DNA of 64,000 nt from Zingiber officinale (lineage: Eukaryota; Streptophyta; Magnoliopsida; Zingiberales; Zingiberaceae): the NCBI RefSeq assembly GCF_018446385.1, contig NC_056000.1, positions 76,456,688-76,520,687 on the forward strand, read 5' to 3'. The notes under the pieces are model-generated. The model searched no databases. It was not told the origin of the DNA and worked only from the letters and a program-made list of their open reading frames with translations. Positions 1 to 64,000 of the stretch are shown here, one piece after another (the first letter of the stretch is position 1; every line of letters begins with the position of its first letter). A program made the position numbers and the translations under genes.

Positions 1-268
1 CTTTGACAAATTTATTACTTGATTGTGTATTTCAACATTTCATACTTTGGTGTACTTATATGCATGTTTTTTTTTATAAATGTCAAAGAGAGAGGATTAG
101 AGATTAAGTAACAAAAATAAACGAAAATATGAAAAAATAACCCTAAAATGATCAATAGAATAAAACTTTCTTATTTCATATTAGATTTCTTTTAAAGCCA
201 ATTTCTATATATGTTTGCATTTTTTTTAACTTTAACCCAGGTTGCCATTGTATCAAAAAATGGGAGAT
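1..268 (+). mobile_element. Tail of a Copia-type LTR retrotransposon, ending in a polypurine tract
   Basis: AT-rich sequence with no coding potential runs directly into a polypurine-like stretch (A-run then TGGGAGAT, about 255-268) that abuts the TG of the LTR starting at 269. This is the expected layout of internal 3' untranslated sequence, polypurine tract and 3' LTR in a plus-oriented Ty1/Copia element. The rest of the element lies left of the window, so nothing can be said of its coding part. Confidence 0.6.
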
Positions 269-2055
269 TGTTGGTACAGTTGGCACCATTGATCAAACCT
301 GAGTTTTGATGAATGACGAGTGGATTAAAGTTAGATGTGTTGTTGATCTAACTTTGTTATCGAGTATGTAGGGTTGATAACTTGACAGGTCAAGAGAAAC
401 AGACATCAGGTAGGAAGTCCAGTCGGAATGTGTGATTCCTAATTGGTAGAGTCCATATGTGGGATTCTGGCAGGAGGTCAGGATGTTCGATTTCCGATGA
501 GTTGAAGTCCGGATGTGCAATTCCGACAGAAGGTCGGGATGTTCAATTCTCAATTGGCGAAGTCCGAATGTGTGATTCTGGCAGGAAAACCTAGTGGGTC
601 ATATTGGACATCAAGGAGGTAACTTGACATTTGGTAAGTGGAGGTAAGTCAATAGAGGAGAGTGATTCAGTGAGGATACATCCCATTTAAGGGGGCAGTA
701 GGTGTCGGTCCAATTTAGGTCAATTTGGAAAACCTAAACTGAGACCATGACTAGATCCAGGTCTAGAGGATAGGATGTAATTAATACTATTTTTATTGTG
801 CTAACTTTTTCTTGCAGGGTATACTTTGCTTTGTTGGGCTAACTATTTTTTATAGGGAAAAAGGAGCACAAATTTCCTCGGGTGAATAGTACTAAAGGCG
901 CCTTCTATGCGACAGAAGGCGCCTTGAGCTAGGCGATGGAAGGAGCCTTCAAGGGCTTGGAAGGCTCCTTTGGTCGGATAACTCAAAAGACCTTGGTAAC
1001 GACAAGGCACTAGTTTTCCGGAATAAAACTTTACCTATGGAAGGTTCATTCAGTGCTATAGAAGATGCCTTCAACACTTAATAAAAGAGGGTTTCACCCA
1101 AGGCTTCACAACAAATCATGTACAACTCTTCTACAAGCTTTTGGGTATCCGTTCGATGCTCTGATTGCTCCAACTTCATGTTGCTGCTTTGCTATGACAC
1201 TGCTGCACCCAATTACTATTGAGGAGTTATCCAACCCCGAGCTCAAGCTGACTATCTTCAAAGAATGTTGGGTAACGAAAGTTTGATTAATGTACTTAAA
1301 TATTGTTTAAAAGGAAAATGTAGCTTATTACACTTATTCTCATCTTTTTGTACTCATACCCTCTTCTAGAAGTTTCAAAAGAGGTATTTAATGGATTACC
1401 CATCGATAGGTCTGCGGGACCTGGGTCTTGAAGTAAGGGTCTCCGAAGGCTTCGAACCAAGTAAAATCGCTTGCATTCTTGTGCTTTCTTATTTCTAATT
1501 TTTTCTGCTGCGCATACTTTGTTTTTAAAACAAGAAAAAAGAAAAGTCGTTAAAACAACGTGATTGCCTATCGATCCAACACCATTGGCCAGCACTAGTG
1601 GACTAGTGTAAGGACCAGTCGACTTGTAACGGTAAAATCAGCTTGCTGATTTTTCCAAGCTCTATATAATAGAGCTTGGGGTGGCTAACCTTGGTGATAA
1701 AATAGACTTAGTTAAAGGCTATTAGATTCTCAAGCTCTCAGTGTTGATCCGTGTGGTGTGATCAAGGGATTCTGACGAGTTTTCTCCACCGAGAAGGAGT
1801 TGTTTACTAGCCAGAGTTAGCCGATGACTAATTCACCAATGGATAGGGATCATCCACCTTACAAACGCGTCGTGGAGTAGGAGTCATAATCTCAGAACCA
1901 CGTTAAATCAACGTGTTAGGTTTGCTTTCTTGTTTTAGTTTAGCTTTTGTATTTATATTTCTATTATGCGCTAATGAGTGTAGGAAGAAAACAAACAATT
2001 TAGGGTGGACCATCTATCCCCCCCCCCCTCTTTAGCCGGCATCAAGGTCCCAACA
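269..2055 (+). repeat. 3' LTR of a Copia-type (possibly Sirevirus-like) element, 1.79 kb
   Basis: The block opens with TGTTGG and closes with CCCAACA, inverted ends typical of Copia LTRs, and is preceded by a polypurine tract. It has a minisatellite-like stretch (about 400-590, alternating 'gaagtccggatgtg' and 'ggtcgggatgttc' motifs), two strong hairpins (895-925 and 940-970) and a TATA box inside a palindrome (1655-1679). Its last 500 bp is related to the solo LTR at 15784-16741 in the opposite orientation: both share the 'ccacgttaaatcaacgtg' block and a C-rich run just before the end. The left partner LTR is outside the window, so neither target duplication nor age can be read. Confidence 0.7.
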
Positions 2056-2732
2056 CTTCCAAACACCAGGTGTCCGATCAACCTTTGATCCACCTAGATT
2101 TTCTAATGTCTGGTTTCACTCACCAGGACTTTTCACTACCTAGTTTTACTCACTAGGATTTCCTCACTGTCTAACTTCACTCACTATGACTTTTCTGCTG
2201 TCTGGCTTCACTCACTACGATTTTCTAACTATTTGGCTTTACTTACCAGGACTTTCCGTTTACCTGGCTTCACTCACCAGGACTTTTCATCTATCTAGCT
2301 TCACTTACCAAGACTTTCTTCACTACTCGATTTTACTCACCGGGACTTCTCACACCAAGTGTCTAATCTTCTATGACCCACTTGGCTTTTCTTCATCTAC
2401 CAACCATTCGGTTAGTCTTGACATTGCCTAAGCTCCAATTAGGACTTTCCCAGTCAAGCATCCAATCAACCTTGACCTACTCTGTCAACCATCCCATTGG
2501 TCTTGTCCTTGTCTAACATCCAGTTAGGATTTTCTTAGTTAAGTATTCGATCAATCTTGACCTACTTGACTACTCTCTCATATCAAACTGGTCAACCTTT
2601 AACCAGTGGAGAATTATGTCAACAATCTCCCAAATGGACAATTACATCTATAATCTCCATATATTGTCAAATATCAAAACTCAAGCTTGAGTTAAACTGG
2701 TCAACTTTTACCAAGAGACAATTGCACCAACA
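2056..2732 (-). repeat. Second LTR fragment with a short tandem array
   Basis: Read on the minus strand this block starts with TGTTGGTGCAATTG at 2732, a typical Copia LTR start, and runs left until it meets the end of the other LTR at 2055. About 2095-2370 holds roughly nine degenerate copies of a unit near 30 bp ('ggcttcactcaccaggactttt'). The simplest reading is an older LTR into which the neighbouring element inserted; its remainder would lie left of the window. Open frames here are only translations of the repeat. Confidence 0.5.
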
Positions 2733-2790
2733 TAAAATTCATCGCAAATTTTACAACGAATCTATGGATTCGTCGCAAAATGTCATTTAC

Positions 2791-3010
2791 TTTTAATTTA
2801 AACTTTTCGAAGTTGGTTGATAGACTTAGAGAGCTCAGAATGACATGAAACTAGTTTCTATAAAACTCTTAATTATATAAATGGCCTCTAAGTACTAATT
2901 TAACCTAATTAGTGATTTTTTAAATGTGGATATATCTGAAAAATCTAAATCACTTTCAAAAAATCACCAATCTTAATATATTAGGTAAAATTAATATTTG
3001 AAAACATTTA
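2791..3010. repeat. MITE-like dispersed repeat with imperfect inverted arms
   Basis: About 2889-2935 and 2960-3005 form imperfect inverted arms (shared core 'agtgattttttaaa' against 'ttcaaaaaatcac', plus 'acctaat' against 'attaggt'). The leading part ('ttttaatttaaacttttcga...ggttga') recurs at about 3284-3320, and a related stretch lies near 44430-44585. No target duplication could be fixed, so the family is unknown. Confidence 0.4.
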
Positions 3011-3048
3011 TATTACCAGGGGATTTAAAGTAAAAAAAATTACCACAT

Positions 3049-3283
3049 CACTATAAAAAAAATAGTTATTTAGGGACGAAATTTTACGACGAAAAATTTT
3101 CATCACAAATTTGTGATAAATTATACGACAAAATATAAATTGTTGCAAATTAGCAATCAATTTTACAACGAAATATTTTTATCACAAATTAACAATAAAA
3201 TCTATTTCATAGTTGGAAATTGAAGACAAAATTTAATATTCATCGTAGTTTTTACGTTGAATAATTAGTTTGTCACAATTTTT
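3049..3283 (+). mobile_element. Possible CACTA-type transposon end
   Basis: The stretch starts with CACTATAAAAAAAATAG followed by repeated 'acgacgaaa' and 'tcacaaatt' motifs. That resembles the terminal CACTA and subterminal repeats of plant En/Spm-like elements. Short related motifs ('ttcgtcgcaaaa', 'ttcatcgcaaat') occur at 2735-2785. No opposite end or transposase is visible, so this is at best a fragment, and the call is tentative. Confidence 0.35.
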
Positions 3284-3340
3284 TTTTAATTTAAACTTTT
3301 CGATGCCGGTTGACGGACCTAGAACACTCAAATGCAATCG

Positions 3341-6300
3341 GACAAGCTTGTTAAGGTCAAAAGAATTTATCTATTGAAATTAATTGTCACATTACTCATC
3401 ATCATCTTCAAATTAACACCATCATATTGTCTTTCGTTCTTCAAATATATAGATTGCTGATATGTTTACCAAAGCACATTTCACTTTATATTTGTTTTTT
3501 TTTCTGACAAACTTTCAATGCTTCTACTTGTAACATCATAAGTTTAAGGAGATATTAGATTATATATATTTATTGGTTTATAGATTTTAGAATAATTTAG
3601 TATTTTTTTCCCTTGTCTATTTAAGGTTTCTTAATTTAGGTATATAAGACTTTATATTTTGTATTTCTAACCTTCTTTTTAAATTGAATAATATGGTTAA
3701 TTTTTTTCTTTTCTTAATTTCTATAACAATAATGGATAGTAATTTCAAATTGATTTAATCAAGATTTATTATATTTGACAAGATCGATATGAATAATATT
3801 TTTAAATTTATTAAATACATTGTTATAATTATAATTATTATGATTATATGTCATATTTAATTTTTTTTATTATTTAAACAATTTGTATAAATCAATCCTC
3901 GGCTAAAGCTTTAGCGAGAAGATTACCCAAAAATTTTATTCTCAGTTCTTATTTTATTTCATCTTCTCTTTGTTTCTATATGAGCTTGACCATATTTGAC
4001 CGGAACAGTATGATTTAATGATACACGGAGCTTAATGGAGTAAAAGGTTGACTGGAATATGTTAGGATTTGAATTATATTGAGGTTAAACACAATGGTAG
4101 GAGTCTCTTCCCTTCAAAAGGCAGTATAAATGAGTGCCCATCCAATGATTCACTCTGAAATTTTCAGAGCATGGTGGTTCGTGATCGAACAAGTGATAAT
4201 GTCTCTTTATTCAATTGTTTGCACCACACAATGATATAGAGACTACAATTAACTTTTTAGTTAATGGATAAAAATTAATTTAAGGACGCGGTTTGTTCTT
4301 TCATTGTAACACTAAACGAAGTAATATTTCAATTGGTCTTCAAAGCTATCAGGAATTCTTGATCATGTTATTTTATATTTTTCATTTACTGTGTAGTAAT
4401 TAATACCAGTTTCAAGTGTTTCTTATTGTTATGGAAGCTTTTGGTATTTATGCAGTCTGTTATTCTTTTCAGCGTTAATTATTGGGGAAGTTTCTTTTGG
4501 CTGTTCTATTCCTATAGAGTACATCGTCATGCACTCTGGAAAAGCTTGATGCATGCGTGTGACTAGTTAGCATCGTTTGCCTTTCATATCCCTTAAATAT
4601 ACAGTCCCACAATGTAAACCAATAGATTGACAGCTACTTATATATTTTTCAAGCGAAATCATTGTCAGCCTTCCTTCCAGGCGTTTGCCATTTTACTCAC
4701 CAGCTTCGGCCCAAAGTTCACTTGTGAATAACGACTCTCTCTGTCTCTCTCTTTCTCTCTCTCGTTGTCAATCTCAGACACACTGTGGCTAACTGGAGAG
4801 GAAATTAAACTCAGTCTCACAGAGGTAGCAAAGCATTTTTGGAGAAACTCGAAGAAAACCAAGCAGCTTCCTGTGTGTTTCGCGCAATTAATTAAATTAA
4901 AAGGGAGGGAGTGGCATATATTGGGATGGAGAATTTGTACTGTGGAGTGGGAAGAAGTATTGCACGCAGATTGATAAGAATTGAAATGCGATGTGGTTGT
5001 GGTGGCAGTGGCGGTGGCGGTTGTCTCCAGGACGAAGGTGCCTGAGTTTGCGGCGGGTCTTCAGCCATGGCATCAGAGTTGCAGTCGTAGGCATGAGGAG
5101 TTGCATTCGAGTACAAACGAGATCGAGCAGAGGCACGTGACGAGTAGAGAAGACGACAGAGAGAGAGAGATAGATGCTTAGAAACTTAAATTAACTTAAT
5201 TAAGGGAAATTAATTGTACCATTTAAACTTTGATGGAAAAAAGAACTCTATTACCAAAGTTGGAGAAGGTGGATAGGCTGATCAGTGATCTCCACCCAAA
5301 AAATCATAACAAATAATTAAAAATATGTATAATAAAACAAAGCCAATGCTCACCTCATCATATGCATCATCATGCATGTAACAAGCTAAGGCCCTATTTA
5401 ACTTGTCCTATATCCATATATTAATAAAAGGGCTCTATTTCCCAGTATAAATAAATCATAATTTAATTAATAAAAAAACAAACATTTTTTTTAAGAAGAA
5501 ATAATTTATGATCTACTTCTCCCAGAGGCTGTGCCCGCCTTTGTATAATATATACTGATAAGTAAATCGAGAAAGATGGCAGAAAGTAAATATTTGGAGG
5601 ATTGGGGAAAACGATAAATTAATTAAAGAAAACAAATATCCAAGGGAATTATAATTAATGAAGAGGTTTAATTAGGGACAAACCTTCCCTTAATTCTTTT
5701 GTCTTCCCAACCATTCCCTTGTTTTCCATTTTTAATTTCTCGGCATCTTCTCCCAAGTATTCTCTCTTGTTTCTTTAATTAATTTGCCTCCTAACTCCAC
5801 AATAAACTATGACCACTCATTCAACTAATTTTAATTAATCCTGTCATTGTCTCATTTTATGAGCTTAATTATTTCAACAATACTCTCCAACGTCGATGAA
5901 TTTATATATATGTGGTCCTAGCTTATATATATAAGGACCACATATACAAACATACATATGAAATTAACCATAATAGTACTTGATTAAATAATAATTCTAG
6001 CTTTAAGAAAACGCATAATTCAAATACTGAAATCAAATTGGAAACTTGATTGCTTTGTAAATACACAAAATATGTGGGACAAAAGTAAACTCTCATATTA
6101 ATTAAATTACGTACGTGGAAAATACCATGTTGGTTTAATTAATGTTGTGTATTTACTCAACTTTCGTGATAGAACTGATAAAAGTTTAATTAATTATAAT
6201 TATATATATATATATATGCAAGACTCTATGAAGCAAGTCAAAACAATTGTAGCAAAAGGTGGAATTCGTCATCCAGCGGCCACACACGATCAATCCCACG

Positions 6301-7871
6301 ACCATATGTGAGGAGATAAATTGAGAAGTTATAATTGACCACTACGGAAAGGGCTTATGACAAAGTCATAAACAAGAACTATCAAGTGATGAGAAAATAA
6401 TCAATATTTTTGGAGAATACACATACCTCCATTAATTTCATGCATATATATATGTATTACATTAATTAGCTGATCCAAAATCAGCATCAAATGGCACGGG
6501 TGGATGGATCACTTTCTATCCCAACGCATGAACCTCATGAAGCTGATCAAATTAAAGTTTTTCCCCCACCTTAATGCCTCAACTATTTTTCCAAAATTTC
6601 TTTTTAATTTTGTTAATTTTTCTATATTGATGCTACAATTGCTCTTGTTCTATATATTATTAATTATATTTGCTAGGTCTAGCTAGCATAGAACACCCTA
6701 ACTTGATTCAACAACTAGTTAGCCAGTAAACCATCATCATATATTGCAGTTAAACTAAATGATCTTGCCCTTTCAACTTAATTAGATATTACATATATAT
6801 ATATATATATCATTATTTAATTCTCAACATGTAAAAAATAATAATAAGCCTAATTTAATTACTGGCTGTAGGTAGCTAGATAGGTGCTGGATTAGGATTT
6901 AGGCATATGTATAGATGTCGACTTATAATTTTGAAAGAGCTAGGAAATACACAAATAATCCTCGTGGAATGTCAAAGTAAGTTCCTCATCATTCACATAA
7001 AACAACAAATTTGCAAGAAGAAGGTGACGCCAAGGCAGAATAAATTTTATCCCACGTATGTCCTTTAGCTCTTTAGTTTAAGGCGTAGGGACAAACCGAG
7101 GTCAACTAAGTTAGCAGGCAAATCACGGATGCATGGCCCATGCACACACTTTAATTATTTCATTTCATTTTAATATATATATATAATATATATATAGCAA
7201 TAATATATTCCTGCCTGCAGCACCACAACCTAAGCTGTCACCAAATTTAAAGAAAGGAGCCAAAAGACTCACATGGAATTTTTCCAGCCTGATCTGATGT
7301 GCCAAAGCATGAGCTATAGCTGATACTCTCATGCACGCTGTCGATCGAAACCCTAATTAAGATGCCAATTACATGGCCCGTGACACTCTCCTCCTCTTTT
7401 TGACCTTTAAGTGGTTGGAAGAAGAGCCTCTCATCTCATATCCCCCCTCCTCTCTCTCTCTCCTGATCTCCTCTCCTCTCCTCTCCTCTCCTCTCCTATC
7501 CAGCTTTAATTTAATTATGGCCAGAGCTGCTCGTGCAAATATATATTATTAATCAACTATAAATTATTAAGAGGAAATTATCTGATTAGTACTAAAATGG
7601 TATATATATACTGCAGGGTAAAAATTAAATCTGTATATGATCTGCAACCATGCATGTGATTACCAGCTACTGGTGCAACTCTGTATTGTTAGGGCATATA
7701 TGCATGAGGGTTCAAGATTCATGGACAAGGTTATTTTAATTAATGAAGTGTGAAGTGCGAATTTTGTGGATCATGCTGCACGAAAAGCATTTGAGTGAAT
7801 TATGCCATTCACAAGTAAAAAATCACAAACTATCAGTACTAATAATTTATATGGTTGATCATCTCTTCAAT

Positions 7872-7925
<54 letters not shown>

Positions 7926-8648
7926 GTTTGCACAAATTAACCCAACTTAATTTGAACCACAATTTTCATTTTCCATAAGGAAATTAAACTGATTAATTAA
8001 TTAATTAATTAATAATTTAAGTGAATATTAGGTTTTAGCAAGTCAATTCACATCAAAAAATTGCAATATTTTTTTGAATTAATTTTAACTGAAACTTTTG
8101 ACAAAAGTGTGGTGGATCTACAAGCTCATTTTTGGGTCAAAGAGGCGATACTAAGAAATTAGAAATCACCCATGAATACCTAATGCATACTATATTTTCC
8201 AAAAGTACACAAGTTGGATTAAATCTTATCAGGATTTGGTTTAACACTGACAAGATTATCATTTTATATCAATCATGTGGATGGTACATTCCTAGCCAAT
8301 ATGTTGAAGATATTTTCAGACAATTTTCCCATCCTAGCTAAAATCTCTAGTCATGAGGGAAAACCTTATAATTGTTCTTAAGAAAGGTACACAAACTAAA
8401 ATTTTGAATTTTTTGAAACCCCATTTTTATTAGTTTAAAAGATTGGGTCAATTTACTAGCTAGCTTGAGTCATTCTGTATTGGTTGGCTAGCTAGCAAGT
8501 TATGTAAAATACCAAGCCATCTCTTATCTCCTCCTCCAGTACACCATATATCCATATAATATTCCCCATTTCTTTTTTGTCCCCACACAAATGAGAAAAC
8601 AATTGTAGTAGAAACCAGTCAACGTAGGGAATACTTTCCCATGTCTTC
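3341..8648. other. AT-rich intergenic region upstream of the MYB gene
   Basis: There is no convincing gene. It holds many AT-rich simple repeats, including a long (AT)n tract at about 7876-7922 and shorter ones at 6200, 6800 and 7180, a CT-rich run at 7440-7498 with several copies of 'ctcct', and a 'ttaattaa' array near 7995-8015. A GC-richer island at about 4660-5180 has a (CT)n tract and open frames on both strands but no recognisable protein. It may be a transcribed leader or a non-coding RNA. Confidence 0.6.
7876..7922. repeat. (AT)n microsatellite
   Basis: About 45 bp of uninterrupted AT dinucleotide repeat in the presumed upstream region of the MYB gene. Such tracts are usually length-variable between individuals. 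Confidence 0.9.
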
Positions 8649-8856
8649 TTGCATACTGTGCCATTATTCTATCAAATTTCCCCACAATATTATCTCATCT
8701 TCCTTAGCTTCTTTCATACAAATAACATTATATTTGCACCCCCAATTCCTCTTCTCTTCCCTTCTTTCTCCATCCATCCTTCAATTAGGGCAAATGATCA
8801 CCATACCCTAATTAATTTAAGAAAGAGGATCTCTCCCAGAGTTGGTTAATTCAGAT

Positions 8857-10981
8857 ATGGCAAGGGGAGGGGGAGATCGAGGGGGAGAGTTTAATCAAGA
8901 TCACGCCGAGGAAATTCCGCGATCTACTCAAAATAGAAAGAGGAGACTACTTCATGAGCATGAGCTTCAGCTCAAGTTGGATCTTAACGAGGACGTGTAT
9001 CATCATGATGTAGCTGAAGAAGAACAAGAAGATGATAATGATGATGAAGATAAGGGTAGCACCACAGAGGTGGTCGGAGAAAGGAGTGGCAGCAGCAACA
9101 GCAACAGCAACAACGGTGATGATGGCAACGACGAGGAAGATGAAGAGGAAGATAATAGCATGAAGAGGGTAGAGAGCGGTAACACGAATGGTGAAGGGAG
9201 CAGCGAGAGATTGGCTTCGGTGAGGCAGTACAACAGATCCAAGACGCCGAGGTTGCGGTGGACTCCCGACCTCCATCTCTCATTTGTTCATGCAGTCGAG
9301 AGACTTGGTGGCCAAGACAGTAAGTTAATTATACACATATATATGATTTACCTTTCTTGCACTAATTTCATGGACGTATATTATTGTTAAATTAATAACA
9401 TTAATGTTAGCTTGATCTTAATTAATTGGCATCTTTGGGTTGCAGGAGCCACTCCAAAGTTGGTCCTTCAGATGATGAATGTGAGAGGGTTGAGCATAGC
9501 TCATGTAAAGAGTCATTTGCAGGTAACAATTAAGTTATTTAATTTCTTCTCTCTTTTAATTTGTTAATTTTCCCTTTCCTTCCCTTCCCTTCTGTTTTCG
9601 ACGACTTTAATTTTGATTCTTATGCATGAATCAGATGTACAGAAGCAAGAAACTAGATGATTCCGGGAAAGAGAAAATAATCTCTTCAGGTCAATTAATT
9701 TTCTAATTAATCCTGCGATTTAACTAATTAACTATATATATATATATATGTTGTTTTTTATCTTCTCTCCTTTTTGATAATCAAGTTTCCCATTGTATTG
9801 TAGTTTTATCTCCAATGGATTTGCACCTGAGAAGAGGTGATCCTAGGTTTCATGAGACGCTATACCACAGAGCAGCATCGTACCAACCCTTCAGATTAAT
9901 GGAAAATGGTGGTGGCGGCGGCGGCTGCGGCTACTTCCCCAGCAGGAGTAGTATCTCTAATTTCAGCCTTAATCTCCAACCATCACTAAATTACCAGCAC
10001 TCACTGGATTTAAGCACCAGAAAATTAGGGTAAGAACAACTATACTGAATGGCCTTTAATTCTCTCTTGAAATCAAGTTGAAACTCCAGCTAGCTAGCTA
10101 GCTAGTCTGCAATTTAAAGATCTCAATTCATCAAATTAACAGGCTTCAAGGATGGGCATTTAACCAGCAAACACCAACACGAGGTGGATTATACTTGAAG
10201 GAGCATGGCATTAACGAAAAGTTTGGATCTTTCTATGACAAACTCTTCAACAAGGAAGCCAAAGCATTCAATACTTCACCACATGTGCTCAACCAGCAGA
10301 GAAGCGAGGTCGAGCAGTCACCAGTAGAAGAAAAAATGACAATGGAGAGGAATCTCATGAACAAGATTAACGGCAGCTTTAATTGGATGATCAGTAGTAG
10401 TAGCATGCGACCACTAGCCTCCACTTCTGGTTCTATGTTAGAATGCAAAAGCAGTAGCCATGCTGATAGTAGCATCAAGTATCAGTTCGATGACCTATTT
10501 AGACTTGAGGTAATATAATTTAATTTAATCATATTCATTCGACACTATCTAGCTACATAGAAAAAAAGGTAACTCGACTCTATTGATTCATGTTTATATA
10601 TATAAGCAACTTTAATTTATGGTGCAGTTACATAAGCAAGAATTTGCAAGAAGAGAGCAAGAAGCAAAGAAGAAGATGAGGCTGAGTAGTACAGCCCCAG
10701 CCCCAGAGTGGAGTCATCACAACTTGCAACTAAGTTTGAGGCCGAGCTCGGGGGATCATGTGGATGGATCAGTGGGAGATAAAAACAAGTGTGAAGAAAC
10801 TGGTAATAAGACTAGTGTGCTCTCGCTTTCCCTTTCGCTTTCGCCCTCTACGTCTTCTTCGATGCTGCAAGAAGATCAAGGCCGAGATAGCAAACTTGAA
10901 ATGATGCAGAGGGTCGGCAAGAAGGCCGGTTTGGGGCCGAGTACTTTAGATCTGACCATGACTATTAAAGCATCGGAGTGA
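8857..10981 (+). CDS. G2-like (GARP) MYB transcription factor with repression motifs
   Basis: Six exons fit GT-AG rules and keep one frame: 8857-9319, 9446-9522, 9635-9689, 9804-10029, 10143-10509, 10628-10981, giving 513 aa. The start is the first in-frame ATG. Residues about 131-186 form the single GARP MYB-like domain, with PRLRWTPDLH at the start, then ATPKLVLQMM and SIAHVKSHLQMYRSKK, split over exons 1-3. This matches the Arabidopsis At2g38300/At2g40260/At1g14600 group, not KANADI, whose domain starts differently. N-terminal features are a basic patch (27-30), LKLDLNED (39-46, EAR-like) and a long acidic Asp/Glu/Ser/Asn tract (about 53-100). The C-terminus has LQLSL (429-433), LSLSLSLS (461-468) and LDLTMTI (503-509), again EAR-like, so a nuclear DNA-binding repressor is inferred. 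Targets are unknown. A possible AATAAA polyadenylation signal lies at 11087. Confidence 0.9.
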
Positions 10982-11786
10982 GATCTTTCAAGTACTTGCA
11001 TGTCTCAAAGGCCTCTAGGTAATTAATTATAGATCCATTAAGTGTGACAATTAAGTTTGATGCAGCATGAAATTAAGGATCGATCGAATAAAGGGTTTGA
11101 TCACTAGCTAGTGCATGGTTAATTTGATTTGGTTGTTATATAGGAGGTAGCATGGATTAATCCTATCCTATAATGTACTGCTATATATCATCCCAAATCA
11201 AATTAATTGAAGTGTTATTCCAGTAGCTAGTCGATCGGAGTCTATTAATTGGGCAAATATATGTGTTTTTAATTAATTAGTTAATTTGATTTCTTTGAGC
11301 TGTTTTTCTTTTTGAAAGAAGAAAAAGGAATGGATAAGTTCCACCTTATCGAAAGAAAACTTACATTAAAAGAAGGTTGAATTGATTAGCATATGAGCAA
11401 TTGCAACAAATGAGCAATTGCAACAAATGAGCAATTATATATAGATTTAGGGAGTTTTTCCTACACGTACGGCTAGCTAGGAGCAGATGGGAATGTCGGG
11501 AAAGTAGAAAATTAGGAAATGAAGAGTTAATTAAGTGAGAAGAGGAGGAAGCTAAGCTAAGGGAACTTGCTTACCTTAGTAAAGGCAAAAAAAAAAAAAA
11601 AGGCAAAAGAAAAAGAATGAAAACAATAAAAATGCATGATATCCTTATCGTCATCTTCCCAAGAAATGCATGCCTTGTCGTCCACATTTCTCTGCTCTCC
11701 CTCACTCTCATTTAAATGATGTACGTGATGGATGGCACCAGTCCTATGTCACACTAGCTAGTCTGCACTTAAGCTTCCACAACCAA

Positions 11787-11853
<67 letters not shown>

Positions 11854-11896
11854 GTATGCATATTATGTTGTTCCTAATATCAATTCAAACAACTTA
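10982..11896. other. 3' flank of the MYB gene with simple repeats
   Basis: Probable 3' UTR (AATAAA at 11087-11092) followed by AT-rich non-coding DNA. It includes a 17-bp unit ('atgagcaattgcaacaa') repeated about 2.7 times at 11394-11440 and a 60-bp (TA)n tract at 11790-11850. No gene is seen. Confidence 0.7.
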
Positions 11897-13054
11897 GGGG
11901 GTGTTTGGTATGAGCATGGGAATGAGAATCGGAATGGAAATTATTGTATTGTGGAATGAGAATGGGTATGAGCATGAATATCACTATTAAAAGCAATGTT
12001 TGGTTAGTTGCATACTTTCTATCGGAATAAATCAATATTTTCTTTTTTACCCTTAAAGGAAAATAAGAGAAAAAAATATATGTGAGAGAAAGATGAATGT
12101 GAGAGAAAAATATGATGAAAGAGAATGATGAGAGAGAAATTATGATGAGAGAGAAAGTGTGATGAGAAAGAATGAAGAGAGAGAAAGTGTGATGAGAGAA
12201 AATGAGAAAAGAGAGTGTGATAGAAGAGAGCATGATGAGAGATAAAATATGATGTGAGAGAAATTATGATGGGAGAGGATGAAGAGATAGAAAATGTAAT
12301 GAGAAAAAATGAGGGGAGAGAGAGTGTGTGATGAGAGAGATTGAGGAGAGAGAAAGTATGATGAGAGAGAAAGTGTGATGAGAAAAAAAGAGAACAGTGA
12401 GTGTGATGGGAGAGATTGAGAAGAGAGAAAGTATGATGAGAGAGAAAGTGTGTTGAGGAAAAAAAAGGAGGGAGTGTGACAAGAGAGATTGAGGAGAGAG
12501 AAAGTGTGATGAGAGCGAAAGTGTGATGAGAAAAAAAAAGAGAAAAGAGAGTGTGCTAGGAGAGATTGAGGAGAGAGAAAGTATGATGAGAGAGAAAGTA
12601 TGATGAAAAAAAAAAAGGCAGAGTGCGATGGAAGAGATGGAGGAGAGAGAAAGTACGATGAGAGAGAAAGTGTAATGAGAAAAAAGAGGAAACAGAGTGT
12701 GATAGGAGAGCGAAAGTGTGTGATAAAATGATGAGAGAGAAAATATGATGATAGAGAATAAGGAGAGAGAAGTGATATGAAAAATAAATAAATAAATAAA
12801 ATTTGATATTTGATATTAAGGGAGAAAATTTTAGTTTTAGGTCAAAAGTATTTTTGGAATAAGAGAATATTTTGATTGATGAAAATAGGATAATGACTCA
12901 TTGAAGGGGAGGTACATGGGAATGAGTTATTACCCAATTTCAAGGATTCATTCCCTTATTTGTATTCCTATTCCTATAATCCAAACATTAACAATGGCAA
13001 TCAATGATTCTCATTCTCATTCCCCACTCCTATTTCCCTAAACCAAACGCCCCC
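11897..13054. mobile_element. Non-autonomous PIF/Harbinger-like DNA transposon, copy 1
   Basis: A 1,158-bp element is bounded by inverted ends GGGGGTGTTTGGT and ACCAAACGCCCCC and flanked on both sides by TTA (11894-11896 and 13055-13057), the 3-bp target duplication of PIF/Harbinger and Tourist elements. The inner ends are also inverted ('gaatgagaatc' against 'gattctcattc'). The middle (about 12060-12790) is a degenerate purine-rich array of 'gagagagaaagtgtgatgaga' units with no coding capacity; the long Ser/Leu/His reading frames here are artefacts of it. A second copy is at 36651-37909. Confidence 0.85.
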
Positions 13055-13057
13055 TTA

Positions 13058-14295
13058 GTTATAATGAAATATACTATCAATGTATTAAATATATATAATA
13101 TGTGTGTGTTTTATGTAAAATTTGATCATTTCTCCTATGGAAATTATGGTTCTCTTGATCCCTTCCATGCCATGGATGAGTAAAGTTATGATAATTGGCA
13201 TGCATATTTTCATGAGCTTGCCGTGAGAATTAATTGTTCAACGAGTAAATAAAGCAACAGGTCGACCAATCACTACTCAAAAAAGTATCATTTAAAGTTG
13301 AAAATTAAGGCACCTCTATTTTATTTCCCGAGCAAATTGCATGCACTCGTAGTTAAAATGCTGCTCGGTGTTGCATGCCCACATGAGTGCATGCAACCGA
13401 TCGAGAAGATTGAAGGTGGCGAAGATTGGAATTGTAGATCGGTCTCCAGTTCCTTAATTCAATAGCTTATCTGTGTGTGAAAAAGAACAATCAAAATATA
13501 TACACATGTAAAGCAACAAGGACAAAGAAATTTGCTGCAACGAGAACAAAGATATTAATAATCGTCCTCGTTTTCTAAAAGGAAAAAATAAATAGAAATG
13601 GTACCACCGTTCCATTTTCAAGAGACGCAACTCGTTTTCGTCGTGTTGTATTGTCAACTGTCGTCCGTCCATTCCACTTGCGTTGGATAGCATGATGTCT
13701 TATTCAACCTTTACAACCTGTGCTAAAAAGGTACTTTCGTACTGCATCACAGCAAGTTACTGTGCTGACACCTAATGAAGGCATTCAATTCTTTGATCTC
13801 TCTATCTGTCTTTATTAATTTTGACTTTCAACGAGTGAAGATCTATTTTGTGTCAGAAACTGTATATGGGCATATTGTTTGTTAGGTTCGAATTTCTTAC
13901 ATCCCTAATTTGCTCTAAAATACCAAACATCAAAAGATTCCACGCCACGAAATATACCAAGGAAATCAAATAGCATTCGGAACGCATCAATAGTTCTAGA
14001 AAAATAGATGACTTCATATTGATCCTTAAGAAAATAACCTACTAATTCGTCTAAACTTCTGCATCTATCAGAGAAATAAGATAAGTTACCGATCAAGGTC
14101 GTTGACCTCTCCGGCATAAATAAACAAATGAATGAAAGTTTCAGTTTCAAAGCGAGAGGCCATGCTATGAAACAAGATCCTCTGTCCACAGCTTCATGAA
14201 GGTTTTGCTCATGTTGAGTACGACTGATCTCAGATGATAATTTGTAGCAATGGAGAACACCAAATATTCTGTCCTCGGCTCTTCGGAACAGAGGC
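13058..14295. other. Intergenic DNA and 3' flank of the CID gene
   Basis: No gene is recognised. The part next to 14296 is the presumed 3' UTR of the minus-strand CID gene. An open frame of 138 codons on the minus strand (13905-14321) overlaps the last CID exon in another frame and has no recognisable family, so it is treated as chance. Confidence 0.6.
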
Positions 14296-17200
14296 TCAGT
14301 TTGAAGCAGCTCGTGTTGCACGCAGCCTTACTGGTGTCTTAGAAGGACTCACCCTGAGATGCAGAGTTAAGTGTTAGGAGTTCAATAGTTGAATGAATTA
14401 AATTTAGGGCAGTGATGTCGGCCAAATCTTGCCTGATTGGAAGAGATCCTAACATCACGCCACTACAGTTGAGGGCGGAAATTGCGCTTTCTGCCTGTCA
14501 CATTCACAAATATGAATTGTAAGATATGGTGAAATCGCCTAGAATCGTTGGAATCTCATCATCAAGTAATAGGTAGAAGGAGAAGTGAATCTCGAAACAT
14601 TTCAGGATAAATCTAAAAATCGTATTAACAAAACATGTTTGTCTCCAACTATATGAGATTTAGCTACATGAATTTTGCCCTTTCATTAAGCTTCCAGTGA
14701 GTTCTATACAAAACTAAACCACTAGCAGTATATGATATGGCGAATAATGTGGGGCCCTCAAGTTGGGTTAAAGTTAAGGAAGCCGGGTGATGTGATGCTC
14801 AAAGTCAAAAAAAAGTCGACACTCGAAAAGGGTTCAATCACATGTCCCGGCCGAGTGATCTAGTCGATCGAACCATTGTATGATCATATCCAAAGTCCCT
14901 CGGGCTCGATGAAACACCGAGCTGTGTAAGTGCAAGGCAGAGCTAGGTCCTCTTGGTCACTCATGGTTAGCGAGGTCACACGACCCAGTTGACCGATTGA
15001 ACCAAAGGCCCGATCGGAAATACTAGACATATGCCCCGACTGGATTCTTCGGCCAAGCGGAGGTCGGGTCCTTGAGAATGACATCGTTCCTTAGCTGACC
15101 CGACCCCGCCCGACAAACGAGGCCTAATCGGCCGGCAAGCCTATCCACTCAGCATATAGATGGCCTACATACTTAACAACTTAATATTCCTTCTTAGCAT
15201 TTTGTGTAACAGTGGTCAAAGAATTAAGGGAATATTCCCTGTGCAGTTTGTGTGAGGAAGCTTCTATACTGCGAAACACAAAAATGGTGGGCCCATTTTT
15301 GGAAAGTTGTCAGAATGTCAGAAGGGATGGTCTTTTTTCGGAAGCACATTGGTGTTCATGCATAGAGAAAGAGTAATACTATATAAGGGGGTATTCACCT
15401 ACAGGCGCAGGTATGCAACCATACGCACTTAGAACTACAGTTAATTTCTATTGTTCATCGCATTCCTTTTCCACTAGATCATTACTGGTTTGAGCATCGG
15501 AGTGTCTAGGTCAGAGATCCCTCCCTGGCCCAGTTGCTGATGTTTCTTCCTTCTACGTTCTTTTTCGACACGCAGGAGAGCTCGATGTCGTTTTCTTCCG
15601 ACTCAAAGTCTTCTCACGGTCAATATTAGAGCCACCTACCCAACGCTCCATCCTCCCCGATTTCAGACAGAATCAAATTTGACATCGTTGGAAATCTTAG
15701 CCTAAATCTGAAATGCAAAAATGAAGGACTGACCGATTCAGTACAGTTATTTTGTAGCAAGAAGACTTTGAGCTACTAATAACTGTGGGGACCTTGACGC
15801 CGCTAGAGGGGGGTGAATAGTGACTCACCCAACGTTTGCTTCCTACAATGGTTAGTATACACAGCGGAATACAAAAAATAAATACTAACAAGAAAAAGTA
15901 AACCTAACACGTTGATTTAACGTGGTTCGGAGATAAAGCTCCTACTTCACGGTTGTCCGTAAGGTGGACGATCCCAATCCGTCGGTGGATGACTCCCCGG
16001 AAAACCTCCGGCTAGCTCGAGTAGCTCTTTGTGGGTGAAGAAACCTCGCCACAAACTCGCACAAGCTCTTGATCACTTAAGAAGACCTTGGAGACTCTAA
16101 TATGGGTTAACCACCTCTATTTTCGTCAATCTTGGCCAAGTACCCCGAGCTCTATTAAATAGAGCTCGGGAGGAAACACCTAGCTGCGTTTCTCGCCACC
16201 AGTCGACTGGTACAACCACCGATCGACTGATCATAAGTGAAATTCGACCGTTACAAGCCAACAACCGCCTACCAGTCAACTGATGAAAACACCAATCGAC
16301 TGATACAGTAATGCTATAGTACTGCTACAATAACGTTACAGTATTGATACAGTGTACACTAAAATTTTACCTGAGTACAATCTCTCATGCACTCGTCCTT
16401 GCCCGCACAACCTAGACCTAACCTTCTAGCCTCCTCCATCAACCTTATATCCCTTGGATGGTTCCCCATCCTTCACGCCTTGCCTTCTGGAACTTCCATT
16501 AGTCTTGTCATCATTGTCTGGTCTTTATTGCCAAGAGTCACGCTCCGGGACTTCATCCTTTGCCAAGTCACACTTGGACTTACATTGCCAAGACTACATA
16601 TTTGGACTTACACCGCCAAGACTCACCCTTGGACTTTCCTTGTTGTACCCGTATCCTGCACACTCACAATGCATATCAAATACAACAATAAACCTAACTT
16701 AAACCTTTGCCCAAATATCAAGTACCCAGATTGCTCCAACAATAACCACCCAAACGCAAAGGCTCGTGCAACAACAACAAACAGCAACCAGTGGTCCTTT
16801 CCAAACGACCTGGCTATATCGATAACAGACCCTCATACCGAGCGAGGGACCCGAGTGGAGGGCCCTTTCCAATCGGTTCCTCCTTTGGCCATATTCATAC
16901 AAGTACCTGTGCAACCGATCAGTCTTTCGCCCGTGTCCCCGTCCCCATATCATGTAGCGATATTCCGCACTCCCTTTGATGATATGGGTCGAGCGGAGAG
17001 GCCCCAAGACTCGTCTTTTGAAAACACACCCGCTCGGGACAATCGAAGGGGGAAAACTCTGATGGCTAGTAGCTACCCCAAGCGGGTAAGTACGTCATTC
17101 TCCAAGGAAATATTGGAGGATAAATTGTTGAGCCACTTCCAACCATTAACGATCAGAGAGTACGAAGGAGCGACCGACTTAGAGAATCATCTACTCAAAT

Positions 17201-20200
17201 TTAAAAATGTCGATATCCTCCATTAGCACACAAATGGCGTCAAGTGCCAAGTATTCCTTACCATTCTCTCTGGCTCAACACCGAGATGGTTCAACCAGCT
17301 CCCCGCTGAGTCCAACTGTCGTTTCAAAGATTTCTACAAGGCATTCCTCCACCACTTCGTCGGTAGTCATCGCTATCATAAGACCACGTTGAGCCTATTT
17401 TCCCTCAAGTAAGGACCCAAGGAGGTGCTGAGAGTATACATTAAAAGATTTAACCAAGTATCCATAGACGTCCCTTCGTCCACCCCGGAGATTCTAGTAA
17501 GTGTCTTCTCCCAAGGGCTCACTGATGAAGACTTCTTCCGGTCCCTGATCAAGAAGCCCCCCAGAGACTTCAACCATCTGCTCGGGAGGGCGACCAAGTA
17601 CATCAATGTAAAAGAGGCACAGTCTACTCAAAAGAAGGAGATTTTCGCACCTGCTCCTGTCTCTACCCCTGGGGTACAAAGCCCCTCCCCCTCCACTTCC
17701 ACACAAAAGAACCCAATCGGACCATCCTTCACATCCCCACGAGCAAAGGCCAAACACAGTTGAACATGATGAAGTCGAGCGGACGCAATTCCCTAAGCCC
17801 TGTCGATGGACCCCGCTGTTATGTACATTTTATCGATTGGGGACCCACAACATTGAAGACTATCTCCCAATAGTCAGAGATATCGCCGACCGAGTGGATC
17901 CCCGGGAGGGACCCCGAAAACACCAATCAGAACCAACAACGACCCCATAACAAAATAACTGAGCCCCATTTCAAGCTCCTACCGAGCCACCACGCCAACC
18001 GACTTGAGAGGAAGAAAACTACGGCAACGCCGCTCAGGATATATAGGTATGATAGCCGGCGGCCCGACCGACGAAGACTCCAACAAAGCCAGAAAATCAC
18101 ACGCGCACCGACTGGAGATTTATGTTGTTGGGTGCAGTCAATAACAAGCGCAAGGGCCCGAAATCAGCTTTGGGCCTAAGGACTTAGAAGGGGTGGAAGT
18201 GCCCCATGACGATACTCTAATCATTAAGGTTGTTATAGCTAATTATAACATACATCGTACTTTTATTAACACGAGCAACTTGGTCAACATTATTTTCAAG
18301 AAGGTGTTCAAGCAATTGCAAATAGAGAAGAGTGAGTTTCTGCCTATGACAACACTCTTATATGGATTCACTGACAATGAAGTTCAGTTGGTCGGACAAA
18401 TTAAGTTTGCTATATCCTTAGGGTGGAGCCCCTGATGAGGACTCATCGATCAACCTTCATCGTGGTCGATGCGCCCTCGGCTTACAATGTAATCTTGGGT
18501 CGATTGATTTTAAATAAGTTTCGAGCGGTCGTCTCGATCTTTTGCCAGAAGATCAAGTTCCTCGTGAACGATTAGGTTGTGGAAATAAAAGGAAACTAAC
18601 TGGTAGCGCGTAAGTGCTATGTGGATGTTGTCAAAACTGAAGCCCGAGTGACGCTGAGAATCCATCGGACAGGGGTGAATGTAATACATGAAGAGCCCCC
18701 GACTCTAATCTACGAAGAAAAGGAGGAGGTTCAGATACATCCCGACCAACTAGAAGCCACCACTCAGATAGCAGCCAATCTGGCGACCAAACTCAAGGTC
18801 GAGTTAGTGGAGTGTCTAACACGCAACAATGATATATTCGCTTGAACACCTAAAGCAATTATGGGCATCTCACCTGGGGTCATGGAACACGTGCTCCATG
18901 TCCTCCCGGAGGCCCGACCAGTCAAGAAGAAGAAAAAAAAAAAGACTTCGGAGCAAACCAAAACAAGATCATCTGAGTGGAGGTGGAAAAGTTGCTCGAG
19001 GCAGGGCATATCTGGGAATTCCAATTCCCGAGTTGATTGACCAATGTGGTGTTGGTGTCTAAGCTGGGAAATAAATGATGGGTCTACATCGATTTCAAGG
19101 AATTGAATAAGACATGCCCAAAGGACTATTATCCCTTGCTACATATTGATCAGCTAGTGGACTCGATGACTGACTGTGAGTTGATATGCATGCTAGATGC
19201 ATACCAGGACTACCACCAAGTCTCATTGGCTAGAGAGGACAAGGAGAAGGTTAGTTTCATCACAGCTGAAGGAACCTATTACTATAATGTTATATCGTTC
19301 GGATTAAAAAAATACAATTGTCACTTACCAACGACTCATGAACAAAGTGTTCCGGAGGCGGATCGGCCGCAACATGGAAGTGTATGTGGATGACATCTTG
19401 ATTAAGTCCCTTTGGGCCACAAACCTTTGTGCTAACATCTACGAGACATGTCAAATGTTGAGAAAGTATGAACTCAAACTCAACCCTCTCAAATGTTTGT
19501 TCGGAACCAAAAGCGAACGGTTCCTTGGCTACATAATGACCAACGAGGGATTGAGGCCAACCCGAGCAAGGCGCAAGCTCTCTGAGACATGGCTCCACCA
19601 TGCAACATGAAAGAAGCCCAACGGCTAACCGGGTGAATCACGACACTGTCACAATTCATCTCAAGATCGTTCGATCGGAGTCTACCCTTCTTCAAAATAC
19701 TTTGCTGAGCTACTAAATTTCAATGGGACACCTCTGCTCGCCAAGCCAATAGTCAGCGAACCCATGTGGGCACACTTGCCGACTACAAGAATGTTGTGGG
19801 GTTGGTTTTAGTATGGCAAGAGGGAAATGTGCAACAACCAATGTATTTCTCAAGTCATTTATTAAAAGATGCAGAGTGCCGCTACACTGCACTCGAGAAG
19901 TTAGCGTACAGACTAGTCTTAGCCGCTTAGAGTTATGTCCTTATTTTATTTCTCATCCAATTATTATATTGACTAATAGCACCCTGGGTCGCGTGCTTAT
20001 CAACCCGGAGGCTTCGAGAAGATTGATCAAATGGACTATGGAGTTGAGCGAGTATGATATATAGTATCAACCCCGAACGGCCATCAAAACCCAAGTCTTA
20101 GTCGATTTTGTGACCGAAATACAGAACCTAGAGCCATAAGAAACTTGAAAAATTTACGCGGATGAGTCGTCCGCTCGACAAGTAGGGGGATCGGAATACT

Positions 20201-23200
20201 TATGATATCATCTCGTGCAGATAAAATGCAGTTGTCTGTTCGAATGGACTATCAGACAACAAATAATAAAGCAGAATATGAAGTCTTGATATCCGGTCTA
20301 CAAGCCGCAAAGCATGTTAGAGCCACCCAAGTTTTGATCTACTTGGATTTTCAGTTGGCGGCTCAACAACTTTCAGGCAATTTCGAGATTAACAACGACT
20401 CAGATTATATGTTGAGAGCAGGATTTCAAGAAGTGACATTACAAAAAATCCCCTGATCGGAGAATCAGAAGGCAAATCAGCTAGCCAAATTGGTCGGCTC
20501 CTTAACCCCGTGGACTCTGGATAACCAGTGGAGCATACATTGTTGATAGCTCACAATGAGCAGCAAGCTGAGCTAGAGCTACAAAGTGATTGGAGAACGC
20601 CATTAATTTCATTTCTCCAACAAGGAATTTGACCAACCGATCGAGAGCAAGCGCGTGCAATCAAGAAAAAGGTCGGTCAGTTCACATTGATTGGAGACCA
20701 TTAGTTCACATTGGTTGGAGACCATTTATACCAGAGGGCTTTCTCTTGGCCCTTGCTCAAGTGCGTCGGGTTGGATGATGTACAATACATCTTACAAGAA
20801 GTTTATCATAGTTCATGTGGAAGCCACTCGGACGATTATTCACTCGCTCGAAAGATTTTACTAGCTGGATATTTTTGGCGCACTCTATAGGCCGATTTGG
20901 CTCAGCTGGTAGCCGCTTGTTTATCGTGTCAAAAGCACCAGAATATCCTGCACCGCCCCACAAAGATGTTGAAGATTTCAATTGTGTCATGCTCGTTCGA
21001 CCAATAGGGAATGGATATTGTAGGACCCTTCCCAATTGCGCCCGGTCAAAGGAGATTCTTTTAGTGGTCGTTGATTATTTTTCTAAATAGGTGGAGGTCG
21101 AGGCTCTGGCAAAGATAACCGAGTGGATGGTCATCAAGTTTTTTTGGCAAAACATAGTATGTCGGTTCAGAATTCCTCATAAGCTCATCTCAGATAATGG
21201 AAGGCAGTTCCAGAGTTGAAAAATTCGAGAGTGGTGCTAAGTTATGGTATCCTGCAAGCGTTCACCTCTGTGTTCTTATCCTCAAAGTCATGGTCAAGCA
21301 GAAGTCACCAATAGAGAAATAATTAGAGGACTCAAAATCAAACTAGACCATGTTGGGGAAAGTTGGGTGGATGAACTACCCAGCGTGTTGTGGGCTCATC
21401 ACACTATGCCTCGAGGCACATTTATATTCGTGAGCGCATTTATATTCGTGCACACACTATATAAGGGGGTCTCTACCTTACCACCTACAGGCGCAGGTAT
21501 GCAACGCAATGCAACCATACGCACTTAGAACTACCGTTAATTTCTACTGTTCATCACATTCCTTTTCCTCTCGATCATTCATTGATTTAAGCGTCGGAAT
21601 GCCTGTGCTAGGGACGCCTCCCTAGCTCGGCTGTTGACGTTTTCTTCCTTCTACGTTCTTTTTCGATACGCAGAAGCACTCGACGTCATTTTCTCCCAGC
21701 TCAAAGTCTTCTCATGGTCAACATCAAAGCCACCTATCCAGCGCTCTATCTTCTCCGATTTCAGACATAATCAGTATATTTAGTGGGTTCTTTGATTTTC
21801 TCCTATCCCTTACATCTGCTTTAATCAATTCAAGCCATTAACTTTCTAACTAGGGATTCTGTTGGTCACTTTCTAACATATCATATTATCCCAATTTATT
21901 TTACTTTCATTGGTAACTTATTAGAGCTACAACTAATAATTGCTGTTGGAAATGAATATATAGTTTTTTTTTATTTTTAACTTAAATAGTTAAAAAATTA
22001 ACCTTAGCGAGAGTTAAATTATTGAAAAACTAATTAAACTGCACCTCATTGATCAAGCAATGAAGAGTTATTTTAGGAGATTACATCAATTTAAGAGTTA
22101 TTTTATGGAAGAAGACTCGTTGATTGAAAGAACAATTAATTTTTTTACCATCCATAAAATTCTTTTACCAAAATACCATAAACAACTCAATAATTAGTTT
22201 ATATTTTCAATTTTAAACCTGACTAGGTACAGACCACTCTGATGCAAGGAATCATATCGGCTATCCCCTTTTCCAACTGAAGAATCTTAATGAAGACTAA
22301 ATAAGATTAGGAAGGTACAATATATTTCTGAAATCTTGAGGAACCTAAAAGAATATTTACTTATATGGATCTGTTAAAATTCTATTTTCAACAGAAGTTT
22401 GCAAAATTCAAGTACAACTTCCTAAATGAAATGATAATATACATGTTTTATGGTAATCAACAGCCAAAAAATTAAAGATAAACTAAACAAAACTTCCATA
22501 TCTAAACAAAAGCCAGAATAAGTTCAGAAACTCATTTTGTGATTTTTCTTTGCACGAGGCCACAAAAGATAATATCTTCCACTTATGTAAAAAGCCTAAC
22601 TACTGGTAAACTAATCAGGACAATGCACAAAACGAAGCAAAAATTGATTACAATGAATCTGCCACATTTGTTGATATCTGATCAACCAATTTCTTTGTGA
22701 AATTAACTAAATTGTACTTGCATCCAACTATTACGGTAACAGATTGAGAAAATACTAGATTACCTGAACAAATTCAATAAATGCAATACATGTTGAGTGC
22801 ATACTATCACCAAGAAGTCTCAAACGAGAAACCTGCACAGCAAGATACTATTAATAAATCCAATATATTGAATCTTCTCACAGTATGCTTATCTAGGTTT
22901 ATGATCTAACCTCACCACAACCATGTTCAAATAAACTTTTGACTTCTGACTGAGTAATCTGTAGCAGGATGAGAAGGTCAACACTTAAAAAGTTAATAAG
23001 AATACAACAATTTCTTGCATTCAATTTGTTGATATATCACGGCCATAAAATCTAGTTTTCAAATAATTAGGTAAAAGAAAGTGATAATGCAGAAACCAAA
23101 ATATTATCGCTACCTTTTTATCAATGTTCGTACAGTAGACTGTCCTTAAAACCATTTCCTCTTCATCTTTGGACTGCACGAAAACTTAACAGTTACAAAT

Positions 23201-26200
23201 TCTTGAATAAAATTCATAATGAAGAGACAAGCATAGATTAGTCTTCTTCCTTTCATGAGATAATCCAAGCAGGCTTTCAAGTAGACTGTTGAAGTAGTTT
23301 GAATAAGGAATAAACATGCTTACTTGAGGAAGAAATTTTATATTCACTGGCAGAATTGCAGTTTTTGAAGGTAAAACTCCGACAGGGTATAAACCTAACA
23401 CGGTCCCATCAAGATTTAGTGCTGCACTTGCACCATCTATGAGAAGAAGAAAAGAAGCTTGACCGCATTAGACGTGTGACAGATGCATATCCAAGAAGGC
23501 AACAGGACCATATAAACATACCTTCATCAGAGTACTCTATAAATGCAAAGCGTAGATTTGAATGGGGATCACCACAGATTCGGCAATCTATTACCTTCAG
23601 CAAAGAAAAATAAAATATCATGAGAAATAATGAATTGAATACATGATTAATTCAATACATCTGTGCTTTCAAGTGACATGAAAAGAGGATAGATGAAATA
23701 ATGTCCATCAACAGAAAATAAATGTCAATTTTCAAATGTCCCAAGGCTGTTTAAAAAAACACTGTTAGCCTAGTCCTTGTTTAAGTTAAGGATAATAAGC
23801 ACTTCTAACTACAAAAATTTTAGGGATCTTAGATGGGTTATTCATGTGGAAGATACTGATATGACATTACTTACCATGTGTTGGGATCTAAACAAATAAT
23901 CAGACAACAAATTTGCATCTCAAAGAAACCAACAGAAGCATGTTGATAATCTGGTCTGGTCCTCAGATCCATTGGTGAATGAAGGTAAGACAGAGCTCAC
24001 TGCATAAGTCTAGATCACATGAGATAAGGCAGATGAGAAATTTTTTTGGTATGATAAAGAGATTATTGATTCTCATTTCATGCTCTGTCTCCATGCAAAA
24101 TGCAGGAATTATTATCTGCAAACTTCCCTAAATCCTCATTACTTGACAGTGACACTACTACCATAACTCTCTAAACAAGACAAGATTTATTGACGGTCAC
24201 AATCATCCATACATTAGTAAATAATCAAGAATGACGCTAGCTGAATCATCAAACAGCTAACAATTGACTCCCTAACAACTTGACCTAAACTCAACAGCTA
24301 GCAGAGGCAGCATACTCTAAGACAGGGTGGATTTTTGGAATTTAGGTTTTTTCTATATAGATGTCTAGAAGCGTAGAAAATGTAATGCCTAAGTGTATAT
24401 CACTAACAGGAGACTTATATATCCTTTGGGAAAAAACAAGTTTTATTCAAGGCAGACAGATAGGAGACTCATTTATGATATCACATACAAGTCTACCCTG
24501 ATGCATCAATATGTCTATCATGCAGTTCACTCCAAATATCTCTTGAAGGTCACATCAGCCAATAATGTGAACATGTTAGTTCATAACGTGGGATCCCCAT
24601 CCATCCAGGATTTAGGCTGCCATTCTAAATGCACAAATAACTCAAGGATGACTGCCTGAAATGAGTTAGAATATGCTACACATACTACAATATTTGGTTC
24701 AAATTGAAAAAAAAAAAAAAAAAAAAAAAACTCAACTGAATGAAATTTTGATTTATATTGGTTTCTGTCCAAATAGGATCGGCTTTGAACCGAATGAGCA
24801 CCCCTACACAAGGATGCTTACTATTTTTTAACCACTAAATAGTTATAAAGTTAAAGAAGTTACAGAATTATTAAGGTGAGATTCTTGAACTGTAGATTAC
24901 CAACTCCATTTAAACACAGGTCAAGCTATATCACTGATGCTATACAGTCTACCTGCTATTAACAAAAATGTTGTGGGATACTTGGCATGAACACAAACCC
25001 CAATTGAAGATATCATGACACAGGTTAGTTATGTGTGTGGAATAAGTAGTAATCTTCATTCCTGCAATCCAGTACTGGTCATGAGCTTTGGCAAACTACT
25101 ATTGGTCATTGGCAGTTGCAGCGCATCATGAATCAATCTAATTGTATGCTATGATTTGGGAAGAAGTCCTTGAATCACTCACTATATTGCACAACAAAGA
25201 ATTTATGATCTTGTTCCGACCAAAAAGAAAGTTAAGGTTCTTGCTTGCTTGGCTACCTCTGGAAGGATGACTCAGTACATAGATGCCTCGGCATGAAAAA
25301 ATTTCAGGATAGACAAAGGCATGCAATTTTATCCAAAACTATGGACTCTCTGTTGGTACCTATAAATAGGCATACATCTACTTGAATGCTACTTTGCGAA
25401 TTTCCGAAGGAACAAAAACTAACTGCAAAAGATTTTCCACTCTGAAAGCAATTTCAGAACTACTCTACAACTGTTGAATATTTCAGTGCCAAACAAAAAG
25501 CGACAACATTGTAGAAAGCTAACATGGCTATGGGCAATTTGAAACACAAGAAACAATTAACAATGTTATATTCCCCAACCGGAGAATACCCCCACAATAG
25601 AATGCATATAGTGATACCCTATATAGATTAGGCTAGTAGCCACTAGCTACTACTGGTATATTGATTGTCATTGCATCAGCTATCCGGCTTCAGGTTGTTT
25701 GAAAAAGAAAGATTCAAAAAATATATAAAAAAAATACTTAGAAACACTCTGAACATTGCAGACTAAACAAAAGAAACTCTCTAAACATTGTAGATTAAAC
25801 AACTTACCTGCCCACATGGAGCAAATATTTCAGCAAGCCTTTCTTCAGTTACCTGATAAATATAGGACAATGACTTAATTAGCACAGAGAGCACATAAAG
25901 TGACACGATTAGTGGTAGAAGGATCAGACAATTGTTTATATAGAAGGAACAAATAAATGTTTACTCACAACGTTATCAATGTTAGAAACATATACAGTTC
26001 GCCTAATGCTATCCTCTTTTTCAGCCCCTCGAAGCCTAAAATTAAGTCTCCTCTTGCCATGGCTATAGCCATTTCTTCTCTGCAAAATAAGGAATAGAAA
26101 TCAAAAATAAGTGTAAATACGTAGTACAATTCTAAAAATATAGAAAAAAAGATTGATATATTTCCTTGAGATCAAATTTTATCACAAAGGATCATTTTAG

Positions 26201-26719
26201 CCTCCAATTCCAATTTGATTTTTTGATAAGGTAAAAGGTATACAAGGATAGAGTGATTGAAAAATAAGAAGCAACTAAAACCAAAACCTTCGAACATTAA
26301 AATTTTGAGGATGTAAGCTTAATTTTGACAAACGCGAAAACTAAGGTAATGAAATTGTAGGAAGTGGAGAGAAATAAAGCAATTACTCTGCTATTAGGGT
26401 GATTACGCGACGATCCGTCACTGCTGGAATCCTTACTGCTATCATTCTTACTAGTGATTGCGTAATTGAATTGATAATCACTCGACGCCACGAAAATGGG
26501 CGCATCGGCGGAGAGCCGGTTGTTAGATTTCTTTTGGCCATCGCCATAAGCAGCCCCAGAGGAAGGGACGAACTCCTTGGCGTAGGGGTTTAATTTGGAT
26601 AGCATATCAACCAACCTCTTCACATCCCTCTGGTACTCCGTCTGAGTCTCCTCCGCCGGAGACTTGCCGTGGACGAATTGATCGTCCGACCCGATCGCCT
26701 TCTCGGTCACGGCAGCCAT
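14296..26719 (-). CDS. CID8-13-type PABP-interacting RNA-binding protein (PAM2 + two RRMs)
   Basis: Ten exons on the minus strand: 26719-26387, 26079-25969, 25852-25808, 23594-23522, 23436-23324, 23173-23114, 22958-22911, 22832-22764, 14494-14433, 14353-14296. Phases agree at every junction and give 323 aa, near the usual size of the family. SKLNPYAKEFVPSS (41-54) is a PAM2 motif, which in CID proteins binds the MLLE domain of poly(A)-binding protein. A basic patch (111-128) precedes RRM1 (about 138-215, TVYVSNID and RFAFIEYS) and RRM2 (about 235-312, TVYCTNID and CIAFIEFV). The role is inferred to be mRNA binding coupled to PABP. Intron 8 is about 8.3 kb because a Tat-type retroelement lies in it; the last two exons are therefore far from the rest. 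The last intron has a GC donor (AG|GCAAG). All other introns are GT-AG. Splicing across intron 8 is predicted, not shown. Confidence 0.92.
14733..15675 (+). repeat. Left LTR of the Tat element in the CID intron
   Basis: Starts TGATATGGCG and ends AGAATCA, followed directly by a decayed primer-binding-like stretch ('aatttgacatcgttgg'). Its last 290 bp aligns with 21449-21773, including the 'actatataaggggg' TATA region and the 'cctacaggcgcaggtatgca' block. Its start resembles that of the solo LTR at 29420. Confidence 0.85.
15784..16741 (-). mobile_element. Solo LTR of a Copia-type element, nested in the Tat element
   Basis: A 958-bp block bounded by TGTGGGG and CTCCAACA is flanked by a perfect 5-bp duplication ATAAC (15779-15783 and 16742-16746). 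Read on the minus strand it starts TGTTGGAGCAATCTGG. It holds a TATA region inside a perfect palindrome (16144-16170) and ends with the 'ccacgttaaatcaacgtg' block and a C-rich run, like the LTR at 269-2055. No internal element sequence is present, so it is a solo LTR left by recombination between two LTRs. It inserted after the host Tat element was in place. Confidence 0.85.
21415..21773 (+). repeat. Right LTR remnant of the Tat element in the CID intron
   Basis: Aligns with the promoter-to-end part of the left LTR and ends in TCA directly before the target duplication GTATA. The match of both outer ends shows the two LTRs belong to one insertion. Confidence 0.8.
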
Positions 26720-26993
26720 TCTATTTAGGATTAAAGAAACAAAAACAGCGGAAAGAACACAGCAAGAACTCAAAAACCGATCCAAATACACCAATTTCGA
26801 TCGAGAAAGCGGAGGGAACGAGGCGATCGTGCGGACCGCATCAGCAAAAGGCGATCTTGCTCGCCATTGATATGGACTTCCGCTGCGCCTCCCTTGTTCG
26901 TGACTCGTGAGGTCTCGACGGCAATTCGTGGGGGGTGGGGGAGAGCCAGAGGGGTGTGAGGAACCAAAGTGGAGGCTTGGCCTCGTCGATTGC

Positions 26994-27001
26994 TATAAAT
27001 A
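26994..27001 (-). promoter_or_regulatory. Probable TATA box of the CID gene
   Basis: TATTTATA on the minus strand lies about 275 bp upstream of the start codon at 26719, in the local GC-richer upstream region. It implies a leader of roughly 240 bp. This rests on motif and position only. Confidence 0.45.
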
Positions 27002-27069
27002 GGAAAATTTTGGCGAGAGTGAAATCTTTACTTTGTCCTTTTACTTCATTAGATCCAAAATTCCCCAAA

Positions 27070-29419
27070 TATTCACCATGGATTGATTATAAATATTTGT
27101 CGTAAGATTAAAAGAAAAATATAATCATAAATTAGCCCCTGAACAGAATGGCAAAGTATATGAATAGGGGTTCGTAGCAGTGATGAAGCCTTCAGGTCCT
27201 AGCACAGATAGCGAGGATATGATATTTTTAACGTAATAGTCAGATCGATTTTTAAAAATTGATATGATATGATAATAATAATGAAAAACTCCTATTACAA
27301 CCTATTATTACCGTTATTATCTCATATAGTTTGTCAAAGAGATTTTATGGGTTAAAGGATAAAATGTCTTTTCATTATGATTTATATTATTTTTGATATG
27401 ATATTTATTCTATTTAGTTGGATATGTTAGCCTCGCAACAAATTAATATTCAACATGTATATAATAAAAAGTCCCTAGGTAAACATGTTTTATGGTTGTC
27501 ATCCTTAATTATATTTGGTAATTATTTAAATAGAGTAATCACGTGTAAAAATACTAGGAAAGTCAACGAATACAATTAATAAATAGCCCAATATAAGATG
27601 AAACATACATGGTTATATATATAATGTGTTTGCTTTTATACCCTATTTCTTTTTTTAAAAAAATAGTTCTCTTCTCTTGTTTTCCTTTACAATTCTGATT
27701 ATTTTTTAATGTTTATTCTTAAAATTTGAAAGAATGAAATGATTTTTTTAAGCTAAAATTAGGATTAGGAAAAGGAGATACAAGCAATAGCTTCAAGTTA
27801 TCAGTACGACTGCTTTATTCAGGAAAAGTTTTGGACAAGTGCAATTCAATGTTTGACAAATTTAATCTTCAGAATCCTAATTAAATAGGATTGACATGAG
27901 CTAATTGTCTTTAATGTTGACATTTCTGGCCCAGGATAAGACCAAAACAAAAAAGATTTTTTTGATTCAAAAATAACTTGTGAAAAATGATCCACCACTA
28001 GTTGCAGCTATAGCTTGATGAACAGAGAGGAGCCGTACCGAGTTTGAGTTGGAGATTGAAAGTCTTGCACGTTTTGGCATTGGATGGTGCTGTAGTAGCT
28101 GTGTTTGATGAGGTTATCAGAAATAATAACTAGACTTGCATATGGTAGCAAATAAAAAACATAGTGCACCTTTAGAAATAAAACGCTGAACAAAGCATGA
28201 TGATACTTCTGTCATGCTTGTGTACTCAGTTGAATATAGAAACTAGTAAGTTACATGAGAGATGAACAAATTCATGCAGAAATTGTACAGGTTGGTCGAC
28301 CAATCTCCTCCTATGCCACAATAGTTTTATACATTTAATTTGGTCATTGTCGAACAGGCCTATTCCTTGATTCAGCCTCAGCTATGGGCTCTGAAGATTG
28401 TTGAATGAAAATTAAAAAACACAACAGCAACAACAACAATTGGCTTACCTATCTGTGAATAAAAAAGTACAGAACTGCTGCATATAAAATTGACAATAGT
28501 GAAGAAGCAAACTTCATGTGCATTATTTTTCATCTAGAAACAACGATCGTGATTAACACAGTAGTCACACACTATACGACAAGGCAATAGCGCTTAGCTT
28601 GTAGGGTGGGCTTAGTAGTATCTTCAGGACTTCAATAGTAAGAGATATGGTAATTCCCTAGTTCATGAGCATGGAGATCCTGGAGGACAATCCATTTCAG
28701 GTCTGATAGCTGGCCTTTGTTTTCATTTTCATATATGGCAGAAGGTGAAAAGGTGAAAATTCTAGCTTTGCACAAGCATAGTAAATAACTTAGATCTGGA
28801 GGGCTTAATTACCCGGTTCATTTGACCGGCAGGGTCATATGTCGATGAAGAAGAACAAGTAGCTTTAAGCAACATGTACACAAATCAAGAAATCAGTTGC
28901 AATGCCACACTGAACATCATGAAAACTAGAACAAAAGACGGATATGTGATAAGTAAACAAGATCTTAGTGAACCAATAGTCTAGGATTAAATATAAGTGT
29001 AAATCATGTATCCTATGTGTAGCAATTCTACCATCCGAGTACCAATTCTCGGCTACACCCATGAGAGCGTAAATCATGTATCTTAGATCGGTTTTGAGTA
29101 AAAATTGCAGATGGCATCTCTGCCAAAGAAAGAAATTTCTGAACAAAGCTTGACATAATAGTGCATCATCTCCTAAACTCTTCTAAATTTGAACCTACAA
29201 AATAAATAAATAAATAAATAGAAATCATCAACTTCTTTTGATCTAATATTAGGAAAATAAACAAGTCTCAAAATGATATCTAAACGTATATTTAAGTAAT
29301 AGAATCAAATATTTCCACCGCGACTCCCAAAATTTCACGATTAGTTATGAAATTCTTTTGATAAAGGTATATCATCTAGATCCTCATTATTTATTTTAAC
29401 TGACATCCTACATGCTAAA
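27070..29419. other. AT-rich intergenic region upstream of the CID gene
   Basis: About 2.3 kb with no gene, RNA gene or bounded element that I can recognise. A short (AATA)n-like run lies near 29203-29220. Small open frames have no recognisable content. Confidence 0.6.
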
Positions 29420-30312
29420 TGATACGGCAAATAAGGTAGGGCCCTAGGAGTTGGGGTCGAAGTCAAGAAGGTCCGCTAATATAACAAAGTCAAGAAGGGA
29501 TCAACGATCGGGGGAAATCACGCTACCTGAATTCCTTCCATGAATACGAGACAAGGCCGACAGACTGACTCCAAACGGATGTTTCTCCTCGGTCAGCTAG
29601 CACTGTCGCAGGGCACAACTGGACATTTATCTGATTGGACCCCTCATCCGATCGGATCTCGAGTCCTCTTGGTTTGATTGGAGCCCGAGTCTCTCAGTTT
29701 GATCAGACCCTCTGGACCTATTACCCGACCGGACTCCTTGTCCGATGAGATGCCGAGTCCCCAAGTTGTCTAGCCTTCTGTAGTGAACCAGACCCATTAA
29801 AAAGTGATTCCCGATCGGATAATAGAAGGGACTCGGATGACCCACCGTTGAAGTATACAAACCAATAGTCCAATATCCCTTTTTGTCGTCTTGAGTAACC
29901 GCTGTTAGAAAACCGTTGGAATATTCCATATGCGGTTTGTACGACAGAAGTTTCCACCCTACAGGTGCAGAGATGGCGGACATAATATAGGAAAGACTGC
30001 GATGTGTTAAATTGGTTGATCATATTTTAGAAATACATTGACATTCGTGCAAAGATAAAACAACACTATATAATTGGTCTTCATATAACAACGCAGGTAA
30101 GCTTTGCTATTGGAATTCTGTTCTTCTCTTTTTTCTTCAGCTCCCTATCTAACTTGAGAGTGACTGTGTCCCTGACCTATGTTTTCTTCTTCTTCTTTCT
30201 TCTGTGACGCACAGACCCAACATCTTCTTGCGAATTGCCCACCGCCCAAGTCACCCGCCATGTGCAAGCCTCCCCGCCAGCTATCCACCTTCACCGCCTG
30301 TGGATAGGATCA
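29420..30312 (+). mobile_element. Solo LTR of a Tat-type Ty3/Gypsy element
   Basis: An 893-bp block starts TGATACGGCAAATAAGG and ends AGGATCA, flanked by a perfect 5-bp duplication CTAAA (29415-29419 and 30313-30317). The start closely resembles the left LTR at 14733, and the size and TGAT...ATCA ends match the Tat LTR at 44586-45460. It holds 'actatataattgg' as a TATA region near 30065. No gag or pol sequence is present. Confidence 0.85.
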
Positions 30313-30317
30313 CTAAA

Positions 30318-32816
30318 CTTCAATGCAAACAAACCTTTCCGATTATCTTAAGCAACTTCATAAAGGAAAGGAAAGGAAAGAACTCATCAATCTTTCACTA
30401 TATTGGACATATGTTAAGATCCTCTCTACAAGTCCTACACCTGTAAGATGAACTTAGGAAAACTTACGATAACGAAAATACCTTCTACCATTTTCAATCA
30501 AAAATCCAAATCATCCTCATCTGGATTCTGGAGTGATAATAAGCTCATTCATTATACAAAGACTATAACTGAAGGCTAAATATAGTGTTGAGCCTAGTGT
30601 CAAATTAAGCATCAGCAGATAGATTTCGGAGTTTGCAGATCATGATCATGACCATGACCGAATACCTTCTTTATAAATAACACTACTGGAGACCTAAAAA
30701 GAACACTACTCAGTACTCACCCAACATTTTCGCGATACACAGAGGCCTGAAAAGTCTTTGTTTACTTCAACCTGCAGCGTTCTCTACCCATCGATCAAAT
30801 CATCAACAGAGATTGCGATCGATTTCTCTCCATGTTCCTCTTCGCCCCGGCGGCGGCTCGAGGAGACTGTTTGAAATCTAGCTAGCTTATCTACAAATTG
30901 CCCTCGACCCCACCAATGTGGATGTGGGCTCAACCGCATCTACTAACAGTCGAACACAAATAAGTCCGTCCTTTTCTGCTGTACCATGGAATGGACTTTC
31001 TAAATCTGAGTCAGTTTTTGCCAGCCACGTCTCGAACATTGTATTACTGACTTATTATATCGATTCCTTTCCTGCACTTTTGCCGATAACTGATTTGATC
31101 TGTAACTGCTACTTAGATTATTAATCGAGTTATTATTCGGCGAGTACTATTATACGTGATAAATTCCAATCAAACACGGTGGTGGGTGGTGCATGAGGAC
31201 GTAGCAGCAGATCCAGCATTGGCAGAATCTATCTGGCAATCAAAATCAAACAGCGAGAGTACTAGATTTGCACAGTCATAAATCTGCGCCGTACAATGAT
31301 CATAGATACACTGGCAGCCCAGATCCCGCCGACCAGAATCTAGAGACCGTCTTCGTGGGTCGCTCTCCGCGCCCCGCGATTCGGCCCCGGACGCAAAATG
31401 GAGACATGAACCACTTCCTCGGCCATCCCTTTGCGGGCCGCAGATCTCCTTCCATCTGGCCTGAATGGACCATTTTTTTCTTTTCTTTTCCTCCAAATCA
31501 AAAGATTCTGAATTTTGAAATCAAAAGATTCTGAACGCCTCTCGATTTATTCCGATGAATAATTAAAAAAAATTTCCGGACTAGACCGATTACAATTAAC
31601 TACTGTTTTTAGTCCAATTACTTTTTGAGCTATTTGAAAAACTCAAGCCTAGCACGTCAAGCAACTATGACACACATCACCAAAGTTGACTTTTTGTAGG
31701 GATGGAATAATTAAACATTGACAAACCAATTGTCAACTTCCTTGGATTCCTTCTTACCCACCAGTTAAATATATAATTCAGAAAAACTCACTAGGATGAT
31801 TACATGCCGTCCACCAATTCTTCTTACCGTCCATAACTGAAACCTCGGAGGAGCAAATAAAACAATTAAATATGAATCGATCGAAATGATTAATCGAATT
31901 ATCATCGATCGAGATCGAGTCAGCGAAGAACGATGGGCTAACTACTTGACAGTGAGGCCTTTGAAAATACTTAAATCATGAGTCGCCTCCAACAATTTAT
32001 ATATATTAAATTAACACTTTGTTCCAAAAAAAAAAACAAATTTCTAATTCCTCTATTTATATTTTGCGCGGTCTTCAATCTTCATATATAGAGAATTGAA
32101 TTAAAGAAGAAAAAAGGCACTTTGCTAATGAAAAACACTTAGATTCGTCTCATAAGCTTTGTGGTGCTTCAATATGAAGCCTTCTTTGAGAGGAGCTATT
32201 CCAGTAAGGTTACATTTCGGTTGTTGATCAATCAGTGGCCATAACTGATATTATTCAGATTTGACAACTCTAAATGGGGTCTTCCTAAAAAAAAGAAAGT
32301 TATAAAAGATTTTGGGTGGCTTTTTTTATTTTTATTATTGGCATCTCATTTTAAAAAGAAAATATTTAAAAATATATTCCATAATTCTAAAACGTGTTAC
32401 TTAAATATATTCAAATTACTAAGTAGTTAATAAATCATCTAAATAGTAGTTAAAATTCTCCAACTTAATAAAAAATAATCAAATATTATTAGAATAATTT
32501 CGATCAAAATTGTTATCACATAAATAATTCCGATTAAAATTGTTTGAAATTTTTTTGACTAAAGTTATTCGAATGAAGTAGATTTGAGCATTTTGACTAA
32601 AATAATATAATAAATTTGGAATAAGAATAATTTTGAAATATTAAAAGGCGCTTTTAATATTTTTAATTAAAATGGGAAAAAAATAAAGGTTTAAAAGTTT
32701 TATTCTAATGGATGCTCGTAATATATATGCGTGCCAAAAGAAAATATTATACATAAAACTTTCAAACTCTCTTGATTCAATTGCGGCCATCTTAAGTCAT
32801 TAATAAATTAAAGAAG
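30318..32816. other. Intergenic region without recognised genes
   Basis: A GC-richer patch at about 31190-31500 has open frames on both strands but no family I recognise. A GC-rich spot at 30850-30870 stands alone. The rest is AT-rich. It may hold an unrecognised leader exon or decayed gene; I cannot support a gene call. Confidence 0.5.
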
Positions 32817-32831
32817 GGATTCTATATGATG

Positions 32832-33038
32832 ACAAAAAGGTGAATATGTTTATTCTCAGCATCCTCGTCTCAGGGTCAATACAAAGGAGATAAATCACGG
32901 ATGACTATTAACCTTTGGAATAATGACTAGTACATGAAGGAGGCATTTACCTCGGCTTTGTCGAGATTCGAACCTCTGACCTTATGATGACAACACCTCA
33001 TGTGCTAGCCACTAGACCAATCTGAGGGGATAGATGTG
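32832..33038 (-). mobile_element. tRNA-derived SINE
   Basis: On the minus strand a box A-like sequence (TGGTCTAGTGGCTAGCA, 33019-33003) is followed by a box B (GGTTCGAATCTC, 32974-32963) at the spacing of a tRNA promoter. The body has no full tRNA fold and runs on to a tail ending in a short T-rich stretch. It is flanked by 15-bp direct repeats with one mismatch (32817-32831 and 33039-33053, GGATYCTATATGATG), the expected target duplication. The length of about 207 bp suits a plant SINE. The exact family was not identified. Confidence 0.75.
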
Positions 33039-33311
33039 GGATCCTATATGATGGCGCTTGCCCCCAGTGTCCCCGCCAACCCGTCCGGATGTGGGATCCT
33101 ATATGAAGTTAGAAGAGACGGTGTACTGGTTAGATAATTAAGATATTGACAATGAGGGGATGAAGATCTTGATGATGTGGATGAATTTAGAGTTAGAAAT
33201 TGTGGATCTACATACACTACAAATAGAGCTAATGGGAGTCAACGGGAACATTAAAGTGAGAACTAGGGATGGATCTCTAGCGCAAGTACTCCGACGTTCA
33301 AGTCAAATAAC

Positions 33312-33854
33312 TAGGGATGTAAACGAGTCGAATCGAGCCGAACAGTATTATGCTCGAGCTCGGCTCATTTAAATTATATTCGGGCTTGAGCTCAGCTCGA
33401 GCTCGAATCGAACTTTTATTACAAGGCTCGAGCTCGGTTCGATTTGGAATTATCAAGCTCGCGAACAGTTCGAGCTCGGCTCGTTATTAGTTCGATTATC
33501 ATAGTTAACGAGTCTAATTCGTTAAGCGAGCTCGAGTCCGTTTTCGAGCTCATTTTAGAGCTCATTTTTTTAGCTTTTTTAAAGCTCATTTTAAGGTTCG
33601 CTTTAACACTCATTTTTTGGCCCATTTTTTGGCTCAATTTAAGGCTCATTTTTTGGCTCATGAGCCTACAAACGAACATGTTCGCAAGCTCACGAGCCGA
33701 ATATCCTTAAGCTCGAGTTCGACTCGATAAAACTGTCGAGCTCGAAATCGAGCTCGAGCTCGGCTCGATAAGATAAACGAATAAACTCGAGCGAGTTTTT
33801 TATCGAACCAAGCTTCGAATAACTCGCGAACCATTTGGTTCATTTACATCCCTA
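33312..33854. mobile_element. Short TIR element ('AGGGATGTAAA' family MITE)
   Basis: A 543-bp block is bounded by inverted ends TAGGGATGTAAACGA and CATTTACATCCCTA. The interior is full of AGCTCGAGCTCGG palindromic motifs and a run of 'ggctcattttt' repeats, with no coding content. The outermost TA on both sides may be the target duplication, but no longer one is visible, so the superfamily is open. Reading frames through it on both strands are repeat artefacts. Confidence 0.7.
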
Positions 33855-33884
33855 TGGGGAGCCAAGCCTCGTAAATCTCACCAT

Positions 33885-34205
33885 CTTTGAGGGTGATTGG
33901 CTATATGCTAAGAACATTGTATTAGAGAAGTAGGGAGTTAGGCTCCATAGGTTCGACTAGCGTTGGGACCGACCGACTATATGTTGAGAACCTTGTATTG
34001 GAGAAGTGGGGAGTTGGGTCCCGTAGGTCCGACCGATTATGGGGCCAACTGACTATAAACTGGGAGCCCTGCATCTGCGAAGTGGGGAGCTGAGCCCGGG
34101 TGTCCGATCGACCATAGGGTTGTCTGACCATGGGGCCAATCGGCTATAATCTGAGAGTCTTGCCTTTGCAAAGTGGGGAGCTGAGCTCGGGTATCCGACC
34201 AACTC
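33885..34205. repeat. Degenerate tandem array, about four units of 75-95 bp
   Basis: Successive units share the order 'ggctata(t)...gag(a/c)cttg...aagtggggagttgggtcc...gtccgaccga'. Unit starts lie near 33897, 33966, 34047 and 34140. The vocabulary ('gaccgaccgac', 'ggggccaa') resembles Tat-type LTR/3'-region DNA seen elsewhere in the window, so it may be a relic of such an element. Confidence 0.6.
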
Positions 34206-34923
34206 TAATTTCGCTCGAGTTTATGTTGGGGATTCTTGTTGTACTTGACCACTACACTTGAGTATAGAGTCCAATTCAATCAAACAATGTGTCTAGCGTG
34301 TCCAATCAGACCTTTGGTTCGATCGAACAGAACACTTGACAGTGACACTTGACTCATTTTTAACTTGGCACCAATACAACCCAAGATTTTATTGACTCTA
34401 AGGGGCTCGGGATTTTATCGGACAAGCGGTCTAATCGGTTAACCTAATCGACTGAGACATGTGACTATACTAACCTTGAGGGTTGACTCTTCTTGATTTT
34501 TATCTCCACATCAACCGACTTTCTTTAAGTTGAATCTAACTTGGGGATCTTATCTTATTAGCTATATCAATATTGTGCAAATGAGTTAAACATTTAAATG
34601 TTTTATAAAATAAAATTAGCATGAAATCAAGCAAGATCTTCCCTTGAAATTTAGCTCCTTAAAGGGATTCAGCCACCAAATATTTTTACAAAAGAAGATG
34701 ATTCAATGAACAAAGCCAATATGCTTTAAGAAAATCATATTCACGAGGCTAACTTGCACGTCATTACCATCTAAATCGATCAATAATTATTCTATTTTTT
34801 TATATTTACTAATTTTGAAACAAATGGAAATATTAATATCCCAAAATTAGGTGAAGTGAGGTAAATTATGGGCTCGATTTATAATTTATAGGAAGGGGAG
34901 TTCGATTCGATTCCTACCTCACT
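34206..34923. other. Upstream region of the GA2ox gene
   Basis: About 0.7 kb without a gene. The left third looks like the decayed continuation of retroelement sequence ('gatcgaacag', 'ttatcggacaagcgg'). The right part is AT-rich and leads to the TATA box at 34924. Confidence 0.55.
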
Positions 34924-34932
34924 CTATAAATT
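34924..34932 (+). promoter_or_regulatory. Probable TATA box of the GA2ox gene
   Basis: CTATAAATT lies 74 bp upstream of the start codon at 34998. That leaves a leader of roughly 40-45 bp, a normal plant arrangement. Confidence 0.6.
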
Positions 34933-34997
34933 ACTACACAAATCAGCTAGCAGACCAACGCCAACCAACCTCCTTCCCCGGTTATCTTCGCTTCGCC

Positions 34998-36147
<1,150 letters not shown>

Positions 36148-36650
36148 ATTAGTCAGTGATGATCGAAGAAAGAATGGAGACGAATTAATTAGCTAGGGTA
36201 CCGTTAATTAATTAACCAAACCAAACCAAAGATGAGAGAATGCAGAGAGGTTGGTTACATTATTCTCTGATGTTCTTCCAAAATTTCATTGTGAGAATCA
36301 TGGCTGCAGGTTTCTTGGTTCTTGAGAAATTTCTTCCATTTAACTAAGAAATCAATTATGAAAAAGGCCTCTGTCAGATTAGATTTCCAACTGTCGGAAT
36401 CAAATCTAGATCGGTCCGTGCGCAGGCTGAAGACAGACATGCAGTGATGTTTGACTTGACTTGAATTCCATTCAATTGTAATTTGTAAAGAGAAGAGACT
36501 TTAATTTGCTGTGGAAACGAAATCAGTGTTGGTGCTGGAGTAGGGCAAAGGGCTCATTCATAATACTACTAAGTTAATTTCCGGTTAAATTAATTAGTTC
36601 GTTTTCAACATTTTTGCAATTATCAAAATACGTACGAATTTAGAAACTTA
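36148..36650. other. 3' flank of GA2ox
   Basis: Presumed 3' UTR and about 400 bp of AT-rich DNA with no further feature, ending at the TTA target site of the next transposon (36648-36650). Confidence 0.6.
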
Positions 36651-37909
36651 GGGGGCGTTTGGTTCATTCCTAGGAATAGGAATCGGAATGAGAATCATTG
36701 TATTGTGGAATGGGAATGGGTATGAATATGGATATCACTCTTAAAAGCAATGTTTGGTTAGTTGCATATCTTCTATCGGAATAAATCAAAATTTTCTTTT
36801 TTACCCTTAAAGGAAAATAAGAGAAAAAATTAGATTTGAGATAAAGATAAATGTAAGAGAAAAATATGATGAAAGAGAATGATGAGAGAGAAAGTATGAT
36901 GAGAGAGAAAGTGTGAAAGAAAGAATGAAGAGAGAGAAAGTGTAATGAGAGAAAATGAGAAAAGAGAGTATGATGGGAGAAAGCATGATGAGAGAAGATG
37001 AGAGAGAAAATATGATGTAAGAGAAAGTATGATGGGAGAGGATGAAGAGAGAGAAAATATAATGAGAAAAATTGAGGAGAGAGAGTGTGATGAGAGAGAT
37101 TAAGGAGAGAGAAAGTATGGTGAGAGAGAAAGTATGATGAGAGAGAAAGTGTGATGAGAGAGAAAGTGTGATGAGAAAAAAAGAACACAGTGAGTATGAT
37201 GGGAGAGCTTGAGGAGAGAGAAAGAATGATGAGAGAGAGAGAAAGTATGTTGAGGAAAAAGGAGGGAGTGTGGCAAGAGAAATTGAGGAAAGAGAAAGTG
37301 TGATGAGAGAGAAAGTGTGCTGAGAAAAAAGAGAAAAGAGAGTGTGATGAGAGAGATTGAGGAGAGAGAAAGTGTGATGAGAGAGAAAAGAGAGTGTGAT
37401 GAAAAAGATTGAGGAGAGAGAATGTGTGATGAGAGAGAAAGTGTGATGAGAAAAAAAGAAGAAAGAGAGTGCGATAGAAGAGATTGAGGAGAGAGAAAGT
37501 ATGATAAGAGAGAAAGTGTAATGAGAAAAAGGAAAGAGAGTGTGAAATGAGAGATTAAGGAGAGAGAAAGTATGTGATAAAATGATGAGAGAGAAAATAT
37601 GATGAGAGAGAACAAGGAGAGAGAAGTGATATAAAAGAAAAAATAAATAAATATATTTTGATATTGGATATTAATGGAGAAAATTTTAGTTTTAAGTGAA
37701 GGGTATTTTGGGAATAAGGGAATATTTTGATTGATGAAAATAGGGTAATGGCTCATTGAAGGGGAGGTACATGGGAATGAGTCATTACCCAATTTTAAGG
37801 ATTCATTCCCTTATTGGTATTCCTATTCCTATAATCCAAACATTAACAATGACAATCAATGATTCTCATTCCCATTCCCCACTCCTATTCCCCTAAACCA
37901 AACGCCCCC
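36651..37909. mobile_element. Non-autonomous PIF/Harbinger-like DNA transposon, copy 2
   Basis: A 1,259-bp element with ends GGGGGCGTTTGGTT and AACCAAACGCCCCC is flanked by TTA on both sides (36648-36650, 37910-37912). It shares its ends, the 'gcaatgtttggttagttgcata' region, the purine-rich array (about 36840-37630) and the right-hand 'gattgatgaaaatagg' block with copy 1 at 11897-13054. The terminal repeats here are perfect, so this copy may be the younger. It lies between GA2ox and HGLS, 170 bp from the HGLS start. No transposase is encoded; mobilisation would need an enzyme supplied elsewhere. Confidence 0.87.
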
Positions 37910-38078
37910 TTAATTACTGATCAATTTTATTGAGAGCATGCCGATTAACAAGCGTTACAAGGCCCAAGTCATGACCCATTTGACCTCCGTATAAGATCTC
38001 ACGTGTCATCTTCATCCGCTTCATTTGTGTTTGTTTTTAGCATTAGAAGCGAACGCACGTCTCGATTCGTTGTCACAA

Positions 38079-41000
38079 ATGGAAGCTTGCGTGGCGAGAC
38101 GATCTCCCACCCTCTTCCTCTCCTCCTCCTCCTCCTCCTCTATCCGATCGCATTCTTCTGGTTCCTATAATCCCACGAGATCTCAGGTGTCGTTCCTGCC
38201 TCGCCCTTCCCTCTCGTTCCTCCATCGGCGATCCCTTTACCTCCGACCCAGCAGCAACCGGTGGCTTTCGAAGGCCGTTCTTTCCGAATCCAAGACTCCC
38301 GTAGAATCCATGATGAAGGTACTCTGATTTTATTAGCTTCCTTCTTGCCTTCGAAAGGCAACATTTTGCTTTTTTTTCTTTTGCCTTTGATTGATTGATC
38401 TTTTAGCTTTTAATCTGTATTATTTATTCATTGCTTTCCAATGGTGCTTTTGGGCTCGTGGGTATATGGTTCTCAAGGGCAGCTCCTTTATGTTATTTTA
38501 TTAAAATGTGACCTTGGTCGTTAATTTGGAATTTGTGTTTCTCCTTGTGGAGAGAGTAATACAAGTTGAACTTTCTTGTTTCCATAATTGATCCGGTCCA
38601 CTGCTCGTGTGATCATTTTGCTATTGTTGACTCAGTTGGAACTAGCTTTTCAACCTTCGGAAGGGAAAACTAATATACGTTTCGTATGGAAATTCAAGGG
38701 CAATTGCAATTATTTTATAGAATATCGCAATAAATTATTATAGATCTATTAAAACTTCCTGCCCCATGAATCTGCCTCTGGTTGTTGACTATATGGAGCA
38801 TGAACAATGAGTTTGGACATCAAGCTCCCTTTGGCTCTGGGGTTTAGGGGCAGCATTCCAATTTTTCGGCAACATCCCAAAACCACAAAATTTTTATTTC
38901 AGCGAACCCAACATGGAATCATGCAGTCCATTCAAGTGATCGACGGATTTGAATTGGAGACGTACCAATGCGGCAATGCTACCATTTCAACCAATATAAT
39001 GTAATTAGTAATCCTATGCTGACCTAACTAGGTTCTCTATAATTCCATATTGGTTATCCACAATCTCAATCTTCCAAGTGCTATGAACCTATTTTGATTA
39101 TGCCAATACAACTACAATCTGATAGCTATCTGTTGCCAACAATTATCTCATGTCCACCGGAATTCATGAAATTATTGTTTTATGCTTCAACTTTTCTGAG
39201 GGAATATGTTTCATTTCCCTTACCATGTAAAAAAAATTGTTTTTTATTGATACTTTTCTTTGTTTCACATACTTGCAATGTTATGTCAAGTGCTGTTTGA
39301 GTTTCAGACAATTTAAAATATCAATTGGATTCATTGTTGATTAGTTAGTCTTTATTCTTTTTGGCTTAGGGTTTTTTTTCCTGATGAACGAATAATGATT
39401 CATCATATTTGCTACAGGGTAATGAATTTTTCCTGAGAAAGTTGATCTCAGGCATGGAAAATGTCTACTTGAGCAGGAATCCAACAGCTAAGGCCATTCT
39501 AGAACTTGTTAGGAAATATGATGGAGATCATATCTGCTATGATCATCTTGCTTTCCGATCTTTTGGGGTACAGGATATTCTTCCACTGATTTGGATTTAT
39601 TTGGCCAAATTGTTTATCTCATTTTCATCAACCAATAAAATTAAAATTATGAAATGCAAATAGTTCATCATGTTCTTTTTTCCTCTCTTCTTAAAGATAG
39701 ATGGGCATGGCATTGATTCAATGGCAAAGATTTTCCTACATTTTGGTTACAAGCAACATGAAGAATTGAGATTTCCTGCAAAGAAGTTGAAAGCACTCTG
39801 GTTTTCTCATCCAGATGCTGAGACTAATGCAAATGGAACTGGTGTTCATGGGCCTTTGCCAAGGATATTCATATCAGAGCTTCTTGTGGATCAGATGAGT
39901 GATCAATGTCAGGTTGACATTTCTTCTGAAGATACTACTTACATGATAGTTTAGGTATCATATCATGTCTATAATGATAGAAGAATGACGATGTTGAACT
40001 AAAAGAAGAAAATTATGAACACAGTCAAACAATACTATTGTGCTCAGCTTAAAGTTCAGGAGCAGCAGATTGGGACCTGCATCTCATTGGAATGCTTATA
40101 TCTTAAATTTAAAATTTGTTAGCAAAATAGAATGCTTTCCTGACAATGTTTGTCCTTATTAAATGATATTGTTCGTGTGCTTTATGTGCAGGAAATAATT
40201 AGAAAATACATCAAAGCATCTGCTAATGGGTACGAATATGCTGCTCTTGCAAGTACATTGGGTTGTCTAACTTGGGAAACTCCATCATATTCTGATTATC
40301 AATTGTTATCTAGGTAAATGCAGTAAATATGTTGTTTGATTATTTCACTGATAATATGTTCTTGATTTCTTATCATGATATAACCACAAATGTATAGCTT
40401 GAGCATTAATTAAGTATTACTGTTATCCATTAGAACATTTTCTATCTAGTTTATTGATTCTCACTGAAACTTGAGTTATGAATAATGTCAAAGATGTCTT
40501 ATTATCTTTCTTATGCTTCCTTCTCAGGGAGAGTGAATATGCTGCATGGACACTTGTTAATGGTTATGCATTGAACCATGTTACTATTTCCACTCATCGA
40601 CTGCAATCGCATGTCAAGAAAATTGACGGCTTTAACAAATATATTGAAGCTAATGGCTTTAAATTGAATTCAGAAGGAGGAATTTTAAAAGGTTAGCTAC
40701 AAACTACACCTTGCTTAAATTGAATAAAGATTTAGGAAGCTGATTCTAGATAGTTTTACTTGATGGATACCTTCTTGATTGAATTCTCTGACTTTGTCAA
40801 ACAAAAAATTGCAAAGCATTGAATTCACAAATAACGTTCCTATTTAACCATACCACAACTTGAACTATGCTATTGTAGAAGCTGTCTATCTGTACGTTTG
40901 GTAACTTGAACTATGCATGGGATAAAGCTCTTGTTTGATGAAAAAGCTCTGTTTTAAAAATTCCTCAAATTTTATTGATTGTGGCAAGCAACACTCTTTG

Positions 41001-41832
41001 AAATGAGTTGTTTCAGATATTTTATTTATTTTTTCAAAAGAAAGTAGGCATGATCTCTATTACTCGAACTGTGGAACAAGTACCAGAGGACAAGTGTGGA
41101 TCTAAATTGTTGAAGATGTCCAGGTTTAATGAATCCAAAATCTTCTACTTTACATTACTTTTGATCTTTATGTGCAGTGAGTCCTGATGGCCTTCTACTT
41201 CAAAGTTCCACTGTTGCTGATACAATCTCCTTCAACTTTGCTGATGGTGTAACTGAGTCTGCCCCTTGTTCATATATCGAATTTGCAGAGCGCCTTTTGC
41301 TTCCGGAGTATAAAAATATGCCTGAAGAAGAGGTATGGGTGCTTGTTTCTTCGCATAAGTTGCAGATTTTCAAAGATTGCATCTATCTTATATGTTAAAG
41401 ATGTCAACGGTTAGGCAAAGTAAAATATACCCCTCCTTTGGCAGTTCAAATGTTATCCTATGAGTTTCAGTTGATTTTTTGTGCATATAAATTATTGTCG
41501 AGGTAATTTTTGATTTCATGAGAGCTTATACAGGATTAAGATAGACAATTGATAATGGCGTATCATTTCCTCACTGACATAAAATTTTCTTGCAAGTCGT
41601 TGCAAGTAGAACATTTACATCATGTATACTACAGGCACTCTCTTCATATCTCGTTCGTCATCAACATCACCTGCGTATCCAAAATCTGTGCAAGTGCCTG
41701 TTGATTCATGGATCTGTGTTGTGTTTCATGTAGGTAAGGGAATTTCATAGGCGTGATGGATTTGAAGTAGGCAACGCTGATAAGATCTTTGAAAGCACAT
41801 CGAGAGATCAGCTAACAAGAAAAGCTACTTGA
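38079..41832 (+). CDS. HGLS: DUF1338 2-oxoadipate dioxygenase/decarboxylase, plastid-like leader (HGLS/FLO7 type)
   Basis: Seven exons keep frame: 38079-38318, 39418-39567, 39697-39912, 40192-40313, 40528-40691, 41178-41332, 41734-41832, giving 381 aa. All introns are GT-AG. The first about 60 residues are rich in Ser, Arg and Pro with almost no acidic residues (SSSSSSS at 16-22), like a plastid transit peptide. The rest is one DUF1338 domain: HLAFRSFG (H123), IDGHGIDSM (131-139), WTLVNGYALNHVT (H260), CSYIEFAER (E332) and the C-terminal HRRDGFEVGNADKIFEST. The two His and the Glu fit the metal ligands known for bacterial HglS. That enzyme family converts 2-oxoadipate to D-2-hydroxyglutarate in lysine catabolism; the rice member FLO7 affects endosperm starch. 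The in-frame ATG at 38079 was chosen because the leader and length then match the family. Confidence 0.93.
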
Positions 41833-42127
41833 GAAATTGATCTGCTATGCCGAGGGAGGGACGCCAAGAAATGCCAGACAGACTTATTGTCAAATGTCAT
41901 TCAAATAAGGCCAACCGTGTGTAATTTAATAAGACTAGCGGCGATTAACTTGACAATGCCACTAGCTAGATATCACCACTGCTATTGCTTTTTTTCTTAA
42001 GAAAATTATCCATTCGATAATGATCATGCATGATATACGAAATTTCTACTCCTGCCTAACATGAACTCATTTGATCCGTTACTTCTACTTGAAGGCTAAG
42101 CTCATGGTGCAGATGTCATGAAAGAGA

Positions 42128-42211
42128 GCATTTGAGTTCCTCGAAATGGTGCACATGCCAAGCATTCATGACAGCATTTGAGTTCCTCGAAATGGTGCAC
42201 ATGCCAAGCAC
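42128..42211. repeat. 46-bp tandem duplication
   Basis: 'gcatttgagttcctcgaaat...' is repeated with a period of 46 bp, about 1.8 copies and identical over the overlap. It lies in the 3' flank of HGLS. Perfect identity points to a recent slippage or short duplication. Confidence 0.85.
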
Positions 42212-42288
42212 GACTAATTGTTTCTCGTCTTGAGAGTTGATTAAACTTCGTCAACAAATTAATTGATATAATTGCTTATAATTGCAGC

Positions 42289-42417
42289 TGCAAGGAAGTT
42301 TCGTCCAATTTTGACAATGTCTTTGCTGAAGTCATTGCTGAGATCAATTCCAAGCAGTCTAGTAGTGGATGGTTGGTGATCTTCAAGTCCATACTCGGCT
42401 ACTTGTCTGAGAGTTAG
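42289..42417 (+). pseudogene. Exon-like open stretch, origin unknown
   Basis: After an acceptor-like 'ataattgcag' at 42278-42287, a 42-codon frame runs to TAG at 42415-42417. It is of ordinary protein-like composition (contains FDNVFAEVIAEINSK and GWLVIFKSILGYL). It could be the last exon of a lost gene copy, or chance. I do not recognise the family, and no upstream exon is visible. Confidence 0.25.
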
Positions 42418-42561
42418 GTAGGTCAAATTATTACTGGGTGCTGCTATAGCTAAAGTTAGGAGGTTTCTTTTGTGAATAAGGGAACGCGGTTGTTTTTGTT
42501 TTTTTGTTTTGTTTTTGGGTCGCAGTAGATTCCAAGATCAAGTAAGCCGTCCCCATTTTCT

Positions 42562-42570
42562 TATTTAAAG
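42562..42570 (+). promoter_or_regulatory. Possible TATA box of the BAHD gene
   Basis: TATTTAAAG lies 62 bp upstream of the start codon at 42624. The motif is weaker than the GA2ox one. Confidence 0.4.
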
Positions 42571-42623
42571 GGCCATGTGAATTGTTACACAAGGCAGGGA
42601 AAACGATACCTACCAAGTGAACA

Positions 42624-44042
42624 ATGGTGTCTTCCCCGTTTCTCCGCCACGTCTCCGCCACCACCATCGAGCCTCCGTCGCATCCTCGCACCCGCCTTCA
42701 CCTCGGGCCGTGGGACCTCGCCATGCTCACCGCACAATACATTCAAAAGGGCCTCCTCTTCCGCAAGCCCCGCCACCTCACTATTGCTGACCTCATCGAC
42801 GGACTCAAGACCTCCCTCTCCGTCGCTCTGCTCCATTTCTACCCTCTAGCTGGCCGCTTCCTCTCTGAGCCAGCTCTCGACGAGCAGGGCAACCCCACGG
42901 GCCTCTTCGTGTCGATCGACTGCGCCGGCCAAGGTGCGGAGTTCGTTCACGTCGTCGCCGAGGGCGTGACGGTCGCCGACGTGCTCGCCCTTGACGGCGA
43001 CGTCCCGTCCTACGTCAACGCGTTTTTCCCCCTCGACGGAGTGGTCAACTACGACGCTGTAGTAGTGCCTCTTCTGGCGGTGCAGGTGACGGAGCTGGAC
43101 GACGGCGTCTTTCTCGGGTGCTGCTTCAATCACGCCGTCGGCGATGGCACTTCGTACTGGCAATTCTTCAACGCGTGGGCGGAGATCGCACGGTCGGGAG
43201 AAGGAGAGGAAGCCAAGCTCGCTCGTCCTCCAGTCCATGACCGGTGGTTCGTTAACGGCTCCGTCCAGCCGCCAATTAAGTTCCCTTTCGTGCGGCCGGA
43301 GGAGTTCATCGAGCGGTTCAAGCCACCAATTTATCGCGAGCGAATTTTCCACCTGACGGCCGACTCCATCGCTCGATTGAAGGCGAAGGCTAATAAAGAA
43401 AGCGGATTGGCCTCCACGATCTCCTCCTTCCAATCCGTCTCCGGGATGCTGTGGCGATGCATCACGCGTGCCCGCGGCCTCCCGTCGGAGCAGAGCACAC
43501 GCTGCCGTCTGGCTGCGCAGAACCGGGGGCGGTTGATCCCCCCGCTCTCGCCGGACTACTTCGGGAACTCCATCTACCCTATCGCGACCGAGACCACCGC
43601 CGGGGAGCTGTTGGCGCACGATCTCGGGTGGGCGGCGAGGCTCGCCCACGAGGCGGTGACTGGACTCACGGATGCGGCCATACAGGGGATGGTGGCGAAG
43701 TGGATGGCGGCGCCAGTGGCGTATCGGGTGAGCATGTTCGACCGGTTCAGCGTGATGATGGGGAGCTCGCCGCGGTTCGACGTCTATGGGTGCGAATTCG
43801 GGTGGGGGCGAGCGGTGGCAGCGCGGAGCGGGACGGCGCACAAGTTCGACGGGAAGGTGACGCTCTACCCGGGGAGCGAGGGGGGTGGAAGCATGGACTT
43901 GGAGATATGTCTCGAGCCGCCGTTTATGGCGGCGTTGGAGGCAGACGTGGAGTTTATGAGCGCCGTTAGCAGCCCACCGCCGGCGCCCGATTCAGAGGCG
44001 AAGGCAGAAGCATGCCACAGGAAACAAAATAATGGCTATTAA
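42624..44042 (+). CDS. BAHD (HXXXD) acyltransferase
   Basis: A single-exon frame of 472 aa, the normal length for BAHD enzymes, starts at the first ATG, with typical opening sequence (HVSATTIEPP). The catalytic motif HAVGD (H170-D174) follows CFN. The structural DFGWG motif is present as EFGWG (391-395), a form common in the At3g50280-like group. LTIADLIDGLKTSLSVALLHFYPLAGRF (52-79) is the conserved N-terminal acceptor-loop region. BAHD enzymes move acyl groups from CoA esters to alcohols or amines in the cytosol. The exact substrate cannot be read from sequence, and the resemblance is to uncharacterised acetyltransferase-like members. The gene is extremely GC-rich with a strong third-position bias, unlike the HGLS gene just upstream but like GA2ox. 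The C-terminal 20 residues after SSPPPAP are low-complexity. Confidence 0.94.
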   Translation: MVSSPFLRHVSATTIEPPSHPRTRLHLGPWDLAMLTAQYIQKGLLFRKPRHLTIADLIDGLKTSLSVALLHFYPLAGRFLSEPALDEQGNPTGLFVSIDCAGQGAEFVHVVAEGVTVADVLALDGDVPSYVNAFFPLDGVVNYDAVVVPLLAVQVTELDDGVFLGCCFNHAVGDGTSYWQFFNAWAEIARSGEGEEAKLARPPVHDRWFVNGSVQPPIKFPFVRPEEFIERFKPPIYRERIFHLTADSIARLKAKANKESGLASTISSFQSVSGMLWRCITRARGLPSEQSTRCRLAAQNRGRLIPPLSPDYFGNSIYPIATETTAGELLAHDLGWAARLAHEAVTGLTDAAIQGMVAKWMAAPVAYRVSMFDRFSVMMGSSPRFDVYGCEFGWGRAVAARSGTAHKFDGKVTLYPGSEGGGSMDLEICLEPPFMAALEADVEFMSAVSSPPPAPDSEAKAEACHRKQNNGY

Positions 44043-44585
44043 TGACAATAATTCGATCTTTGACAGTTTCATTTATGACGTTTTAATCTTTGCCGGATTC
44101 TATTAGATCAGTTGTCTTCTTCATCGTTTTTTAAAAATTAAGTGGAATAGTGGATTATTTTTCAGCTTTTACGGATGTAAGTAGAAAAGTTTTTAAAATA
44201 TTTAAATCATCCCTTCTAATTTTAAAATTATTAAATCATGTATTCAATTCTATTTTTCTATTATTATTTACGATCAAACACTACAAGTGTAAAATTGATT
44301 ATTTTTTTAAAAATAATAACTTTATATTTAAAAAATTATTTCTCTTAATAAAATAAATTAAATTAATATTTAAGAATATTTATATAATCATGAGAACTAG
44401 ACGAATAAAAAAAAATTAATTTTATATCATTCGGAGTTTTCTAAACTATCAGTCGATTTTAACCAAAATCAACTAATGGACCTATAGATCTCAGAATGAT
44501 ATTAAACTAGTTCTTATGTATTCATCTAGTTGTCCTGATTATATAAATATTCTCAAATATTAATTTGACTCAATATATTAATAGT
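44043..44585. other. AT-rich 3' flank of BAHD with a dispersed repeat
   Basis: No gene. About 44430-44585 is related to the repeat at 2791-2960 ('atagatctcagaatgatattaaactagttc', then 'tatataaat'). It abuts the large Tat element. Confidence 0.55.
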
Positions 44586-45460
44586 TGATCCGACGGTAAG
44601 AACAGGGGACCCCCGTTCTGGGGAGTCAACGCCACGTGGAAGTCAAAGGGCCAGGTGGTCTATAGGAGAAGGATGAACCGACCGGACACCCGAGAAAAGG
44701 TTGGATCAATAGGCCGACCGGAGAAGGGTTGGCCGACCGCCCGGCCGGCCGGTCGACCGGTGTCCAACTGATGGCAAAAGGCGCCCCGGCGATAGTCGGG
44801 GTTCCGACGCTTGTTGAACAGGATCGTAGGGCCGAGCGGATGACACGCTCGGCCGAAGACATAAGGTAGCATACTGCTAACAGTCTCCACAGAGCACATT
44901 ACCGAGAATCTCCTAAGTAGATCACTATATATGACCGACCGGACGTAAGGCGAGTGCTGGCCGGCCGGACGTAAGGCGAGTGCTGGCCGGCCGGACGCCC
45001 GGCAGGGAGTAAGGAGAAAAGGACAAGGGACATCTTCTGACAGTGAGTATGCTTTATAATCCGGCCATACTTCAAATCTTACGACAAGGGGTTCCGCTGT
45101 CCCATCGAAGACATGCTTGGACTGTAGCAGTATGGTGTCAGGTAAGCCCGCTGACAGGCCCTTACCAAGATATGAGTTGAGGACACGTATTCGCCTCAGT
45201 ATGTGTGCATGAGCTCCTTCCCAGCTCTATATAAGGAGCCTCGCACTTCACCGGAGGTACGCTATCTCATATATTTGACGCCACTTTCTTGTCCACTTAC
45301 CTGACTTGAGCGTCGGAGGGTCGTCGCCGGGAACCCCTTCCTGGCCCGACTTCTGTGCAGGTTCACCAGAGGTCCGTGCGGACAGTCAGGAGATCTACGT
45401 CAGCCGCTGGGAGAGCGCCACGTGCCCAGCGTCCGTTGATTCAGCTTTCGGACGGGATCA
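44586..45460 (+). repeat. Left LTR of the large Tat element
   Basis: 875 bp, from TGATCC to GGATCA, three bases before the primer-binding-like site. It contains a 26-bp GC-rich unit ('ccggacgtaaggcgagtgct...') twice at about 44938-44990, and a TATA-like 'ctctatataaggag' near 45223-45236. Confidence 0.85.
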
Positions 45461-47987
45461 ATTTGGCGCCGTCTGTGGGAACGCTCGCGTATCCGATCGG
45501 AAGCAATGGACGAAGCTGGACGACAACACTCGGTGATGCTCTCCACAGAGGAGCTCGATGCTTTGATCGAGACAAGAGCCGCCAAGCTTGTGGAACAGAG
45601 ACAAAAGTCGCAAGCCGAGCGGGCTGAGCAGCAAGCAACATCAGCATCGGTTGGCCGAGCGGAAGCACCGCAGGCCACAGTTCCATTCCGTCGGGCCCTA
45701 TTTCGCACTCCTCCTGAAGCCGCAGCAACTAATCGTGATCGAGGATCTTCTTCAGACGAAGTACCAAGACGAGATAGCAAAAAAGGGAAAGCCCCCCGAG
45801 CGGACGTGTCGCCCGAGCGGATCAACCGCCAATTTTCAGAGGCTATTCTACGAGACCCTCTGCCAAAGCACTATGTGCCTCCAGCGATCGGTGAATACAA
45901 CGGAACCACCGATTCGGATGATCATTTGGGTAAGTTCGACAACACAGCTACTCTTCATCAGTACACAGATGGAGTGAAGTGTTGAGTTTTTCTTACTACC
46001 CTCTCGGGATCGGCTCAACGGTGGTTTCGGAGACTGCCGGACGGATCTATCTCAAGTTTCAAAGACTTCCGAACGGCTTTCCTCCACCACTTTGCAAGCA
46101 GTCGGCGCTATCAGAAGACTAGTGTCAGTCTGTTTGCCATCAAACAAGAAGCCCGCGAATCGCTCCGAGCCTATATTCAGCGGTTCAACAGGGTGACCAT
46201 GGATATTCCTACAGCCACCTCGGAGACTATGATGAATGCCTTCACACAAGGTCTCGTGGACGGGGATTTCTTCCGATAGCTCGTTCGGAAGCCGCCCCGA
46301 GACTACGACCATATGCTACACCGGGCCAACGAATACATCAACGTGGAGGAAGCCCAAGCGGCCCGAAGAAAGGAAACCCCAACCGAGCGGGCTCCCCCTG
46401 CCGAGCGGAAGCCTCACATTGCTCATCAACCGCCCAGAGGACCGAGGGCCGAAGCAAACCGCTCCCCCCATGTGAGGTCTCACGTGCAGGAGGTAGCTGC
46501 CGCACGGCCCAAGCCAAAGAAGAAATGGACCCCAATGTTCTGCTCCTTCCATCGGACGGACACACATAACACCAGAGATTGCCGGAGTCTTCTCCTAATC
46601 GCCCACCCCATTCCCCGGAGTGGCAGCCGTCGATCGCCATCAGCCGACAGGCGACAGAGGCCTCGTGAAGCCGATCGGATGATAGTCGACAGGCAACAAC
46701 AACCGACTCCCAAGCGACATCACACTCCGAGGCGTGAGAATCCCCGGATGTCTAGGGAGCGACCTAGACCATCCGCTCGGGAAGAAGAAAACAGAAACAA
46801 CATTTCCCGAGGTGAAATCAACATTATAGTTGGCGGTCCGACCGGAGGAGACTCCAACCGAACAAGGAAAGCAGGCATCCGGCAGCTCCAGATCCATGCG
46901 GTCGGCTGCAGCCAGGAACGGGCGAGCGGACACGAAATTAGTTTCGGGCCCGGGGATTTGGAAGGAGTTGAAGTGCCCCACGACGACGCTCTGCTCATCA
47001 AAGCGGTAATAGCCAATTACACTATTTACTGCGTCTTCGTTGACACAGGAAGCTCGGTCAATATCATATTCAAGAAGGCTTTCGATCAACTACAAATTGA
47101 TCGAGCCGAGCTGCTGCCCATGACAACCCCCCTCTACGGGTTTACGGGCAATGAAGTTCAGACGGTCGGACAAATACGACTGGATGTCTCGCTGGGAGAG
47201 GAGCCGCTCAGGAGGACGCGGACAGCAAACTTCGTGGTGGTCGACTCTCCCTCGTCATACAACGTCATTTTGGGACGACCGACGCTCAGCGAGTTCCGAG
47301 TGGCCGTCTCCACTTTCCACCAAAAAATCAAGTTCCCGGTAGAAGACAAAGTGGGAGAAGTACGAGGAGATCAACTAGCGGCTCGACGATGCTACGTTGA
47401 GATGGTCCGAGCAGAAGCCAATTTCGCTCGGAAGGCGCCACGGATCGAGGTAAACGCCATAACTGAAAAACCTCCCTCTTTGGTTTATGAAGAAAAAGAG
47501 GAAGTGCAGATTCACCCGACCCGATCGGAGGCCACAACTTTCGTTGCGACCGATCTGGAGGCAAGCCAGAAAGAGGAAGTGATCAAATGCCTCCAGAGAA
47601 ACCGTGATGTCTTCGTTTGGTCGACGCATGAGCTGCCCGGAATTTCACCAAGTATAGCGCAGCATGAGCTCCACGTTCGACCGGACGCTCGGCTGGTGAA
47701 GTAGAGAAAGAGGGACTTCAGCGCCGAACAAAATGCAATCATCCGATCGGAGGTCGAGAAACTCTTGGAGGCCGGCCACATACGCGAGGTCCAGATACCT
47801 ATCTGGTTGGCGAATGTCGTACTAGTCTCCAAGCCGGGCAACAAATGGAGAGTGTGCATCTATCTCCGGGACCTTAACAAGGCGTGCCCAAAAGATTTTT
47901 ATCCGCTGCCCCGAATCAATCAGCTGGTGGATTCTACGGCCGGCTGCGAGTTGATATGCATGCTCGACGCTTATCAAGGCTATCATC

Positions 47988-50371
47988 TGTTGGTTGCTAC
48001 TCGGAAAACCTATAGGTTCCACTGTACAAAAATTTTGTACAAAGATCTGAACCTTTTCCTAGCTACCATGTGTTCTTTTAAATTAAATTTTGGATCGCCT
48101 GCGGAACTTAACACGTTTGATCCAAAACTTAATCTATTTGTTCTTTTAGGTTTTGACTTGGATCTCCTGCGGAACTTTACACGTTCGACCCAAGTCTCCT
48201 TAAGTTATTAATTCCATTAAATATTAATTTCCATAATTGGTTCCCAGTACTGACGTGGCGAGGCACATGGCCTTCTTGGATATGGGAGCAACCACCACCG
48301 ACTAGACAAAACCTTTTATAGAAAACTAATATTTAATTTCCTAAAATAACTTTAGGTTAACCAAAGAGAACAATCAAATCACAAGGAAAAGAAAAAACAA
48401 AAGAACACAACATCGAAAAAACATATTCGAAATTCTAGAACGTAAGCCTCTTGTATTTGGTATTATTTCCATAAATAACTAGCATGATGCGGAAATAAAA
48501 ATTACTAGTTATACCTTATAGAAAAACCTCTTGATCTTCTACCGTATTCCTCTTCTAACCTCGGACGTTGTGTGGGCAACGATCTACCGAGATGAGAAAC
48601 CACCAACCACCTTCTTCTCCTCCAAGCAAGGTTCGGCCACAAAGGAAAAGCTTTACCAAGGAGAAAAACCAAAATACTAACCAAGCTCCAAGAGATGCTA
48701 GCTTTCTCTCCTTCTTCTTCTTCTTCTCCAAGTAGTATCCGGGCACCACAAGAGCTCCAAGGAAGGGAGAAAGGTTCGGCCACCACAAGAGGAAGAGAGG
48801 GAGAGGATGGCTGGCCACACCAAGGAACAAAAGAGGGAGAGAAAATAATAGAGGTTGTCTCATGAAGGCACCCCTACCCCTTCTTTTATATTCCTTGGCC
48901 TAGGCAAATTAGGAAATTTATTTACAATAAAATTTCCTTAATTTCCTTGACATGATTTATTTGAGAAAAATAAAATAAAATTTCCCAAATAAACTCTAAT
49001 GGCCGGCCACATCAAGAGGAAGCAAATTGGACAAGTTTCAATCAACAATTAAAACTTTCCTTATTTGTTTCCGGAAATTTTAAAATAAAATTTCTCTTTA
49101 AAATCTCTTCATGGTTAATAAAAGGAAATTTCTATAATTTTAATTTTATTAACATGTGAATAATTTTAAAGATAAAAATAAAACATCTCTCCAATCTACA
49201 AATAAGGAAAGAGATCTAATCTCTTTCTTTAATCTTTTGTAGATCTTTTACAAGAGATATATTTTAATTTTAATTCTCTTTAAATTATATCTTCCACATA
49301 ATAATAAAAATAAAAATTAAATTTCTTTTTTATTTTAATTTGGCCGGCCCTACTAGCTTGGGTTCAAGCTAGGGTGGCCGGCCCTAGCTTGTTCCCAAGC
49401 TAGCTTGGCCGACCCCTATTGGGTGGGTATATAAGGTGGGTATAGGTGGGTATAGAACTCTATAAATAAGAGGCTACGATAGGGACCAAGAGGAGAAATT
49501 GGTTTTGGTCTCCCGATAAAATTAAGCATCCCGTGTTCGCCCCGAACACACAACTTAATTTTATCAATGATAATTCATTCCACTAGAGAACTATCATTGA
49601 ACTACCGCACCAATCCCAAATTACATTTTTGGGCTCCTTCTTATTATGAGTGTGTTAGTCTCCCTGTGTTTAAGATATCGAATGTCCACTAATTAAGTGA
49701 GTTACTGACAACTCATTTAATTAATATCTAAGTCCAAGAGTAGTACTACTCAACCTTATCGTCATGTCGGACTAAGTCCACCTGCAGGGTTTAACATGAC
49801 AATCCTTATGAGCTCCTCTTGAGGACATTATCAACCTAGTATCTCTAGGACACAGTTTCCTTCTATAATCAACAACACACACTATAAGTGATATCATTTC
49901 CCAATTTATCGGGCTTGTTGATTTATCGAACTAAATCTCACCCATTGATAAATTAAAGAAATTAATATCAAATATATGTGCTTGTTATTATATTAGGATT
50001 AAGAGCACACACTTCCATAATAACCGAGGTCTTTGTTTCTTTATAAAGTCAGTATAAAAGAAACGACCTCAAATGGTCCTACTCAATACACTCTGAGTGT
50101 ACTAGTGTAATTATACAGTCAAGATAAACTGACACCTAATTACACTACGACCTTTTAATGGTTTGTTCATTTCCATTTTGGTCGTGAGCTACTGTTTATA
50201 ATTTATAAGGTACTGATAATATCATCTTCTGTATGTGACACCACATACTATATTATCTACAATATAAATTAATTGAACAACTACAACTAAATGTAGAAAA
50301 TTTGACCAAATGTGATTCTTTATTCATAATGAATGTTTACAAAGCTTAGACTTTCAGTATACACTCCAACA
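47988..50371 (-). repeat. Left (3') LTR of the Copia element
   Basis: 2,384 bp, TGTTGG...CCAACA, nearly identical to 55376-57784. It includes two short hairpins with the same arms (49353-49372 and 49384-49403) and a TATA region at about 49462-49470 readable on both strands. Reading frames of about 90-100 codons in both LTR copies are LTR artefacts. Confidence 0.92.
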
Positions 50372-53300
50372 ATCTCCCACTTATACTAATGACTAAGCTG
50401 CCATATCTTCTACCATACATCTGATTCCCATTCCCTCCACATGCCGATCGAAAGCTTTCGCCGGAAGGGCCTTAGTGAAAGGATCTGCTAGGTTATCCGC
50501 TGATGCAATCTTGGCGATGACAACTTCTCCTCGCTTCACGATATCTCGTATCAGGTGGTACTTGCGCTCTATATGTTTACTTGCCTTATGAGCTCGTGGT
50601 TCCTTCGAGTTTGCAACTGCACCGCTATTATCACAATAAATTGTGATGATTTTGGGCAAACCAGGAATCACATCTAAGTCCATTAGAAAGTTCCTGAGCC
50701 ATACTGCTTCTTTAGCTGCCTCAGAGGCTGCTACATACTCAGCTTCCATGGTTGAGTCTGAAACGCATTTCTGCTTAACACTCCTCCATGAAATGGCTCC
50801 ACCTCCTAAAGTAAACACATAGCCTAATGTAGACTTACTGTTATCCCTATCTGATTGGAAATCTGAATCCGTGTAACCCACAGGGAGCAGATCGTCTGCT
50901 TGGTAAACTAGCATATAATCTCTAGTCCTTCTCAGGTACTTCAATATATGCTTTATCATGATCCAATGTCCTTGTCGAGGTTACTCGATGTCTGTGACCA
51001 TGCAAAACAGATATCAGGTCTCGTACATAGCATTGCATACATTAGGCTTCCTACAGCCGAAGCATAAGGAACTGCTTTCATGTCCTCTATCTCTTTCGAC
51101 GTCTTTGGAGACATCTCTTTAGATAGAGCTACTCCATGTCTAAAAGGTAAGAAACCTTTCTTGGAATCCTGCATGCTAAAACGAGCAAGGATTGTATCTA
51201 TATATAAAGCTTGGGATAGACACAACATTCTTTTCTTACGATCCCTTATAACTTTGATCCCAAGAATGTGTGCACAATCTCCTAAGTCCTTCATATCAAA
51301 TTGTTTGGACAACCATACCCTTACGTCTGATAATACCTTGACATTGTTGCCAATTAACAAAATATCATCTACGTATAGTACAAGAAATACCACCACGTTT
51401 CCGTTACACTTCTTATATACACAAGACTCATCCGGACTTTGAATAAATCCATATGACTGGATCACTTCATTAAACTGGATGTTCCAAGACCTTGAAGCTT
51501 GCTTCAGTCCATAAATGGACCGATTGAGCTTGCACACTAGATGCTCTTTGCCTTTTTCAATGAACTCTTCTGGTTGCTTCATATGGATGTTCTCTTCAAG
51601 ACTTCCATTAAGGAAAGCTGTCTTGACATCCATTTGCCAAATCTCATAATCCATATGAGCAGCAATGGATAAGAGTATCCGGATAGACTTAAGCATGACT
51701 ACCGGTGAAAAGGTTTCCTCATAATCGATTCCCTCTTTCTGAGTGTACCCTTTCGCAACAAGCCTAGCTTTGAAGGTTTCTACCTTCCCGTCTGTCCCTC
51801 TTTTCCTTTTGTAGATCCACTTACATCCAACGACTTTTACACCATCAGGTGGTTCTACAAGCTCCCAGACCTTGTTAGAGTACATTGACTCTATTTCAGA
51901 ATTCATCGCCTTTTGCCAAGATGCTGCATCTGTATCTTGGAGTGCTTCATCATATGTCCAGGGATCGGGTTCATGTTTACAGGATCAAATCCAAGATTCT
52001 CCCAAAAATATGAATCTTCGGGTTGCCTTACAACCCTCCCACTCTGACGAGGCACTTCCGTGGTTGTGTATCATGTGTGACACGTGTTGCGGTCTCTTGT
52101 GGTACTTCATCTTGTCTTGTTGATACTGAAGTAGACGTGTCCTCTCTAAGTTCTTCTAAAACAACTTTCACTTGGGCTTGTGATCCATTATATAGTCTTC
52201 TTCTAAAAGCGGGCATTGGTGCTAACAATGACCTTCGGTCTTTAGGACTATAGAATAAACCACCTTCGTTCCTTTGGGATATCCTACAAACACGCGAACT
52301 TCATGCGGGATTCTAACTTATCGATCTGGTTTCACATGTCTTGGACTACCAAATCGAATATGTCTTAGACGGGCTTCGCCCATTCCACAATTCTATGGGA
52401 GTAGAAGAAACTGATTTAGAAGGTACTAAGTTCGGAACATACACTGCTATTTCTCGGGCATATCCCCAAAGCGAATTTGGTAATTGAATAACTCATCATT
52501 GATCTAACCATCTCTATAAGAGTCCTATTCCTTCGCTCTGCTATTGGGGTGTTCCAGTGCGAACAATTGAGATTGAATCCCGGCCTTCGATAAGTAATTC
52601 CTAAACTCTCCTAAGAGGTATTCGCCACCACGATCGTCGTAGTGTCTTGATACTTTTACCTAGTCGTTTCTCCACATCAGCCTTGTATTCTTTGAACTTA
52701 TCAAAGCACTCGGACTTGCGGCGCATTAGGTAAATGTATCCATATATTGAATAATCGTCTATGAAAGAGACAAAATATTCAAAACGTCCTCTTGCCTGGA
52801 CAGACATAGGACCACACAAATCAGAGTGAACCAATTCTAACACTTCTTTGGCTCTATACCCCTTGGCCTTGAATGACCTCTTGGTCATTTTACCTTCCAA
52901 GCAAGATTCACAAGTTGGAAAATTTTCCAACTCAAATGAACTCAAAAGTCCATCGGCTATAAGCCTCTGAATCCTACTTAAGTTAATATGACCAAGCCTT
53001 AGATGCCAAAGATATGCTTGGTTCATTTCCGAAGGTTCTTTTCTCTTATTAGAGTTAGAAGATGAGTTATAAATTTCCATGTTTTGCTTTGTGGAAGAAA
53101 TTGGATTTAAAGTATACAAATTGCCAACTAATGCACCAGAACAGATAATCACTTTATTTCTTTTAATAACTACATCGTTACTGAAAGAAACTGAATATCC
53201 ATCTAAAAGCAGTTTAGAAACTGAAATTAAATTCTTTCTAAAACTGGGTACATAAAGACAATTTCTTAAAATCAAATTTCTATTTCTACTAAAAGATAAG

Positions 53301-55360
53301 TAGACGTCTTCCACTGCAATAGCTGTCACCTTAGTAGCATTGCCCATGCAGACGGTAATTTCTCCTTCGATAGTCGTCGGGTTTCCTGGAACCCCTGCAA
53401 GGAATTGCAGACATGATCATGGCTCCGTATCTACACACCAGGTCTTGGTAGATAACACCGCTAAACATGTTTCAACAACTAGAGTATGAGATATACCTTT
53501 GTTTTGGTTCCTACGAGGACAGTCCGCCTTCCAATGTCACCTTGCAGATGAAGCACTTGCCCTTGACTTCTTCATTCCAACTTTAAATCTCGTACTCGAG
53601 ATTTATTCACTTTCTTTCTTGAACCGACTTGTTTCTTCTTCTTCTTTCCTTCGGTTTAGAAGTAGAACCATTTCGAGATAGTGAATTTGAGCATTGTGAC
53701 GAAATAATCCTTCTGCTGCTTCATTAGTTCCGCTAATGAATAAACCCTCTTATTCATATTATAGTTCAACTGCTCAAAACTTCTAGGTAGCGTTTGAAGG
53801 ATCATATCGATCTGGGTTTCCCATCAATTTCTCCTCCAAGGTATCTCGTTCGGATAAGCCATCATCTTTAGGATATGATCCCTTACGAGTACCCTCTTGC
53901 ATGGTGGCTGTCATTATCTTTCTCATGGCTTCTTGCCTAGAAGCCCTATCACGATGACCAAAGAGTTCCTTGAGATTGTTCATAATATCATAGTTGGTAA
54001 ATCTTGATGTTGATGTTGCAATACATTTGACATTGAAGCCAAAATGTAACACCGCCATCTCATCTGCTTACCCATTTCCTATGATATTCAATCTCCTCTT
54101 GGGTAGATTCACCGATGGGTGCATCAGGGCATTGCTCGATCAATACATATTTATAGCTTTCAGCAGTAAGAACAATGTCCGGGTTTCTTTTCCAATCTAT
54201 GTAGTTTGGTCCAGAAGTCTATTCTGTTGAAGTATGATGGACGGTGAGTTGAAAGACATCCTAAGAATCACAAATAACTTTTGGTCAGAACTCTAAATTT
54301 AGAATAATATTGATTCCTCAAACAATACTATTTTAAATTAACCAACACCTCATAACACCGTGAATTTTGTATGCCACGTTAGTGTGGACGTATACAAATT
54401 CAACATTTGTAAAAGGAGGGTTTTAACCCATTAATTTTATTATCTTGTCAACCTAACTTTTTGACAAATAAAATTAATAGTTTGTATCATTTGGTCACAC
54501 AAATAATAGCAGTGACTCCGTTTGGGAGGATACTATTAGATGTGTCTAAGTGTATACCATTACTTGACACTAAGTCCATTAATAAGATTATGCCCCTTCC
54601 GTTGGGGAAGATCACACGCTCTTAATTAACTTCCTATAGTCATCCAAAAATGGAAGTCTGTTCTAGTGATCCGCAAACAAGCTCATCCGTTATGAAGGAA
54701 GGCACTCAGAGCCAACGCGCAAGCTTGTTTGCTTCACTTACAAACCAGTAATGGAGACCATGGGATTTATTTAAAAATCCCTCTCCTACTTAGTTATTTA
54801 TAAATGAGGAATTTTAACTATGCTAGCCTACTTTACTTGTAAACTAACATGCACACACAACATAATATAAAAGCAATAGAGAAACTAATTTTCAACTATT
54901 ATGGCTTTTATCTCTAGTTGTCCTCCGTGTGTTGTCATCCCAAGCTGCTGCCATATTTGGCCACCGCCACCGGGTCTAGCTGTCGCATCCATCTTGCTCC
55001 TTGTTCCGCTGCGCCTCTGGTCCTTAGAAGGTTCCACGCTTTGCAAGATTCGATCCGCGACATAAATAGAATTTTACATTTTGATCCTATATTCCATAAA
55101 AGGAATGTACATGTATCTAGATCAAAAATAAAATCCTAATAAAACTAAATACAGCTCCTGCTGTATTTTAATACAATCATGCACACACATATAAATGCCC
55201 TTGACATGTCCAAGGGTCCAATCACACACATAATAACTAAAAGCCATAATAGTTGGATCCTACATCCACAAAGTTAGCACATCCTACTATTAACCTGCCT
55301 AAATTATGTATGACATGTGCATAATTAAACTAAATACCAAATACACAGAGGCAAAACCCT

Positions 55361-55373
55361 AGCTCTGATACCA
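55361..55373 (-). other. Primer-binding site of the Copia element
   Basis: TGGTATCAGAGCT on the minus strand, two bases inside the right LTR, matches the 3' end of initiator methionine tRNA in the form usual for plant Copia elements. Confidence 0.9.
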
Positions 55374-55375
55374 AT

Positions 55376-57784
55376 TGTTGGTTGCTACTCGGAAAACCTA
55401 TAGGTTCCACTGTACAAAAATTTTGTACAAAGATCTGAACCTTTTCCTAGCTACCATGTGTTCTTTTAAATTAAATTTTGGATCGCCTGCGGAACTTAAC
55501 ACGTTTGATCCAAAACTTAATCTATTTGTTCTTTTAGGTTTTGACTTGGATCTCCTGCGGAACTTTACACGTTCGACCCAAGTCTCCTTAAGTTATTAAT
55601 TCCATTAAATATTAATTTCCATAATTGGTTCCCAGTACTGATGTGGCGAGGCACATGGCCTTCTTGGATATGAGAGCAACCACCACCGACTAGACAAAAC
55701 CTTTTATAGAAAGCTAATATTTAATTTCCTAAAATAACTTTAGGTTAACCAAAGAGAACAATCAAATCACAAGGAAAAGAAAAAACAAAAGAACACAACA
55801 TCGAAAAAACATATTCGAAATTCTAGAACGTAAGCCTCTTGTATTTGGTATTATTTCCATAAATAACTAGCATGATGCGGAAATAAAAATTACTAGTTAT
55901 ACCTTATAGAAAAACCTCTTGATCTTCTACCGTATTCCTCTTCTAACCTCGGACGTTGTGTGGGCAACGATCTACCGAGATGAGAAACCACCAACCACCT
56001 TCTTCTCCTCCAAGCAAGGTTCGGCCACAAAGGAAAAACTTCACCAAGGAGAAAAACCAAAATACTAACCAAGCTCCAAGAGATGCTAGCTTTCTCTCCT
56101 TCTTCTTCTTCTTCTCCAAGTAGTATCCGGCCACCACAAGAGCTCCAAGGGGAAGAGAGAGGTTCAGCCACCACAAGAGGAAGAGAGGGAGAGGATGGTC
56201 GGCCACACCAAGGAACAAAAGAGGGAGAGAAAATAATAGATGTTGTGTCTCATGAAGGCACCCCTACCCCTTCTTTTATATTCCTTGGCCTAGGCAAATT
56301 AGGAAATTTATTTACAATAAAATTTCCTTAATTTCCTTGACATGATTTATTTGAGAAAAATAAAATAAAATTTCCCAAATAAACTCTAATGGCCGGCCAC
56401 ATCAAGAGGAAGCAAATTGGACAAGTTTCAATCAACAATTAAAACTTTCCTTATTTGTTTCCGGAAATTTTAAAAAATAAAATTTCTCTTTAAAATCTCT
56501 TCATGGTTAATAAAAGGAAATTTCTATAATTTTAATTTTATTATCATGTGAATAATTTTAAAGAGAAAATAAAACATCTCTCCAATCTACAAATAAGGAA
56601 AGAGATCTAATCTCTTTCTTTAATCTTTTGTAGATCTTTTACAAGAGAGATATTTTAATTTTAATTCTCTTTAAATTATATCTTCCACATAATAATAAAA
56701 ATTAAAATTAAATTTCTTTTTTAATTTAATTTGGCCGGCCCTACTAGCTTGGGTTCAAGCTAGGGCCGGCCACCCAATTTTATACCTAGGCCGGCCCTAG
56801 CTTGTTCCCAAGCTAGCTTGGCCGACCCCTATTGGGTGGGTATATAAGGTGAGTATAGGTGGGTATAGAACTCTATAAATAAGAGGCTACGATAGGGACC
56901 GAGAGGAGGAATTGGTTTTGGTCTCCCGATAAAATTAAGCATCCCGTGTTCGCCCCGAACACACAACTTAATTTTATCAATGATAATTCATTCCACTAGA
57001 GAACTATCATTGAACTACCGCACCAATCCCAAATTACATTTTTGGGCTCCTTTTTATTATGAGTGTGTTAGTCTCCCTGTGTTTAAGATATCGAATGTCC
57101 ACTAATTAAGTGAGTTACTGACAACTCATTTAATTAATATCTAAGTCCAAGAGTAGTACCACTCAACCTTATCGTCATGTCGGACTAAGTCCACCTGCAG
57201 GGTTTAACATGACAATCCTTATGAGCTCCTCTTGAGGACATTATCAACCTAGTATCTCTAGGACACAGTTTCCTTCTATAATCAACAACACACACTATAA
57301 GTGATATCATTTCCCAATTTATCGGGCTTGTTGATTTATCGAACTAAATCTCACCCATTGATAAATTAAAGAAATTAATATCAAATATATGTGCTTGTTA
57401 TTATATTAGGATTAAGAGCACACACTTCCATAATAACCGAGGTCTTTGTTTCTTTATAAAGTCAGTATAAAAGAAACGACCTCAAATGGTCCTACTCAAT
57501 ACACTCTGAGTGTACTAGTGTAATTATACAGTCAAGATAAACTGACACCTAATTACACTACGACCTTCTAATGGTTTATTCCTTTCCATTTTGGTCGTGA
57601 GCTACTGTTTATAATTTATAAGGTACTGATAATATCATCTTCTGTATGTGACACCACATACTATATTATCTACAATATAAATTAATTGAACAACTACAAC
57701 TAAATGTAGAAAATTTGACCAAATGTGATTCTTTATTCATAATGAATGTTTACAAAGCTTAGGCTTTCAGTATACACTCCAACA
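55376..57784 (-). repeat. Right (5') LTR of the Copia element
   Basis: 2,409 bp. It differs from its partner mainly by about 25-30 substitutions and small indels, including an extra GGCCGGCC-flanked segment near 56765-56795. It borders the primer-binding site. Confidence 0.92.
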
Positions 57785-60585
57785 TCATCAAGTGCCGCTC
57801 GCCCGAGAAGATTAAGAAAAAGTCAGCTTCGTTTCGTTACAGCCGACGACACCTATTGCTATAATGTGATGCCGTTCGGACTGAAGAACGCGGGAGCCAC
57901 TTATCAACGCTTAATGAACAAAGTGTTCAAGGAGCAGATCGGGCGAAACCTCGAAGTATATGTGGATGACATTCTCATCAAGTCAGTCCGAGCGGCCGAT
58001 CTCTTCTAAGACATGGAGGAAATTTTCCGAACGCTGTGGAAATATGGAGTTAAGCTAAACCCTCAGAAGTGTCTGTTCGGAGCAAAAGGCGGGCATTTCC
58101 TGGGCTACATAGTAACCGAGCGGGGCATCGAGGCAAATCCCATCAAGGTGAAAGCGTTACAAGATATGCCACCCCCAAGAAATCTGAGGGAAGTGCAGCG
58201 CTTGACCGATCGGATAACTGCTTTGTCAAGATTCATCTCCAAGACCGCCGACCGGAGCTTACCTTTTTTCAAAATCTTGCGCAAAGCTACTAAGTTTCAC
58301 TGGGACGAAGAATGCGATCGGGCGTTCGAAGATCTGAAGACATATTTGAACTCTCTCCTGGTACTAGCCAAGCCAGCTGCGGGTGAGCCACTTTGTATCT
58401 ACTTATCTTCAACCGAGCAAGCAATCGGCTCGGCACTAGTAAGGGCGAGCGGAGAAGAGCCTGTATATTTTCTGAGCCATATTTTAAAAGATGCTGAATC
58501 TCGCTACACCGGACTCGAGAAGCTGGCTTTCGCTTTGGTTCTCGCCGCTTGGCGCCTCCGTCCCTATTTCTTGGCTCATACTATCATTGTCCGGACGAAC
58601 ATCCCATTGGGAAGAGTGCTGTTGAACCCAGAAGCGTCCGGGCGGCTCATCAAATGGACAACGGAATTGAGCGAATTTGACATTCAATACCAGCCCCGTT
58701 CGGCGATAAAGGCGCAGTCCTTGGCGGATTTTGTCACCGAAGTACAAAGGCCAGAACTCGAAGCCATGTGGAGGATATTTGTGGACGGGTCGTCCACTAG
58801 GCTTGGGAGCGGGATTGGAGTACTACTGCTCTCTCCCCAAGAGGAAAAGATGCACTTATCCGTCCGGCTAGATTACAGAGCTACAAATAACGAAGCAAAG
58901 TATGAAGCTCTTATAGCCGGTTTACAGGCAGCCCGGCATGTGGGAGCCGGACGGGTGACTATACATTCAGATTCTCAGTTGGCCGCTCAGCAGCTCTCTG
59001 GTACTTTTGAGATTAACAACGCTCGGCTCAAACTCTACGCTGAAGCCTTTGAGAAGCTTAAAGCCAATTTCAGAGAAGTCATTATCCAGAAGATACCCCG
59101 AGCGGAAAATCAGGCGGCAGATGAGTTAGCTAAACTCGCGAGTTCAATATCCCCGGTCGCCATTCAGCAGCCAATTGAACAAGTATCTTTGGTGGCGCAC
59201 GTCGACCGGATGGAGGGCCTCTCGTTTCCGAGCGATTGACGGACACCCATCATGAAGTTTCTCCGCTCGGGTGTTACATTGTCCGATCAGGATGAGGCCC
59301 AGCTACTAAGGAGGAGAGTCGGTCGGTTCACGCTCATTGGAGATCAACTCTACAAAAAGGCTTTCTCCCGCCCGCTGTTGAAATGCGTGAGCTCAGAAGA
59401 CGCGGCGTACATCCTCCAAGAAGTGTATCAAGGATCATGCGGAGGTCATCCGGGCGGACGATCGCTGGCCAAAAAGATCCTGCTGGCCGGATACTTCTGG
59501 CCAACCCTACAAGCAGACGCCGCTCGGACCATTGCGACGTGCCTTTCTTGCCAAAAGTATCATAATTTCTCACACAGACCGGCGGAGGAAATGAAAGCAG
59601 CTACTGTGTCCTGTCCGTTCGACCAATGGGGAATGGATATTGTGGGTCCATTTCCTATGGCGACCGGACAGCGGAAATTTCTACTGGTGGCAGTCGATTA
59701 TTTTTCCAAGTGGGTGGAGGCCGAGCCGCTAGCCAAGATCACAGAGCATATGGTCAAGAAGTTTATCTGGCAACATATCATCTGCCGGTTCGGCATCCCC
59801 CGTCGACTTATTTCCGATAACGGGCGGCAGTTCGCGGGGAAGTTGCTCGAAGATTGGTGCAAAAGCTATGACATCGAGCAACACTTCACGTCTGTGGTGT
59901 ACCCACAAAGCAATGGTCAAGTCGAAGTAACCAATTGGGAAATTCTTCGTATTCTGCGCGCTCGGCTCGACCATTTGGGAGGAAGCTGGGTCGATGAAGT
60001 GCCGGGCGTCCTATGGGCCATCCGAACAACCCCAAAGGAAGGAACGGGCGTCACGCCTTTCCATCTGGTGTACGACGGCGAAGTGGTTATTCCTGTCGAA
60101 GTCGGCGTCGAGTCCGTCCGGATTCAGAATTATGATGGTGATAACGCCGAGCCGAGGAACATGGAGCTGGATTTGGTCGAAGAAGAGCGAGCCAAGGCAT
60201 CCGTCCGGCTGATGGCGTACCGGCAAAGAATGAAACAGAATTACAACCGGCGAGTGATCCCTAGAGCATTCCAAGTTGGCGACCTTGTCTGGAAGAAAGT
60301 AAAGCCGGTCGGCGACGTCGGCAAACAGGAGGCTCCCTGGGCAGGCCCCTTCAAAATCATCGAAAAGCTCCGCTCGGGCGCTTATTATTTAGAGTATGAA
60401 GATGGGCGGCAGCTGGATCGACCATGGAGCGCGAATAATCTCCAGCCGTACCGAGCTGGGTAAGAGGTGCGCTGATGTAATTTTGCATACGTTTTGGTCG
60501 CCTATGTACTTGTAATGCAGGCAACAAAAATGACAAAGGATGAAAAATAGCTTCGCTGAACGGCAGTGTTCAAATTAGCTTTAAA

Positions 60586-61607
60586 GACCGTCGAGCTCCG
60601 ACGTTAAAAGTCGAGAGACGAGCCGGCGTCTATAAACCCTCCGAGCAGAAGACCGTTGAGCTCCGACGTTAAAAATCGAGAGATGAGCCGGCGTCTATAA
60701 ACCCTCTGAGCGGAAGACCGTCGAGCTCCGACGTTAAAAATCGAGAGACGAGCCGGCGTCTATAAACCCTCCGAGCGGAAGACCGTCGAGCTCCGACGTT
60801 AAAAATTGAGAGACGAACCGGCGTCTATAAACCCGCCGGCCGGAAGACCGTCAAGCTCCAACGTTAAAAATCGAGAGACGAGCCGACGTCTATAAACCCT
60901 CCGAGCGGAAGACCGTCGAGCTCCGATGTTAAAAATCGAGAGATGAACCGGCGTCTATAAACCAGCAGGCCGGAAGACCGTCGAGCTCCGACATTAAAAA
61001 TCGAGAGACGAGCCGGCATCTATAAACCCTCCGAGCGGAAGACCGTTGAGCTCCGACGTTAAAAATCGAGAGACGAGCCGGCGTCTATAAACCCTCCGAG
61101 CGGAAGGCCGTCGAGCTCCGACGTTAAAAATAGAGAGATGAGCCGGCGTCTATAAACCCTCCGAGCGGAAGACCGTCGAGCTCCGACGTTAAAAATCGAG
61201 AGACGAGCCGGCGTCTATAAACCCTCCGAGCGGAAGACCGTCGAGCTCCGACGTTAAAAATCGAGAGACGATCTATAAACCCGCCGCCGGAAGACCGTCG
61301 AGCTCGGACGTTAAAATCGAGAGAGGGCATCCTCCTCCGAAGCGGAAGACCGTCGAGCTCCGACGTTAAAAATTGAGAGACGAGCCGGCGTCTATAAACC
61401 CTCCGAGCGGAAGACCGTCGAGCCCCGACGTTAAAAATCGAGAGACGAATCGGCGTCTATAAACCCGCCGACCGGAAGACCGTCGAGCTCCGACGTTAAA
61501 AATCGAGAGACGAGCCGGCGTCTATAAACCCTCCGAGCGGAAGACCGTCGAGCTTCGATGTTAAAAATCGAGAGATGAGCTGGCGTCTATAAACCCTCCG
61601 AGCGGAA
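60586..61607 (+). repeat. 65-bp tandem array in the Tat 3' region, about 15-16 units
   Basis: The unit opens 'gaccgtcgagctccgacgtt', continues 'aaaaatcgagagacgagc' and ends 'cggcgtctataaaccctcc' plus 'gagcggaa'. Units are mostly 90-100% alike, with a minority type ('cccgccggccggaa'), and some near 61270-61340 are shortened. Each begins with CGTCG-AGCTC-CGACG, a 5-bp palindromic stem. The array starts about 120 bp after the integrase frame. Tandem repeats in this position are known in the Tat lineage and have been linked to the birth of satellite DNA. Confidence 0.93.
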
Positions 61608-61989
61608 AAGGTAATAAAAAAGATTTGCAAATAAGTATCCGAAGGTATTCGCCATCGATAAGCGTTCGACCGCTCCTGTATCCAATCCGCTCGGCACTAT
61701 ACCTAAATGTACTTCATCGGCATCTAGCGAGCGACCTCTGCTATCTAGCAGAACATTACATATTTAGCCGAGCGGAAAGATTACGCAAAATACTTCGTAA
61801 AAATCCCTTTCGAATACTAAAGGTGTGATAAAAGGCGAGCGGATGGCACACAGATAAACTTCCATTCAAGATATCATATCAAAGAAGCAGCAAGCAAAAG
61901 GAGATTACATTAAAGAAAATAAGGCCGAGCAGCCAAATTACAAAAAAAAGGGTAGTTTATAGCCGAACGGCTAGATTACATTTGAGCTT

Positions 61990-64000
61990 CTACTCTAAAT
62001 AATCATAAAGATCCTTGGGGATATTGTCAAGGAGCGCCACTTGATCTGCAGCCGGGATGACTAGGGACTCGGGAAGTTGCCCCTTGGACTTCAAGTAGGT
62101 AGTGGTGGCGGCCATGGCAAGGTCGAAGGCAGTATACATCCGCTCGCAAACTTTTTCCGAAAATTCGGGCGAGCGGATGTAATTCTGTCTCAGAGCAGCG
62201 ACCCGGCTCGGCTCGGCCCCTTGGTATTCTTTAAAGGCCAGTTGAGAAGCGGCGAGGGACTCCTGCAGAGTTTTCAGCTCGTCCTTATGCTTGGTTGCGT
62301 CGGCCGCGCGGCCCTCCTTCTCTTGGTCGAGCTGCTCCATCAACTCTTTGACTTTCTGCTCCAATCCCCGAGCCTCAATATTCTTTTTCTCCAGATCAGA
62401 GATGGCCGTGTTTTTGTGAGTGGTGGCCAGGGTTATTTTTGTGTCGAGCGATTTGACTTGTCGCTCGGACTCGGCCAAGGCGTGGGCCTGATCGGCCGTT
62501 TTCTTCTGCTCGGCCGCCAACAAATCTTGAGCTTTTTTCAGCTCCTTTTGCAGCTCGGCATACGAAGGGCCTTGAGAGCCAGACGGACCGCCTGCTGCCT
62601 TCAGTTGCTTCAATTCCTCGTCTACCATCGCCAGGCGGTTGGGGACGGCTATCTCCTCCACCCATCCCTGGCAAAAGAAAATTAGAAGTTGTTAGTGGCC
62701 GAGTGGAGATAATGCATACCAAACTTCGAAGAAAACAAACTTACCCCCGTGGCCTCCTGCATGTGGCTATTGGCCAAATTTCGGAGGGGGATCAGCGCGA
62801 CGCGCGCCCGAGCGTCGGCCCACATTTCAGCTAGGGGCCCCTTCAAGGTGATGGTGTGCTCGGGCGCGGTTGGGCGGTCGGCCTCTGGCAGCAGCTCTTC
62901 AGTCGGGAGATGAAGAGTGACCCGTACAGTGCGGCCATGACCGGGGGTCGTCCGACCGGCGGTCGGAAGAGGATCAGAGGACGGCGCCGAAAACTGAGAT
63001 TGGATGGTTGAACGATGGACTGGTTGAGCGGCCGGAAGGGTGCTGACCGGAATAGGCTCAATAGGGGTTGCCGGCTCGTCCCATTCAGAGGGCGTCCGGT
63101 CGGACGAAATAGCTTCGACCTCTGGAGCCTTGCCGCGAGAACGTGCAGTGGCTCGGGCGGACGGTTGAACCGCAGACGTGGCTGATCGGATGGGAGTTTC
63201 CACTCGGCGCCTTTTTTGTAGAGGCCGCTCTTCTTCCGGAGCTGAGCCTTCATCCCGAGCGGAAGGCCCTTGACTAATAGTTGCTCCAGCCGCTGGCTTT
63301 GGGAGAGAAGCCTGAGCGGCCGACTCCCCAGCATGTGTCCTGCTCTCTTCTTTGTTTGAGCCGACCGACTGGATGCCGAGTGTTTCCATCTCCTTTGCTG
63401 CCGCGGCTTCGAGAGCTGCCGCCTTTTTCTTCAAAATGCCGGCCATTACCGACTCCATGACGATGTCCGCTGCAAAGGAAAGAAGAGAAATCAGTTAGCA
63501 ATCAAAGCATATGCCCAAGTAAAATTCTTACCGAAGCTGCTCGGAAGAGGAGTCCGTATTGGACTCAGGACGAAGATGTACATCACTCCTTCGTGAAGAA
63601 GCTTATTGATGTCAAGCCGCAGACCGGCTAGTATATTTGCAGCATGGAGGTAGTCCGGTCGGGTCTTGAACTTCTTCAGCTCAGGAGTGGGGGGTAGGTC
63701 GACCTGCCACTTGGTCCGAAAATTGGCCTGATCGGGCATACGAATATAGAAAAAATACTCCTTCCAATGTTTATTGGAAGAAGGCAGTTTATTAAAGAAG
63801 ACTAAGCCGGGCCTAGCTTGGAACATGAAGGTGCTTGGCTCGGACTGCTTGGGGTAATAGAAATAATAAAAGACCTCCGATCGGAGGGGGATGTTGTGGA
63901 TTTTGAACAAAACAACAACACCACAGAGAAGGCGAAAGGTGTTGGGTACTAGACTGACGAGCGGAACACCAAAAAAGTTACAAACATCTATAATGAAGGG
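61990..64000 (-). CDS. Antisense reading frames of the Tat element (gypsy-type 'Transposase_28'-like)
   Basis: Three long minus-strand frames follow each other: 63491 to the window end (open at the edge), 62682-63458 and 61990-62661. Between them lie short gaps with donor-like GGTAAG and acceptor-like TTTGCAG/TTGCCAG sequences, so a spliced antisense gene is likely. The first resembles, from memory, the 'putative gypsy type transposon' family (FMFQARPGLVFF and HWKEYFFYIR motifs). The second is Ser/Pro/Arg-rich and of low complexity. The third is a long coiled-coil-like region rich in Lys, Glu, Leu and Ala. Antisense genes between integrase and 3' LTR are known in Tat elements such as Grande and Retand; their role is unsettled. 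Treated as part of the fossil element. Confidence 0.7.

Follow-up and report, generated by a model that had tools for sequence, protein, structure and literature searches.

What becomes of a gene whose last two exons lie on the far side of a nest of retroelements? The window analyzed here, a stretch of 64,000 nucleotides from cultivated ginger (C15:76456688-76520687), poses this question through a CID gene on its minus strand. The ginger assembly is described as haplotype-resolved, about 3.1 Gb in size, with 11 chromosome pairs and 219 scaffolds (PMC8342452). Our genome search covered 3,090,333,446 bases in 211 contigs. Matches recur on pairs of contigs (C1/C2, C15/C16 and so on), and we therefore take C16, the partner chromosome, to carry the other allele of the gene.

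The gene itself can be assembled in full. Its coding sequence, 972 nt with the stop codon and 323 aa, runs in frame through ten minus-strand exons. Exon 1 (26387..26719) holds the start codon and the PAM2 motif, and is followed by exon 2 (25969..26079), exon 3 (25808..25852), exon 4 (23522..23594), exon 5 (23324..23436), exon 6 (23114..23173), exon 7 (22911..22958) and exon 8 (22764..22832). Exon 2 is 111 nt long, as in most paralogs; a 108-nt version was dropped since it had no AG acceptor. An earlier note on this DNA had ended the first eight exons at 22764 and had placed two terminal exons, in the right phase, at 14494-14433 and 14353-14296. Both proposals agree with the gene model, in which splice sites are usable and the frame is kept from exon 8 into exon 9 (14433..14494), which encodes the end of RRM2, and on to exon 10 (14296..14353) with its stop codon. 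Exon 9 is followed by a GC donor (14431-14432), which recurs in the C16 allele and in the paralog pair on C17/C18 (L006 and L007); the donor is GT in the remaining CID loci where exon 9 was located. In the 322-aa protein made with the 108-nt exon 2, Pfam found PAM2 (PF07145) at 39-54 with 26.3 bits against a cut-off of 20, and two consecutive stretches of RRM (PF00076) with 90.2 bits. PAM2 with two RRMs is given as the architecture of class D CID proteins, the CID8-13 type (PMC4574140), and by its predicted domains the window gene is a class D CID, whose product would be expected to interact with PABP by binding its MLLE domain.

Do the two terminal exons really belong to this gene? The earlier note had named the alternative, that 14296-14494 is part of a different gene copy. 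It fails: the gene end (13800-14700) had matches above 90% at two places in the genome search, the window and its C16 allele, which assigns exons 9 and 10 to this gene, and in the paralogs, too, the two exons lie close by and in this order. By matches to exon 1 there are nine further CID-like loci. Terminal exons were located for L012 and L014, and exon 10 for L018 and L019; the DNA covered at L013 and L015 yielded no terminal exons, and no gene model was obtained at L020.

The intron between exons 8 and 9 measures 8,269 bp (14495..22763, minus strand), in line with the 8.3 kb put forward before. Its counterparts at seven paralogous loci range from 304 to 3,242 bp. Five of these loci are allele pairs, with lengths of 809/840, 304/304, 2403/2329, 964/991 and 661/662 bp, and two, of 2680 and 3242 bp, were measured on one haplotype each. 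Apart from the window gene's intron 8, no intron of the CID loci modelled differs in length between alleles by more than 74 bp, a figure that omits introns 8-9 of L012-L015 and intron 9 of L018-L019.

Most of the excess is one old Tat-type Ty3 element of 7,041 bp (14733..21773, plus strand), which lies antisense to the gene. The target duplication GTATA (14728-14732 and 21774-21778) flanks it on both haplotypes, and protein pieces on its plus strand set its orientation, so that the 7-kb element of the earlier note, its target duplication and its opposition to the gene are all borne out. The element is a ruin. Its frames are broken, and the 5' LTR (14733..15675, plus strand, 943 bp, with a start backed by a few of the relatives listed) is answered at the other end by the last third of a 3' LTR (21456..21773, plus strand), which is about 318 bp long and follows the integrase remnants; what is left of the two LTRs differs at 15.1% of positions in the window and 15.9% on C16. 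By Pfam, one RVT_1 piece (19308-19610) passes the cut-off, whereas another (19079-19393), a gag piece and an RNase H (19753-20064) stay below it. A second RNase H piece, RVT_3 (20166..20456, plus strand), is over the cut-off and stands after the reverse transcriptase pieces and before an integrase remnant (20984..21400, plus strand). Pfam gave no match for two pieces downstream of RVT_3, the integrase remnant among them; the remnant was recognized by a 69% DNA alignment to the integrase core of a C16 element described below (element B). In Tat elements RVT_3 stands after RNase H and before integrase, which is the order seen here.

Nested inside the Tat element, again on both haplotypes, is a solo Copia LTR of 958 bp (15784..16741, minus strand, TG...CA), in the sense of the gene. 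ATAAC is duplicated at 15779-15783 and 16742-16746 in both. From about 9,700 candidates at first look, 40 were scored and 18 compared, besides the window copy and its allele; the 18 start at 15779-15791 and end at 16721-16750. An end near 16327, where another ATAAC occurs, was dropped, since the family copies run on to 16721-16750 and ATAAC stands again at 16742. A polypurine-like tract follows the LTR in four of the seven copies read at their edges (L029, L030, L032 and L040), which places the solo LTR on the minus strand. The second insertion of the earlier note, a solo LTR with an ATAAC duplication, thus stands, and so does its order of events, one insertion and then another nested within it, both now read from target duplications on two haplotypes.

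Without the Tat element and one copy of its target duplication, intron 8 would be 1,223 bp long. This native intron aligns clearly with paralog introns only along the 125 bp on its donor side, to C17/C18 (in an alignment made with the native intron joined one base short of the final Tat boundaries), and the pre-insertion intron is therefore without independent confirmation from paralogs.

On C16 the story goes further. The gene there is intact, with exon lengths as in the window, and its intron 8 is 31,066 bp long. It shares the Tat element and the solo LTR with the window and has three inserts of its own, each nested in the old Tat element. Copia A (C16:64634461-64645679, plus strand, 11.2 kb) is antisense to the gene and has its integrase (rve, L002:362-808) ahead of RVT_2 (L002:618-2885), a pair of LTRs and the target duplication GCTTC. 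Element B (C16:64651098-64661706, minus strand, 10.6 kb) is a full-length Tat-like element that runs in the sense of the gene; its RNase H, RVT_3 and integrase follow one another in that order, and its target duplication is GAGAC. The third insert (C16:64662368-64663266, 899 bp, duplication AACTAGAC) we presume to be hAT-like on the strength of TAGG at its ends and a duplication of 8 bp. For each the window holds the empty site in single copy: GCTTC at 15260..15264, GAGAC at 20694..20698 and AACTAGAC at 21341..21348. The C16 allele is therefore the derived one. The three inserts with their duplications make up 22,745 of the 22,797 extra bases, and the rest comes from small indels, among them a tandem unit of 61 bp.

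This one intron holds pairs of related elements that face opposite ways (C16:64634461-64661706, L001-L004), the Tat element against element B at about 66% and the solo LTR against the LTR ends of Copia A at about 70%; such pairs could possibly form weak hairpins in the pre-mRNA. Element B also contains a tandem array with units of about 64 bp (C16:64655092-64655587). The window has its own insertion outside the gene, 1158 bp at 11897-13054, with inverted ends (GGGGGTGTTTGG / GGGGGCGTTTGG) and TTA duplications, of which C16 has no copy; it is presumably PIF/Harbinger-like, and its 233-aa frame (12140-12841) found no Pfam match. Close by, an AT repeat at about 11791-11850 is far longer than on C16. 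Elsewhere in the window are a minus-strand Copia element (50956-53416, with RVT_2 and gag_pre-integrs), a further Tat-like element (58010-60463, with RNase H, RVT_3 and integrase across two adjoining frames) and an open 473-aa frame (42621-44042) that Pfam matches to the Transferase family PF02458 over nearly the full profile, and which we assume to be of the BAHD type.

When did these insertions occur? The Tat and solo LTR DNA shared by the two haplotypes differs at 194 of 6555 positions (2.96%); its five stretches have K2P distances of 1.9 to 3.8%, the largest stretch 3.05%. The LTRs of Copia A differ by 44 substitutions in 1591 positions (2.77%) and those of element B by 15 in 851 (1.76%). 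(By BLAST the two LTRs of Copia A are 92.5% identical, a value dropped as a measure of age since the remaining mismatch consists of gaps.) Neither LTR divergence exceeds that of the haplotypes, which fits insertions private to one of them. Compared as point values, without error bars, element B looks younger than the haplotype split on these divergences and Copia A about equal to it in age. At the rate of 1.3e-8 taken from the ginger genome paper (PMC8342452), Copia A would be about 1.1 My old and element B about 0.7 My, ages that are inflated by methylated transitions. The haplotype split itself comes out at 0.3 My from the gene body and at 1.2 My from the largest Tat stretch.

The kinds of change between the haplotypes bear on methylation, with the sequence context of each transition read from whichever allele has the C or G. 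CG and CHG transitions number 99 in 1010 sites in the Tat element and solo LTR, against 9 in 486 across the gene body with the donor side of the intron (Fisher p 1.6e-9), and CHH transitions 60 in 2086 against 10 in 1439. Transversions are similar in the two sets (35/6555 and 21/5410, respectively, p 0.28). In these counts and in the divergences the starts of the Tat element and Copia A are at most one base off. By this proxy the pattern suggests past CG and CHG methylation of the intronic elements. The 3' side (13100-14731) does not fit a simple CG/CHG excess: its transitions number 2 of 92 at CG, 1 of 91 at CHG and 14 of 443 at CHH.

If the last two exons are still in use, they ought to bear the mark of selection. 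The alleles have four coding differences, three in exon 1 (26547, 26546 and 26417) and one in exon 3 (25811), and others in the presumed 3' UTR (e.g. 14224, 14064 and 14040). Exons 9 and 10 have none in 120 nt, an outcome with a chance of 0.12 at the 3' flank rate of 1.72%. Ka/Ks for exons 9-10 and exons 1-8, respectively, is 0.275 and 0.311 against L006, 0.127 and 0.371 against L008, 0.321 and 0.220 against L010 (here the tail is less constrained) and 0.065 and 0.240 against L016, where Ks is saturated. All these ratios are below 1, compatible with coding sequence in use, at Ks values of about 0.4-0.5 or more that mostly represent the time before the Tat insertion. Constraint on exons 9-10 since that insertion is thus weakly shown, given the 0.12 chance of identity and ratios that mostly reflect earlier time. 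The intact frame and splice sites favor splicing of intron 8.

Taken together, the evidence makes it probable, in our judgment, that this is a working CID gene whose intron 8 was enlarged stepwise by nested transposable elements and is spliced out under heterochromatic masking. The sequence shows the steps: the intron began at about 1.2 kb and received the Tat element first; a Copia element then inserted into the Tat element and was reduced to its solo LTR; and the Copia, Tat-like and hAT-like insertions, confined to the partner haplotype, left alleles of 8.3 and 31 kb. The transition patterns suggest heavy methylation of the elements in the germline lineage, past or present. The host most likely transcribes through intron 8 and splices the whole of it, and heterochromatin may mask the splice and poly(A) sites of the elements, much as in the Arabidopsis introns that depend on IBM2, EDM2 and CMT3. 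Some premature transcripts ending in EFVQVI-stop would still be expected, and more of them from the 31-kb allele, in which a full-length element runs in the sense of the gene.

How secure is this reading? The alternative with the most to be said for it, which we nevertheless regard as unlikely, is that the 8.3-kb intron, or just the 31-kb one, is inefficiently spliced, so that transcripts end within intron 8, the end of RRM2 is lost and paralogs compensate. Retention of the intron would add VI and a stop, two codons after exon 8; the solo LTR and, on C16, element B are sense-oriented, and poly(A) sites in their LTRs could act there (poly(A)-like hexamers also occur in the donor-side part of the intron, and we treat them as uninformative). 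With nine other CID-like loci in the genome, loss of the tail here could be buffered. Yet exons 9-10 keep their frame, splice sites and stop intact, with no difference between two haplotypes whose intronic Tat DNA has diverged by 2.96%, although the same chance of 0.12 limits the weight of that identity. More doubtful again is an extension of our preferred reading, in which the 8-kb and 31-kb alleles would differ in how much of their CID mRNA is full-length and how much truncated, and heterochromatin would set a stable structural switch for an RRM2-less protein in a clonal crop.

Could the large C16 allele, or the linkage of exons 9-10 to the rest, be an error of assembly? That is very improbable, as every insert private to C16 is flanked by a target duplication of its own and has either an LTR pair or inverted ends, the structure spanning the Tat element is alike on two haplotypes, and the stretches contain no N. 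Fainter still is the prospect that the window haplotype lost three elements rather than C16 having gained them. hAT elements can excise, but LTR elements are not known to do so precisely, and both LTR elements have single clean target sites in the window and LTR divergences not above that of the haplotypes.

We thus return to a gene that probably splices across its nested elements, and ask why this should matter. Intron growth by retrotransposons and the epigenetic masking of intronic elements are already well known, and intron 8 is a clear further case of the former, by a mechanism ordinary for plants. Its value lies in the allele pair: introns of 8.3 and 31 kb in one nucleus, with near-equal coding sequence, are a natural test of what a gene tolerates. 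The SNPs of exons 1 and 3, together with those of the presumed 3' UTR, distinguish the alleles, and existing RNA data from ginger could reveal whether a longer intron and sense-oriented elements impair splicing; exons 4-10 have no allelic SNP, so short reads over the junction from 22764 to 14494 cannot be phased. There is a practical side too, as repeat masking could truncate annotated genes of this kind, here at 22764. Searches that seldom paired ginger with CID terms listed no paper on this gene's intron among their best-ranked open-access results. The ginger haplotypes are reported to differ by 46,902 structural variants, and proximity to transposable elements is linked there to allelic differences in expression (PMC8342452).

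The nearest relatives of the ginger intron are in Arabidopsis, where heterochromatic marks on intronic elements are described as promoting splicing or preventing premature polyadenylation. RPP7, AT3G05410 and AT1G11270, which depend on IBM2/EDM2, likewise have a long intronic retrotransposon, and failure of masking loses the downstream exons (PMC4417168). The transition pattern in ginger, which suggests CHG methylation, may add to the likeness. In the Arabidopsis cases, as that account gives them, transcripts and mutants were tested and the elements are about 5 kb; the ginger case is known from sequence alone, and its inserts are larger in sum, nested and allele-specific. Intron 7 of IBM1, in Arabidopsis and other flowering plants, is a methylated intron that regulates its own gene, and is presented as a sensor of heterochromatin that is widespread among flowering plants (PMC11265718), whereas the ginger intron has no sign of a sensor. 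Oil palm, also a monocot and a clonal crop, has an intronic retrotransposon, Karma, in DEFICIENS (Bad Karma), where loss of CHG methylation is said to bring alternative splicing and premature termination (PMC8395315). Karma, a LINE, comes with both an epiallele and a phenotype; the ginger inserts are LTR elements, with no phenotype known. In domesticated grapevine, propagated vegetatively, recent LTR elements enlarge introns too, as outlined in a survey of many genes (PMC3058033), whereas in ginger the growth of one intron in one gene can be followed insertion by insertion on both haplotypes.
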